NCBI GenBank assembly: GCA_019096065.1
Contig: JAGUCH010000001.1
Coordinates: 3,658,001 to 3,722,000 of the forward strand
DNA from: Paracyclopina nana
Taxonomy: Eukaryota; Arthropoda; Copepoda; Cyclopoida; Cyclopettidae
Direction of reading: 5' to 3'
DNA: 64,000 nucleotides
Shown: piece after piece, positions 1-64,000 of the stretch
Layout of the letters: each line of letters opens with the position of its first letter
Position numbering within the stretch: position 1 is the first letter of the stretch
Notes under the pieces: model-generated
Told to the model about the DNA's origin: nothing
Databases searched by the model: none
What the model saw: the letters and a program-made list of their open reading frames with translations, nothing else
Program-made: the position numbers and the translations under genes

Positions 1-296
1 AAGAAATTAGCCTTAAAAAAGACTGCTCGGTTGCAGGTAAAACTTTGCGGTCAATCGCGCACGCACATCTCCAGCTAGAGCTCAGCACTTGCAGGGTAAC
101 CAGATATTTTGAGTGATTTTAGCCAGAATTTTTCCCAAAAGCACCAAAACAACTATTTTGGCTTGAAATTGATTGAGGATGCTTCATGTGTTTTGATGTT
201 CTTCATTAGGAATGGTTTCGAAGACTTTTTTAAACCGCAATGTAATCGGTTTTTAGTATGCCATAAAGTACACAAAATTAAGTGTGCTCTGATTGT

Positions 297-355
297 ACAT
301 TGGCAGAGTGCAGACTTTTCACTCAGCAGACCCAGGTTCGAATCCCGGCCGAGTC
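297..355 (+). repeat. tRNA-Glu-like module inside repeat copy 1
   Basis: An exact RNA polymerase III B box (GGTTCGAATCC) lies at 335-345 and a near-consensus A box at 301-311. A putative anticodon loop containing TTC lies between them, and a run of T follows at 356-362. No proper acceptor stem can be formed and the T stem has a mismatch, so it is a tRNA-derived module and not a working tRNA gene. The second repeat copy has the same block at 32758-32814 on the minus strand. Confidence 0.6.
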
Positions 356-390
356 TTTTTTTAATTGAAGAAGAACTCTCAAGTTGCCAA

Positions 391-449
391 CCGTACAATA
401 ATGGATATTATTTCTTCACATGTGATGAAAATAAGTCATTATTGTACGG
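391..449. repeat. 59-bp imperfect palindrome inside repeat copy 1
   Basis: The outer 13 bases (CCGTACAATAATG) are repeated in perfect inverted form at the other end, and the centre contains the palindrome TCACATGTGA. The whole can fold into one long hairpin. The equivalent palindrome at 32653-32712 is nearly identical in sequence. Confidence 0.75.
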
Positions 450-554
450 TAGATGCGAGCGCACGCCAAATCTCAGCAAAATACCGGGATTTTCGCTTCA
501 CTGCCGTATGTAGTGAACCCACCGCCAAGCTGACAAAAATGCTTATTTCTGTAG

Positions 555-1830
555 GTGAGGTTAGATTTTCTGGAATTCGCCCTGCAACCACCACTGCTTG
601 GTAATTGCCAATATGACAAAATGTGGGTATCAGCCAACGGAAAATATCCGCTACTTTGCGGAGAAAACGCAGGACATCACATCTACCTTGACGTTGCCGG
701 AAAAAGCCACACAGACATTACATTTCAAATTGATGCATTAAGACATCAATTGTACTCGTGCCCAGACAGGTTCAACCTAACAGGGAATTCGGATTTCTTT
801 TCTTCCATTCACCTTCCAGTATTGGTAATTATCCCCACATTCACATTAGTATCGCACGCATAACTCTCTTAATATTCAGAATCGCAATGCTATCAAGGTG
901 AATGTGCAGGCAGATGAGCAAATTCACCATGTCAATTTCACTACAAGAAGAGCTTGGAATATTGATGTCAATCAAATACCATGCGGTTGTTCACCTCCTA
1001 ACCAAGGTCCACGAAAAGCTCCAAATGGATGCCTTTCTTTCTACGCTGGAATTTCCGGGAGCTTCAAATCTTTCAATTACGACTCTATCGGATGTTACAG
1101 GTTTTGCTCAAAAAATGTAACAATTTGAATGTTCATCTTAAAACGGAGCTCTCTCGATAGCCACGATTTTGTGTGCGATGAGAAACGACTCGATGATTGT
1201 TCATTGAGTGCAGGCTACACGGGACACTTGAATAACCTTGACTACACCATATGTATTGAGCAAGAGTACGGTTTTTGTGGAATGGAGTACAGTGAAGCTC
1301 CCAATGAAATGGGCGCATTTACACTGACGAATAAAACCGAGCTAAAAATAGAAAGCGATGAAAAATCCATGAGAATGAATACAGGGTAATTTCCTCATTT
1401 TCAGCTTTCTCAATTTTATAGTGCTTAAAATATTTTACTTACCTCAATGAATGAATTTAGAGCCTCGAGTGGAGACGATCATTGTCTCACTGATTATCTA
1501 GTTTTGCCAGGAGCTCACTGCAAAGTAACGACTCACGGCTAGATTATCAAAATTGAACTGAGTAATTTTATGCTCGTCTTAGGGAGATGCTGAGCATTAC
1601 TCAACAGATCGGTTTTGTGGAAACAGCCTCGGAGTCAATGGAATGTCCTTGCCCATAGTTCAGTACTCAGCACCTTTTAATTTCCAAGTGAGACAGTTTT
1701 AGCGATAAATTCGTCATTTTTGAGAAATGGGCTTTCTTAGGTGGTCACAGATAAAGATGAGCTGAGTGGAAGTGTTGACTACATGAACCGTGGTTTCCAT
1801 CTTCGCTTCAACCAAATTCCCTGTCGATAA
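555..1830 (+). CDS. CUB-like secreted protein, multi-exon, 5' end incomplete
   Basis: Exons inferred are about 555-692, 880-1093, 1214-1390, 1461-1524, 1583-1687 and 1741-1830, with phases that agree except that the first donor (GTTGCC at 693) is weak. The conceptual protein has the pattern of an abundant arthropod family of CUB-like extracellular proteins: a CGEN.G.H.YLD segment, RAWNI..NQIPC, KAPNGCL.FY.GISG, NLDYTICI...GFCG, then DRFCGNSLG and a final RGFHLRFNQIPC. Paired cysteines fit disulphide-bonded extracellular domains. No start codon or signal peptide is visible, so the first exon is missing from this model, perhaps outside the window or disrupted by the repeat at 1-544. The specific function is unknown. 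The gene ends 95 bases from the convergent BBS5 stop codon. Confidence 0.7.
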
Positions 1831-1925
1831 GTTTATGTTACATGCATAGTATATTTAGGGGTGCATTTTTTATTGTCATCAATCAATTTGCAAAAGCATG
1901 TCAAGTAAAAGTCCAGTCATTGTTT

Positions 1926-3541
1926 CTAATCGTAATTCAGTGTCTTTTTCCCTGTTTCGGGAGGTAGAACTTGCCAAAGAGATTCGAGAGTGAAACCATC
2001 GCGCAATTTTTCTATGCACAGTCCCAATTCCGGGCTAAATACCAGTGGTCGATCTTGATTCTCCAGGCTCTCTCCTTCAGCCAAGTATGCAGTGAAAGCA
2101 TCTGTGCTATCTGGCACACTTTCGTCAATTTCATCAACAGAGTCCATTATGGCAATTTGACTCTCAACTCCTTGGTCAGATCCTTGGTCAGTCTCCCCTT
2201 TGGATGATCTGGAGTATTCCACTCCAAAGATGGGGCTTTCACTATACGTCTTGTGGAGGCTAGATATCTCCTTGAAGACGGAATCCAAGCGGTCAGCGGG
2301 GTCAATTCTGAAGCCCAAAATGTAGCCTCCACTTAGCTCAGAGCTTTCTATCACCAGAGCTGTGCCGAATTTCGAGTCCTTCAATCGAACAGATGCAATT
2401 TGGATGTAGGGAATGGATATGTTGAAAAGGTCGTTCATTTGTGCAAACCACACCACTCGAACGTTGGTAACAATCGCCGTCCCCAGGTTGCCCTAGAAAT
2501 CAACTGATGTATCGTTACTGAAAGGTAATCCAGAAATTGAAGTACCTGATCGCTCGACAAGTTCCACACCCCATGGATAGTATTGATGATTTCCTCTTGG
2601 GGCAGCACGTTCAACTGCTTGTCTTGCAGGATTGCACTTCTCAGCTTGAGCTCTCGGTAAATCTTTGAAGTGGCGTATGCCCTATACGATTCAATTTTGA
2701 TTTAGGATGCGTAGCAGATTTACTCCTAGCTTACTTGTACACGCCGATGACCGAGGTGAACAGCCTTGGGGTGTCTGGTATCAAGTTTGTGAAAATGAAC
2801 TCGAACCGAGTCCTGTTACATTTCGTCAAAATATACAGAGCTTCTGTGACCCCGCGTAATTTCGAATTCACGGTCTTTGAAGTGATGTTGAGTACAGTGT
2901 TGTATCCAATGGCTGGCAAGATTATGCATTAAACTGCTGGCTTCTATGAAAAAGATGGTAAAATGTGCTTACATAAGCTGACTCTTGGCATGCTCGAAGA
3001 ATGCCACATGACTCTGAGGTTAGTGACCAATATGCGACCGCGATCGCCTGCGTTGCCCTTAGTATCTTCAATGGCATCGAGTTTATCAATCAAGAGCTCT
3101 CCAGGCCTCATTTTCATTTGCCTATTTTCATGCATAAACAGATTTAGAAAATGTCCTAATGGAATCGGGGGATTTAGGTGCGTGGTATCCGGTGGTGCAT
3201 ATGTGTTCAAGATGTACGTACGTGACCAAGATATCAAATCTAACTTCTCGGTGCTCCCAAATGCGGTCAACCGCTGCTCCTCTCAAGCTGTTCGAGTCCA
3301 TTATCATTTGTGAACAAATAGCAACACACTTAATTTATGTCTGTCTATTGAGGGGATAGCTGATCATGCTAGGTTTTCACATGGAAACATATGCAATTTT
3401 GCGGCTGGTTGCTTACTGCTCCGAGATGTCGAACAGAACTTTGTTGCACTCCCAAAATGGCGTGAAGTCGTTCTTTGAGCTGCGGAACTTCCTATTCTTT
3501 TTATCGGGTTTCTGAGATTCTTCCTGGGTAGCAGCAGCCAT
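1926..3541 (-). CDS. BBS5: Bardet-Biedl syndrome 5 protein (BBSome subunit)
   Basis: BBS5 is a subunit of the BBSome, the coat complex that moves membrane proteins in and out of cilia; its PH-like domains bind phosphoinositides. Exons, read on the minus strand, are 3541-3417, 3121-2973, 2912-2735, 2681-2546 and 2492-1926, giving 384 residues, close to the usual 340-380. Family segments are easily recognised: [78 protein letters not shown], and a C-terminal [20 protein letters not shown]. All introns are GT-AG and in matching phase. A second, duplicated first exon lies at 3308-3240 (separate entry). The gene is divergent from AMBRA1. Presence of BBS5 implies retained ciliary trafficking, in arthropods mostly in sensory neurons. 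Confidence 0.95.
3240..3308 (-). CDS. BBS5: Alternative, duplicated first coding exon of BBS5
   Basis: On the minus strand an ATG near 3308 opens a short frame that reads ...[16 protein letters not shown] and then meets a GTACGT donor. It parallels the end of the upstream exon (3541-3417), which reads ...[16 protein letters not shown]. Both donors are in phase 2, so either exon joins the same downstream exon at 3121 and gives the family sequence QMKMRPGE. This looks like a tandem exon duplication used as an alternative start. It could instead be a decayed duplicate. No transcript evidence is available here. End positions are accurate to a few bases. Confidence 0.6.
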
Positions 3542-4327
3542 ATTTTAGGGGTTGGTAGTCACGTTACAAAAATGTGGCAAGAGGTATGCTTTCTAAATGT
3601 ACCTGCGTGCATAGTATTATGTCCAGCATGCAAATCTAAATCATATGGTTATCAAAATAGGAAAGTTTCACAGAAATGCTATCTACTGGAAATCATTTCA
3701 TATAAATAGAACTTTAATGAGCTACGCCAGAATTTTTAAAATCTTCTAGCTCAAAATTCAAAATTGATGTGCCATATCAATAAAAATTCATTCTTCATGT
3801 GGCAAAAAAATCTCGATCAAAAATCATGGAGTTGAATATTTTGTAAAGTAAAATATGAGCTACCAAGATATGTGCTACAATATCCGCATGCAGACTGCAT
3901 GCGAAGATATGGAGACCTCCCTCATAACATCTAACGAGGCTGCCACCCTGAATTCGACAAATGCTCGTACACTTGTACATTCACCAATAATTTAACTCTC
4001 ACCCACTTGTAAACATATTTCGGGAAGTCGAGCAAACGTCACATTACGCGTAAAGAACGTTAGTCAAAAAGGATAGATGGATGGACTCTTATTCCGTTTC
4101 GGATAACGCGCGTTCTCTGTTTTCAATCCAGCTGACCTCGCTGCACTTAGTGACTAAAGGCCAGAATTTGTATTTTCCGTCTCCCACTTGATTTTTGTGC
4201 CCTATGGTGTTGCAAGGCCGGTGACATCGGATTTTCGGGGCCGTCTAGGTGCGCCCAGGCAACGCGAGCAAGTTTAAGCCACCTAATCCCGCCCTTGACC
4301 TCCATTTTGACTTCATTCCGCCCAGAA
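3542..4327. promoter_or_regulatory. Shared upstream region of divergent BBS5 and AMBRA1
   Basis: The two start codons face away from each other and are 786 bases apart. The segment holds no supported coding exon. The half next to BBS5 is AT-rich and the half next to AMBRA1 is richer in GC. It presumably contains both promoters. I could not identify a specific factor-binding site. Confidence 0.45.
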
Positions 4328-7300
4328 ATGGAAGATCTCAAATTGGAAGATGACGAGGCCACACCAACCTCATTTGGGGTGGGGCCGTTGCTCGGGTTCT
4401 TGGCTGACCGAGAGCTGGGCTTTTTCGGCCGGAATTCGAGGCCCAAAAAGAAGACCATCCATCCCGCAATCGAGTCCGACGAGATCGCAGAGGAGAGGCT
4501 GATCACAAAAGAGCCAATGGGCATGTTGCCTTGCAAACTCATGGGTAACCACACCAGGTCGACTTTCCTCATGGTGTTCAGCCCAGACAAGGAATTGCTC
4601 GCCTCAACCCACGGCGATCACAACATTTACATCAGTGAGGTCAAAACGGGCGAATGCCTCCAAGTTCTCACTGGACATCCCAGGTAATAACGATCATGTA
4701 CATTGTTTGACCATTTGAAACCTGACTTTTCATTTCTAGGACGCCGTGGTGTGTGGCCTTTCATCCCTCGCACAATGGCCTTTTAGCATCTGGCTGCTTA
4801 GGAGGCCACGTACGCATCTGGGACTTGAATGGAGGCTCCGAGGTGTGGACCACCGACTCTGTCATTGCAAGCTTGGCCTTCCACCCCGTCGAAAGGCTGT
4901 TAGTGGTTGCAACACTGAACGAGCTCCATTTCTGGGATTGGTCCCTGCCAGAGCCCTTCTGCAAAGTCTCCACCAAGTCGGACAAAGAGAAAGTTAGATA
5001 TGTGAAATTCGACAGCCTCGGCCACCACCTGATCACGGGCATTGCCAACTTGACCTCGAACAACAATTACCACTGCCCTGGTTCGAGATTGACGGCCAAT
5101 CAAGCTAGGGCCATTGTCAATAACCAGGCCAGAGCTTTCGCGCGAGCCCGAAGGCCAGTCAACGTGGCATACGGCCGCTACTATAGGGGAGGAGTCGACC
5201 CCATCATCAACCCTCAACCCAATCCCAGCTCCACTGCAACCTCTGCAGCTTCATCAGCATCTCAGACATTGTCAGACCTGGCTGCTGCAGCCTCGGATCA
5301 GTTGATGGCTGAAAATGCAGCTGCTGCTGCAGCCGCTGCCATCACCGCGGCTGCGGACGCAGCTGAGGCGGCCGCAGAGGCCGCATCCGTCTTACCTCGA
5401 ATGCGACGGCTGGCTGATGACCCTTTGCTTAGTGATCACTCGTACGGAGTTTCCTCGAGGTACATTACATTCATATTGTCTAGTGCTTGATTAAACAATT
5501 CTTGCCTTTCTTGAAGAAGGCTTCCATCTTTTTCCAGATCGAGCGATAGGCCCAGATCGGCCCAACAGCTAATGGAGTGGGAGATGGGGATTTGGCGGCC
5601 TTGGAGGCCCCATGGTGCCGCTGCCTCCGCCACGTCCTCTCGTGATCAGACTATGCCGACTGTGGACTCTCAGAGGGCTAATCTTGAGGAAATCTACCAA
5701 CGCGAACGTCGAGTGCAACAATTATTGATGCGATTCCGCCACAGTCCCGAGTCGAGCTTTGTGGAATTCAACCCACGATCTGGCAGTGACGTCACAGAAA
5801 TGTACTCTAATCCTGATCGACCTCCCTCGGCGGAGGCGAATGATCGTTACCGAGAAATTCGTGATCGGAGGCTCCAAAGGCAAATGGTGAGGCGCCAATA
5901 TTTGTTGGACCGGATATTGTACCGTAGGTCAGCGGGGCAGGCTCCTGGCTCAAATGCTGCCACCCCCAGCACCAGTAGGCCCATCGACGACTGGGCCATA
6001 AATAGGAGGATGGCTTTACAGCAGCTCCAATCTCCGGAACGAGATCCCAGAGCTTATGGCAGAGCATTTCCAGACGCTCCTCGGATTTCAGCAGCAGCCA
6101 TATCTGCAGCAACTTCAAATGACGACAACGATGATGCAGACAGCATTACAGCTCAGTTTGGAGATTTTGCCGAGGAGAGGCCGAATTTGAGGCCCGTTGA
6201 GCCCGAGGTGGCCTCGCGGCCTTTATCCACTATCGAGGCGAACATACTGGCTGCCGAGTCTCCCGAAACTCATGAGCCGTCTGCGTCCACTCCACCCACC
6301 TCTGTGAACGACCACAACTATACTCTGAGTCCTGGGGGAACCTCGACCGCCTCGTCAGCAGTCTCGCCTTCAAGCAGCCACCAAAGCTCATTGGCCTCCA
6401 CCAACTTGGACATTGCCTTGCTGAATCGGCATATAGATCATATGCAGCGAATTTGCCGTGACAGCCTCGCCGATTGCACTGCGTCGCGTCGCAGGCGTCA
6501 AATGGTGAGGTTGCAGTCGATTAAAAAGATCCTTGAGGATCTCCAGCGCCAAATCCGCAGCCTTCGAGCAGCCTCACACGAAGAGCAAAATCGTTCCGCA
6601 AGGCCGCTACTTCCAGGCAGTTCTGGGGATGCTTCAAATGCCATTCCAAATATGGATTCCGACGAGGATGACTTGGAGGCCACCGCACAACTCGGCCTTG
6701 AGGAGCGAAATTATGATGAGCGTGTGGGCGAGGGCCACCACATGCGTAGCCTTGCAAGGTCGACATTGTCGAGAGCATTGAATCGACTCGAGCCTCAAGT
6801 AATGCCCCAACCCAGCACTAGTGAGCAGGGACTCCGTCGAACCACAAACCGCTTGAGTCGCGTTCACAATCAGCTCGTTTCGCAAATGAGAGCCACTTTC
6901 CGCGCAATGGAGATGAGCCCCGATTTGGCTCAACGGGGCAAGAGCCCCTTGGCCGATGCCAAAGCGTCAGCGTCCCAAAAGGTCATGGAGATGACCAAGC
7001 AAACAGCCACGGTTGTGCTTCAGCCTAAAAGTTCAAGCTCTAAGGAAGTTGTAGCCAAGAGCAACTCTCAAAGCACCGTTGCCACCTCCACCTTGAAGAG
7101 TCCAGATGAAGCATCCCCGGCAAAGTATTCATCGAATACTTGCACAAAATTAGAGCTGAGAGCTCTGTCACAAAGGCTCGAGCGGATGCTCCGAGAAAAG
7201 AGGGAGGCCAATCCCAATTGGAATGCGGGTGAGAACGGCCAGGATTTGGATGAGTTTAATATCCCTAGGCCGGATCCGCTTCCACTTGACCCAAGGTAAT

Positions 7301-8977
7301 GAAGATAGTCTAACAGTTTTTGTATCTGAAACCAATTGTCCTGTTTTAGGAAACGTTGGAGGCATATGTACGATGGTACTTTGCCACCCAGACCTTCTTC
7401 GTCCTCTTCGCCTAACAACAATGTGGGTGAAGGAATGGACACTTCTGAGTCTGAATCAGAATCGGATCTCGAGCTCCGATCAAGTCTCAGCCGGAGCTGG
7501 ATGTCTTCCAGGAGCATGCGAGATATCTCATCCTCGCGTAGATCACGTTGGAGGCCACCCGTGGAGCAGCGACGACGAAATTGCCACATTTACAACCGGC
7601 TACGCAATGTAGGCGGAGGCAGATCAGCATCGTCTTCCCTAAGATCCAGCCTATATTCAGAATATATTCAGCCGCGGCAATCAGTCTCCTCTGACCCATT
7701 GTCGTCGTCTCCACAAAGTGAAATGCCTCCCCTAGTTGATGGAGAGGATGCCAGTGAGGATATGGGCTCTGAGCGGCTGCCACCTTTGCGAGAATTGATA
7801 TGGCGGAGATTGCGAAGGCGAAATGCCGCTGAGCTTTCACGACGTGAGGCCTTAGATTCTATAAATAGTCCAGGTACTTCATGATGCCCTAAATTCTCAG
7901 AAATCCTTGGTCATAAAATTTACTATACAGGCTCGAGTGGGCCGCAGTCCAGGCATCATCGCGAGGCTCTCAGTTGGATGGTGGACCAGATGCGACTGGA
8001 CCATGCTAATGGTGGGGTCACTGGCCCTGAGGCTGCTGCAGCTGCTGCAGCTGTCTCCAACGCACCATCGACCGCGCCTCAACCAGGGGGAAATGGAAAT
8101 GGCGGCGGAGGCTCAGTGCCCTACAGGGGAATTCCTAGCGTCCCTATACCGCAAGGCCTTGGGTCATATTGGCAGGGCATGAGTGACCCTTTTGATCACG
8201 CTGCGTTCAGATCGCGGTATGTGAACAGAATTCGGACCGAAGAATCTCCTAGGATGAGTTTCAGCCTAAGGTTTGTTGGGCAGGCGGCTGAAGCTTCAAA
8301 ACCTTCGGTTTCATCCAATTGCATGGCTTGACGCCGAATTTCCATTTTTTTCTTTTAGGGCCTCTGATCATTACCTGTCGTTGTCGCCTGGACCGTCCAA
8401 CATGCTGCTGACTCACCGGATTCAGGCGTGGGACTTTTCAAAGGGCGAAATCCCCGATCTCTCTGAAAGCGATGCAAATCTTGTGGTTCGTGAGGCCAAA
8501 ATTCACAACGACGCGTCCGTGGACATATCTGAGGATGGGCTGCTCTTGGTGACGTTGGTGCCTTCTAATTTACCCATGACAACTGTGGTGGGAGTGTATA
8601 GCTTGGATGTGGCCTCTAAGGGTAGGCTATTCGCTTCGTATAGTCTCGAGTCTTCTGCAGTGAGCGTCTCGCTGTCACCTACTTCTAAGCATCTTATGGT
8701 TGGCCTAGCCATGAGAGCTGCGAGAATCACTCTCAGCCCCTCGGATCGATCTTTGATGGCGCAAATATTTCGCATCAAAATGCCTTGGGAGAACACCGAC
8801 CAGATTTTGGGGCAAGAGCAAGCACAGCAGCCTCAGCGAGGTCGTTTAATTCATAGGCGCGACTTGCACCAAAACGAGCCAGGTCAGACGTCGCTGAATT
8901 GCATCCGCTGGATTCCCGTAGCGGGGTTGGGCTTAGTCTATGCCACAAACACTGGTTTATTGAAGATTTTGCGCTAA
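4328..8977 (+). CDS. AMBRA1: AMBRA1, autophagy regulator and CUL4-DDB1 substrate receptor
   Basis: AMBRA1 regulates autophagy through Beclin-1 and ULK1 and acts as a substrate receptor of the CUL4-DDB1 ubiquitin ligase, for example for D-type cyclins. Exons are 4328-4683, 4740-5459, 5540-7295, 7350-7873, 7931-8269 and 8359-8977, giving 1437 residues. The first two exons encode WD40 repeats ([55 protein letters not shown]). A long low-complexity middle follows, with a poly-alanine stretch near 5318-5390, serine/proline-rich and acidic parts. The last exon restores the second WD40 half ([49 protein letters not shown]). The chain stops right there, so the disordered C-terminal tail of the vertebrate protein, with its dynein-light-chain TQT motifs, is absent. 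The true start is taken as the first ATG of the frame, 4328. Introns are 54-89 nt. Confidence 0.93.
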
Positions 8978-11917
8978 AATCATCATCGCCCCCATTGCTT
9001 CTAGAATTATTACTTCTTCTACAATTGATTATTGTGATGGGCTATGATTGTTTCATTTTACGTTGTGAGCTACCACGTTCGCAATTTTTCTCGAGTATGT
9101 GTTTCTGTGAGCCGTGTTTAGTAAAATATTGCTATAGGGTAATTGATTACAGAAATATACACTTCGCATCCAACTGGCGTCAGAAGAAAGCCTTTCCTTT
9201 TATTCTCAATTGGTTAATAGTATTTTACTTGCTGCTTTTCGGGACTGAGAAGGTAAGTAAAAAATGCCCTAGGTGAGTAAATGAAACCAAGCCGAATCTT
9301 GAACCGAGCGAAGCGAGGGGAATAGTGAGGCGAGGTTTTATTTTACTCACCGAGGGCATTATTTACGTTACCTTCGAAGTCCTGAGAAGCAGCAAGTCAA
9401 ATTTTATTAACTGTGACCGATTTTCCGAGCGAAATGAACTTGCCGGAATGCCATGTTGTGACGTCACGGGGTTTGCAAAAAGCTGACACGATCGGCAAAG
9501 TGAATTTACTCGCGAGTAAAACCGGTTACAGTTAGTAAAAAGCTTTCAAGGTCGGCTTCGGTAGCTTGAGGCTCCGTTGAGGTAACGACTGCTTTACATT
9601 TTAAAGCGGGCACAAGAAGAGAGCACTTTGTGTCACATCGCGTTGCCTTTTAAAAGCCTAGATTTATGGGAGAAATCATCGTCTGAAAGCTTTTTGTTGC
9701 TTCTGCCCAAGTTGCCAATTTTTGGCCATAAAACTGCTGTTGCAGCAGTGGCCTGTCTTTCTTTTCACGACCTCAGCGTACAAAAAACAAAGGGGGAGCT
9801 TGCAAGGCCTTTTTTGCAACAAAGCTTGCAGCATGGCTGTATTGTGGAAGATGACTTGTGGTCATGCTAAGAAATCCGTAACGAAAGGCGCAAAATGCTT
9901 CTTAGGGCGATGGCAGAGAAACCGTTTGCGTCACCGCCAAGTCGCTCTTGGTCACATTTGTCTTGGGAGAGTTGGTGGCCAAAAATAGTGAAGAAAGAGG
10001 CTTTGAAGATAAGGTTCATTTCAAAGATGCTCTTTCGTAATATGGCATACCTCTCTCGGCTCGCTGAAATGTATTCTGTTTGTGAATATCTAGTCTGTAG
10101 ACTTGCCATCGAAGTCAGTTGGAAAATCTGTGTGAAGTCGCGCATTGTCGAGGTAGCTTCATCATCTTGTTGAAAGCAAAGATACTAAAAAGGCTGGCTT
10201 AGAAAAAGTATTCCACGTAAGATCAGGGCGGCTGATTAAAAGATAATGCGGTCTAAATTAGGCAACATAAAATAGCTTTCTAGCTGGTGTGCAGCAGGCG
10301 TGACCCAATGTCATGTTGTTAACCATTTAGCATACAAATACATGTACGTGCGTTTGAATTTGGAATGAGGTGCAACATATGGAAGAGTAAAAATTGTCAA
10401 AAGTGCTGGGGCTCATGAATACAATTACCGTTTAGACCAGTTTCACTGATAAAAATGCTGGTTGTAACTTACATTTTTTTTATTTTCCTGGCTCATTCCA
10501 CAGAAAGGGGCTGAACGTATTTATTGATTAAATCTTGGCATGCAATTAACCTATAATCGAAAAAAGCCTAGTTAGGTCCGGAACACGTTCCCTTATGACG
10601 TAAAACGAACGCATCTTAGCATGTTGTAGGGCCGTCGCTACTTTCCTGAAGCACCATGAGCTGCTTCAAGCAGGACAGCTTTCTCATGTGTTTACAATGG
10701 TAAAGCTATAGTACTATGGTGGTGGCTGTACCAAGAGTAAACTTCTGAGCCTTAAAAGAACTTTTCTTACCCGAGCAAAGGCAAAAAGTTGTTGGGAAGA
10801 TGCAACTTTTTATATTGCCAACATGGCAAGCAGCTGTTCTATGCAGAAAATCCCTTTTGAAAAAAGTGCGATATTAGCTTCGCACACGACTATTTTTCTC
10901 TTGGGTATCACGAAACTTGCCCAGAACTGCTCATTTTGCCTGATCCTATACGACTGGATGATCACAAGGCAACTCTAGACTTAATGGGCCACTTTGAGGG
11001 AAGTGAACTGGATGTCTTGTGCTAGCTGATTCAGGAGGCCTTGGCAGCTAAATTAACTTCTAAAAGAATTCTGACAGCCTTGAGACTTTCATCATGAGAG
11101 CTTTTCCCTTCTCTTATTCAGCTTGCTTGGTTGGTTGACGACACAACGAAATTAAATTTTAAAATTCACTATAGCAGCAATGCACAAGCATTCAGGCCCT
11201 CATCCAATTGAATTAGTGATACAATTATGCTAGCGAGGCCAAGTTTCACTACCAACATGATATCACAGAGCCAAAACTTGGCTGCCCAGTTTTGTGTAAT
11301 AATAGTTGTATATGCGAATTCCAATTTGCATACATTCCAACCGCTGCCGCTTAGTTTTTCAGCCGTTTTACTGGTATAGCTTTCTGGGTAGGTGACTAAG
11401 CATTGTGGAAACGAACGTGGTATACGCCACGGAGATTATCATGCGTGGAAAGTTGCACACCCAATATTCTAATTCCTATTGATATAGTTGCTCAACAAAA
11501 TAGCTCTACATAATGGCGCAAGAGCCGAGTTTATTCGGTCTAGATGTAGCAGTAGCAGTTTGAACAAATATTTAGCTTTTCCTACTCCTCTTGCTAAATT
11601 GAGTGGGCCCCTTTGGAGTAATTTGGTTGGCTGCCTCAACTAGTTCCATTTACGTCGCTATGCAACCTCGGCCTCTGGATCCACAACAAACTTGGGCCTT
11701 CATTCCAAGAATAAGTAGTTGCGCTGCAGGCCATGAGGTTTCTTCGATAGTTCATTTTGCAGATCGGGGCCCAAGGGCAAACATGTGAATCCTTGAACTG
11801 GAAGAAGGTAGCTGCTAGTTATAAACGATCGATCTTGCGTGCATGCAAAGGGCAAAAAACTTTTTTCGAAAATGCCGTACTAAACAGAGTATAGTTGCAT
11901 TTTTCTTTGCATATAGC
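8978..11917. other. Intergenic DNA between AMBRA1 and the gustatory receptor
   Basis: This 2.9 kb holds the fold-back element at 9227-9397 and otherwise nothing I can support. Short open frames near 9630-10170 have no recognisable domain, unusual composition for coding DNA here, and no consistent splice partners. It probably contains the AMBRA1 3' UTR at its left edge and the receptor promoter at its right edge. Confidence 0.4.
9227..9397. repeat. Fold-back (terminal inverted repeat) element
   Basis: About 60 bases starting ACTTGCTGCTT at 9227 reappear in inverted form ending AAGCAGCAAGT at 9397, with roughly 85% match, around a short core that contains CCGAGCGAAGCGAGG. No gene fits inside. 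It is best read as a MITE-like or fold-back element. I saw no clear target site duplication. Confidence 0.7.
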
Positions 11918-13987
11918 ATGGAAATTGTGCGACCATCAACCCCTAACACAGTGATATACGACTACGATCTTGGAGGAGCAGAAGTAAGCAGTAAAAAGAT
12001 GTCTGCAGACCTCAGGCCCGTATCGGGCAAGTCGTTGGCTCCGCCCCCAGCCCTGTACAACAGGCCAGGCCCAGATAAGGCCGAGGACGTACACAGCGTT
12101 GGGGGCCGAATATGGACCATCGAGGGCCACGGAGACGACGACCTCGAGAAGGATGCTTTGAGCTACGATGAAGATGAGGAAACGAGGATTCTGTTGGAAA
12201 AGGAATTCGACGACTATTACGAGGACCATGTCCATAAATCAGCCGGCCCTGTCGTTTTTGTGTCCAAAATGCTGGGAATGATCCCAGTTATCTGGACTGA
12301 GGACGAGTCTGAGAGCGAGTGCAAGTCCTACTTCAACCTCTACACATTTGTCATCTTTATTGGTACGTGTGCTCTTGAAAGCTTTCTTCACGCGATTACC
12401 CATGCAAGAATGTATTGTGCGTAAACAAAACGGGTGAAAGTAGAGGAAGGGAACTGTGAATATGCAATGCTTGAACAGAGAAGCAGTTTTCAGCCACCAG
12501 GAAAATTGCTTTTGTTGCTGCGTACTTCTGCATGGAGTGACGTTGGCACAGAAAGTAGAGGGAAAATTGCAGATGATTGTCGGGAAACACAACTTTTGCG
12601 TAATGCGCAGTTGTAGTCCGTACTTTAATTTAATTTCTGCACAGGATGGGTCGGACTTGCTGCCATTACCGGCCTTAGGATTAACAAGGTCGAGCAATGG
12701 ACTGGCTCCGTCGCTAGTACGAATGCAACAGACCCTTTGAGGTTTATTACCAAATCTAGCATGGATACATATGTGGCCTGCACTTGGGTGGCTAGCCTGG
12801 TAGCCCTTCTTTTTGGGGTCTTCAAGTGCAGATCTTTTGCTGAAGTTCTGTTTGGCCTGTCAGAAACTGACGCCCAATTAGAGCTGCAAGAGAAGCACTA
12901 CGACAAGATCAAGAGGAAGTCTCTGTACTGGATTGTTTTCTTGGGATTACTGCTCGCAGCTCATGCGGTCGCCTTCTATGTGGTCTGGAACGACTCAGTG
13001 GGATTTGACATCATGATTCTGCTGTCGGATACATTGGCGCATACCACTATTTTTGTGCTGGATTTGCAGTTTCTGCATTTGGTCATGGTGCTATGCAAAC
13101 GGTACAGAATGGTTAACAAGATTCTGCTTCACATAACAAAGGTACGAGTTACCGAGCTATTTAACCTTACGATACGACAAAGCAGCTTTTCACAGCCCTG
13201 GAAAACCTTTCGGAATGACAAGCCTTCAAATTTCGTGGTCCAGAACATTCTGCAGTACAGATTTGACCAGATTTTCGAGCCAGGCTCAGATCCGAACGGC
13301 CTTGACCTGCTAGCGAAGAAAAACGTCCCTCTGGAAAAGCTCATCAAAAATGTGGAAGAGCCCAAGATTTCTAGAGAAGAAGAGAATACGTTTATAATTC
13401 AGTTGGACATATTGAGGGGCATCCATGCAGACCTGGCTGCATTGAGTCACGAGGTCAGTCACTTGCTGGGATTCCAGATCTTGATCCATTTGATTACATC
13501 TGTCATCTTTGTGGTCATGTTTGGTTACTTCTTTGCCGCGGCCTTGATTAAGGATGAGTTTTACTGGCCTTATTTGGTCCTCTTCATTTTGCCAGCCATT
13601 CAAATCTTCTTGATAGGCCATTGGGGGCAGTGCTTGGAGCAGCAGGTAACTAAGCATCATTAACTTTTTCCTTACAAAACGTTAACCGAGAAAATAACTA
13701 GTCACGCCAACCATTCATGACGATTTGTCAAATGTCGACTATTGATGGCTCTCCAAAGCTGGAACGACAAGTTCAGAAATTAACCATTCAAATGAACCAT
13801 CAGTGTCCGACTCTTAAGGCTGCAGGATACTTCAATCTTGGAAGGAATATGATCTTAAAAGTACCCTTTCAATTAGCATTTGAGCTTTAAGACATTCTAT
13901 AAATGCATCTTACCTTTTCAGACGATTGGAGTTGCTGTTGTCTTCACCTATTTCATGGTCCAGTTTGAAAAGATCAAGATGAAATGA
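11918..13987 (+). CDS. Gustatory receptor (7tm_7 family), long N-terminus
   Basis: This is an arthropod chemoreceptor of the insect-type gustatory receptor family, which form ligand-gated cation channels in the plasma membrane. Exons are 11918-12362, 12645-13645, 13702-13860 and 13922-13987, giving 556 residues. Membrane segments begin near residue 139 and include YTFVIFIGWVGLAAITGL, TYVACTWVASLVALLFGVF, SLYWIVFLGLLLAAHAVAF, LLGFQILIHLITSVIFVVMF and WPYLVLFILPAIQIFLIG. The diagnostic end of the family is split over the last two exons: AGYFNLGRNMILK, then TIGVAVVFTYFMVQF just before the stop, comparable to the TYhhhhhQF signature. The first ~138 residues are hydrophilic and acidic, which is long for this family. 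A polyadenylation signal AATAAA lies at 14100-14105. The ligand cannot be predicted. Confidence 0.88.
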
Positions 13988-14099
13988 CAACATTCTTGAA
14001 GAGCCATATCGACTATTTTCAGCAAAAATATATCAGTGTTTTTTATATGTAAAATGTCTGCACAAACAGTTCGCAACAAAGCACAATTTTGCACTACTC

Positions 14100-14105
14100 A
14101 ATAAA
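14100..14105 (+). terminator. Polyadenylation signal of the gustatory receptor
   Basis: AATAAA lies 113 bases after the stop codon of the receptor gene and before the next gene's start at 14232. Confidence 0.55.
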
Positions 14106-14231
14106 AATATTTCGGAATGCTCTTGATGTACACAAGTTGTCCACCAGGCGGCGCTCTTATTTGGCAACTACAACGAGTGCAGGGCATGAGAAAAGTGAAA
14201 GCAAAAAGTAGAATATTGCATTGTGTGAGAC

Positions 14232-17200
14232 ATGGCAAATTTGATTCAAAATCCGCAGCAATTTCTGGCGGCCAGAAAAGCTTGGAATGGCAAAATCATT
14301 TTTGCCAAGTGCTTGGTGCTACTATTCCTCAATATCAGCTTGGTCATGCTCGGAGGATTCCTATTTCAGTTCTTGGAAAGCTCTGCAGAATCCAGCCACA
14401 AATGTGGTGAGTGACTTATTAGGGAAAAAAGGCGCTCCATTTGTACTTGCACAGTCGGCAACTTAGCAAGTATAGGGCTGCTGGTAAGCACATATATGGC
14501 ATAATGTAAGTACATCTGCTGTATGACAATACCCTAAATACCACTGCAAGTGGCTCTTAATGGCTCTGACGAACTTTTATGGCTGACTTTTTAAAATTAC
14601 CACAACCTGGCAAGAATTGGAGCTACCAACTGGGGCATGCGCTGCGAGCCGCAGTTAGAAATTACTTTTCAAGTCTGCTCATCACTTTGAATAATTGGGT
14701 TTCCCCCTTTTGCCTTAGGTGTGAAACGTCTTCAACGCAACTTTATAGAAAGTCTTTGGGCAGAATCCCTTGTTTCGGACGAGCTGTCATGGAAGAGCTC
14801 AGCTCGCCGAAAACTAAGTGACTTTGAAAACCAGCTGTATGAGGCGGTCGACGCAGGTGTCAATTCCAATTCAGAACACATGACTTGGAATTTTGCCAAC
14901 TCAGCCATCCATTCCATTTCCATGGCCACAACCATAGGTACTGCTTTCAAATTGGCTGTGTAAATTAATTCGTAGCTATTTAAAAGGGCCTAGAAGGCTT
15001 AAAAGTGAGGTCACTCCCATGGCCATGGCAGTTCGTGCCATAATCCAGGCAACTTGGAACTTAATAACTCTTACTTTCAGGGTTCGACCATTTAATGAAC
15101 ACATCCCAGACTGGCCGATTCATCAGCGTCCTTTTCTCCCTACTGGGCTCTCCTCTCTTTTTTTCTTTGGCCCTCGAGGTCGTAAATGGTCTCATTGGCT
15201 TCTCGCGACCACTCAGGGTGATTAAACATGACCATTTGTCTAATTGTTTCACATAGCACAATGGCTCTCAAGAGAGAAATCTTTTCTAGGTTTTATGGTA
15301 CATTTGCTGACCAGCCAGGACAACAGAGCAATTAAGAAAGCTATGAATTTTCCCTTGATACATTTGGACTAGATTCTAGATTCTTCTAGAAAAAAAGAGA
15401 CTTCGTTGCCAAGCTTTACTCACTCCCAAGCGATGATTCAATTCTTATATGCGGTGTACTAACCGCCATGAGCCAAATAGCGTTAAACTATGAAATTGAG
15501 CAAGGCTCCGTAAATAAGGAGCCAACAGCACAGCTATAACGAATCAGCTAGATACGACAACAAACTGCTTTCAATAATCATGGCTCCTTCATTTTTTGGG
15601 AGCTCTAGCATTTACTTCTTCTATAATATACAGCCCGATTCATACTGCATTTACACAATCTATACTTTTCTGAATATATGAGCATCAAGGGTTGAAATTA
15701 AAGCTTGAATTGCTGCTGTTGTCCTATAAATGACAAAATAGGAGCATACAAGAAGAAGAAAAGGAGACCGTAATTTCATCGCTCTGGAGAGCTTTTGGCT
15801 GCCTTATTCTCCTATTTGTCTTTATGTTTGCCACCACGCTTACGTATTCGACAATTTTCCAATGGAGCCCCACGAATTCCTTCTACTTTGTGGCCACAAC
15901 CACTCTTACCACCGGAAATATCAGAGAAATCGTTCCTGAGGTAAGTGGGTTTTTCAGCAGTACCAAAGCATACAATTTCGCAAGACATTGAAAATATAGT
16001 TGGCAAAAAGATGCTTACCAGTTAAAAAAGTCCATGTAATTTAGTCTTTTCACTGTTGAGGGCGACACACTAGTTAACACGCTTTTGCTCGACTTCGGAA
16101 AATTCCTAATTGATCTTGGTAAACATTGATCGAGAAGCGAAATTGAACAAAACTACATAACTAACATTCAAGGCAGATTTGGCTGACGAGGCTGGTGTAG
16201 GTACTCGGTTGTAAACAAGGAATGTTTTTAAGCTACCAGTGAAAGAACTCGTCAAATCACAACAGCTCTAAGAAAAAGCCACTTTAATGAAGCAAAAATA
16301 AAATTGCTTTCGGTCACACTTTCAAATTCCGTATTGGCAATAACTCGTAGTCTCGTAGTAGTTACTCTCAGCTGAGTCAGCTATCAGGGCTCAGCAGTAG
16401 AGGCGGCAATAGAACTAAGTGCCATTTGCCAGCTTTCGGCCAGTGCGAATCAGTGGAAGAGAAAATTGAAAAGGAATCCTCTGAAATTGGTAAGGCTATT
16501 TTCAGCAACTGGCTGCACATACGACCCTAAGAGATTTTGAGAGTAATTTCGCCTCGCTGTTTTTCCCTCGTAAAATATGAGGTGCATCTTTGGAATCGAA
16601 ATTGCTTTTTTTACTGAGGAAACTTCATTTCCGGGCTCAGCTGAGACCCAAAATATGCTCGAGGGCTCTGGAAAAGGCTAAAAAGGATGTTTAACTTGGG
16701 TTTTCATGGCTCTCAAAGTAATTTGCAGTGACAGCAAACAAATTGTCAGCAATTGAGAATCTGAGAAACTCTTGGTACAGGCTGGAAGAAATATAGCTTT
16801 GCAGTATTCCACTCAATCCCTGTAGGCCTAGCACAATTTCCTTTGTTTTTACTCCGGCCCAACATCCTTGCAGCTATTGTGGCTGTATTTTGGTGGGCAA
16901 AGAGATATTTCTCTAGCTTACGTTGGTAGATAAAAAAGCGACTAGTCCTGAAAATAACTGTAATAATAATGTCCGTGAACAATGTTGTTTGTAAACCTAC
17001 TTTCGACGGTTGAGTCCTCATTATTCCCTGGAAGCAATCAAATTGCTTTCTAGATTTTGGCCAATAGGTATTGACTGCCAAGTTTGCTCCAGTAAAAAAT
17101 CACATAATTGCCTATTAATTGTACCGCACAACTGCGAAAAATATGAGTTGTCGTGCATTACATATTAAATCAGCAAATGAAAAAAAGTAAAGGCAATTAG

Positions 17201-18204
17201 TGAAGAAAAAAGCAATACTTCTTTCGACTACGTAATTAATGTATAGTAATAACAAAAAAACGTTTTATTAAGCTAAATTGTATGGTCATAAAACACATGC
17301 TTGGGCCAAGCAATACAATTTAGGGACTTCATGCATTTCGTCTCCGATTGATGTAAAGTACTTCATTTTATGGGCTTTTATGAGACAGCTCGAATGTGGC
17401 CTTAAAAAGGACTCGTCTAGGTTGTGTCTGAGATCAATGATTCATGACTTGGTCTTCTTACATAAGTAAGGCCTGAACCATCGAACCATGCGGCCCTTTT
17501 TCCTCAGGAACTTGCTTCTTCTAAGCATAGAGACCCCTGATATTTTGACAACTTTTTTGTTATTCCAGGATCCTGCCATATTCCTGTGCGTCCTTGGCTT
17601 TCACCTGTTTCCTGGATTTGTTCTCTATTGTCTGTACCAAGTGTCGGTCGTGGTAAGTTATAAACATGAATAATATCAGCCAATGCTTGGTAGCATGCTT
17701 AAAGCTAAGCCAATACTTTGGCAGATGATAAATATTGTTACATGGTGGCTGAACGCTTCTTTGTGCTTTGTAAAGGCTATAGTCCACTCGTGCAAATCTT
17801 CGCTATTCAATGACCTTTGCGTGTTGCTACCTTAATAGCTCTATTTCTTGTTACTTGTACCTCAAGTTCATGAATTATTTTTGAGTCAAGAGTAACAATC
17901 AGACTGTTCGATCTTTCGTGATTGGTAACAACTGCTTTCATTGTTTCTTGTTCTAAATGCAATCGAATAATTATTCTAGAGCATGCACCTGGTTATTGTG
18001 ATGATATAACTGCTATAAGTACGTACTCGCATCATGGTACATTGAAGGAGAGATGTTACGCAATTTCTTTATTGTCTGTGTCTGAATCTCACGCCAGTTT
18101 TTCTCCCTTTTTTTGGCTTTGTTTCTTCTTCGTAGAATTTGATCCAACGTTTGTTGGAAGAGATGCTGGAAGGGAAGATAAGCAATGGAGCGAGGACATC
18201 ATAG
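14232..18204 (+). CDS. Two-pore-domain potassium channel-like protein with altered filters
   Basis: The architecture is that of a K2P channel subunit (M1-P1-M2-M3-P2-M4). Proposed exons are 14232-14406, 14719-14937, 15081-15217, 15390-15509, 15764-15940, 17569-17652 and 18136-18204, giving about 326 residues; the 15509/15764 junction is the least certain. M1 is LVLLFLNISLVMLGGFLF followed by FLE. P1 is MTWNFANSAIHSISMATTIG with GFDH after the intron, and the intron sits in the first filter glycine as in many K2P genes. M2 contains the family LLG.PL motif. M3 is GCLILLFVFMFATTLTYS, P2 is FYFVATTTLTTGNIRE, and M4 is FLCVLGFHLFPGFVLYCLY. Both filters depart from GYG/GFG: GFD in P1 and GNI in P2. 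Conductance is therefore doubtful. It may be a regulatory or non-conducting subunit, or a decaying gene, although no stop or frameshift is seen. Confidence 0.8.
15941..17568 (+). other. Long intron of the K2P-like gene
   Basis: This 1.6 kb lies between a strong GTAAGT donor at 15941 and the acceptor TTCCAG at 17563-17568. I see no supported exon or RNA in it. It is much longer than the other introns of the gene. Confidence 0.5.
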
Positions 18205-21146
18205 TAGCTATGAAACTTTTTTATTCTGTATTTTCCAGCAATGCTAGTAAAGGTAGAGATGTCAGCGGAAATAAATGTATGGATGTTAAGCATTTTGGAC
18301 TATGACTTTTTGTACTTTGTATCCCTCAGCGTTGCGCCTCAAACTTATTCTTGATCAGACTTTACAGAATTGTTCGAATTATTCTTGGGCTTACATTGAA
18401 ATGAATTTGGTCTACCTTAATGGTGTGCAAAATGCATTCCAAGTGAGGCTGGTCAAGTAATTTTGATGGTGGGTTCTGTTTTAGATGGAGCGCATAATGC
18501 AACTGCAGAAAATGCCGCAATCTCACTAGAACAGATCAAAGCAAGGCCTCAATTAAGACTTGGAGTACGCACATGGTCCAAATGTTGCTGTAGTTAGTAC
18601 AGTAGTTATTCAACTACGTGATTTTCTTGTGAGCACCTAGCATATCGAAATTTTCACTTATCCAGGAAGAAGTTTTCGTTGTGGGTTTCTAGCAGGATCG
18701 CATATTTTCAGCATCTTTTCAAAACTATCTATATCACAGATCGATTATTTTATGTAGAGTATCTTCAATAGTTTTCGATACACATCCTGCGTCGTGAAAC
18801 ATTATAGGCTTGTTTAGAAGAGGGATGAGAGTTTGTTGTACGTAGCGCTGAGATCAAAGGCTTTCCTGAAACACGGAAAAACATGGCATAATTAACACAT
18901 AATAAAAAAATCCTGTCTGCAAATTAGCTCGCCATTGAAGCCTCATAAAGTGGAATATTGTTTTGATGCGCTAACAAAGAGGCAGCCTAGCAGTAGAGTA
19001 GCAAATGTACGCTTGAAGAATGCATAATGATATGGAACCGATGTTCTACTACATCCCTTTGGGTGCATCAATGCAGTTACCACCAAGCTTTTCTCCTTCG
19101 TACAATATTCTTGGAACGTCGGCATGTTTTCTTTAGGCAAACATCCGTGCCGATAAACAGTGTGTACAAATCACCCATAAACCACGTTATTTATCATCTA
19201 TCAAGAGAGAAAAGGAGTATTCCTAAAAAAAGGTACCAACTCCCTTTGCGTGAAAATGAAAAGGTTCCTACTAACGTGTGTTCGCTTTGAGATACTTAAA
19301 ACATGCCTTTCTCCGATGAAGCCAGTGAAGATGATCAATCGCAGCCGAGTGCCAATTATCAAAATTAATGGATTATGCTTTCTGTTAAGGTGCACAAACT
19401 TCATTCAGCAGCTACCAAGCCAACTTCCAAGCTATAACTAACGTTGCCCTGCTTGCCAACAGTAAACAAATAAAGAGTCCAGATGGCCCAATAAAACTCA
19501 ATTTTATCAACTTTTGCTGGCCGACTAGTCGATGAAGCTTTTTTTGCTTTTTCTTCCGAAGAATATAAAAGACCTGGCGCTAGCAAACAGATTTTATTTG
19601 ATCGATTCGATTGCAGCCTTAAGTAGCACTTGTCAAGTCATTGCATTGGTAGCACATATTCGGTAGTTGCTTTGTTGTAGATCTCGAAAGGTGCTTGCCA
19701 AAGGCTTATTTATCCATTGAAGCAAGTGCAAGTCGGTGCAGTAAACACTAGTGCTTTTTCCACAAGTCTTTCCTCTCATTGCCAGATTCAACTGTAGGAC
19801 ATCTCGAGGGAGCTTCCGCTCACCATGTCATGATAGCAAGAGATATTTTTCCTTTTCGAATCATAAACGAATAGTAAAGTACTATTGCTATAGCACTCCT
19901 AAAACAATTGATTCCTTTGCTGCTTTATTCCAAATTATAATGTGAGAAAAAGTGACTCTCATTAGGTAATGCATACCAAGGAATCAATTACCTACTTGCT
20001 TGGTCTGGTGATTTGCGATAGCATTTATGGACGAACTGCTTATTTTAGAAAATCTCTATTCACTTCTTCATGAGGAAAAATGCATCAGAATTCGGAACTA
20101 ATCCAAACTGAGATGGCTCTGAAGAGTTATCTGCAAAACTTTGACAAAATATTGCACTCAGCTGATGATGTTTTGCTTGTTTTGCTGCTCCGCGTCGTAA
20201 TGTTCAGATGTGCAGCGAGGGAGAGCAGCTGAATCGGGCGCAGTTTGCCTCAGACGTGCCATTATGATAAGCTTCATTTCCTCGTATTGTTGTACAATAT
20301 GAATGTGGTATGGTGCAGACATCTCCACCCAGCAAGACTCAGTTTTGCTAAACAAACATCCCAAGGGCATTGAAAGTTAGAAAGCCAAGAGAATCTCCGT
20401 GTGTTGGACACAATTGTCCGTAATAGAATTACATATCGTAAACGTTGATGGCTCTCGCCATAAATATTTAATTTAATAAGTGCCGCCTTTATAAGTAAGG
20501 GCTCTCCTTGTTCTTGATTTCTAGTGAAAGTAAAGAACTCTATATTCCAGCTGCATTTTCTTGCATTGTGGTGCGAACAAATCCATCAGTTCACTTTCGA
20601 AATTGGATTGCAAAATAAATGCACTTATGAGGAATCTAATTTTTTAGCAAGCTCCTTTTTGCCGTTCTCCTCTATCTTTTATCGGACCGAGCGAAAAAGT
20701 TCTGTCCATTTTCGTTGCCTCTGGCCAAATTTATGCTCCATAAAAAGCCACGAAGGCTTTTTAGTTTTAAACCAATACCACTAGTTTACTGCTTCAGCCC
20801 TTCTAGACTGCATTTTATGACTCCATGCAGCCATTTCGTTGCATGATCCGTTACGGACTCGCAGATCCCAAAAGATGTGCAAGTCATTACCTTGACCAAA
20901 CACCATAAGCAAATGCATAATCACTATGTACATTGACTTTTGATGAGAAGAGAATTCTCATTTGGCTGCCATGCTGGAACATCCATGCACACTATATACC
21001 AACACACCATACATAAAGGCGGTGTAGTTCTGGGGTGACAGATGAATTACTGCTACTGCCTTCACAACTCGAGCCACAACTTTCGCAATTCATTACAATT
21101 ATACGCGCGCTCCTAATTGCGTACACGAGAAGATGAGTACTCACTT
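18205..21146. other. Gene-free stretch
   Basis: This 2.9 kb of AT-rich DNA contains only short frames without recognisable domains. The left end presumably holds the 3' UTR of the K2P-like gene. I see no repeat arms or RNA gene that I can support. Confidence 0.4.
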
Positions 21147-21554
21147 CTATATTTTCGGCTTGGGCCCAGGCCCCCAGATTTGAAACTCTGGGGGCAGGTA
21201 CATCCGGCATAACAAGATGATCCAGAAAACGAAGAACCCCACGATACCAATGCACATGACAAAGTGGAAGTTAGTCCAAGCACCGGCCTCCTTTTCGGCC
21301 CCCTCACTTGTTCCGCATATGGAATAGTCATCCAATTCTGGCGCGGGCCCACCCGAAACAGTGGACACCATGGGGGCGTGGCTGGCTGAATTGCGGAACG
21401 GGTGCTGGCTGATGATGGCAATCGAGGTCATCTCAGTGCCCCGAGTACAGGCTGGGTCATCGTCGTTGTCGGGGTCGTCATCGTCGCCTCTGCCTCGCCC
21501 ATCGTTTGGTCCTCCTCCCAGAGGCTGATAGGCGGAGCTCGATCTTGAAAGCAT
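21147..21554 (-). CDS. Small single-pass membrane protein, unknown
   Basis: A single open exon encodes 135 residues from an ATG at 21554. The N-terminal ~90 residues are hydrophilic, with a glycine/aspartate-rich patch near residues 14-34 that includes consecutive aspartates. One membrane segment follows (FHFVMCIGIVGFFVFWIILL, about residues 96-115), then a short proline-rich tail ending GPGPKPKI. GC content and codon use are like the confirmed genes and unlike the AT-rich flanks, which supports it being real. A strong splice donor (GTGAGTAC) lies 3 bases after the stop codon, so a 3' UTR intron or an alternative C-terminus is possible. I do not recognise the family. Confidence 0.6.
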   Translation of the reverse strand: MLSRSSSAYQPLGGGPNDGRGRGDDDDPDNDDDPACTRGTEMTSIAIISQHPFRNSASHAPMVSTVSGGPAPELDDYSICGTSEGAEKEAGAWTNFHFVMCIGIVGFFVFWIILLCRMYLPPEFQIWGPGPKPKI

Positions 21555-23978
21555 CTTCCTTAGCTTCTGGTCATAGCGGTGTTGTTGTTCAAACGGTATC
21601 CATTACACATTTTTTGTTGCTTCTTGCTATACGTCCGCACGCCAGGGCTTTCGTGGAAGAACTCAAGTTTGCTTTCGCAAATTTGGCGCTTTCCACAGCC
21701 ACCCTGTGCGGAGAGCTTCTAATGGAACGATAGAAGTATTGCGCGCGTAGAAGAAACGCGCACAGGATTCAGCTCTCCGCTGGCCTTTTTTGCTTCCAAG
21801 GCCTATTCCTTGAGAATTTCACATTATTTTAAATATTTTTATATTCCACATGGTTGTGTGCTTCCGATGAAGCAATTAATTACTGGCCTGGATTATGACT
21901 AGTGATTAATGGAGCTGGTGATCATAATTTTTGTGCTATCAACTACTTTCTAGCTGCTGCATGCGCCCTATAGCTTCGAAATGTGTTGTAGACGTTCTTT
22001 TTCCGTGCTGCTCAACCGTGAAGGAAGCCAACGTACCATGCTTGCTGAAGAGGCCTTCTACGATTCGGCTCGGCTGCAAAAAGTTTCTTACATATTATCG
22101 CTCTTTCAAAAAGAAAGTTCTGCTCTCCCCGGGCAATCAAAGATATTGCAAAAAAGGAGGACAAACCATCATGTGGCCAACTTCACAGCTAACCGCTCGA
22201 AAGCTGCCATGGTTGTTTAACAGCTTGAACTCGTTCAGACGCGCGCGCGCGCGCAAGCTCATTTTTTTGGTGGATATGGTTATCTCTATCCGTTTCCAGC
22301 TTACACTGCTGCTATCTCTGAGCCGAAAGTTTCCGAGGTCGGTCGAGGAAGGGATATATCTGCATGACGCAGTGCACTCGTTGTACATAAAGTAATTTGT
22401 TCTCGATGGTAGTGCTACTGTGCAGCTCGAAGATTTCGTACTTTACGCAGCGGCCTTTCTCCGTTCTGGCTAGGAGCAGGACAGTTTGAAAGATTGCCGT
22501 TGGCTATGTGAAATGTCTCGGGCCTTCGAGGCCACCATTTCTGAGAAAGATCCAATTTTTTGCCGACTCAGAGCTGCTGCCAGGCGAAGAGTTCAACTCT
22601 GCCAAGAAGGTCTAAATAAAGCCTCTGCTGCTGCATTAAACATACAGTACGTTTAAGGCTCCCAAGGGCTTAGGGGACCATGAATGGTCCGCGGATTGAA
22701 ACAAAATCGATATTACACAATATATAGGCTGACCCGGAAAATTGGAGGACCTTTGAAGAAGCTGCTAGCGTCCAGCATAATAAATAAAGACCGCCTAAAA
22801 TATCCCAGAGGTAAAAGCGAATATTTAACGAGCAGAATTAAATGCCTCTTGGAATTCCGGCAACTCAGTGCAATCTTTGCATAGAGGATGACGTGATGTT
22901 TGAATAAGGCTGGCTGCGAAACGAGCTTGCACCATTAAGCTATGTTGTATTGAGAAACAATGCGAATGTTGTCGTTCGCTTAATTGATAAAGGCTCAAAG
23001 CTAAAGAGCCTTATTGGGTAGATGATGAATCCAGGCCCGATTAGGGATGTGGAACGAAGCCAAGAACTGACAAAAAACGGGCATTATCGATCACGTTTTG
23101 TACTTTTTCTCTTTTGCTCCAAATTCACTTAAGTATGTTATGGTGACCAGAGGCAATGATGGTCGTGAGAAAAGAGTGATTTTGCCGTTGCTATTCACGT
23201 GAGAACGATTCCCATGCGCGCGCCATATTTAAAAAGAACTGAACGGCGACGACAAATAATGGCGTGCCTTATGGTTTCTAACGCCAAATAGCACATAGCA
23301 TAAGTGATTGAACCCAAGGTGAAAAGCTACTCGTCATCACGATTCCAGGTCGATCTCCAACTTTTGAAATATTATGTTGTTCTCAACGTCAGCGCCCGCG
23401 CCATATAACTTATATACCTATAATGTAGCCACAACTTCAATACATAATGGAGAGATGAGTGCGCCGTGACTTCTGCTAAGTGGAAATAAATGGGTCGTGA
23501 TTCCCACACTTGCCACCTGGTTGTATTATGAACATTGGAGGAATCAGAGCGACTCGAAAAATGAAACAATATGCTGTTCTGCTACGCCCCTCCGCGATGC
23601 TAATCTGTATACGCTGTATGAAATGCTCGGGAAAATGGCCCGTAATACACTTATCTACGTATATTGTAGTATGCTGCGAGAGGGGTAGCAGCAGCAGAGT
23701 GGTTTAAAAAATGTCTCGCATGCCTGAGAATGCGTCTTCCATGCTGCATTGTACTACTACCTAGGGGTGAGCTTTTAGAGAACGAATTGTTGCAGGCAAG
23801 CTCTGCGTGCACCACCACATGGTTGTAGGTACACACTTGCGCACAGGTAAGTGAAGCCCCAAACCAAACGTGCAGCAGGGCGAGCAAAGCCGGTCTTTGT
23901 GTCTTCTTGGGCTACCGCTCAAGCAGTCGTCGCACAGATCTCACCTGAGGCAAGGCAACAGCAGAACATGAGAAGACA
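21555..23978. other. Intergenic stretch with no supported gene
   Basis: I see nothing coding here. A short alternating GC run lies at about 22239-22253. Frames near 21931-22395 and 22684-22884 have no domain and no splice partners. The right end holds the promoter of the gene starting at 23979. Confidence 0.4.
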
Positions 23979-25655
23979 ATGAACCTCGCCTCCATCCTCC
24001 AATTGCTGCTCCTTCTGGCCACAGCCGCGAGGCCGCAGTCCTTCGAGGCGAGGGACTACTTCAAAAAGTGCTTACACCTCAAGCAAGAATGGCATAACTC
24101 GAGGACCGACGAGGCTGCTGACCCCAGCCATCCCTTGGCCGCTGAGAAGAATGCGATGGAGGGGCACCAGCCCAAAAAGTCCGTGTGCAGGACCTACAAG
24201 TGCCTCAAGCACAGCTCAGAGCTCGACTTGGACCGGCTGTCCAACTTCAAGTGCTCCTCAGATAACGACTGTGCCAGGGAAATGTCCGGCATGGTTTGCG
24301 CTCAAATGGGCCTTTTCCCTGGCAGAGACAGGCAATGCACCTGTCCTCCAGGGTACGCTTACAGCACCAATGAGTGTCGCTGCCTACCGGCCGAATTGTG
24401 CTGGTCAAGCACGGTAGGTCACATCTGCACACATTAATTTACGCCAAAATATGATTGCTCCTCTTTTGTTAGGATCCTTGTCACAAGGGCATGAAGTGCA
24501 ATGAGCCAAGCTGCTCGTGCCGTCGTTTGCAGGAGCCGAACGTCCTCCTTTATGAAATCCACGGAGGCTTTTGTGTCGAGCAGCGGTCAACTCATTTCGA
24601 AGTGGATTATTTGCTGGGAGGCGATGAGAGCCACGCCACAGCTGAAGTCATTGCTGTGGCCGTAATAGCGGCTATTGTTATACTTGGCCTTATTGCCTTG
24701 GGCCTTTATATTCTCGGCGTCAAAAGAAAAGATATCGATTTCTTTGCCAGGTACTCTATTGTTACTCTGTGGTACTTAAAGAAGCATGCTCCGTCGCGAA
24801 TCCGCTTGACACAAATTCTTGCAGTTGTGTCTTCTTTTTTTTCAAAGTACAGAAATCCAGAGAAATGGTGCAACTCCTGCGTGGAAAACTGACGGGCATC
24901 TATTTTTCAAAGCCCAATTTGTCACACTCGCGTATGGTATATACGTAAGAGCGAATTGTTACAAGCTCTGCTCGCTTGAGCGAAAGAGGAAGTCATATTC
25001 ATCACGTTATTTTCTGCTTGAAGGTGGAGAAATCGGCTTTGAAGCTTCTGCTTCTCTCTTTTTGCACAATCTTTGCAGCTACAAAGCCAGCACTTTTTTT
25101 GGAAGACGCATTTTCAGCCACTTACCTACGACAAGCCTGACAACCTATTAACCGAAAAATTGAAAAAAGTTGGATGGAGAGCAATTCAATCTCTTTCGTT
25201 CTGTCGATCGCAAAAATGACTCGGGAAAAAATGTCATCTGATTGCTTTTTTCCAGGGGGGACTACGTTTGCGAGCATGACAACATCACGCCTGGCAATAG
25301 GCACAATCAGCCCCACGTGGCCGCTTGGGATGCTCCAGGCATGGATTTTTTGAGTGAAGAGCAAACGCTGAAATACATCAACAGATCGAATTCGATCGAA
25401 ATCGATCAAAAGTCGCCGTCGGTGGCCACCACAGCAGAGCTAGTGCACAATTCAGACGAATCTCCCACACCTTCAGGCTCGTTACCTGAGAGTGACCAGA
25501 ATAATACCAACTCAGAAATACGTAATCGTATTCACGAAAGCAACTTTGCCAATCCGACCTTCAGCAGTGGCAATGCCAGAGAAGGTCCCACCTCCACCAA
25601 AGATGGCAGTGACGAGGAAAACAATGAAGTCACGAAATCGTCTAGTATGCTGTAA
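23979..25655 (+). CDS. Cysteine-rich type I membrane protein, unknown
   Basis: Exons 23979-24416, 24473-24750 and 25256-25655 give 371 residues. A signal peptide (MNLASILQLLLLLATAARPQ) is followed by a cysteine-rich ectodomain of about 190 residues with a CTCPPGYAYSTNECRCLP segment that resembles EB/EGF-like modules. Then come one membrane span (AVAVIAAIVILGLIALGLYI, about residues 213-232) and a cytoplasmic tail of about 135 residues rich in Ser, Asp, Glu and Asn. The spacing of cysteines suggests extracellular disulphides and a receptor or adhesion role, but no ligand or pathway can be named. The start is the first ATG of the frame and gives a good signal peptide. It is not a family I can identify. 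Confidence 0.82.
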
Positions 25656-26288
25656 AAGTTGTGTGCATAATGGGGAGAAATGGCCGAAAATGACACTCTA
25701 AATGCGAGCAGTGATGCGCATGATACTGAGCCCATCATCCATAATTCATCGGCCCTCATGAAAAATAGTGCTGCCTCTTTTTTATTGCCATGTTGACAGA
25801 ACTCAGTTATATTGGAAATGCTTTCACCAATATTTTCAGTCCGGTGACTCTTACTTTAACAAAAAAAAGAGAGAATGGCTCTTTGCACACAGAGTTGGAA
25901 GGATATATAGAAGTATCCTTTGCTGTATTTTGTGTCATATTATCTCTATAAATGAAATGTCTGGAGGTTCGCCTTCTTCTACTACATTGTTGATAGACCG
26001 ATTTTCTCACTGCTAAGCGTAATAAAGTGTGATAGCAGTTATTGCCAAGTCAGTCTTTTGAGACACCACCGTTCGTATGACTCTCCACTTACTTTTTTTA
26101 TATTACTTTTGATTGATTAGCCCTGGGTTATTTGTAATGGGAAGCCAGAGCACTTTGTAAAGCCAATATTGTCTCTGGATGCAGTTTCTTGATCTCACTG
26201 CTCACAAAACCCAAGCATAGAATTTAGGGAATTAGCTTTGTGTATTTTTCGAATTGAATGAGAAGGCACAAAGTCATAATAACATGAG
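25656..26288. other. Convergent intergenic region
   Basis: This region lies between the 3' ends of the type I membrane protein gene (+) and the DUF1397-like gene (-). It holds their 3' UTRs at most. No other feature is seen. Confidence 0.4.
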
Positions 26289-29200
26289 CTAGGAAAAGAT
26301 TTTGCCACACAGTACTAAAGCCACGAAGAAAGGCCAATTCATGGCCGCATTGGATTGTCCTTTGTTGTAGCCCTCCACCAAGTACTGCTCGTTCCATTCA
26401 TGCGAAACGCAACCACTGGAGCCATATTCATAAGCCTGACAGTGCCCCTGATAATAGAAGACAAAGCCAGTTAAGCTATTTAGAGGGAAAAAACTGCTAC
26501 AACTCGAAGCATTATACCTGAATGAGAGGCCCCGACATTCTGTCTAGAAACGATTTTGTGAATTGTGCAGTGTCATAGCCGCAAGTGGTGTTGACCACCG
26601 TCTCTGAGCAATGCAAATACTTTTGGAAGGAGCAGCACAAAAGCTTCACATTCTCTTCTGACTCCTCGTCAGAAATCTGGCGTCTTTTCCTCCGCCTCCT
26701 TTCCTTAACGTCTTCCTTGAGCTGGTTCGGAACCACTTCTAGGCCGGCCTCCTCTGCGATTTCTTCAACATATTCCGCCTCTCCGCCATCCGGATACTGA
26801 TATTGGTACTCGTACATATGATCGTCGTAATAGGTCTCCTCAGCCTCCTGCACATAAGATTGATACAATGTGTATTAGCATAAACCAACACTTTGCTGAA
26901 ATGATGTCATTACTTGAGTTTGGGCATTGAGAGCCTTGATTCGGGTTTGATAGTCAGCCGCGCATCTTTCGTATCCCGCCTGAACCAGTCGCATGCACGG
27001 GGCATGTCTCAAATAATCTGAAAAGAGCACAAACACTCGAAAATCTACTATTTTACATAACTATATTCTGCTTAGACAAATCGGAATATTGATATTAGCA
27101 AGTGGAGTGGCATCCGGAATGCTTGACGAATTTAATATTTTTTCCGAATAAGTTAATATATAGCCAACAAACCTGACTGATAAGTTCCTTCCTGGCACAA
27201 ATCGACGATGACCTGCGTAGTTCCAGCATAAAGCGTGTTGAAATATGCGCGATGCTCCCTATCAAGACAGCGCAATGTGAAGTCATCAATGCATCTGAGG
27301 CCATCCATAAGCTTCCTGCAAGCGTGCAAAGGGAAATCAGTATAACAGTAGTGCTTATCGGCATTCTCCAGAACAAACATGTGGAACGAAAGTATCACAA
27401 TCGAGAGCGAGGAATTCGCCCATTGCATCGACGAAAACGGGTCTGAAATTGAGTTTGTTTTCTCCGATATGGACTCGATACTGGCGGGAAGTTCTGCCAC
27501 AGTTTGCTCATTTCTCGGCATCACTTTTAACCTAGTTACCATCTTGGCCTTGTTGAATCACACACCGCTACGAAAACATGTCACGACACCCTTTGTAATT
27601 TCGTTGGCATTTTCGGATTTTCTATTCAGCTTCGCTGTTCTCCCACTTATGGCAATCAGATTTTTTGCCAGGTGAGTAGCTCTCAACGGCCTTAATGATG
27701 AAAAGTGCTCAGGATCATCCATTGCTTTCTTCATAAAAAGGGACTGGATTGTTGGATCCGAAACTGGGTTCCTCTGCCAACTTTTCCCTATGCTATTCTA
27801 TGGAAATACAGCGGCAACTTTATTCAACATTTTAGCAGTCACCATTAACAGGCAAGCGCACGCTTAAAGTTTAGCACGTAGCTAGATTTTATCCCCCAGT
27901 ATTTATTCTATTAGATGGTGCATGATTTACTTTCCGGAGAAGAGCGACTCCATTTATACGCGACGGAACTCAAAGCTAATCATAGCGGCTTGTTGGATTC
28001 TCCCTGTACTCATCATGACACCGTCTTTAACCCAAGCATGGAGCAAACATGAGCTAGACTGTAAAACCAGATCGTGCACAATTGTGGAGCAATCCGAAGA
28101 TTCCAATGTGATGCCGTTTAAAAAGTTTCTAATCGGATTTGGAGTCACTTTTCCCATGTTGGTACTCGTTTTGGCCAATCTTATGATTTACTTCAAGGTA
28201 ATCTTGTCATTACTTTAAGTTTCGTTTAAATGTTAACTTCATTTAGGTCCGGCAAATGAGCCGACTTTGGGACCAACAAATGAGGAACTCCCAAGTACCA
28301 AACAGCCTCAAAGATAAAGAAAAGCAATTGACCAAAATGATGGCCATTATTTTCCTGATATTCCTGATGACTTACATTCCATCTGCTCTAGTCAAGCAGG
28401 TAAGCCATTCGTCCAATTCGGCGAGCCTCCAATAAAGGGGATTTCTATTTTTCAGCTAGACGAAGAATATTCCCTCCCCACGACACATGTGTTGTGCTAC
28501 ATCATAAACTGGTTGGCCGTCATCATGAATCCCGCCATTTACGTAGCAACCCAGGAAAGATACAGACAGGCAATTTTGCTCCTTTATGCTCGAGTGAGAT
28601 TCTTTCGCAATGGTCGCAAATACCAACAAGAATTGAATAACGTTGGTATACTGTTACGCAAGTCACAAATCAGATCATCTACAATATCATAAAGCAGTAC
28701 GAAAGAGTACGACGAGAAAAGGGATATCTTCTTTAACGTCTTGTTATCTGCCATTGTGGAAGGTTTTCTCTTGTAAAAGGAAATAAAAGTAAGCGTTATT
28801 TTGCAATTTTCGTCTTTGTTCCCCTCCTTTTTTATTGAATGAAAGCAGAATTTTTTCCATTGTTGACTAAGTGATGGAGTGAAATGATGTCCCGTAAAAT
28901 TTGTTACACATACGACTCTGCCAATTTTTTGCATCCCTGTCAGTTAGTCTATTATCTGAGTGTGCGTGGGATAAAAATTGCTCAACTGAGTGAAATGGCC
29001 CCTATTGCCTTGGTATCATCGTGACACCGAATTCTTTATATGGGATAGTTTGCAACTGCTGGGAGCTTCTGATGGATAGGAGTGCTAATTTCACGAGATT
29101 GAGACAGATGTTGTAGCAGGTATGCTACTGAGAAAAGTGAGGAAAATGCACTTACGGACACATCTTCACCAATTCTTCTTTGGAAGTGGCGAAACCCAAA

Positions 29201-29385
29201 TCTTTGTTATCGGTCACTATTTTGAGTGGGTCGGTACATTTTGACATAGCTGCTGGCGCACAATCAAGTTGCTCGTCCTGCACCTCATCATCAACGCCAA
29301 TCGCAATCGTCGTGGACAAAAAGAGGCCTGCAAGTAGAGAGAGAGAGTGAAAATGCTTCTTTTTCTTCATTTCAGCTTCTTTCAT
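26289..29385 (-). CDS. Secreted/anchored protein with DUF1397-like cysteine pattern
   Basis: On the minus strand exons 29385-29156, 27315-27173, 27017-26914, 26847-26518 and 26447-26289 give 321 residues. The second in-frame ATG (29370) would give a more typical signal peptide start (MKKKKHFHSLSLLAGLFLS). The pattern EELVKMCPKLMDGLRCIDDF, RCLDREHRAYFNTLYAGT, VIVDLCQEG and YLRHAPCMR with evenly placed cysteines resembles arthropod secreted proteins of the 27 kDa hemolymph glycoprotein type (DUF1397), assigned from memory. Exon 4 adds an acidic Tyr/Glu-rich insert and a basic RRRRKRR stretch that may be a processing site. The C-terminus is a hydrophobic stretch after a small-residue region, compatible with a GPI anchor. 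Intron 1 (1840 nt) contains the entire GPCR gene on the other strand. Confidence 0.8.
27379..28692 (+). CDS. Rhodopsin-class GPCR, Tre1/Moody-like
   Basis: This is a seven-helix G-protein-coupled receptor. Exons 27379-27671, 27741-27851, 27915-28197, 28247-28399 and 28456-28692 give 358 residues. Visible helices: TM1 GITFNLVTILALL, TM2 VISLAFSDFLFSFAVLPLMA, TM3 ending NILAVTINRW, TM4 LIIAACWILPVLIMTPS, TM5 FGVTFPMLVLVLANLMIYF, TM6 KMMAIIFLIFLMTYIPSALV and TM7 with NPAIY. A cysteine at the start of TM3 and another in extracellular loop 2 could form the usual disulphide. The E/DRY position reads NRW; NRY-like variants occur in the Drosophila Tre1/Moody group, which this most resembles. The second intron uses a GC donor (AACAG|GCAAGC at 27852). 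A polyadenylation signal lies at 28782-28787. The gene sits wholly in intron 1 of the opposite-strand gene at 26289-29385. The ligand is unknown. Confidence 0.9.
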
Positions 29386-32300
29386 TGCGGCTATGTGATA
29401 AGGGTCAGCATTTTTCTCGAGTAATTAAAAAACATTGCCACAGCTGAGTGTTGAAATCGACGTCTTGCAATTTTGAATCCTTCCCAATTTTATTAGCTTC
29501 AAGATCATCAATTAAGGTTTTCAACCGTATCAAGGCGTATAGCATGAACAACGCAAAGACTTTTGGCCAGGACGTTTAGCTCTGTAGTAATATACGGCTA
29601 ATTTCTCCCTGGGTAAAAAATTGCTCTAGCGGTAAAATTCACGATTTCTTGGCACACTTTTCGTGTCCAACCTGAGTAAACGAGCTCTATGAGAAACTTC
29701 ATGGATTTGTTCTTTCAATTGACCCATAAAAAGGTAGTAAATGCTCTGTCTGCAGCATTTTCCTTCTAGGATGACTGTAGTAAAAAGGGATTTTATCAGC
29801 TATTAAGAAGGCTTTGCCATTTGCTAATGAATGGCCGGGAAAAACAATTAGTCGCTCCTGTAGGTTAGTTTCACCTCAATTGACCACTCATGCATTTTAC
29901 AGACAAAAAGCAACAATTTCATGCTTGCGAGTTCACATATTGAGCATGCAGATTTGTATCCATATTCAACATACTATAAATAAAGCGCTCAAAACTCTTA
30001 AGTACAGATCGTTTGTCCCAGTTGAGCTGCACAAAAAAAGTAAAAAGAGCTGAGATTAAAAATCATCATTACGCAGGTGAACGGGTGAAAGTAGTAAGGA
30101 CCTTAAAGAGCGCCAGCTATTTACATTTCAGTGCGTCATTTTGACTGTAGCTGTATAGCAAAACATGCATAAAATGTGACCAACTGTCTATGTGTCCAAC
30201 TTTCCATTTCAAGCCTCGATCTCGTAGCATATCAACGCTGGAATATAATATGTAGTATCGGTACCGTTTTTCTGGGTAAGAGCTTCTGCAACAACAGATG
30301 GTACCGTAACCTGAATGCATGTTGTTTCGTAAAAACTTTCGTTTTCACGGCTGTTGTTCGGTTAACTAGGATTTTTCCAAGACTGACGTTTCATTGGTCG
30401 AGCAGGATTTTAACATGTTGATTTTCGCCAAGACTTTTTATCTAGCAATCTAGTCACATTTAATAAAGAAAAGCGTAAAAATAGAATTGGCTTAAACTGC
30501 ATGCAGCATATTAGGAAAGGATGCTCTTTCACCAAAATGTCAGCCAAATACCACTGAAGAGATAGGTTAATAAAGTGCTTACCCAATAGGAAGAATACGG
30601 TGGAAGTTGCACAGCCTTTCCTCATTTTTGAATCAGCGGACTACACTAGTCTGTACAATTATCACAATCAGAGTTTCTCACAAGAAGAATTGTGCATATG
30701 AATCTGATCACGAAACTGGTGCGGTTCTAGCTGCTGATCATGGTATCACCACAAATTGGAGCAAAGTGGACGCGGCGTGGTTTCACTGAAGACGTATTCG
30801 ATCTGGACGCAGCTTCAAGCAACTGACTGCAAGTCTCCTTCCACCTTGATGAGAATGCTGAGTTTCGTTCAGTTTTCGCGCGAGGAGCGCCAGATATGCG
30901 CACGGTGGGGGAAAACAAAGCTAAAGCGAGACAACCTGTTACTTAAATTTCGCTCGTAAAATAAAAGATATCCCTTATCTTCCTTCTCTTATCAACTCTA
31001 GGTTTGCAATTCAGCTCTCGACAGATTGATTTTTATATACTTATTCGGTTCATGCACTATTCAGTTGGGCGTGTGCAATAGCTCAATAACCTTTAAGACT
31101 AAAGATTGATTCATCCATTCCAAGCCCACCGGCTAATGACTTGGATGCCATCAATCTTACCCATTTTGAGCTCCACGTTTTCCAGATTTTTAATTTCAGT
31201 TTCCCATTTATGAATCCTCTCTCGACACCCAATAATTGTAGGAGTTTCTATGACTGGAAGCAATTGTCAATTTACACACCTTTGGCAACAAAGCTAAATC
31301 GAATCCGCCAGTAACACCTAGAGCCATGCCTGGAGCCTTTTGAAAACTCAAAATCTTCCTTTTTTGTAGCGAAAATAACCAAGAAATGGAGAAATTACAC
31401 TCTAAGCGTCCAGCAAATGAATGTGGTGGTGCTGAAATATTATTCAGATTTCACTCAAGTCGCTATAATGGTACAATATGCATCCATATGCCACCACGCC
31501 ACTGAGCAAAATGTAATCGTTTTCGGAGAAAACATCGAGACGGACAAAATTAAGTGAGGAATGATGTTCCATCAATTGACTCTCCCCTATTAAAGTTACG
31601 CATTTCATGAGTAATGGTTCTTGCTGAATACATTACCGAGAAAAAAAGTGAAAACATGACTAAACAAGATTTAAGATAAGACTAATTCTCTGTATCATGA
31701 AATTATCAGCTATTGCTGCATTTTGAGGAGGTTTCCAAATATATTTCTAATGTTGCGACTGTAGGCAGCTTTTTGTCGGATTGACATCATGATTATAGAC
31801 AAAAGTATCATAACAATGATACGCCATCAAGTGACATTACTGGAGAAATACTTGGGATTTCAGGTTTCACGGTTTACACAACCGTACTACTTTTTTGAGG
31901 CTGAATTTAAAAAGAAGAATCAAAATAATCTCCAGACTTCTCAATTGGAGTGCCAAAAAAACTTGCTCCATTGATCTTAATGATTTCTAACAGTTTAGAA
32001 AACTTGTAGCCAACACGAAACTAAAAAAATTGCTAATGCACACAAAAATTACCCTAAGATCGGTCCTTTTTTTTATCCTTTTCTTGTTAGACGATGTAAA
32101 AGATCCAAAATTCACTGCACGCTCACATCAAGGGATCTTGTAGCACTGAATTTTGAATCGACTACTCCCTAATCCCAAATGTTTCAATTTTCCCTCCGCT
32201 AGGCGTGCTACTTGCGTTTGTTATTGTTATGTTACTGTTGTGAATAACATTACACTGCCCACTTGTGATGAAGCATGGGAAGTTTTGGATAGGGAAAGAT

Positions 32301-32558
32301 TTCATGATCATTTTGAAATCAAAAGTGTAATAAATACTCAATTTAGGGCCAAATTAGTAAAGAAGAAAATATAGCATATTAGCTGAAAAAGCTGCAAAAT
32401 AAATTCAAGTATTGCTTCTAAAATAAAAAGATGATTCTCTTTTGGTGCTCCCAGTTAGTGGCTCCAAAATTGGAAAATATAGTTGAATTCCAGTTGGATG
32501 GAAAACAATTGGGTTTTTTTCGATTCCGACTTTTCTGCCAGAAAAACTGAACAAAAAC
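29386..32558. other. Gene-free stretch with no supported feature
   Basis: This 3.2 kb is AT-rich, with only short frames lacking domains. The left edge is the promoter of the minus-strand gene that starts at 29385. I see no RNA gene or repeat arms before the repeat copy that begins at 32559. Confidence 0.4.
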
Positions 32559-33107
32559 AGCATTTTTGTCAACTTGGCGGTGGGTTCACTACATACGGCA
32601 GTGAAGCGAAAATCCTTGTATTTTACTGAGATTTGGCGTGCGCTCGCATCTACCGTACAATAATGACCATTTTTTCATCACATGTGAAGAAATAATATCC
32701 ATTATTGTACGGTTGGCAACTTGAGAGTTCTTCTTCAATTAAAAAAAAGGTTTTACTGGGATTCGATCTTGGGTCGGCTGAGTGGAAGGTCAGCACTCTA
32801 CCAATGTACTATCAGAACTCATTGAGTTTCATAATCATGATGGCATAATAAAAAAAGATTACATTGCATTCAAAGATAATCTTCCAAATCAATCCTAATG
32901 AAGAAATTTAAATATCTGAAACATTCTCAATCAGTTTTGAGTCAAACTCGTTTATTGGGTGCTTTTTGGAAAAATTCTGGCTAAATAGTAAAAATCCCTC
33001 CAAATATCTGGTTACCCTGCAAGTGCTGAGCTCTTACTGGAGATGCGCGCGCGCGATTGACCGCAAAGTTTTACCTGCAAACGAGCTTTCGTTTTTGAGG
33101 CCAATTT
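32559..33107 (-). repeat. Dispersed tRNA-derived repeat, copy 2 (inverted)
   Basis: This is the reverse complement of the element at 1-544. It includes the tRNA-Glu-like block with its B box (32758-32814, minus strand) and the 60 bp palindrome at 32653-32712. The two copies differ by scattered substitutions and short indels, so they are not a recent duplication of this locus. Flanking sequence on both sides differs from copy 1, which helps set the right border of the element near position 544 of copy 1. Confidence 0.8.
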
Positions 33108-33185
33108 AATTGGTAAATTAATACATTTTTAGCATTTAACAGTACTTCTGGGACTTTTAACCCTCACGAAGCTGACAAAAATGTC

Positions 33186-33334
33186 AATACTGTCCTGATG
33201 ACTCGTCCATATAGGGTTTTTTGCTCATTCGTAGTAAAATTCCAGATCACTCGTGGCTTCGCCACTCGGTGATCTTTCATTTGACTACTCATGAGCGAAA
33301 AACCCTATATGGACTCGTCATCAGGACAGTATTG
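33186..33334. repeat. Fold-back element with ~43 bp arms
   Basis: The arm AATACTGTCCTGATGACTCG at 33186 is repeated in inverted form ending at 33334, with about 3 mismatches over 43 bases. The core at about 33244-33274 is itself an inverted repeat that contains GGCTTCGCC. It lies immediately beside repeat copy 2 and downstream of the IAP gene. No gene is encoded. It is interpreted as a short non-autonomous element or a cruciform-forming sequence. Confidence 0.75.
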
Positions 33335-33616
33335 TTACATTACTTAAGATTTTGATGAATTCCTCACATAATTAGCACAAAAGCCAAGTTGAGTATTTAT
33401 TTGAAGTGATTGTAATTTTTCTGGTAGCTTTGATTCACTTTCCGGCCAACCCAATTTCGCCCTTAAAGACCTGAAGGAATCCCCATGGTCAATGTTGATG
33501 TTATGACCAAGATGTCTATAGCTGATAGCATGAATCATTTAACCGAAAGCTATTCCATGAACTTTGAAAGGTCCAAAAGAAGCGAGCGAAATTGGATGAA
33601 ATTGTGAAATTATAAT

Positions 33617-33622
33617 TTTATT
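33617..33622 (-). terminator. Polyadenylation signal of the IAP gene
   Basis: AATAAA on the minus strand lies 6 bases after the IAP stop codon. It is unusually close but well placed for a very short 3' UTR. Confidence 0.4.
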
Positions 33623-33628
33623 CTTGAT

Positions 33629-36174
33629 TCAAGACATGTACGTTTTTACTGTTCCGCTAATGGGCTGTCTGCATAGAGGGCAATCTTTTAAGGCTGGAGC
33701 ACAGTTGACACAAGAAATCAGATGACCACAAGGCAAAAATACAACTGCCACTTCATTGTCCATACAAATTTTACACGTTCGGGCATCTTTCAGTCGTCGA
33801 TTTTCTTGCTCTAAATCTGTAAGTAAAAACCGATTTTTCATGGCTAGCTGGATACCAAAATATTTTCTATGAAGTAGCATACCAGATCCATCGTTGTTCA
33901 GCATTTGAGATCCGTCTTGTAAAGCCTCACTCGTGACTGTTGACTCTAGTGCCGATGTGGGGTTGTTTCCAGCTCCAGACACTGATCCGGGAGCACTGAG
34001 GCTCCTTTCACAATTAGGAGGAGTTGGTTCCTGATTAAAAGAAAACACAGGTGAGTTTTTATCAAATGTCTGAAACACACTAACTTACCATCGCTGAAAA
34101 GGCATGTGGATTAAGAGATACGTGAGATTCAGCTGAAGACATGGCACTGCTGCCCTGAATGTCCGAGTTATTTCGCACTTCCAGTGCAGCAAAACGGAGC
34201 GAATCTGCATCTGGGAAATTTTTGCCGTTCTTTTTCAAAGCCATTTTAATTTGGCTAGGCTCTACCCCTTGGGATAAAACCTGGGCAACGATGGCAGAAG
34301 TCATAAATGTTGCAACTTCTTCCTCCGTCAGATTTGCCTTTGGTGCAGAATCCCTCGAAAAATAGGGCTCGGGCGGCCGTTCGTCCAAGCATTTATAAAT
34401 GAACTCGTCTCCCTTGATTAGCCGTACAAAGCCACATTTTGAAAACCATCGAGCATGCTCCGTCCAGGGATCGTCATCTGGCTGCCAGTTTCGTAGACCT
34501 CCATCGCAGTAGAAACATTTGGTTTGGTCGCTCAGACCAATGTAGTAGAAGCCAGCCTCGGCCAACTGTTTTGGCTCTTGTCTCAAAGCTGGAGGCCAAT
34601 CTCTGAACGATCGTAGCCGAGCTTCCAGAGTGGAATACTTCGAATTGGCTGGACCAGAGTGACGGATGATTCCAACAGTTTCTTCATTCACTGGAGGTTT
34701 GTCGTTGACATACTGGAGAACACGGTTAGGACCTGAAGATATGGGAGATTTCAGATATGTATTACCTTTTCTGGTTGACTATGCCCTCTGCTTTTAAAAG
34801 CTAACATCTCTACACGCCAGCGCAGAAGCAATAGCAATGATGGCGTTATGTGGGTGTGAATATATACTAGGCTTAATCTTATCGCGTTAACCTTAAAGCG
34901 CAAAAAACAAAGCCATCATTTCTTAGGTTCATAAACTCAGTTACTTTGTAACTAGACAGTCCTAACAAAAGATGGCTTTCAAAACAGCAAAATAATATTT
35001 CATCGTGCCAAGATTTATGGCATCGAGGTTGACTTCAACAAGCAAGTACTTTCAGGCGTAAAAGCATGATGATGAAAGGGAATACACAATGCTAATCGCG
35101 GTTTTTTCCTGGAAAAACCTCAGTAAGCATTACTCAAGTTTTTCCTAAACAATCAATGGGACAGTAAACACAAGTCGTGAAATAGTTACCTTTCTCGGGA
35201 CCAGAAAAGGTCTGCCTGGGACGAATTCCAGCCTCGTCGAATCCGGCTCCCAAAACTGTTGGAAAATCAACTCCAGAGGGTGAAAGCCTCGGTGACCCTG
35301 ACGCAGTCCCGGATCCAGAGGGTATTCCAAGTAGGTTTTGAGCATAATTGATGGGTACATTTCCAACATCTTGGCCTCGTACAAATGGACACTCGGGAAA
35401 CAGCACCCTGTGCTCGGTGCTGGGAACGTCATCTTCCTCCCAATTGCCGACATATTGGCCGCAGAACACACACCTCACCAGATCATTATTCCCAGCATAA
35501 ATGAAGCCGGCATTGGCGAGATCCGACGGCTGGATGAATCGGTTAGGCCAGTTTGTAAACGTCTGCAGCCTTGCCGCTTCAGATCTGAAGTCATCTAGGT
35601 TGACAACTCCAACATCGCGAGTATCTTGAGACTGCTGTTCAGATTCTACCTCCATGTTTTCATTATCTTGCGGAATAGCGCTTTGTTCAGCTGAAAAAAA
35701 AAGAGATAAGGTTAGCAAACAGAGGACCTCCAATCGATCGCATTCGGTGAACGGAGGAACTCCCATGAGCAGCAAGTTAGTACATTATAGCGCAATATCA
35801 AGTTTCGAAGCAGTAAATCAAGGGTCACCTTCAATTTCGTCGGATTGATATGAGGACTGACTAGTAAGTTGCTGGTTGTTGGATGAAATCAGCGGAACGT
35901 TGTCCGAAACGTTGAGAATGAACGGGCAATCCGGATTGGCGGAACGATGTCGGGCCATCACCTGATCCCCATACTCCCACTGGTTCAAGACGGTTCCGCA
36001 CCAAAGGCACTTCACTTCCGAGTCATTGCCAGTGTGAAAGAAGCCAGCCTTGGCAATTTTCCCGGCTTCGACCTTGTCGTTGTGAGGCCATGATTGGAAA
36101 GTGGACAGCCTTTCAGCTTCGGACCTCATGATGGCTTCTTCGCGATTGTTGACGCCCGGATCATTGGCTCCCAT
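33629..36174 (-). CDS. Inhibitor of apoptosis protein, 3 BIR + UBA + RING
   Basis: IAPs bind and inhibit caspases through BIR domains and ubiquitinate targets through a C-terminal RING. Exons on the minus strand are 36174-35829, 35690-35190, 34732-34089 and 34030-33629, about 630 residues; an earlier in-frame ATG near 36225 would add 17. BIR1 (AERLSTFQSW...CLWC...H....CPF), BIR2 (AARLQTFTNW...CVFC...H....CPF) and BIR3 (EARLRSFRDW...CFYC...H....CGF) each keep the zinc Cys/His set. In BIR3 the usual proline after the last cysteine is a glycine. A UBA-like segment follows BIR3. The RING reads CKICMDNEVAVVFLPCGHLI, then CVNCAPALKDCPLCRQPI. The layout matches XIAP and cIAP and has one BIR more than Drosophila DIAP1. 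A 66-nt segment at 33817-33882 has splice signals but also stays in frame. Confidence 0.95.
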
Positions 36175-37646
36175 GGTGATAATCTGCGACAGCGAACACT
36201 TCTTAGAAAAACTCGAGCGCATCATCACGACGATAACAAATGGCAAGCGGATGAATGGCGCTTTATCGTTAAAGGGACGGGAAACTAGTTCGTTTCCAGT
36301 CCGTTCCAGTAGTCATTTTTGTAAAATCTTTGGCACTTTGGCACTGCCTCGAGTCCAGGTCAACTCCCGAATTCCAAGCAGCTTATGCAGTGAGCTGTTA
36401 TCAGCAAATGATGCCTTACCTTGATTTCCTGAGTTGTTTATGATTCGGCCATTTTTCAACTTAAGTTGACGGAGAAAATTAGAGATGTGCGATTGTTTGT
36501 TGTGGGTTGTTGTCGTTTGGCGAGATTTAAATTAGGCGTCGTGCGTCGAAAATAATGGTGTTGAAACTCGGTGGAACGATGACGACATTGCTTCCACACT
36601 CGCTCGTTTGAAGCAGCTTAGACCGTGCGTGTGTGCTAGCTCTGGCTTGGCCAATCGCCATTCCCTGCTGCGAGTTAGGCATGAGTCGAATTTCGCATAG
36701 AATCGAGCCCAAATAGCGAGAACCGACGAGAACACCAGGGAAAGACGCAATTTTCTCGGATGATGATGCAGCGACTGCTGGCGAGAAAACCCGAGAAAAG
36801 ACTAGATGGAAATCAGAGCCTTTCTCAAAGCATCAACTTCAACTAGGAGATTTCATGAATACGCTAAATAAATAGATAATAGCGGCCTTGAATAATTTCA
36901 AGAGGGCGAGTCCCGTATCAGTCAAGTGACCAGAAAAAATCAGTTTGCATAATAAGTGATTAATTTACGTAAGAAATCGTTGTGACGTGCGAGTTCATGA
37001 ATTCTTAAAATAAGGGAACACTTTTTCCCAAAAAATTCTAGAGTTACATGCGAGGATCGGCCATCCCTAGCGAGTTCTTAGGAAGACGCTGCTGCTGTGC
37101 TGTCGTCATGCAGCTGGCACGGATGAGGATGGTATGTGTTAAAACGGGGCTGCCAGATGTGGCGGTTTTTGGGGACTTTTGTCAGGCTCGTTAGGTTTTG
37201 GGATTGTTAAAATAAAAGTAAAAAATCTTAAGATGACTTTTAGTAATTGTGATTTAATTTTCTTAATCAGTTTTTCGGTCAGAAATCGGCTAGTTTACAA
37301 AAGCAGAAACCAACGAAGGGGCAGTTTTGTGGAAATTATTGCCCGTTTTTTTGAAAATTTATCTGGCAACACTATGAGGCATTACTGACTGGTGAGCATT
37401 GGCGAAAAGTGAAACAAGAGGTTGCGAGTCGAAATGGCACTTCCGAAAATTCGTTGCTACGTGCGAACATTCATTAATGAATGAAACGAATAGGTTAGCC
37501 GCAAAAATGTTTTGTTTTATTAAAAAGCCATCGATTTGAAATTATACAACCCGATTCTTGGAACTCTCTAATTTTTTAAAATTCTGCTTTGACAGGCTGA
37601 GTCATCAACTTATGTAAAGAAAAAAATATGGTGAAATAAAAATGAT
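36175..37646. other. Upstream region of the IAP gene and following intergenic DNA
   Basis: This 1.5 kb contains the probable IAP promoter and 5' UTR at its left side. No coding exon, RNA or repeat is supported. Small frames at 36527-36750 and 37179-37388 lack domains. Confidence 0.4.
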
Positions 37647-38012
37647 TCAATCAGTAATAGGTGGTAAGGTGCGCCCAAAACTGACATTTGATGATATTAT
37701 TTTCAAACTATCCGGCGTTGCCAAAGTGTCTGGTTTTGTTGCCTTCTTCCTCTTGCTTCCGGCGTTCTTGCGATGGTTGATGAGGGCTTCGAGAAAGAAT
37801 CCGGGATCGAACGCGAGGAATGGCCTCTTCATGGCCACCGTACATTTGCCTCTGACCCTGATCTGCTTGCCTGGGCACTTACGGCCGCCCAAGTAGTTGA
37901 ATATGGCCCTCTCCATGGGCATTTCGTCCCTGATCAAATAGGCCTCTTCAGTGTCAACTGTTTGGCATTCGGCCCATTGAATCAGCAAAATTGCTATGAC
38001 CGCAGATTTCAT
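37647..38012 (-). CDS. Small secreted protein, unknown
   Basis: A single exon encodes 121 residues from the ATG at 38012. The N-terminus MKSAVIAILLIQWAEC is a short signal peptide. The mature part starts near QTVDTEEAY and contains a pair of cysteines in KCPGKQIRVRGKCT, then a basic region with KRKK. The CPxG..R..GKC layout is seen in several small arthropod secreted proteins, but I cannot assign a named family. Codon use looks coding and the frame is open only with this start. A strong alternative is that this is the only coding exon of a spliced transcript with non-coding exons. Confidence 0.6.
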   Translation of the reverse strand: MKSAVIAILLIQWAECQTVDTEEAYLIRDEMPMERAIFNYLGGRKCPGKQIRVRGKCTVAMKRPFLAFDPGFFLEALINHRKNAGSKRKKATKPDTLATPDSLKIISSNVSFGRTLPPITD

Positions 38013-38366
38013 CCTGCTTCCACGTTCATCCAAGAATAACTAGCATCGCATTTTCGCATATGTTGCAGGTGGGCTAATTTTCGGTAATTTCATGCGATCA
38101 CTATGTGAAAAAGACACCACTGAACGGTGTTAAATCTAAATCAACGAATCGCGCTTCTTTAATTTTTCAGGTACCTTATTACCTGATCATATAGAGTATG
38201 AAGGCATTCAACTATCCGTTAGGTACTTCTAAGGTCGCTAGTTACCAAAGATGACCCACAGTGATGCCCAAAATTAAACATATGCGCATCAAATATCACA
38301 ACGGTCGCCGAAAGCATCTTTATTATTTTGTTAGCCAAAACTCAACCTAGCATTTTGATGTTCGAT

Positions 38367-38427
38367 AGATGGCGCCACTAAAAAAAAGCTTTTATAGGCT
38401 TTTTTCTATATACTCGAGGCGCCATCT
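38367..38427. repeat. Imperfect palindrome with GGCGCC arms
   Basis: AGATGGCGCC at 38367-38376 recurs inverted at 38418-38427, and the middle contains AAAAAAGC facing GGCTTTTTT. It is a short hairpin-forming sequence of unknown origin. Confidence 0.5.
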
Positions 38428-38476
38428 GTTATGCTGTTTCGAAGTCATTTCTTTAATCTATTTCCTATGCAAAGTA

Positions 38477-38556
38477 GTGATGGAACGAGCCGAGATCGAG
38501 CGAGTGCGAAGTCTTGCTTTCGAGTTACCGAGTCGAGTTTGAGCTCGTTCCATCAC
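38477..38556. repeat. Fold-back element upstream of the four-TM gene
   Basis: Perfect 14 bp inverted ends (GTGATGGAACGAGC) bound an 80 bp element whose interior is rich in CGAG repeats. It lies 50 bases before the start codon at 38606. It could be a MITE remnant; a role in the promoter is possible but unproven. Confidence 0.6.
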
Positions 38557-38605
38557 AAATACAAAGATAAATAAAATAATCCGTCAAACCGAAGATCGTT
38601 AAAGA

Positions 38606-39228
38606 ATGGCGACCAAGCAGGACATAGCGAAGCAGATCATTTCTCAGGGCCTGGTTCCCTTGGCAGTAGCCAATACATTTTTGTTCATCGGCAGTCATAT
38701 GAAGAACGAGGATTGCAGCTTCAAATTGGGCGAATATTTCATCTTCGTGGGCACCATTTGCTTGGCTTTTGCCGTCTACGGCATCCTTGCCAAGTACCTT
38801 GTCGGCGTTATACTCGATAGAAATCCCAAAATTGATAAGTGTGGATCAGTGATCCTCACCTTGATTCAGCTTGGCAATCGAATTCTTAGGACAGCGGAAT
38901 GCTTCATGCTCATTGGGGGATGCGTGTTTGTTCTGGCCCACGTGCATGCCTTGAAAATTCCGGTTTTCTCCAACGAAAATGAGAACACCGGTTGCCTTAA
39001 AGTAAGCCATGCAAGTATCATAGACAGCTTAAGTAGTAACCTCACTTTTTGCAGGGCCCGCTGATTTTTAGTGGCGTATTTCTGACAACATCCACAATAA
39101 TTTTGGTCATTGGTGGAGCTTGTTGGATTGCCATTTCTCAGAAGAATCGTTGCTCAAGTAATGATTGCATGAGTTGCAAGCGAAAAAAGCATGTTAATTT
39201 CGAGGCTGCACCCAAGGTCATAAATTAG
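38606..39228 (+). CDS. Four-transmembrane protein, unknown
   Basis: Exons 38606-39001 and 39055-39228 give 189 residues. Four hydrophobic segments are visible: GLVPLAVANTFLFIG, YFIFVGTICLAFAVYGILA, CFMLIGGCVFVLAHVHAL and FLTTSTIILVIGGACWIAIS. The C-terminus is cytoplasmic-looking, with a cysteine cluster (CSSNDCMSC) followed by KRKKH. The topology resembles MARVEL or claudin-like small membrane proteins, but I see no diagnostic motif. The intron is 53 nt with canonical borders. Confidence 0.72.
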
Positions 39229-39612
39229 CCATGCTTAATAACGCGGTTGCTACCTAATATGAGCTATGTTTAATTAGAATTCGCACTAGCGTAACCAGGG
39301 AACGTATGAATAAGCTGTCCACAAGACATTTTTGCATAATTTGGAGCAGCAAAAATTCGCTTGACTTTCATATGAGAAACACTAATTATCTTAACTACTC
39401 ATCGATACGGGCATTCCTTTGGGTTTGAGAAATACAAAGTATTATTGTGATCTTTGAATGAAGTTGCATTAGCAAGCGTTAGAAAGCCGCGCCACGGCAG
39501 CAACAGTTCCTTTGACACATTCCATAGTATTCTGGTCGTTAACAACACAACACAATGTTGAGTTGACCTGATTTGGTGCCATGGCAAGCCCCACACATCA
39601 GTTGTTGCAACA
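39229..39612. other. Short intergenic region before the SAXO-like gene
   Basis: This 384 bases holds the 3' UTR of the four-TM gene and the promoter of the next gene. No other feature is seen. Confidence 0.4.
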
Positions 39613-42022
39613 ATGTCAAGTGAACCAGCTACAGACTTTGGAAGGTATCGAAAAATTGTTAAATGTTTCATTTACCTATGCGTAGGAAGCCCTGTATTTA
39701 TACTCGTGACATTCACCATTTTCTAGGAAACGATCCGATTTTCGTAGGCCTTCAGCTCTAGGCGTGCCTGATGCACAGTTTGAAAGAAATAGTGAATACT
39801 TGTCCAACTACGAAAAGTTAAAGGCACAGGAAAGAGAAAGACACCCTTTTCCCCAAGATCAACAGTTGAATTATGGCTCCAAGAGCTCCTCTCTGTCCAT
39901 CTCTGATGCGCCAATGAAAGGTCTCAAAACTGAAAATCAAAGGGCCTACAAAACTTTATCTTCGGATGCTTTGCATGAAGCCAAGCTATCGTCTAATGTT
40001 AGACCTTTGACATCATTGAAATCTGATGGCTTGGATTTTGACAAGGGCACTTTAAATGGAAATGAGTATGGAAACATCTCAGGATCAAAAAAAGTTTCCT
40101 TGGCTAGGCCTTCTTCAAACATCAGAGCTGAAGGAGATATTGATTGGAGTGCCTCAAATGATGAGTTCTACTCCAAGCAAGGCGCAAAGGCAACCCAAGC
40201 TCGGCCATCTTCTCACTTGAGGTCTGAGGGTGATCGCGATTGGTCAACAGGACGAAACGACTACACAGCCTTTGACCTCTCATCCAGGAAACCTTCAAAG
40301 GCCAAAATGGACGACAATCTCAAGCCACTTGATGGACGCATGGAAGAGAGCACCGAGTCACGAGCTCAATATGCAAGCACCCAAATGACCAAGAAGCAAA
40401 GCAAATTGAGGCCATCATCAACTATGAGAGCCGAGGGGGATCAGGAATGGGCTACTGGAAGAGCAGAGTATGCGACTTTTGATGGCAAGCAAAAGCCCCT
40501 CAAAGTGAAATCCACAAATGACACATTACGGCCACTTGAAGGCAAATTAGACGAAAGCTCTGTATCGAGGAGCGAGTACAGTGGCCACTTGGGACAAAAG
40601 GTCGGCCCTTTGCGTCCTTCCTCCCACATGAAGGCAGAGGGTCAAAGGGAGTGGGCTACTTCAGTAAATGAATACAAGGGCCATTCGGAATCGAAGCCGG
40701 AAAAAGCGAAAAAGGCCTCGGACAATCTAAGGCCACTTGAAGGGCGACTCGAGAATGCAACAGAGTCCAGGGCACAGTACAAAGGAGAGTATGAGTCTGC
40801 AGAACGACCAGGCAAAGTTCGGCCTTATTCGAGCCTCCGCTCAGAGGGGGATCTAGATTGGACAACAACAGGAAGGGAAGAATATAAGGCCCACGAAAAT
40901 GGTTTCGCACGACGGGAGAGAGCAAAGATGACGGATAACTTGCGCCCTCTTAACGGCTCCATGACGGAGGTGACCGAGTCGAGAAATGAATATACCGGCT
41001 ACGCGGACCAAAGCAAGATCGCATTGGCAAGACCATTGTCTTTCATCAGACTAGAGGGTGATAGAGATTGGTCGACTGGTAGGCACGACCTGAAGGTTTT
41101 CGAGAAAGGCCAAGCACGAACAGATCGATCGAAAGCAGACGACAACCTGAAGCCTTTAGAAGGGCGCCTGTCTACGGACACTGAGTCGAACTCAAGATAC
41201 AAATGGAATGATCCCGTTGCAAGCGAAAAAGCAAAGGCCACCCAAGGCTATTTGAAGCGCTCCGACGGGACATTTGATGGGCTTTCCGAGCACAGAGAGA
41301 GATACGTTCCTCATAAAGAGGTTGGACCAGCGCCAAAATTGCGGCCTACAACTTCCATGATAAGTCAGGGTGATATTGACATGACTACCACAAAAAAGTC
41401 CGAATACAACGTACATGTGGGGAAACCAGTGCAACCAATAAAGCAAACAGCCGTCCTCAAGTACGAAGGCTTGGATTTTGCCCAGGGAACCGCCAACCAC
41501 GAATACCTGAAAAATGTTGCAATAAAAAGTAGACAAAGGCCTCAAGTCAAGGACAACCTGGTTGCTGCCAAGGGAAAAATCGATGGGAACTCTACCTCAA
41601 AGACTGTTCATAACGCTTTGCCGATCGAAAAGGTCAAGAAAGCCTCGGCACCGAATGACAATTTAAAAATCAGGTCGAAATCAGCGGACTATTCCTCAGT
41701 TACCTCCACAACTTTGCAAGATTACAGCGCTAGTTTTGGCTCTACTAAGCCATTGAAGGTATAATGACTTATAACTACTTATTTAACATTTTGAGTTGCC
41801 AATTAGCTACTGCCTACAATTTAGGTGAGGATTGGCAGCAGCCTTAAAGCCCCCGGGGGAATTGAGGGAGGCAGTGAATACAAGGATCAATTTGGAGGGT
41901 CTATTTCCTTGGCTGACTTAAGAGCAAAGCCTAATTGGTATTCTGAAATCGCCACTCCTTATGGATACTTTGCTCAAGGCCAGCCTAGGCCTTTGGGACA
42001 GCAACTTCAATCTGTTGTCTAA
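39613..42022 (+). CDS. SAXO/STOP-like microtubule-stabilising repeat protein
   Basis: Exons 39613-39644, 39727-41758 and 41825-42022 give 753 residues. The first exon is tiny (MSSEPATDFG) but in perfect phase. The protein is built from two alternating motifs with a period near 60-65 residues. Type A is like RPSSHLRSEGDRDWSTGR, with at least 7 copies. Type B is like DDNLKPLDGRMEESTESR, with about 7 copies, often followed by Tyr. This layout matches the SAXO (FAM154) family, whose Mn-type repeats bind and stabilise axonemal and centriolar microtubules. The copy number is high compared with the 300-500 residue vertebrate SAXO1/2. No signal peptide or membrane span is present. Expected location is cilia, sperm tails or centrioles. 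The assignment rests on repeat style and is less certain than the gene model. Confidence 0.75.
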
Positions 42023-42132
42023 CAGCCACTTATTTTTCGATAGACGCAAGGTTTTCTGTTAATTCATGAGTTTGCATTATGTCACTCATTTAAAATACAG
42101 CGTTATATCGAAGAAACGTAACCAGACCCTCT

Positions 42133-44764
42133 TCAAAAGTTTTGGTACCATTTTTCCTCAATTGGGTAAAAATTGGACTTTGCTGGTGCCCTTTGCAGCT
42201 TGAAGACCTTTCTTTCCAATAGCTTGACTTGGAGGCTCAAGCTTTGTATCATGTAATTTTTTTGTTCCATCTCACTCCTCCAATCATCATCTATGTAATC
42301 TTCACCTCTCCTATCATATGCTTCGAGCAAGTACCAATTCCACCCTGTCCACCTCGAGCACAGTTCAATCAGGATCAAAGCAAGTCCACAAGCCATTCCA
42401 CCGAGCAAAGCCAAGAATGCAGTGAAGCAGCTGTCAAAGCCCAATGGTAGACCATTCAAGTCAGGACACACTTGAGGCCTGGCCTCATACTTGTTCAGAA
42501 TCTGCTTGAGTGACCCCTTCTCCCTCATTTCTTTTAGGAAGAAATTGAAAATTCCAAGGTAAGGCGAGTCCTTTTGAAAACCATATGCATAAGGCTTGAA
42601 ATCATACTTTGAAGGGATGGCAATTAAGTCACAAGCAGCATACTCATCAAATGAGCTAAAAAATTATGAAAAATTGCTCTCTAGAGTAATGTAGTGTTCT
42701 TGATATTCCTCCGCGACTTCGTTTTACTACGTTATAGGGTAACGCGTAGAGGCATCAGCTGACCCCATTTTGTTCAGTTCATGGGGATTTCTATGTAGTG
42801 AATTGAACAAAATGAGTACAGCTGATTTTCTCTACGGTTCACCCTATTACGTAGTAAAACGAAGTCGCGGAGGAATATCTAGAACCCTAGAGTAATGTTG
42901 AAAGGAGTCAGTACCTGACTGAGTAAAAGTTGTCATACAATGCAATTGCTGCATCACCTAAGGGAAACTGAACCATATTAGCCGATTTCCCTTTGTAATT
43001 GTCCAAATAAGGCTCGATTCGGGTTTTCCAAGCCTTCTGCCAATCTGGGTCATTTGAGTACTTGAATGCATCTTCATAAGAAGACCCAGGGTTGAGTGCA
43101 ATTTTAAAGTCTGAACTATCTAGCAGTGTTTTTATCCCATCAAATGGCAAAACTATCACTCTAGTTGATAGGTAAGAAATTAACATGGCCTCCCAATGCC
43201 AAAAAAGCATCGTGCTAGCAACAAGGAGCCTAGATTATTGAAATATTGGTCTGATGGGCTGAGGAGCTACATTGAACTGTGTTGTAATGCTTACGAGAAA
43301 AAGGCAGTTCTTGATGCTGCAGTTGTGGGGGTATCACTCCATCCTCTCTGGGTGAGAGTACTGATAACAAAAACAAGGCACTTTCCAAGCGTAAATTCAT
43401 AATACTTTGGGTCTCTTTCACCAAATCTAAAAAATAAAAAATCGATAAGTGTTGAGATTATTGAAGACTTTTTAAAATGTAGGCTTTACTTGGAAGTCCA
43501 AAACAGAAAGGGAGGTGATAGGACGCAATACACCAAGATGCCAACCCATGCTAAATAGTGCAACGGCTCTAAAAAGGCTTGGTAGTTGAAAGTCTCAGCC
43601 GGATTCTTGATGAAAAGCCTGTGATGTATTTGTGTGATTGGCTGAGCAAATGTGATCACAGAGCTGCGAGCCATGGTAACAGTAAAGTCGGTTGCAGCTG
43701 AGATGATGGCATGTACTACTTGTTACTAATTCGATTTCTGGCACAAATTCCTTACCAATGTCCAACGTATCTTCTTGCAGCATTTTCACCATGCCTGTCC
43801 ACGATCCATCAGGCTGTAATGCTCCCCAGCTGCCATCGGGTGGCGTTTGAAGAGTAAACGAAAAATTCATAATTTCCTAAGTCAGAATTGTGCTAATTAA
43901 AAATTAATTAGACTAGTCATGCATTACTTGCAAGGCAAAGAACACTTCAGCAAACATGCCTTCCATCATGTAATAACCACCTTTCCCCTCAATGGGGATC
44001 AATTTTGTAATGTAGGGTATGGATGGCAATGTGGCAACTCGAAATATAACTCCAGTTAAGTTTCTTCTGCGGTTCCACTTTTCATCAGCAACCATTTCAA
44101 TTCCTATTTCTTTGGTCCAATTGCCAGTGGACACTACAGCCAGAGGAAAGTCCACATGTTTTCGGTATATTTCCCATAAGTCAATCTCCATTTGGTTTGC
44201 ATTTGTGTTATTGACAGACGTTCCTCTTAGTGAATACCAGTATAAGTCGTCATCAACATCAGCTGCTAAGTCAGCAAAGGCCTCTAGTGCAACTTTAGCA
44301 GTTTTCCAACTACTTACATCTAAAAGCCAGTACTCCCTGCTAGATCTATTTCGCAAACCGTAGACATTCTTGAATTGCTTCATGCTTGCATTTTTCAGTG
44401 ACTCTTTTGAATCATCTATGATGAAGACATGAAGGTCTTCATTTGATTTTAGCACAATTGACATGTTTGAGATAAGGCCTGGGAAAACATAAGCAATAGG
44501 CACCACTCTATCCTGAGCAACCCTTCATCAGTGGCAATCATTAGTTTTCGAAATATGACAACTGATAAAAAATTAATGCACTCACTTGGCGAATTCTCCT
44601 CTGTGCCATTTTATCCATTTGTCATGAATATAATGAGGTAAGTAAATCACAACTGAAGCTCTATCATGAAACATAGCAAAATCACTCAAAAACCGAGCAG
44701 GGGGTAGCACCCAAGCATCAGCCTTAGTTAAAATAGCTAGCAAACAAATCCAGAGGTGGACCAT
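42133..44764 (-). CDS. Divergent ionotropic receptor (IR), iGluR superfamily
   Basis: This is an arthropod ionotropic receptor, a variant glutamate receptor ion channel used mostly in chemosensory neurons. Exons on the minus strand are 44764-44586, 44522-43928, 43876-43756, 43697-43490, 43426-43295, 43214-42915 and 42655-42133, giving 685 residues. There is a signal peptide (MVHLWICLLAILTKADAW), an amino-terminal region of about 240 residues, and lobe S1 ending FTVTMARSSVITFAQP, where the arginine that binds the glutamate carboxylate in iGluRs is kept. M1 is YLAWVGILVYCVLSPPFLFW. The pore loop is LTQRGWSDTPTTAASR. M3 contains MLISYLSTRVIVLPF in place of SYTANLAAF. S2 is CDLIAIPSKYDFKPYAYGF, and M4 is FTAFLALLGGMACGLALILI. 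The cytoplasmic tail is about 65 residues. The last intron carries a fold-back transposon-like insert. Confidence 0.87.
42694..42887. mobile_element. Fold-back/MITE insertion in the IR gene's last intron
   Basis: Arms of about 85 bases match in inverted orientation; the terminal part GATATTCCTCCGCGACTTCG is perfect on both sides. The element is flanked by a 12-base direct repeat, CTAGAGTAATGT, at 42682-42693 and 42888-42899, which looks like a target site duplication. No gene is inside. The element is 194 bases long and lies between exon 6 and exon 7. Confidence 0.85.
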
Positions 44765-46588
44765 TGTTGCTTGCAGCAACAAACCTAGGCCTGAACTGTT
44801 ACGGCTGCGTTAGTTTTTATTACTGCCATTATAGGAATTGGAATTAAGCCTAGCGCGTGTCATTTGTCTGCCAACGTCATTGGTTGGATACTTTACTTCG
44901 TGTATGTGTATCCGTCCAGTACGTACATTCCAACTGACAGGCATAAAATACGCTATAAGCTATTCCTCACCAAGTCCAATAATGGGCTGTAAAAATCTCG
45001 ACGCAACATTTACCACGTACCACTTAAATAACATTCAATGCAATAAAATAATACTAGTTTCACAAGTTCAAAGCAATGCACATAAATAAATGTTGCATGT
45101 TTTAGAATCTCCATACAATTGATTGCAAGCACTTTCAATCAAAATTCAGTTTCATATAGTGGTTAGCGTCTTCCTTTATGTGCGGTTTAAAAAGGTGGAA
45201 ACTCGTAGGGTATGATGATGATCCGTGCCAAATATTGACTAACTTGTCAATTAATTGTAGTGAAATATTGGGACCAATAATTGCTATGCTTTTCCAAAGT
45301 TTTGCTTCCGCTCCTCAATTACATAAAGCATATTCTACCTTATTGCAAGCCATCATAGCTCTGAACGAGCGCGTGTAAATTGTTTTCGGGTTCCCTTCAT
45401 TAATGAAGAAGTTATATTCATACGATGCTGAAGGAAACGAAAAATATTCTGTGCATAAATTATTCCTCAGCGGAGGTTTCCCAGACATATTGATTCGAAA
45501 ATCAAATTTCACACCTTTTAACTTCAAAGAAGCGCAGCTTGTAAGCTAGCTCATCATTTATCGCCTACAGCCAAGGTAACTTGTAAATATACCGTGAGGA
45601 AATGAATTTTGCAAGAGAAGCTACTACTCGTTAATTATTAAAACGCAAAACTTGGAGTATCTCAATCCAGCTGTGAAATCGGCTTACTCATTTATCAGCT
45701 TGACAACTCAAGCACGCTTCATTTATGGCATTTATAGTTGACATAAAAAACAAAGAATTCGAGCTGATTTTATCACAATAGTGTCAACCTCATTTGTCGC
45801 TTGTTAGCATATTCTCTATACAATTACAGCAGAAATGCAGTTTAGAGTGGTACGTACAATGCGCAATGCATGGAATAGTATGGCGCCACGCTCTGGGCTG
45901 CTACAAAAGCGAAAAAATAAGACCTTTTTTGTCCCCATTTTCGCCTAGTGTTCCTGTCAGCTGCTAAAGCAAGTGAAGAGCGCTCCTTTGTTGCAGTCCT
46001 AGCAGCAGGCTAGCCCAAAAGGAGCTCTTGCTATCCTATTGGATAGATGTGGCTTGAGAGAAGCAAAATTCTTCTCTCACAGTTCTCGATTTCAGGGGGA
46101 TCGAGAAGCTCGAGTCTTCCTTGCTGTGCTACTGCAGCAGCACTTTACATTACGAGCAGCTAGCTGCCCAAAAGCTGCCCCTTTTTCAATACTACGTAAG
46201 TACTGACCAGCTATCCTGACGGCTTTCTAAAGTAGTATTTTCTGCAAAAGATTTGTCTTCAGGGATACGCAAAATTTTGCGTCGCTGAGAGAAAGCTCGA
46301 ATTACCACGTGATGGCGTGGCTTTTCATTATTTTGTGCATTCGAGTGGCGTAGCATTCACTAAACTGCTATTTGTGCAAGCAATACCCATTCAATAGGAA
46401 GATTGATCATTTCGAAATATCATACTTTAACAGCATAAAAAATGGATACCGTTGTTACGCTATATTATGCATAGTATTTGTGTATCATAGATACCGTAGT
46501 ATACCAGGATAAATAGTGGCATTTATGCATTAGTGGGCATTAATGAATCCTTCCTTAATCATAATTAGGCCTTTATCCACCCAAGAAA
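44765..46588. other. Intergenic region between IR and CPPED1
   Basis: This 1.8 kb between two divergent genes contains no supported exon or RNA. It must hold the promoters of both. Short frames here lack domains. Confidence 0.4.
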
Positions 46589-47597
46589 ATGGCCGACGAG
46601 GTGAATCCTGACTCGGTGATTCGCAAAGGCAAGGATCGAGTCCTACCCGGTTTTCCAACTTCATTGGCTGACTCGGCTTGGAACCAGCCCTTTTTCTTTG
46701 TTCAAGCTGCTGATACTCAATTGGGCATGATCGACAATTGGGGCGACGGAACGATAGGCTCACAGTATCCGAACATAAAATGGGACCGAGAAATGGAGCT
46801 GTGTAGGCAAACAGTGGATTTACTGAACAGCATGAGCCCCAAGCCGGCTTTCTTTATTGTATGTGGTGATTTAGTGGACGCTTTTCCAGACCAGTGGCCT
46901 CAGATCAGGGCTAATCAAGAGAAGGACTTTTTCAAAGTTTTCTCCAGGCTCGACAAGGAGATTCCCATCGTTTGTGTTTGTGGCAATCACGATGTGGGTA
47001 TGTAGCTCATTGACAGGATTTTGTTAAATCATAATCTATTTTCGTAAAATTCTTAATTGCAAATTCCTTTCACATGTAGGCAACCGCCCCACCAAGGATA
47101 CGCTCAATCGCTTCAACACCACTTGGGGTGACGACTACTTTTCATTCTGGGTCTCGGGCTGTTTGTTCATCGTGGTGAACTCGCAACTCTACGAGGACCC
47201 ATCCCTGGTTCCTGATTGTGCAGAAGCGCAAGACAAATGGCTGGACGAGCAGCTACTGCAGGCCAAACAGGCCAAGCACACGTTTGTGTTTCAGCATATT
47301 CCCTGGTTTCTCAAGGACCCTGACGAGCCAAAAGAATACTTCAACATTGATTGTGTCCTCCGGAAGAAGATGCTCACCAAGTTCCACGAAGCTGGAGTGC
47401 GCAAAATATTTTGCGGCCATTACCACCGCAATGCTGGAGGCTGGTTCGAAAAGGACTTGGAGCTGGTCGTGACCTCAGCAATAGGATGCCAGATAGGCCA
47501 AGACCCCCATGGCGTGAGGCTGGTCAAAGTGACCGAAGACAATGTTGAGCATGCCTACCACGCGCTGGATTTGTGTCCCACAGAGATTACCTTTTGA
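46589..47597 (+). CDS. CPPED1: CPPED1-like metallophosphoesterase
   Basis: CPPED1 is a cytosolic serine/threonine protein phosphatase of the calcineurin-like phosphoesterase superfamily, reported to act on Akt1. Exons 46589-46997 and 47080-47597 give 308 residues, near the vertebrate length of 314. The binuclear metal motifs are present in order: FFVQAADTQLG (D.Q in place of D.H, as is typical for the family), VCGDLVDA, CGNHDVG (split by the intron), FQHIPWF and CGHYHRNAGG. The intron is 82 nt. A polyadenylation signal AATAAA lies at 47601-47606. The 3' end faces the cathepsin L gene, with 78 bases between stop codons. Confidence 0.95.
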
Positions 47598-47600
47598 AAC

Positions 47601-47606
47601 AATAAA
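47601..47606 (+). terminator. Polyadenylation signal of CPPED1
   Basis: AATAAA starts 4 bases after the stop codon. It lies inside the short convergent gap shared with the cathepsin L gene. Confidence 0.45.
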
Positions 47607-47675
47607 CGAGATTCCAATACACGATCTTAAAAGAAACGTTGTTGTCTATTGCAAATTAAAATTAGTGGTCAATAT

Positions 47676-48788
<1,113 letters not shown>

Positions 48789-49425
48789 AACGCAGCCTAT
48801 TCCTCGCCGACGAAAAGAACCAACTGAGCATGTTTTTTGAGAAAACCAGCAATTCATGCTGAGAAAGATTCTTTGATCGTAATATCTTTATATTTCCATT
48901 TGTTTTCAGGGTATATGATTTCATGGGTGATTACTACAATACATGGGAGAGCATTTAGCAATCAATGTCCTCTACAGTTGGAGGGGCGGGGATCACATCG
49001 AGTTTAGCAGCTTCGCACAATTAAATAATAAGGCTGCCTACCTTTTAAATTCACGCGCAAACTCAACATACACGTTCTATTGGGAAAAGCTAAATGGCTA
49101 GCGTGCGCTCGCGTGCTGAGAAGATCATAATTGAAGCGCACATTTTCGAGGAAAAGATGCTTGTCGTCGTTCAGGTCAACATAGTATACATTAAAACAGT
49201 CACAAGGGAGGTCAATCAATGCAATGGCACAAAAAATGAAACTGAACCCATCAATCAGAGCAATATGTATATATATATGGACAATTAATGGTGATATGGT
49301 TGCATGACACAAAACACAGTCTCAGGTTCGTTTATGGTATAAAGATTGTTGCTAGTAATTGTGGTAGCGTTATAATTTATCATGCCAAATACGCGCGGGT
49401 ACTTTCTTATAGGAGATGAGTCGGT
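48789..49425. other. Intergenic region between cathepsin L and the BTB gene
   Basis: This 0.6 kb contains the cathepsin L promoter and the 3' UTR of the BTB gene. A short TA-rich run lies near 49264-49278. No other feature is supported. Confidence 0.4.
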
Positions 49426-51326
49426 TTAGGTTGAGGGCTGCGGTTGAAAAGCATTGTTTTCTCCTTGCTTTATAAGCGCAATTGGCTCTGGCTCTCCAGA
49501 GGGCAGAGGGCCCAACGACTCGATGCTGGTGTCGTTTTCGGGATTGATGTGGCACAATGTTTCCGGGTCGAAGCCAAAATACTTGTACCCCTATAATCAT
49601 GATCAGATTTTAAGAGTTTTCATGGTTAGTGATTCGTAAAATGATTATTTATACCTCGTTGAGTATGGTCTTTTGTATCTCATTGTAGTTGACGTTGGAC
49701 AAGCCATCGGCCTTTTTCCCACCCATTTTCTTCATCTCCGCCCAGTTGAGGAGCTCGTTGGGCCACCAGACAGGTTTCGTCTCGGGATTGCCGTATTGCG
49801 GCCGTTTCCACCCATTCGTAGCCCAAATCAAGCGAGACAAGTATGAACGCGTCTCGGTGGTCTTCATTTGGCTCAGCGGCTTGGGCAATACTGGGATCCG
49901 GTGGCCCTGGAAATTAGTCATAATCAAAGATACGGTCGCATTTAATTACGCAGAGCCACCTATAAAATGACAGGTATGGGCTCAGAGTAAACCAGTTTGC
50001 CAACTTTGATTTTGTGATTGACAAATGCTGCAGCAGGGAATTTGAGCTAACTTTTGCCCCCTCGAGAAAGTTAGATAGATATATGGCTGCATACCTTGAC
50101 TTTCATCGTCTGCTGATCGCTCCAATTTTCCGTTACCCCACCAACTCCAATTCCGTCCGAGTTGTCGAGATCGTCATCTTGGACCTCTCCGACGTGCTTA
50201 AGGTAGTTGGAGCTGTCGGGGGTGGGAGTGGCATCGCCGTTTTGTTCACGCCTCAGCTCCTCGAAAGGCTTCTTATTTTTGCGCTGCTTCTTTGCCTTTG
50301 CAGCCGTGGCTTCGTTGCTGTTTAAGCCGCTGCTCGCAGCCTTGGTGGGGGATTTTCGCTTTTTCCCAGATTGCGGCTTAACAGCCTGCTGCCCGTTAGG
50401 AGCCATGACTGGTTGCTGGGGAGGCTCGAGGTTGATGAGCCCGCTCGCGTCCAGAGGCTGCAGGTCACCGGGAGGCATGAGGGGAGGCAGTAAAGGCTGC
50501 TGCTGCTGAGAGGCCAAGTAGTTGGCGAATTCGGATAGCCGGTCCTCCCCTGGCCCTGGGACGGGTGCAGAGGGCATGGTGGGGGTGTTGGTGAGCCCCT
50601 TGATTTGAAGGGACCTCGCGGAGGCCATGAGAGGCCCGAGCTCGGCCTGCGGAACGCTGATTTCTCCTCTGTACATGTACTGCAGCAGGAGCTGCATGTG
50701 GTACGGGTTCATATCCATGAAATGAAGCGTTTGCTTCTTCCCCTCCCCCTTGGCCAGGATGGACCTGTATATGACAAGTGTATGGACATGATCATACACA
50801 TGCAATGTGCCTAAGCATAACGTGCAACAGCTGAACATCATCGTCTTATTGCATGGAGTGCAAATGACGCCATGTCACAACTATATAGCATATATATCTC
50901 TCTCCCACTAGCCCTGCTCTGCTAAAGTGTAAGCTCTCTTCCGTGCACGCTGTTACACACTTTACTTCTATGCGGAATCAAGAGAGAGGGAGAGAGCGTG
51001 TGTGTCGCGGGGAGAGCCATAGGCAACCGTCCTGGCTATTTAGCTTTATGCTACGCGTCTTATAGGGGCCCTCAGGGCCACGCGCGACCATCTATACCGT
51101 ATAGTTATGGGGTGGCTAACTGCAATGATCATATTTGTCAGTACCTGAGTATGGGTGAGCTGGCCCCCAGTATGAGGCTGTGGGCCTCGAGGCTGACCTC
51201 CCCGCACGTGATGGTGACGTCGGTGAGGCTCTGCTCCCTGCAGAGGTCCTCCATGAGCCTGAAGAAGGAGGCGTGGTGCTCGTGCCACTGGAGCATGTAG
51301 AGCGAGTTAGCCCCCGACGAGGCCAT
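49426..51326 (-). CDS. BTB/POZ nuclear protein with uncharacterised C-terminal region
   Basis: Exons on the minus strand are 51326-51145, 50764-50095, 49906-49655 and 49590-49426, giving 422 residues. The first two exons encode a BTB domain of the arthropod transcription-factor type: residues near 20-60 read FFRLMEDLCREQSLTDVTIT and EAHSLILGASSPIL, followed by QLLLQYMYRGEI and LQIKGLTN. A long linker holds a QQQQ run, proline-rich parts and basic KKRK and KKQRKNKK stretches that look like nuclear localisation signals. The third exon has a tryptophan-rich block (RLIWATNGWKRPQYG, PVWWPNELLNWAEMKKMGGK) that may be a DNA-binding or interaction domain. I do not recognise it with confidence. No zinc finger or Pipsqueak motif is present. 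A transcriptional regulator is the likely role. Confidence 0.8.
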
Positions 51327-52414
51327 GTTTGCAGCTTGCACTAAGCTCGTTCTTCTTCCACAACGTGGACTGCGTTGTGTGCGCGTGCGCGTTGGCCAAG
51401 TGGGACGACGACGACACCTTGAGGGACTCGACTTGAGGCCCCTGGCCGAGCAGGGCCGAGTGTGCACGAGCTTCAACAGATGTTGCTCTACCTGCACACG
51501 CATTGCGAGCAGAGCGAGCAGTAACGCGCAAGCAACACACAAGAGAGCTACTCCATACTAAGCAAGCGCGCGAGGCCGATCGAGGCCACGACGGCCCAAC
51601 TTCACTAGCAGGGACTTTCCTCCAATAAACCAGCCTCCATTCGGAAGACCACGACGACATCACCTTCCACTCTTTTGCGCACGGTTTTGGGGATAAGCCG
51701 CATCATCTCGCTCGGGGCAACCTTTCGGCGAGCACCCACTATACTTGGCTGCTACGCTCAACATGGCAATCCACGCTTTTTAAAAGCCCCCGGCTCGCCT
51801 GCACGCTACGTACGCGTTGCTTTCCGTCGCTATTATTATCTGGATACCTTATCAGCTACAATGCATATAGCCGCCACCAGAAGAGCGTGCCTTTTTTCAA
51901 TATTTATTTATTTCAATTTTCATATAGATGCGTTTCGCGGAGATGCTTCAATGCGTATGCTATTTACAACCGATCAAAACGAGAAAAAAAGGGCTGGGGA
52001 GGGGGGAAGGAAAAAAGTAAGAAGAGCGAGGGCAGACAGCATTCGCAAACGCGCAGAAAATCAATGACGACGCGCGACGTGAACGATAATACAAGGAGCA
52101 TCAAGTTGATTTGCTGTATATGTCTCGCCTCTGTGTTTTGCCTACACGTTTCCGAGCACTAAAAAATTGGCTGCGAGCGTTGCGTTTTACGTGTCATTTA
52201 GAGCCATGACACAATCCCACATAGTGGACTCTGAGAGGGCGACATTTTTAGTGCGACGACGTATAAGAAAACCACTATAATACAGCGACTAACCGCTCGC
52301 CAAGGAGGGTTAGTGGCAAGCAAAACGGAGAAAACACATTCACACCACCATGTTCACTTTCGAATTCGATTGGTCTGAAAATCTAAAATAAAATTAGTCC
52401 TTGATTCATCATCA
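51327..52414. other. Upstream region of the BTB gene and 3' side of CNOT7
   Basis: This 1.1 kb probably contains the BTB gene's 5' UTR and promoter, with a GC-rich part near 51310-51600, and the CNOT7 3' UTR. No further exon is supported. Confidence 0.4.
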
Positions 52415-53672
52415 TTATGGTTCATTGGCCTCATCGCTGAGACCCTGGTCGGCAGCCTCCATGGGCTCAGCTTTGCTTGTCGTCGAATTTTCATCCTTGA
52501 CCGGATCGTCAGCATTGGACGAGTTCTCGCTAGAGGTGGTCGAGGATTCCGAATTTTTGTCCGTCGATGCTGGCGTTGAGGAGGAGGCCGCCGCGGCGGC
52601 AGCCGCCATAGATGCTAAGGAGGCTGAGCTGCTGTTCTTGTTGACAACAAAGTTGGTTCCCAGTCCGTACAAATGTCCGCAATATTTTGAGTCGTCAATG
52701 TCGTCCTCGAAGAACATCTCCTTCATTTTGAAAAAGGTCTGTCCTGTGAGAAGCGAGTCAGATCCGGCCTGATGCTGAGGCCCTATGCGCGTGACCTCCA
52801 GCTCGTTGGCCACTTCTTGCAGGCCACCCTTGAGATTTTTGCACGATTTCATCAAGTACTTCACGTCGTACACGTTGGGGAAGTAGAGCTTGAGCAGCTC
52901 GAAAAACTCGGCCTCCGTCTTGGGCAGGTTTTGGTTCGTCAGCAAGTTGAGGAGGTAGCCGAAGTCGTATCCCGAATGGAAACTGAGCCATTTCACTGGT
53001 TCTCGGAGCACCAATCCGGATACGAGCATAATTTCGGCAAAGTGGATGGGGTCAATGCCCTCTTGTTCATGCTTCTCAAATTGGATTCCACTGTTTTGCA
53101 AAAGGTCTACGCTGTCCTCGGCGTACATGTCTTCGGTCAGGTTGAATTTGAAGTTGAACTGCCAAGTGGAGGGCCCGTTGTCCGGCAAATGGCCTTTGTC
53201 GTCCAGGAACGTCAGGCCCAGCTGAATGATCTTCAAGAGGTCAACGTTGCAGCGCAGCAGCTGGTATTGGTAGTCTGCAGTCGACTTGAACTCGCCTGCA
53301 ATAACAAAGAGGTTTTTTGTTTCGCATGAACAGTTCTCGGTGGAATCTCGATAAGAATAAGTGGCAGAGAAGTGGATCTCATGGAATAATTGATAGCAAA
53401 CAGGTTGCAAGATGAATCTGCCACCTAGTAAGCGCTTGCCAAGTTTACTAATGAAATTTACCTATGGGCCGGGCAACTACCCCGGGAAACTCGGTGTCCA
53501 TGGCTACGAAGGGGTATCGCTGTATGATGTGACAGATGGTCTTGAATTCTTCGTCGAGATTGTGGGCCCATACCTCTCGTATCCCACACTCTTCGTTGGT
53601 CGTATGGCCGACGGCCGCGCCTCCAAGGGCCCCGCCCCCGTTGGTCACCAAGTGGACAGAGGCCGGACTCAT
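52415..53672 (-). CDS. CNOT7: CNOT7/POP2 (CAF1) deadenylase
   Basis: This is the catalytic deadenylase subunit of the CCR4-NOT complex, which shortens mRNA poly(A) tails. Exons on the minus strand are 53672-53462 and 53295-52415, giving 363 residues. The DEDD nuclease residues are in place: [15 protein letters not shown] near the start, [12 protein letters not shown] in the middle and [11 protein letters not shown] near the end. Other landmarks are [29 protein letters not shown] and [14 protein letters not shown]. The N-terminus has a roughly 28-residue glycine/alanine-rich extension. After the catalytic core there is an 80-residue tail with poly-alanine, serine and acidic residues that vertebrate CNOT7 does not have. 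It should be catalytically competent. It lies upstream of the BTB gene on the same strand. Confidence 0.96.
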
Positions 53673-54611
53673 GTCTTCAAAAGTCGACGACGGGGGAGTT
53701 GACGCTTTCGAAGACGAAGACGAGCCTAGATGGTGGTTTCCTGAGACTTGGGGCCTCCGGTTGGTGTTGATCTTTGGCGGCGGCGGGTGGGGCGGCTGAT
53801 AGGCTGCAGCAGCTGGGGGGAAGTTTGGGATGTGGTGTTGGAAAATCGGCGGAGCGATCGCCGAACCTACGACCTACTGTGGATGGGGAGGCTGGTTGTT
53901 CAAAAAGGGCGCCATTTGGGGCGGCATCGCAGGGTTCAATCCGGGATTGAAGTTCATCGCTGAGCGAGGCAAAACCACGCACTGCCTCGTAGGGATATAT
54001 CACTCTTTGCTGAAAACGAGGCCGATTTCGCGATATTTTTCGAAACTTGCAACTGGACAGTCACAACGCGTTACTTGCTTTATACTGTTTACAGCGACAG
54101 ATCGAAGGTTAGACCGAATCCAAAATGCTAGTAATGATGACATACATGAGATCGTAAAAATGTACCATGCACAATCATGCAAAAGTCACCATTCAATTCT
54201 GCTAGGCTCATAATTGAATCAATTCAAGATGTCTTTAATTACTTAAATTAATGAGGATATAGTAAAGGCAAAACTTTTTTAATGCCTCACATATCTTTAC
54301 TCACTTTGCACACGAGCCTGAGCTTCTAAAATTAAGGCACCGTTATTTCTTCAACTATTTTCAGCCATGACTTGATACAACACAGTTTGGTTATGGTAGC
54401 TTAAAATTCAATTTGAAGACTAAATTCATTGAGAATTAAGAAAAAACATCTTTATTTATTGTAGATAATAGTGGTGTTAGCTTTCAGATAAATCAAATGG
54501 CTAGGGCTAAATCTTGGCCAGCGTCGCAAGCTGAAAAGTTGCGCGCAACTTTAGAAAGACAACAAAACGAAACCTTGAGTGGAATGTGGCGCGAAGCCGC
54601 GCAAATCTAGT

Positions 54612-54695
54612 GCATCTCATCGCTTCTGTGGTGGTCGGGGAAATATGTTAATCCTGGATTTTCCTGCTGTCCGCGGTTCGAATCCATGGGAGTGT
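54612..54695 (+). repeat. tRNA-like remnant with exact B box
   Basis: GGTTCGAATCC at 54675-54685 is an exact Pol III B box. The preceding sequence has a poor A box near 54629-54639 and an arrangement that suggests a long variable arm, as in tRNA-Leu or tRNA-Ser. Stems do not pair well, so it is a pseudogene or SINE fragment if it is tRNA-derived at all. Confidence 0.3.
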
Positions 54696-57600
54696 TCGCC
54701 ATCATTAGTATGCTCAATCTGTGCGACATTAATGAGAAGTTTTCCAAACAGTAACACGTGAGTTCATTTGTCTTCCGTCTAGTGGTTTTTTTAGCCAAAT
54801 CGTTTTTTCGAGATTGCTCTATTGAAAAAGGGAACAAATCATTCTCTTTCCATTATGACTGAAATTGATGGCTAGCCTCTCGCCGAGTAAGTGCTACACG
54901 CTTTCATTTAGCCCAAAATAATGCTTCATTTTAATCCTTCCTAGCTACACTGCGATTTTCCCAATTTTTAAGAATTGCATTTGTTTGATTAGAAGCCAGT
55001 GCTGTTGTTGTGATATTTATTGATCGACTCGATAGTGCATTGATTTTTCTGTCGGTGAGATAAGCAAAAATCAGAAGTGCAAGTTGTCATCAACCAGTTT
55101 GAGCGCTGCTTACTATGATTTTACGATTTGGCTCCGCTGGCAGATGACACAAAGTAGTAATTGGCGTACCCATTCCTCACATAATTTGCGCGCCACATCA
55201 ACATGATGTGATGAAGGAAAAATTGACTAGCCGAGAAGACACCTTCCAGACTTGAGACACAAGATAGAAGAAGTCTGCTACGCAAAACCAGCTCCTCATC
55301 TTGATAATGCAAATTTCGGCTGCAATTCATTTGCGTCCCGACCGAGTTAGTAGCATGCGACGCATTATTATGCAGGATGCAACGACGGCGACAACGTTGA
55401 ACTGAATACGGGATACTTGGAGGAGTCAGTGCCCTCAGCTAGCAGCAGCCCACTTCAGAGCTACTGAATATATTTACATACTTTGGGAACAATCCGGGAC
55501 GACGACGATAGTCGGCGACAAAATGCGTACGGAAAGGCCGGGTTACGCACAAGGCCTGTGCCAAGACTCGAATCAAAAGTAAAACTGTTCAGTTGATAAT
55601 AATGACTGCTCGACGAATGATGGTTGGGGCGGATTTCTGGCTCGTTTGGGAGTACGGTGCAATCCAGCTTTCGGTCTTCTCGGGGTTAAAAGATCCGCTG
55701 CTGTGAGCTGGAGTAGCTAGCTAGCGTCGACGACGACTTCGACTGCTGCTGCTGCTGCTGCTACGACGACCATGGCAGCTCAGCTAAGAAGACCATGCCA
55801 TACATATACATCTCGATGGATGGGGAAGGAAGGATCTTCAACAACAACAACTCCTACCAGATCTTTTTGGCCATGCACCCACCCTACACTTGCTAGCGAC
55901 TGGCCCTGATTTCCCCTCTTTATTGGCATATGCACGAGTGCTTTTCCTCATTTCCTCTCTTTTTTCCCTTGAAAGCTACACTTTTTCTAGCCCGAGCTAT
56001 AATTAGGCACATCAAGCAGAGAGCAACGACTGCTATTCGTTTTAAAGGCTCTTTGATCTTGCCCACTCTCCCTCCTCCTCGTCTTTGTAGCAAGGAAGTC
56101 TCTCTCTATACGGCCAAGATCAAAATGCAACACATCCTGCTATCTCTGATGATAGCGAGGAGGAAAAGTTTTAATCGCAGAAATAGTGGCCTTATGTGGC
56201 AGCACCACTGCCTTCTTACAGAAGATTAAGAGTGAAAGCTTCATTTAAAAAGGGCCCTGGTACGCGCCAGCTGCAGCAGCCTTCTTCTTCGATGAATGCG
56301 GGCTCTGCTAGAGCTCTCAAAGTGGCCTCAATCCGCTTTTCTAAATGCAGTGGAAGTTGCGTGTGAAGAGCCAGATGACTTGAGCCGCGAGCAATGAGGA
56401 GAGGAAGAAATTTCATACTTTCTCTATTATTATTATTGACGACGGAGTGATCAAAGCAAGTTTTTCTGATGACAGCAGCAGTCGTCGAGCCAATAATGTC
56501 ATACAGCACCGCCGCACTTTTTTTGGTCAGAAGCATCCAATTTCATCAAGGTATTGGACATCTGTGATGTTACTACAACTTCTGATTTGTCGCCGAGCTC
56601 CTCTTCTCAAAGATATTGCTTTAAGTGTGGCTTGCTAGCTAACTTGGCTGCTGCTGAGATGAAACATGCTAGTGCATTAACGATTATTCCGTAGTAGTCG
56701 TTGTTGTACCCCACAGTGGCCAATTTTCTCTCAAATATGTCTCATACTGAGCCCCAAAAAAGGAATTGCATTAGCACTCCATTCTCTCTTAACCTCAGCA
56801 CAGCTAGAGTTAAGCTCATAAAGCACTTTGTTCTAAACAATCCTCTCCCACTGGATCGGTCCTGAAAATGGGGCTTTTTCAGCCGACCAGCTAAACTTGT
56901 GTATAGTTGCACTGCCATTTGAGTCAATGTGAAATATTTGCTGTCGTGACTCGGGATCTCGAGCTGAAACACATTGCACACTCGCATTGGCGTCATTTAA
57001 CCACCTATGTAGTAGTAAATCCAATTATTCAGAAAGTTGCCCCCGAGGTTTGATCGCCTCCTCAAAATGGGACCCGGGAAAAGAAACAGCCGAGTGTGCT
57101 GTGACAACAGGTGTAGCACTTCTGCAGCAGCAGCAGTAAGAAATTCAACATTCAATGCCAAATTTCCCCATGATTTATGCGCCGAGTTGGAGCAGGAGGA
57201 GGAGTTTGAAACTGTTTAATTCAGGGCACACTTGACACCCGTTGCTTTGTCATCAACAATTTGTAGAGTTTTAGCATAGATTTCCCTAGAGGTCATAATT
57301 CAAACGCTACACTGTAGCAAGCGTGACTTCCTTATTTATTGAGCTCCGTGTGAACAATCACGTCTGCAAGGGTTAACTACTACTGCAGTACGCTGTGTGC
57401 GACGTATAGCTGCTCTACTCTTAAAATTATAGCAGGTGCTTTTGTTAATTTGATCCCATTCTCAGGAAGAAAATATTTACGCCTGCAATTTGAGTAGAAG
57501 CCGAAAGCACGCATCTACTCGCAAGAGGAATGTCTTGTGTACAAAGTTGCTCTTAAAATTACCCAACGCATGCATTTTAAGCCTAAAAACTTATAGGGCC

Positions 57601-60600
57601 TGAAAGAAAACTGCTGAAGCATCATCAAAGTTAGTGTAGCAGAGCTGCAGCGAATTGCTCCAACTTTTTGAAAAATAATTCCTTTTGACTTTTAGTCGGC
57701 TCGGGTAGCTGCTATAGTTTAATGCAGCTTTTCCATCCAGATGAGAGTTGGAGAGGGAAAATAAAACTGCAGTACACAGTGGGTTTATTTGCCGATTTCA
57801 TGCGCACGGAAAAAAGTCGCGAAATCAACGTAGCACCTTTTTCTCATTAGTGGTAAGCTAAAAATATGCCATCCTGGCACCCGGGAGAGCAAGTAAGAGC
57901 AGCCAATTCTGGTGGATTATCAATTTATGCTATAAGCTTGACTTCCCTGACTTAGTCACTCAATTGGAGTCGTTTGGATTCAAAAGTTATGGGAGATTTC
58001 ATTTTTGCTCAAATTGTGCAAAGTTGCTGTTCTACTGAATTCGCCAAAATCAACTTTTGCCCAAAAATTTTGTTTTCCTCACCAAATTTGAACCTTTATC
58101 TGTCAATAAACATTAATTTGTGCTCTTCAGGTAGCCTAGAAGTCCTACAAATTAGAAGCTAAAAATGGGTGCTAAAATCGGAAATCTGCGATTTGACGTA
58201 ATTTCTCGTGCGCGTAAAATCGGCTTTTTGATCCACTGTGCAGTAGCAACAACCCAAATGTACTGAGTTCTTGGTCAAAGAAACAGCAGCAGCAGCAGCA
58301 GCAGCTCCACCATCAACCCGCATCAGCTGAGCTTAGATGGAGGCTCCAAGAGCACGTTCCGTTCTAGCCTACGATGGACGTGACAAGAATACAAGTGGGG
58401 TCTTTCTCTTGCAGTTTTGGGGGTAAAAGCAACAACAACTAACAGCGATGGCAGCAAAAATCATCTTGTTCGAAATGAAAGGCAATCAGTTTAATTGCTC
58501 CCTTGGACATTGGAATAATGCCATCATTCATTCAGTTCACCAGGCAACTCCTACTTTTCAATTCTAATGAGTCCCATAAATCTTGGGTGGAATTGAAACA
58601 CAAACTGCTCTATTTGCCATTGTCAAAGATGCCTGCACGAATTGTGAGGAGGTAGAAAAGTGTACCTCTGGGAGATGGTGGGCTTTCCTTCCATGAGACA
58701 TCAGGTTGCGCAGGTTCGCATTGTCTATTTATGTGCAGTATGCGCGATATGTCGAGCTTCCCGACAATGGCAAACAGGGTTTGTAGTTATGGTCGTATGT
58801 CAGAATTGCCAGAGGGAGGGTGCGATATTCGTTTGTTTACGTACATTCGGTGTCCACACACGTGCCTTGGTATTTTTGAGACACCGTATAGATGACAACA
58901 AGTAAATTACTTTTATTGGTTTTAGTGGCACGGGCCGGATTCGCCACGCCTGTTATCAGTGCAAAAGACTCCTGCTGAGCTGAGTCAATATGGCTCGAGG
59001 CTACCAACAGCCTCCTCTTCTACTCAGTGCTCAGCCTCATTAATTGCCCTATGGATTGGGTCCATTTGTTTTTTGACCAGTGTAATTGCCTCAGACCCGG
59101 AGAATTTTTCAATTTCAATGGTCAAGTCGCAACCAACTCAACAACGCAGACGACGAGGACCACGGTTCGTTAGTGTATTTGGTCGATTTTTTGCCAACTG
59201 CTGCTGCTCCTGCTGGAATAGAAAAAAAGCTATTCCAGAGGCCTGGGGCAAATTCGCTGAGTATGCTCAATCAGTTCCGATTATACTAACTGATTTTGAT
59301 GATAGAATCTGATGCTGATGATTGTTCTCCGGTCCATTGACTTTGAGTAGAGCAAACTCCAATTTCAGCACATTTTACTGGAAAAAAAGGGGTTGCCCTG
59401 AGGGTAAGTGTTCCTCTCCAGCCCCATCGAAAAGCCAGAATTTTTTGCTCGTGGCAACTACCTATGTGGAGTAGTATGTTTTGCGTTTCTTTTGAGCCCA
59501 GTAGTGCACCAAAACGTGCTGATCACGTAAGAACGTTTTTGCTTCTTTTCTCTCTTCTCCGCTAGCTGCTATAAGTAGATTGATTTTCAATGTAACGCCT
59601 TTTCCTTCTCTGGCACTTTTTTATGCTTTCAGTGTCCTGGGGCTAAGTCTGTTGCCAGAAAGGTGGCGTTGCAGCGTGATGCACGGTGGTAGGAAAATAA
59701 AGAAAGCTAACAATAACAGCTCGATAGCTGAGATGCTTGAACTCTGAAATCCGCCAGCTCAGTAAGCTGAGGAGAGGAGAGTCGGATCGTTTTCTGGGTC
59801 ACATCAAAATCACCACATCACAGGCTTTTGTCCTTAAGACCAGTGTGGTTCGTTGGACGCTGGGTCAGTAAATTATTCTTCTTTTCTTCGAGGTAACCAA
59901 TCACTTTAAGGGTAGGTAGGCAGGTCTAAACGTCCAATTCTTGGCATGTTTTATTTGCGGTCAAGACCGTGTCATCCTATATTCGTCAAACTGTCAGGCT
60001 TTGTTCACTCTCTGGGTTACTTGACAAATTAGACGATCTGCTGTGTAAATGATGGCTAACCTTTTATTCCCCGAGCATTAGATTGCAAAAATGCATTTAC
60101 TCACGAGGTGGCCAGGGCTCCTAAAAAATGGGAGAGAGTTGAAAAAATACATACTAGCGTAAATGCTTGTAGGTGGTGAATTTCCACCCTGGAAAATCAA
60201 TCATTTTCATGAGTTGCTCAACTGCATTCAAGGACAGCGAATCGAAAAATCTTTTAAAAGTGATTTTCTGTCCAACAAAGCATTGTTCTTGGCTTTTTCG
60301 CTGCTACTGCTGCTGCTAGAGGAAATATCAATTGTTTGTAAATCTCCTTTGTTACTCCACTAATAACAGCTATGGCTGCCGAATCTACAAATAGGGACGG
60401 GAAAATGGATGGGTGCTCTGATTTTTTTCCATTCGTGATGGAGCACCTATCGTGGCTAATTTGTGATGCAAGCCGTCGATCATGGCTATTGCAAGGATAT
60501 TTCACCGCGGCGCGGATCCAGGGACAGCCCCTTTCTTGTCATCAGTTTTGTTTTGTACATGCCACAACATATATCCTACTAGCTAGCTGCTGGCATGACT

Positions 60601-61026
60601 CGATATGGTGATGATAAACAACTGCGGCGTCATTATGATTTTCCCTTCTTCCCACTTGGGCCGCCGCAGCGCGAGAAAGAACAATTCGTCAATTTCTTGT
60701 GTGTGTGTAACATATTGACCAGGCACCTTAGCGCGAGGTTTGGTATGCGATTTTGAAGTATGAAGTGTCAACATTCAGGCGAGAGAATCCAACGAGAAAA
60801 AGATAAATATTGGAGGGGAAGAACAACGATCACTTACAGTTTTCATTGCTCTGCTCTACGAGATAGTCACTCCAGCTTCTCCGAGCTAGGCATGGACCGA
60901 ATAACAGATGATACTGGATCGAGAAGTGTTGAGCAAACACACTTTTGAGCAAGCCAACATTCTTCAGATTTTTCGTCGAGGCTTGTGCCCACTCTCCGCC
61001 AATTTGAAAACATGCCAATGGGTCAT

Positions 61027-61132
61027 CTTCTGTGCCCTTGATCGTAGCATTCTTGCTATCGGTTCTTATTTACTGGTGAGGTTGCGATGTCAGTAAATAA
61101 GAGTATGCATGCCACGATCAAAGACGCAGAAG
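61027..61132. ncRNA. Long imperfect hairpin, possible pre-miRNA-like or fold-back sequence
   Basis: The segment folds into arms of 42-49 bases around a 15-base loop (61076-61090). Twelve loop-proximal base pairs are perfect (TCTTATTTACTG with CAGTAAATAAGA), then there is an asymmetric bulge, then about 25 pairs with a few mismatches (for example TTGATCGT with ACGATCAA) down to CTTCTG with CAGAAG. The shape is that of a miRNA precursor of about 106 nt. I do not recognise a known mature miRNA, and a transposon-derived fold-back is equally possible. Confidence 0.35.
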
Positions 61133-63394
61133 ATAATGAGCAATTGGCTTTGATAATTCCGTTATTTATCATCTTCTAATGTCTGAGGTCGTTTTATGAA
61201 AAGTAGACTCCCAATTATCGCATTTTCGCTCGAGTTAAAAATTGATTTTTGCTTAGACGAGCAATTTCTTGATCTCTTCGTAATCGCTATCGAGCGTTAA
61301 GCCAACAAAATTACATGTGAATCTATGTGGCAGAAGTGTCAATACAGATTAATGAAGTAATCCTAATTTTTCACGCTTCTGCTCGGTCTACCAGGATTGC
61401 AGTTTTGCTTGATTAGGTGCAGAATCGTATTAGACAAAATGATGATCATCGGTCGATGCCGAGCCTCTCTCCAATGGACCATAATCGCACCTCCTCAAAG
61501 AATACATGAATGAGATTGAACGGTATAAATCACAAGATAGACAAACCGCGATCATACCTCAAACAAAGCGGCCTTTTTTGGAATTTCCAATTTCTAAGGA
61601 CATTGATCGGAGCCAGCTTTTGCTTTTTAAAGCAGTTTCAAAAGTCACTTAACGTTACTCGCGGTGATTTGTGCGTTCGTTCTCTTAGTCACGATTGCAG
61701 ACGGAGTATTCAAAAAAATGGAAGCATAATGGGCAACTTTTCACTTGCTTTTGTGCGCCTAAGCCCCCCTCTCCTGAAAGTCTTACAGAGGAGAAAAGAA
61801 AAGAAAGACTTGATAAAGGCAGAAGATTTCTAACCAATTGTGCCTTTTGGGATATGCTAATGAAGTAGGAGAGTCCTTGGAGTCGTAGGAGGAGATTTCT
61901 TTGCCAAGTAGCAGTTTGACCACCAAAGATGTTTTCTAGCAGTGGCCGTCGTCGCATTGCGTATGTAAGCTACTCTTGTTTGAATGGGCACCAAAGTGTT
62001 TATTCATGCAGATTCCTCCTCGATAGACACTCGTGCGCAGCGGATTGATCCTGCCTAAAACATAATGAGGTAGCCTTGATGAATTGAAGCCATTTACATT
62101 TTCACCCCTTAATTAATCGGCTCTTAGCTATTGGTCCAACTTGTGATTTTCCTCAAGATGGTTTTTGCTTCTCATTCTGCTGTGGCCGGGCCCAAATTGA
62201 AAACTGGATGGTGAATTTTGAATGAATGATGTCCGTTAAGACAGCAGTCAACTGTCAGAGAAAATCACAGTGATTTTGTGGCATGTCTTGAGACTTTTGC
62301 ATGATGGCATCTGCCGGTGGTTTGTGGACAATAATAATAAAAGTGTGATGGGCACGCGCTCACCATGATGTGCCTGTCATCGCAGCAGAAGGCGCTTGGA
62401 AGCAACATGATGCATTTTAGGGGCAAAAAGAGCCTACAATTTGCGATGCACGACGAAAAAACGGCACATCAATTGCGGAAATGCAGATGAAATATTGTAT
62501 ACAGTTTCTCAATGTAGAGCACTCCGTGCCACCTCGTGCGCATGAGGTCAAGCGTTTTGAACAATGCTCAAGATGGACACCTCGGCGTTCCCCATTTTGA
62601 CACACTTGAGCCTGGGGTTGTTTTTTCCGACATATAGGGGTTTCCGAACCCTTGGGGGCCCATGGTCATCCATCATTTCGAGTCATATACGCCCCATCAT
62701 CATCTTCATATCCTAAGATGATGATCATCATGATGTGCCAGCACTTGAATTTTCACGTGAGCTATTGCCAAGAGGAGCGAAATTTGTGTGCCGCCGCCGC
62801 TCAAAATCCCGGCAGCAGCCTTCCCTTGACGTAATTGAAACTGGCACTCATTTCACCTCCAGATCTGATATTGGCTGATAAAAATCTAATAGCTGCCGCC
62901 ACGTGAGGGCCAACTGGATGAAGATCTCCTGGCAGTTCAGTCATTTCAAAATACTTATAAAAAGAGTAGGAAAAACGGATCTAAAAATGGGAGCTAGCAC
63001 GGTGTCGATGATCCGCGAATCGTGTGTCATCGGCCAATAAGTGAGAACGTGGACTTGAAGCTCTCTGCTGCTATTGCGGGCAGCAGCAGCAGAGAGATCG
63101 AGAGCTGCTACAGCAGAAGCATACATGCGGGCAAAAGGCGCGCATCTGCGGCCGCCGCATCCACATGAGCCAGGGTCCCTTCAGTGTACAGGACTCCAGT
63201 CGAGCCAAAGCTCTCGAGCGCCACGCACGTCACATCGCTCACATTGCCATAAATCCCGAGTCAGTCAGCAGTCGCCGCTCCTCTACCGAGCCTCGACGTA
63301 GTAGAAAAGTGCGGTCACAGTGCTGAGTCCAATAGTAAATGTGGAGGGCCTCAATTTGGCTGAGGACGCCCCGAGGTCGCTGCCGCCACCCCAA

Positions 63395-64000
63395 ATGGCC
63401 ACGACATACTTAAGCGCCGCCGCCGCCGCTGCTGCCGCTGCCAACTACCATCACTACGATCAAGAAGCAGCCGTCGCCATGAACCTGGCCTCCAACCCGG
63501 GGGCCGCCGCGGGCTACTGCTCACCCCGCGAGGCCATGCACGAGATGAAGTACAACCCGCCCATTTCCAGCAACTCGAGCACCCCGACGCCCGTTTCCGC
63601 GGCCTCGGCCGTATCGGCCTCAGCCCTCCACAACGGCCTGCCCCTGGCCCACAACCCCTGGGGGCTGCCCACACACGACCCCTGGGCCATGCACCACCAT
63701 GCCGGCCTCTACTCCTCCTCCGCAGCCTCGGCTGACCTCAAACCGCAGGACATAAAGCCGCACAGTCCGGGTGACTTTTCCAGCGTGCGCCAGCAGATGG
63801 CCGTGCCCTGGCAGCACCCTCCGGTGTCCTCTCCGTACCTCTCGATGCCCCAGTCGGCCAGCACCCCGGGGGCGCCCCCACTCGCACCCAACTCGCCGTC
63901 GCCCCACCACCCTTACGGTCTGAACGGCGTGATGCCACCTCACCACTACGTAGACCGCTACAGTCGGGAAAGTCACAATTCCAGTCCGCGGAGTGGGACC
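63395..64000 (+). CDS. POU class III (Vvl/Drifter-like) transcription factor, N-terminal part
   Basis: The frame opens with ATG at 63395 and is still open at the window end, giving 202 residues with no stop. The sequence is low in complexity, with an alanine run (residues 8-16), MHEMKYNPP, HNPWGLPTHDPWAMHHHAGL, a DLKPQDIKP segment, and Pro/Ser/His-rich stretches. This composition, the EMKY motif and the W-L-DPW arrangement resemble the N-terminal region of arthropod POU class III factors (ventral veins lacking). The POU domain itself would lie beyond the window, so the assignment is not certain. Another homeodomain-type developmental regulator is possible. GC content is much higher than in the flank, as is common in intronless POU III genes. 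Confidence 0.6.
   Translation, partial: MATTYLSAAAAAAAAANYHHYDQEAAVAMNLASNPGAAAGYCSPREAMHEMKYNPPISSNSSTPTPVSAASAVSASALHNGLPLAHNPWGLPTHDPWAMHHHAGLYSSSAASADLKPQDIKPHSPGDFSSVRQQMAVPWQHPPVSSPYLSMPQSASTPGAPPLAPNSPSPHHPYGLNGVMPPHHYVDRYSRESHNSSPRSGT

Follow-up and report, generated by a model that had tools for sequence, protein, structure and literature searches.

Introduction

Few traits of K+ channels are as conserved as the glycine signature of the selectivity filter. Within the K2P family, TREK-1 and TRAAK (KCNK2 and KCNK4) have canonical K+ filters and conduct, UNC-58 is a sodium-permeable nematode member, and KCNK7 carries a changed signature in the second loop (GLE) with a normal first loop. 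KCNK7, KCNK12 and KCNK15 have been called silent (PMC8616229). On its own TASK-5 is silent; it forms heterodimers with TASK-1 and TASK-3 and lowers TASK surface expression. Its common filter variant G95E, which turns GYG into EYG, is dominant-negative, and co-expressing mutants with a defective filter is described as a common way to probe for K2P heteromers (PMC11364637). A change of the first-filter glycine in TWK-2, G181E, is described as a potential loss-of-function allele (PMC9049526), and in another family, as exemplified by NirBac, pore loops resembling those of K+ channels can lack selectivity (PMC4607889). In the literature searched, in part for other questions and with few subscription journals, no K2P turned up in the portions available that lacks the signature in both loops of its reference sequence, and a targeted search for altered-filter K2Ps in arthropods or crustaceans returned nothing on point in the material accessible. 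Here we describe such a gene in a 64-kb stretch of DNA (G000:C1:3658001-3722000, hereafter the window) of an arthropod genome of 92 Mb in 10 contigs.

Results

A six-exon gene with the K2P frame

The K2P-like gene consists of six exons spanning 14232-18204 on the forward strand, encoding 286 codons in a stop-free frame, with GT-AG boundaries at all introns. The first-pass annotation had placed it at 14719-15940, an interval that holds exons 2-4 and with them the M1-P1 linker, P1, M2, M3 and P2, but leaves M1, M4 and the stop codon outside. Its claim of open frames is borne out by six exons that join in phase, and the four-helix, two-loop frame it described is found in the whole six-exon model, where hydrophobic segments occupy all of the M1-M4 places. 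Exon 1 (14232-14406, +) contains the start codon, the N-terminus, M1 (IIFAKCLVLLFLNISLVML, with a hydrophobic segment at residues 22-40) and the beginning of the extracellular M1-P1 linker, and ends in phase 1 at a GTGAGT donor. Exon 2 (14719-14937, +) carries the remainder of this linker (the putative cap region, FIESLWAESL...SW) and then pore helix 1 as far as TTI, ending after base 1 of the codon for the filter glycine. The linker is long, and by eye its SLW motif resembles KLWEIT and QMWSIT of two other K2Ps of the same genome (L050 and L049, respectively). Exon 3 (15081-15217, +; donor GTGATT) supplies the remainder of filter 1, followed by M2 with a G-x-P motif (LLGSPLF), while exon 4 (15764-15940, +) encodes M3, pore helix 2 and filter 2. 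Exon 4 alone scores 17.2 bits (E 0.36) against PF07885; its acceptor at 15764 is the phase-compatible choice and the least sure junction of the model, and touches neither filter. M4 (IFLCVLGFHLFPGFVLYCL) lies in exon 5 (17569-17652, +), and exon 6 (18136-18204, +) encodes a short C-terminal tail, NLIQRLLEEMLEGKISNGARTS, closed by a TAG stop at 18202-18204. A possible poly(A) signal, AATAAA, at 18270-18275 (+), identified as a motif match only, begins 66 bases past the end of the stop.

At 1628 bases, the intron after P2 (15941-17568) far exceeds the other introns of the gene in length, and it contains no GxG filter triplet on the sense strand. Directly upstream on the same strand lies a 7tm_7 chemosensory receptor-type gene (12629-13987, +), the last exon of which, placed by eye, ends approximately 245 bases before the K2P-like start codon. 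A receptor gene of this type is consistent with an arthropod. Rfam at the gathering threshold gave no matches over the 64-kb window. As to the species, a COX1 family search gave no match, and comparing a neighbouring cathepsin L with solved structures was of no help.

Relationship to K2P channels

Pfam Ion_trans_2 matches the window protein in two stretches (E 1.5e-11), and the best solved relatives are the K2P members 2 and 4, TREK-1 and TRAAK (E about 1e-8, best 6.7e-9), to which the protein can be aligned through M1-P1-M2-M3-P2. With a profile built from 21 normal K2Ps of its own genome, the protein scores 52.8 bits, compared with 9.5 for the best of 1000 shuffled copies in which residues were permuted within 12-residue blocks. 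These matches support the K2P ancestry that had been proposed for the gene, which presents its segments in the order M1-P1-M2-M3-P2-M4. No further domain was found above the Pfam cut-off; below it, Lysyl_oxidase (E 0.13) and PDR_CDR (E 1.2) were listed.

For comparison we compiled 24 K2P genes (the window gene and 23 others), starting from the 69 matches to PF07885 with E <= 0.001. This number is a lower bound, since the other matches, for the most part single hits, were left unread. Locus L053 and the stretches L066/L067 and L068 were judged non-K2P, the latter two by sequence, and are excluded. The compiled set lacks pore helix 1 for L055 and L061-L063, and the P1 side is partial for L042, L046, L051, L052 and L059. 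The P1 intron of the window gene splits the codon of the first filter glycine after base 1 (phase 1), and the same place and phase are found in 16 of the 23 other compiled K2Ps. Of these 16, 12 were read on each side of the intron, and L055 and L061-L063 on its acceptor side alone; in the remaining seven the frame runs through this site. The earlier claim of a conserved intron position therefore holds for the P1 intron. By its similarity and architecture, the window gene is a K2P by descent, and probably a real, fast-evolving gene.

Both filters lack the K+ signature

P1 of the window protein reads MATTIG followed by FDHLMNTSQTGR, and P2 reads FYFVATTTLTTGNIREIVPE. The altered readings on which the first-pass annotation was built, TTIGFD in P1 and LTTGNIR in P2, are confirmed by the gene model: the former lies in an open frame with GT-AG splice sites, and the latter, which continues as LTTGNIRE where TTIGFGD is expected, in an open frame within one exon. 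In P1, TTIG-F-D-H stands against TTIG-Y-G-H of several relatives, so that Tyr is replaced by Phe and the second Gly by Asp. Against normal K2Ps from this genome, which have GYGH or GYGN here, the loop aligns without gaps (MAFFT). In P2, TLTT-G-N-I-R-E-I-V-P stands against TLTT-I-G-F-G-D-x-V-P of relatives, with one extra residue between FYF and VP relative to other K2Ps. Comparison of the codons GGA AAT ATC AGA GAA ATC GTT CCT with the relatives' GGN TTY GGN GAY NNN GTN CCN or alike gives Phe to Ile, second Gly to Arg and Asp to Glu. The Asp codon of P1 (GAC) is one base from GGC, and the Arg codon of P2 (AGA) is likewise one G-to-A change from a glycine codon.

The placement of the additional P2 residue depends on the alignment. 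MAFFT with 23 sequences and HMMER both place it in the pore helix, with TLTT aligned and no P2 glycine remaining (Ile to Gly, Gly to Asn, Phe to Ile, Gly to Arg); MAFFT with eight sequences places it after the glycine, in which case the first glycine is retained. In all three alignments the second P2 glycine is aligned with Arg. It had been proposed that both loops keep the first glycine and lose the second. The second is indeed gone from both, but retention of the first is safe for P1 only, because in P2 it depends on where the one-residue insertion is placed. In the 21 normal K2Ps compiled from this genome, neither glycine varies in either loop. The K+ signature G-Y/F/L-G is absent from P1 (GFD) and from P2 (GNIR or NIR by register), which supports its proposed loss from both filters. 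Because the signature fails in both loops, the sequence indicates that the window gene should be kept out of the class of K2P potassium channels.

Alternative exons capable of restoring GYG, GFG or GLG were looked for at the locus, and none of the sense-strand frames over 14407-18500 contains a GGN-(TAY/TTY/YTN)-GGN triplet. The sole filter-like motif in a six-frame search of the whole window (37185, +) lies 15 residues past an in-frame stop and was taken as chance. Just past the altered filter 1, residues 138-140 (exon 3) read NTS, a possible N-glycosylation sequon, which would be located at the outer mouth of the pore; relatives mostly have proline there.

Constraint on the window gene

A protein search of the same genome with E up to 10 gave no close paralogues: the 10 matches consist of six in the gene's own region and four weak matches to other K2Ps (best E 8.3e-5). 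No relatives of the window gene were found in the viral_contigs scan. The maximum likelihood end branch of the gene is the longest of the 24 K2Ps, at 2.65 changes per column compared with a median of 0.54. Of the conserved positions, it retains 8 of 15 in the P1 region and 6 of 13 in the P2 region, below all 21 normal K2Ps, whose minima are 8 of 11 (L055) for P1 and 8 of 14 (L058) for P2. Judged from these positions, relaxation in the window gene extends beyond the filter.

We simulated neutral evolution of the open frame (2000 runs per level, substitutions only, without indels), and the frame stayed open in 6.4% of runs at 0.1, 1.5% at 0.15 and 0.05% at 0.3 substitutions per site. That the frame is open despite the longest branch speaks against long decay, but not against recent silencing. 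The codon-usage score of the gene, 0.073, lies above an intron-type background (mean -0.108, maximum 0.010 of 1000). This gives no support for coding, because wrong and reverse frames score about equal or higher (0.059 and -0.004 for the other forward frames; 0.155, 0.125 and 0.012 for the reverse frames).

Altered filters elsewhere in the genome

Two further K2Ps in the compiled set have non-canonical signatures in both loops. L050 (G000:C4:6798403-6799342, -) has TTTG-N-G as its P1 signature and TTVG-V-V-D as its P2 signature, and L064/L065 (G000:C6:59164-60874, +) reads TTVG-N-G and WTIG-V-V-D. Over 256 codons they share 66% identity, with dN 0.25 and dS 0.83 (NG86). The resulting dN/dS is 0.30 over these 256 codons (bootstrap 0.19-0.43), and dS exceeded dN in all 300 resamples. 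At least one altered-filter K2P lineage is thus under purifying selection, the ratio applying to the whole 256 codons and not to the filter residues alone, and K2Ps without an intact filter are therefore maintained in this genome. The pair shares with the window gene, besides altered signatures in both loops, the place of the filter intron and open frames in the parts read. It differs in keeping two P1 glycines, and L050 is only approximately 25% identical to the window gene. L050 lies approximately 10 kb from a normal K2P, L049.

In a tree that includes the filter columns, the window gene joins the L050 pair with support of 83/87; without the filter columns it does so weakly (79/83, unstarred). 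Neither of two tested topologies was rejected, one with the window gene inside a clade of the L050 pair and six normal K2Ps (p-AU 0.431), the other with this clade excluding the window gene (p-AU 0.327). Long-branch attraction may explain the grouping. On these trees the altered filters of the window gene and the L050 pair may have arisen either once or repeatedly, neither tested clade being rejected.

Other deviations were seen around otherwise regular filters. L051 (G000:C3:7596049-7596981, -) has GYG and GFG, preceded by TMIG in P1 and by GKIG in P2, the lysine of which occupies the place of the conserved pore threonine. The related K2Ps L052 (G000:C3:3409853-3410236, -) and L059 (C4:1457524-1458379, -) have leucine for the P1 threonine before Ile-Gly (ALIGYG and TLIGYG); L060, a relative of both, has TTIG. 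L053 (G000:C2:460082-460610, -) contains two similar pore exons, MSTVGYGDIVC and MSTVGYGDIYC, approximately 250 bases apart. This locus was dropped as a non-K2P. The two look like alternative pore exons of one channel gene, possibly of BK type.

Discussion

Because both of the K+-selecting stretches are altered, the window gene is probably a silent partner subunit rather than a K+ channel. Our leading interpretation, held with about even confidence and built on analogy with known K2Ps, is that it would dimerise with a normal K2P and, like TASK-5, reduce the surface number or the current of that partner, without itself conducting. The first-pass annotation's alternatives, a silent subunit or a channel of new selectivity, are both consistent with the sequence observed. 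A homodimer with both loops changed would lack the usual K+ site and would not be expected to form a K+-selective pore. If the P2 insertion lies in the pore helix, Asp of P1 and Arg of P2 would stand at one level and alternate around the filter of the dimer; in this one of the two registers, the alternating acidic and basic side chains would probably plug or close it. The altered-filter K2Ps maintained in this genome, as seen in the L050 pair, are counted in favour of a silent subunit. We put forward more tentatively, as a proposal we think rather unlikely, that this arthropod maintains a standing class of filter-less K2P-derived subunits, comprising the window gene (GFD/NIR) and the GNG/GVVD pair, which would have lost the filter once or repeatedly and would act as non-K+ or pore-plugged partners of K2Ps, with an Asp/Arg charge-paired plug in the case of the window gene.

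The open frame and the long branch can also be read in terms of a recently silenced or decaying K2P copy, open by chance, in which relaxed constraint let the filter go. We consider this unlikely, if a serious contender. The longest branch of the 24 K2Ps, the lowest retention of conserved positions, outside the filter too, and a codon signal that is not frame-specific all fit decay, yet the six in-phase exons with GT-AG sites, the four membrane segments and the stop-free reading speak against it, and at 0.15 or more neutral substitutions per site such a frame would seldom stay open. The same long branch, together with a kept fold, a lost filter and a short tail, would suit a non-channel K2P homologue (a membrane scaffold, trafficking chaperone or receptor) acting without K2P partners, but with no further domain at the Pfam cut-off and nothing that indicates another partner we find this quite improbable.

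A conducting channel of new selectivity, for non-selective cations or another ion, on the K2P frame is a doubtful prospect to which we give slightly less credence still. The P1 TTIG and the helix frame are retained, and the non-selective pore loops of NirBac (PMC4607889) offer a precedent in another family. Against this, the charges of Asp and Arg in place of the second glycines, combined with the P2 insertion, would make a continuous ion path unlikely, and the accessible portions of the literature searched yielded no K2P that conducts with such changes in both loops. That the odd filters are created by base errors of the assembly or by a wrong exon model is very improbable: while each second-glycine change could be a single G-to-A difference and the exon 4 acceptor is uncertain, several more residues differ in both loops, P2 lies within a single exon, the P1 junction is the one used by most relatives, and an alternative normal exon was not found on the sense strand of 14407-18500.

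The window gene is a natural test of what the K2P frame can do without its filter. Together with the altered-filter pair under purifying selection, it lets one test for lasting K2P roles without conduction, or with another ion.

Among described K2Ps, KCNK7 (K2P7.1), called silent (PMC8616229), is like the window gene in being a K2P without proven K+ conductance. It is a vertebrate gene of the TWIK group. TASK-5 (KCNK15) likewise has the K2P frame and is silent on its own, as the window gene is predicted to be. The wild-type filter named in the TASK-5 report (PMC11364637) is GYG, whereas the window gene is altered in both loops of the reference sequence, and the heterodimer described for TASK-5 is, for the window gene, a proposed one.
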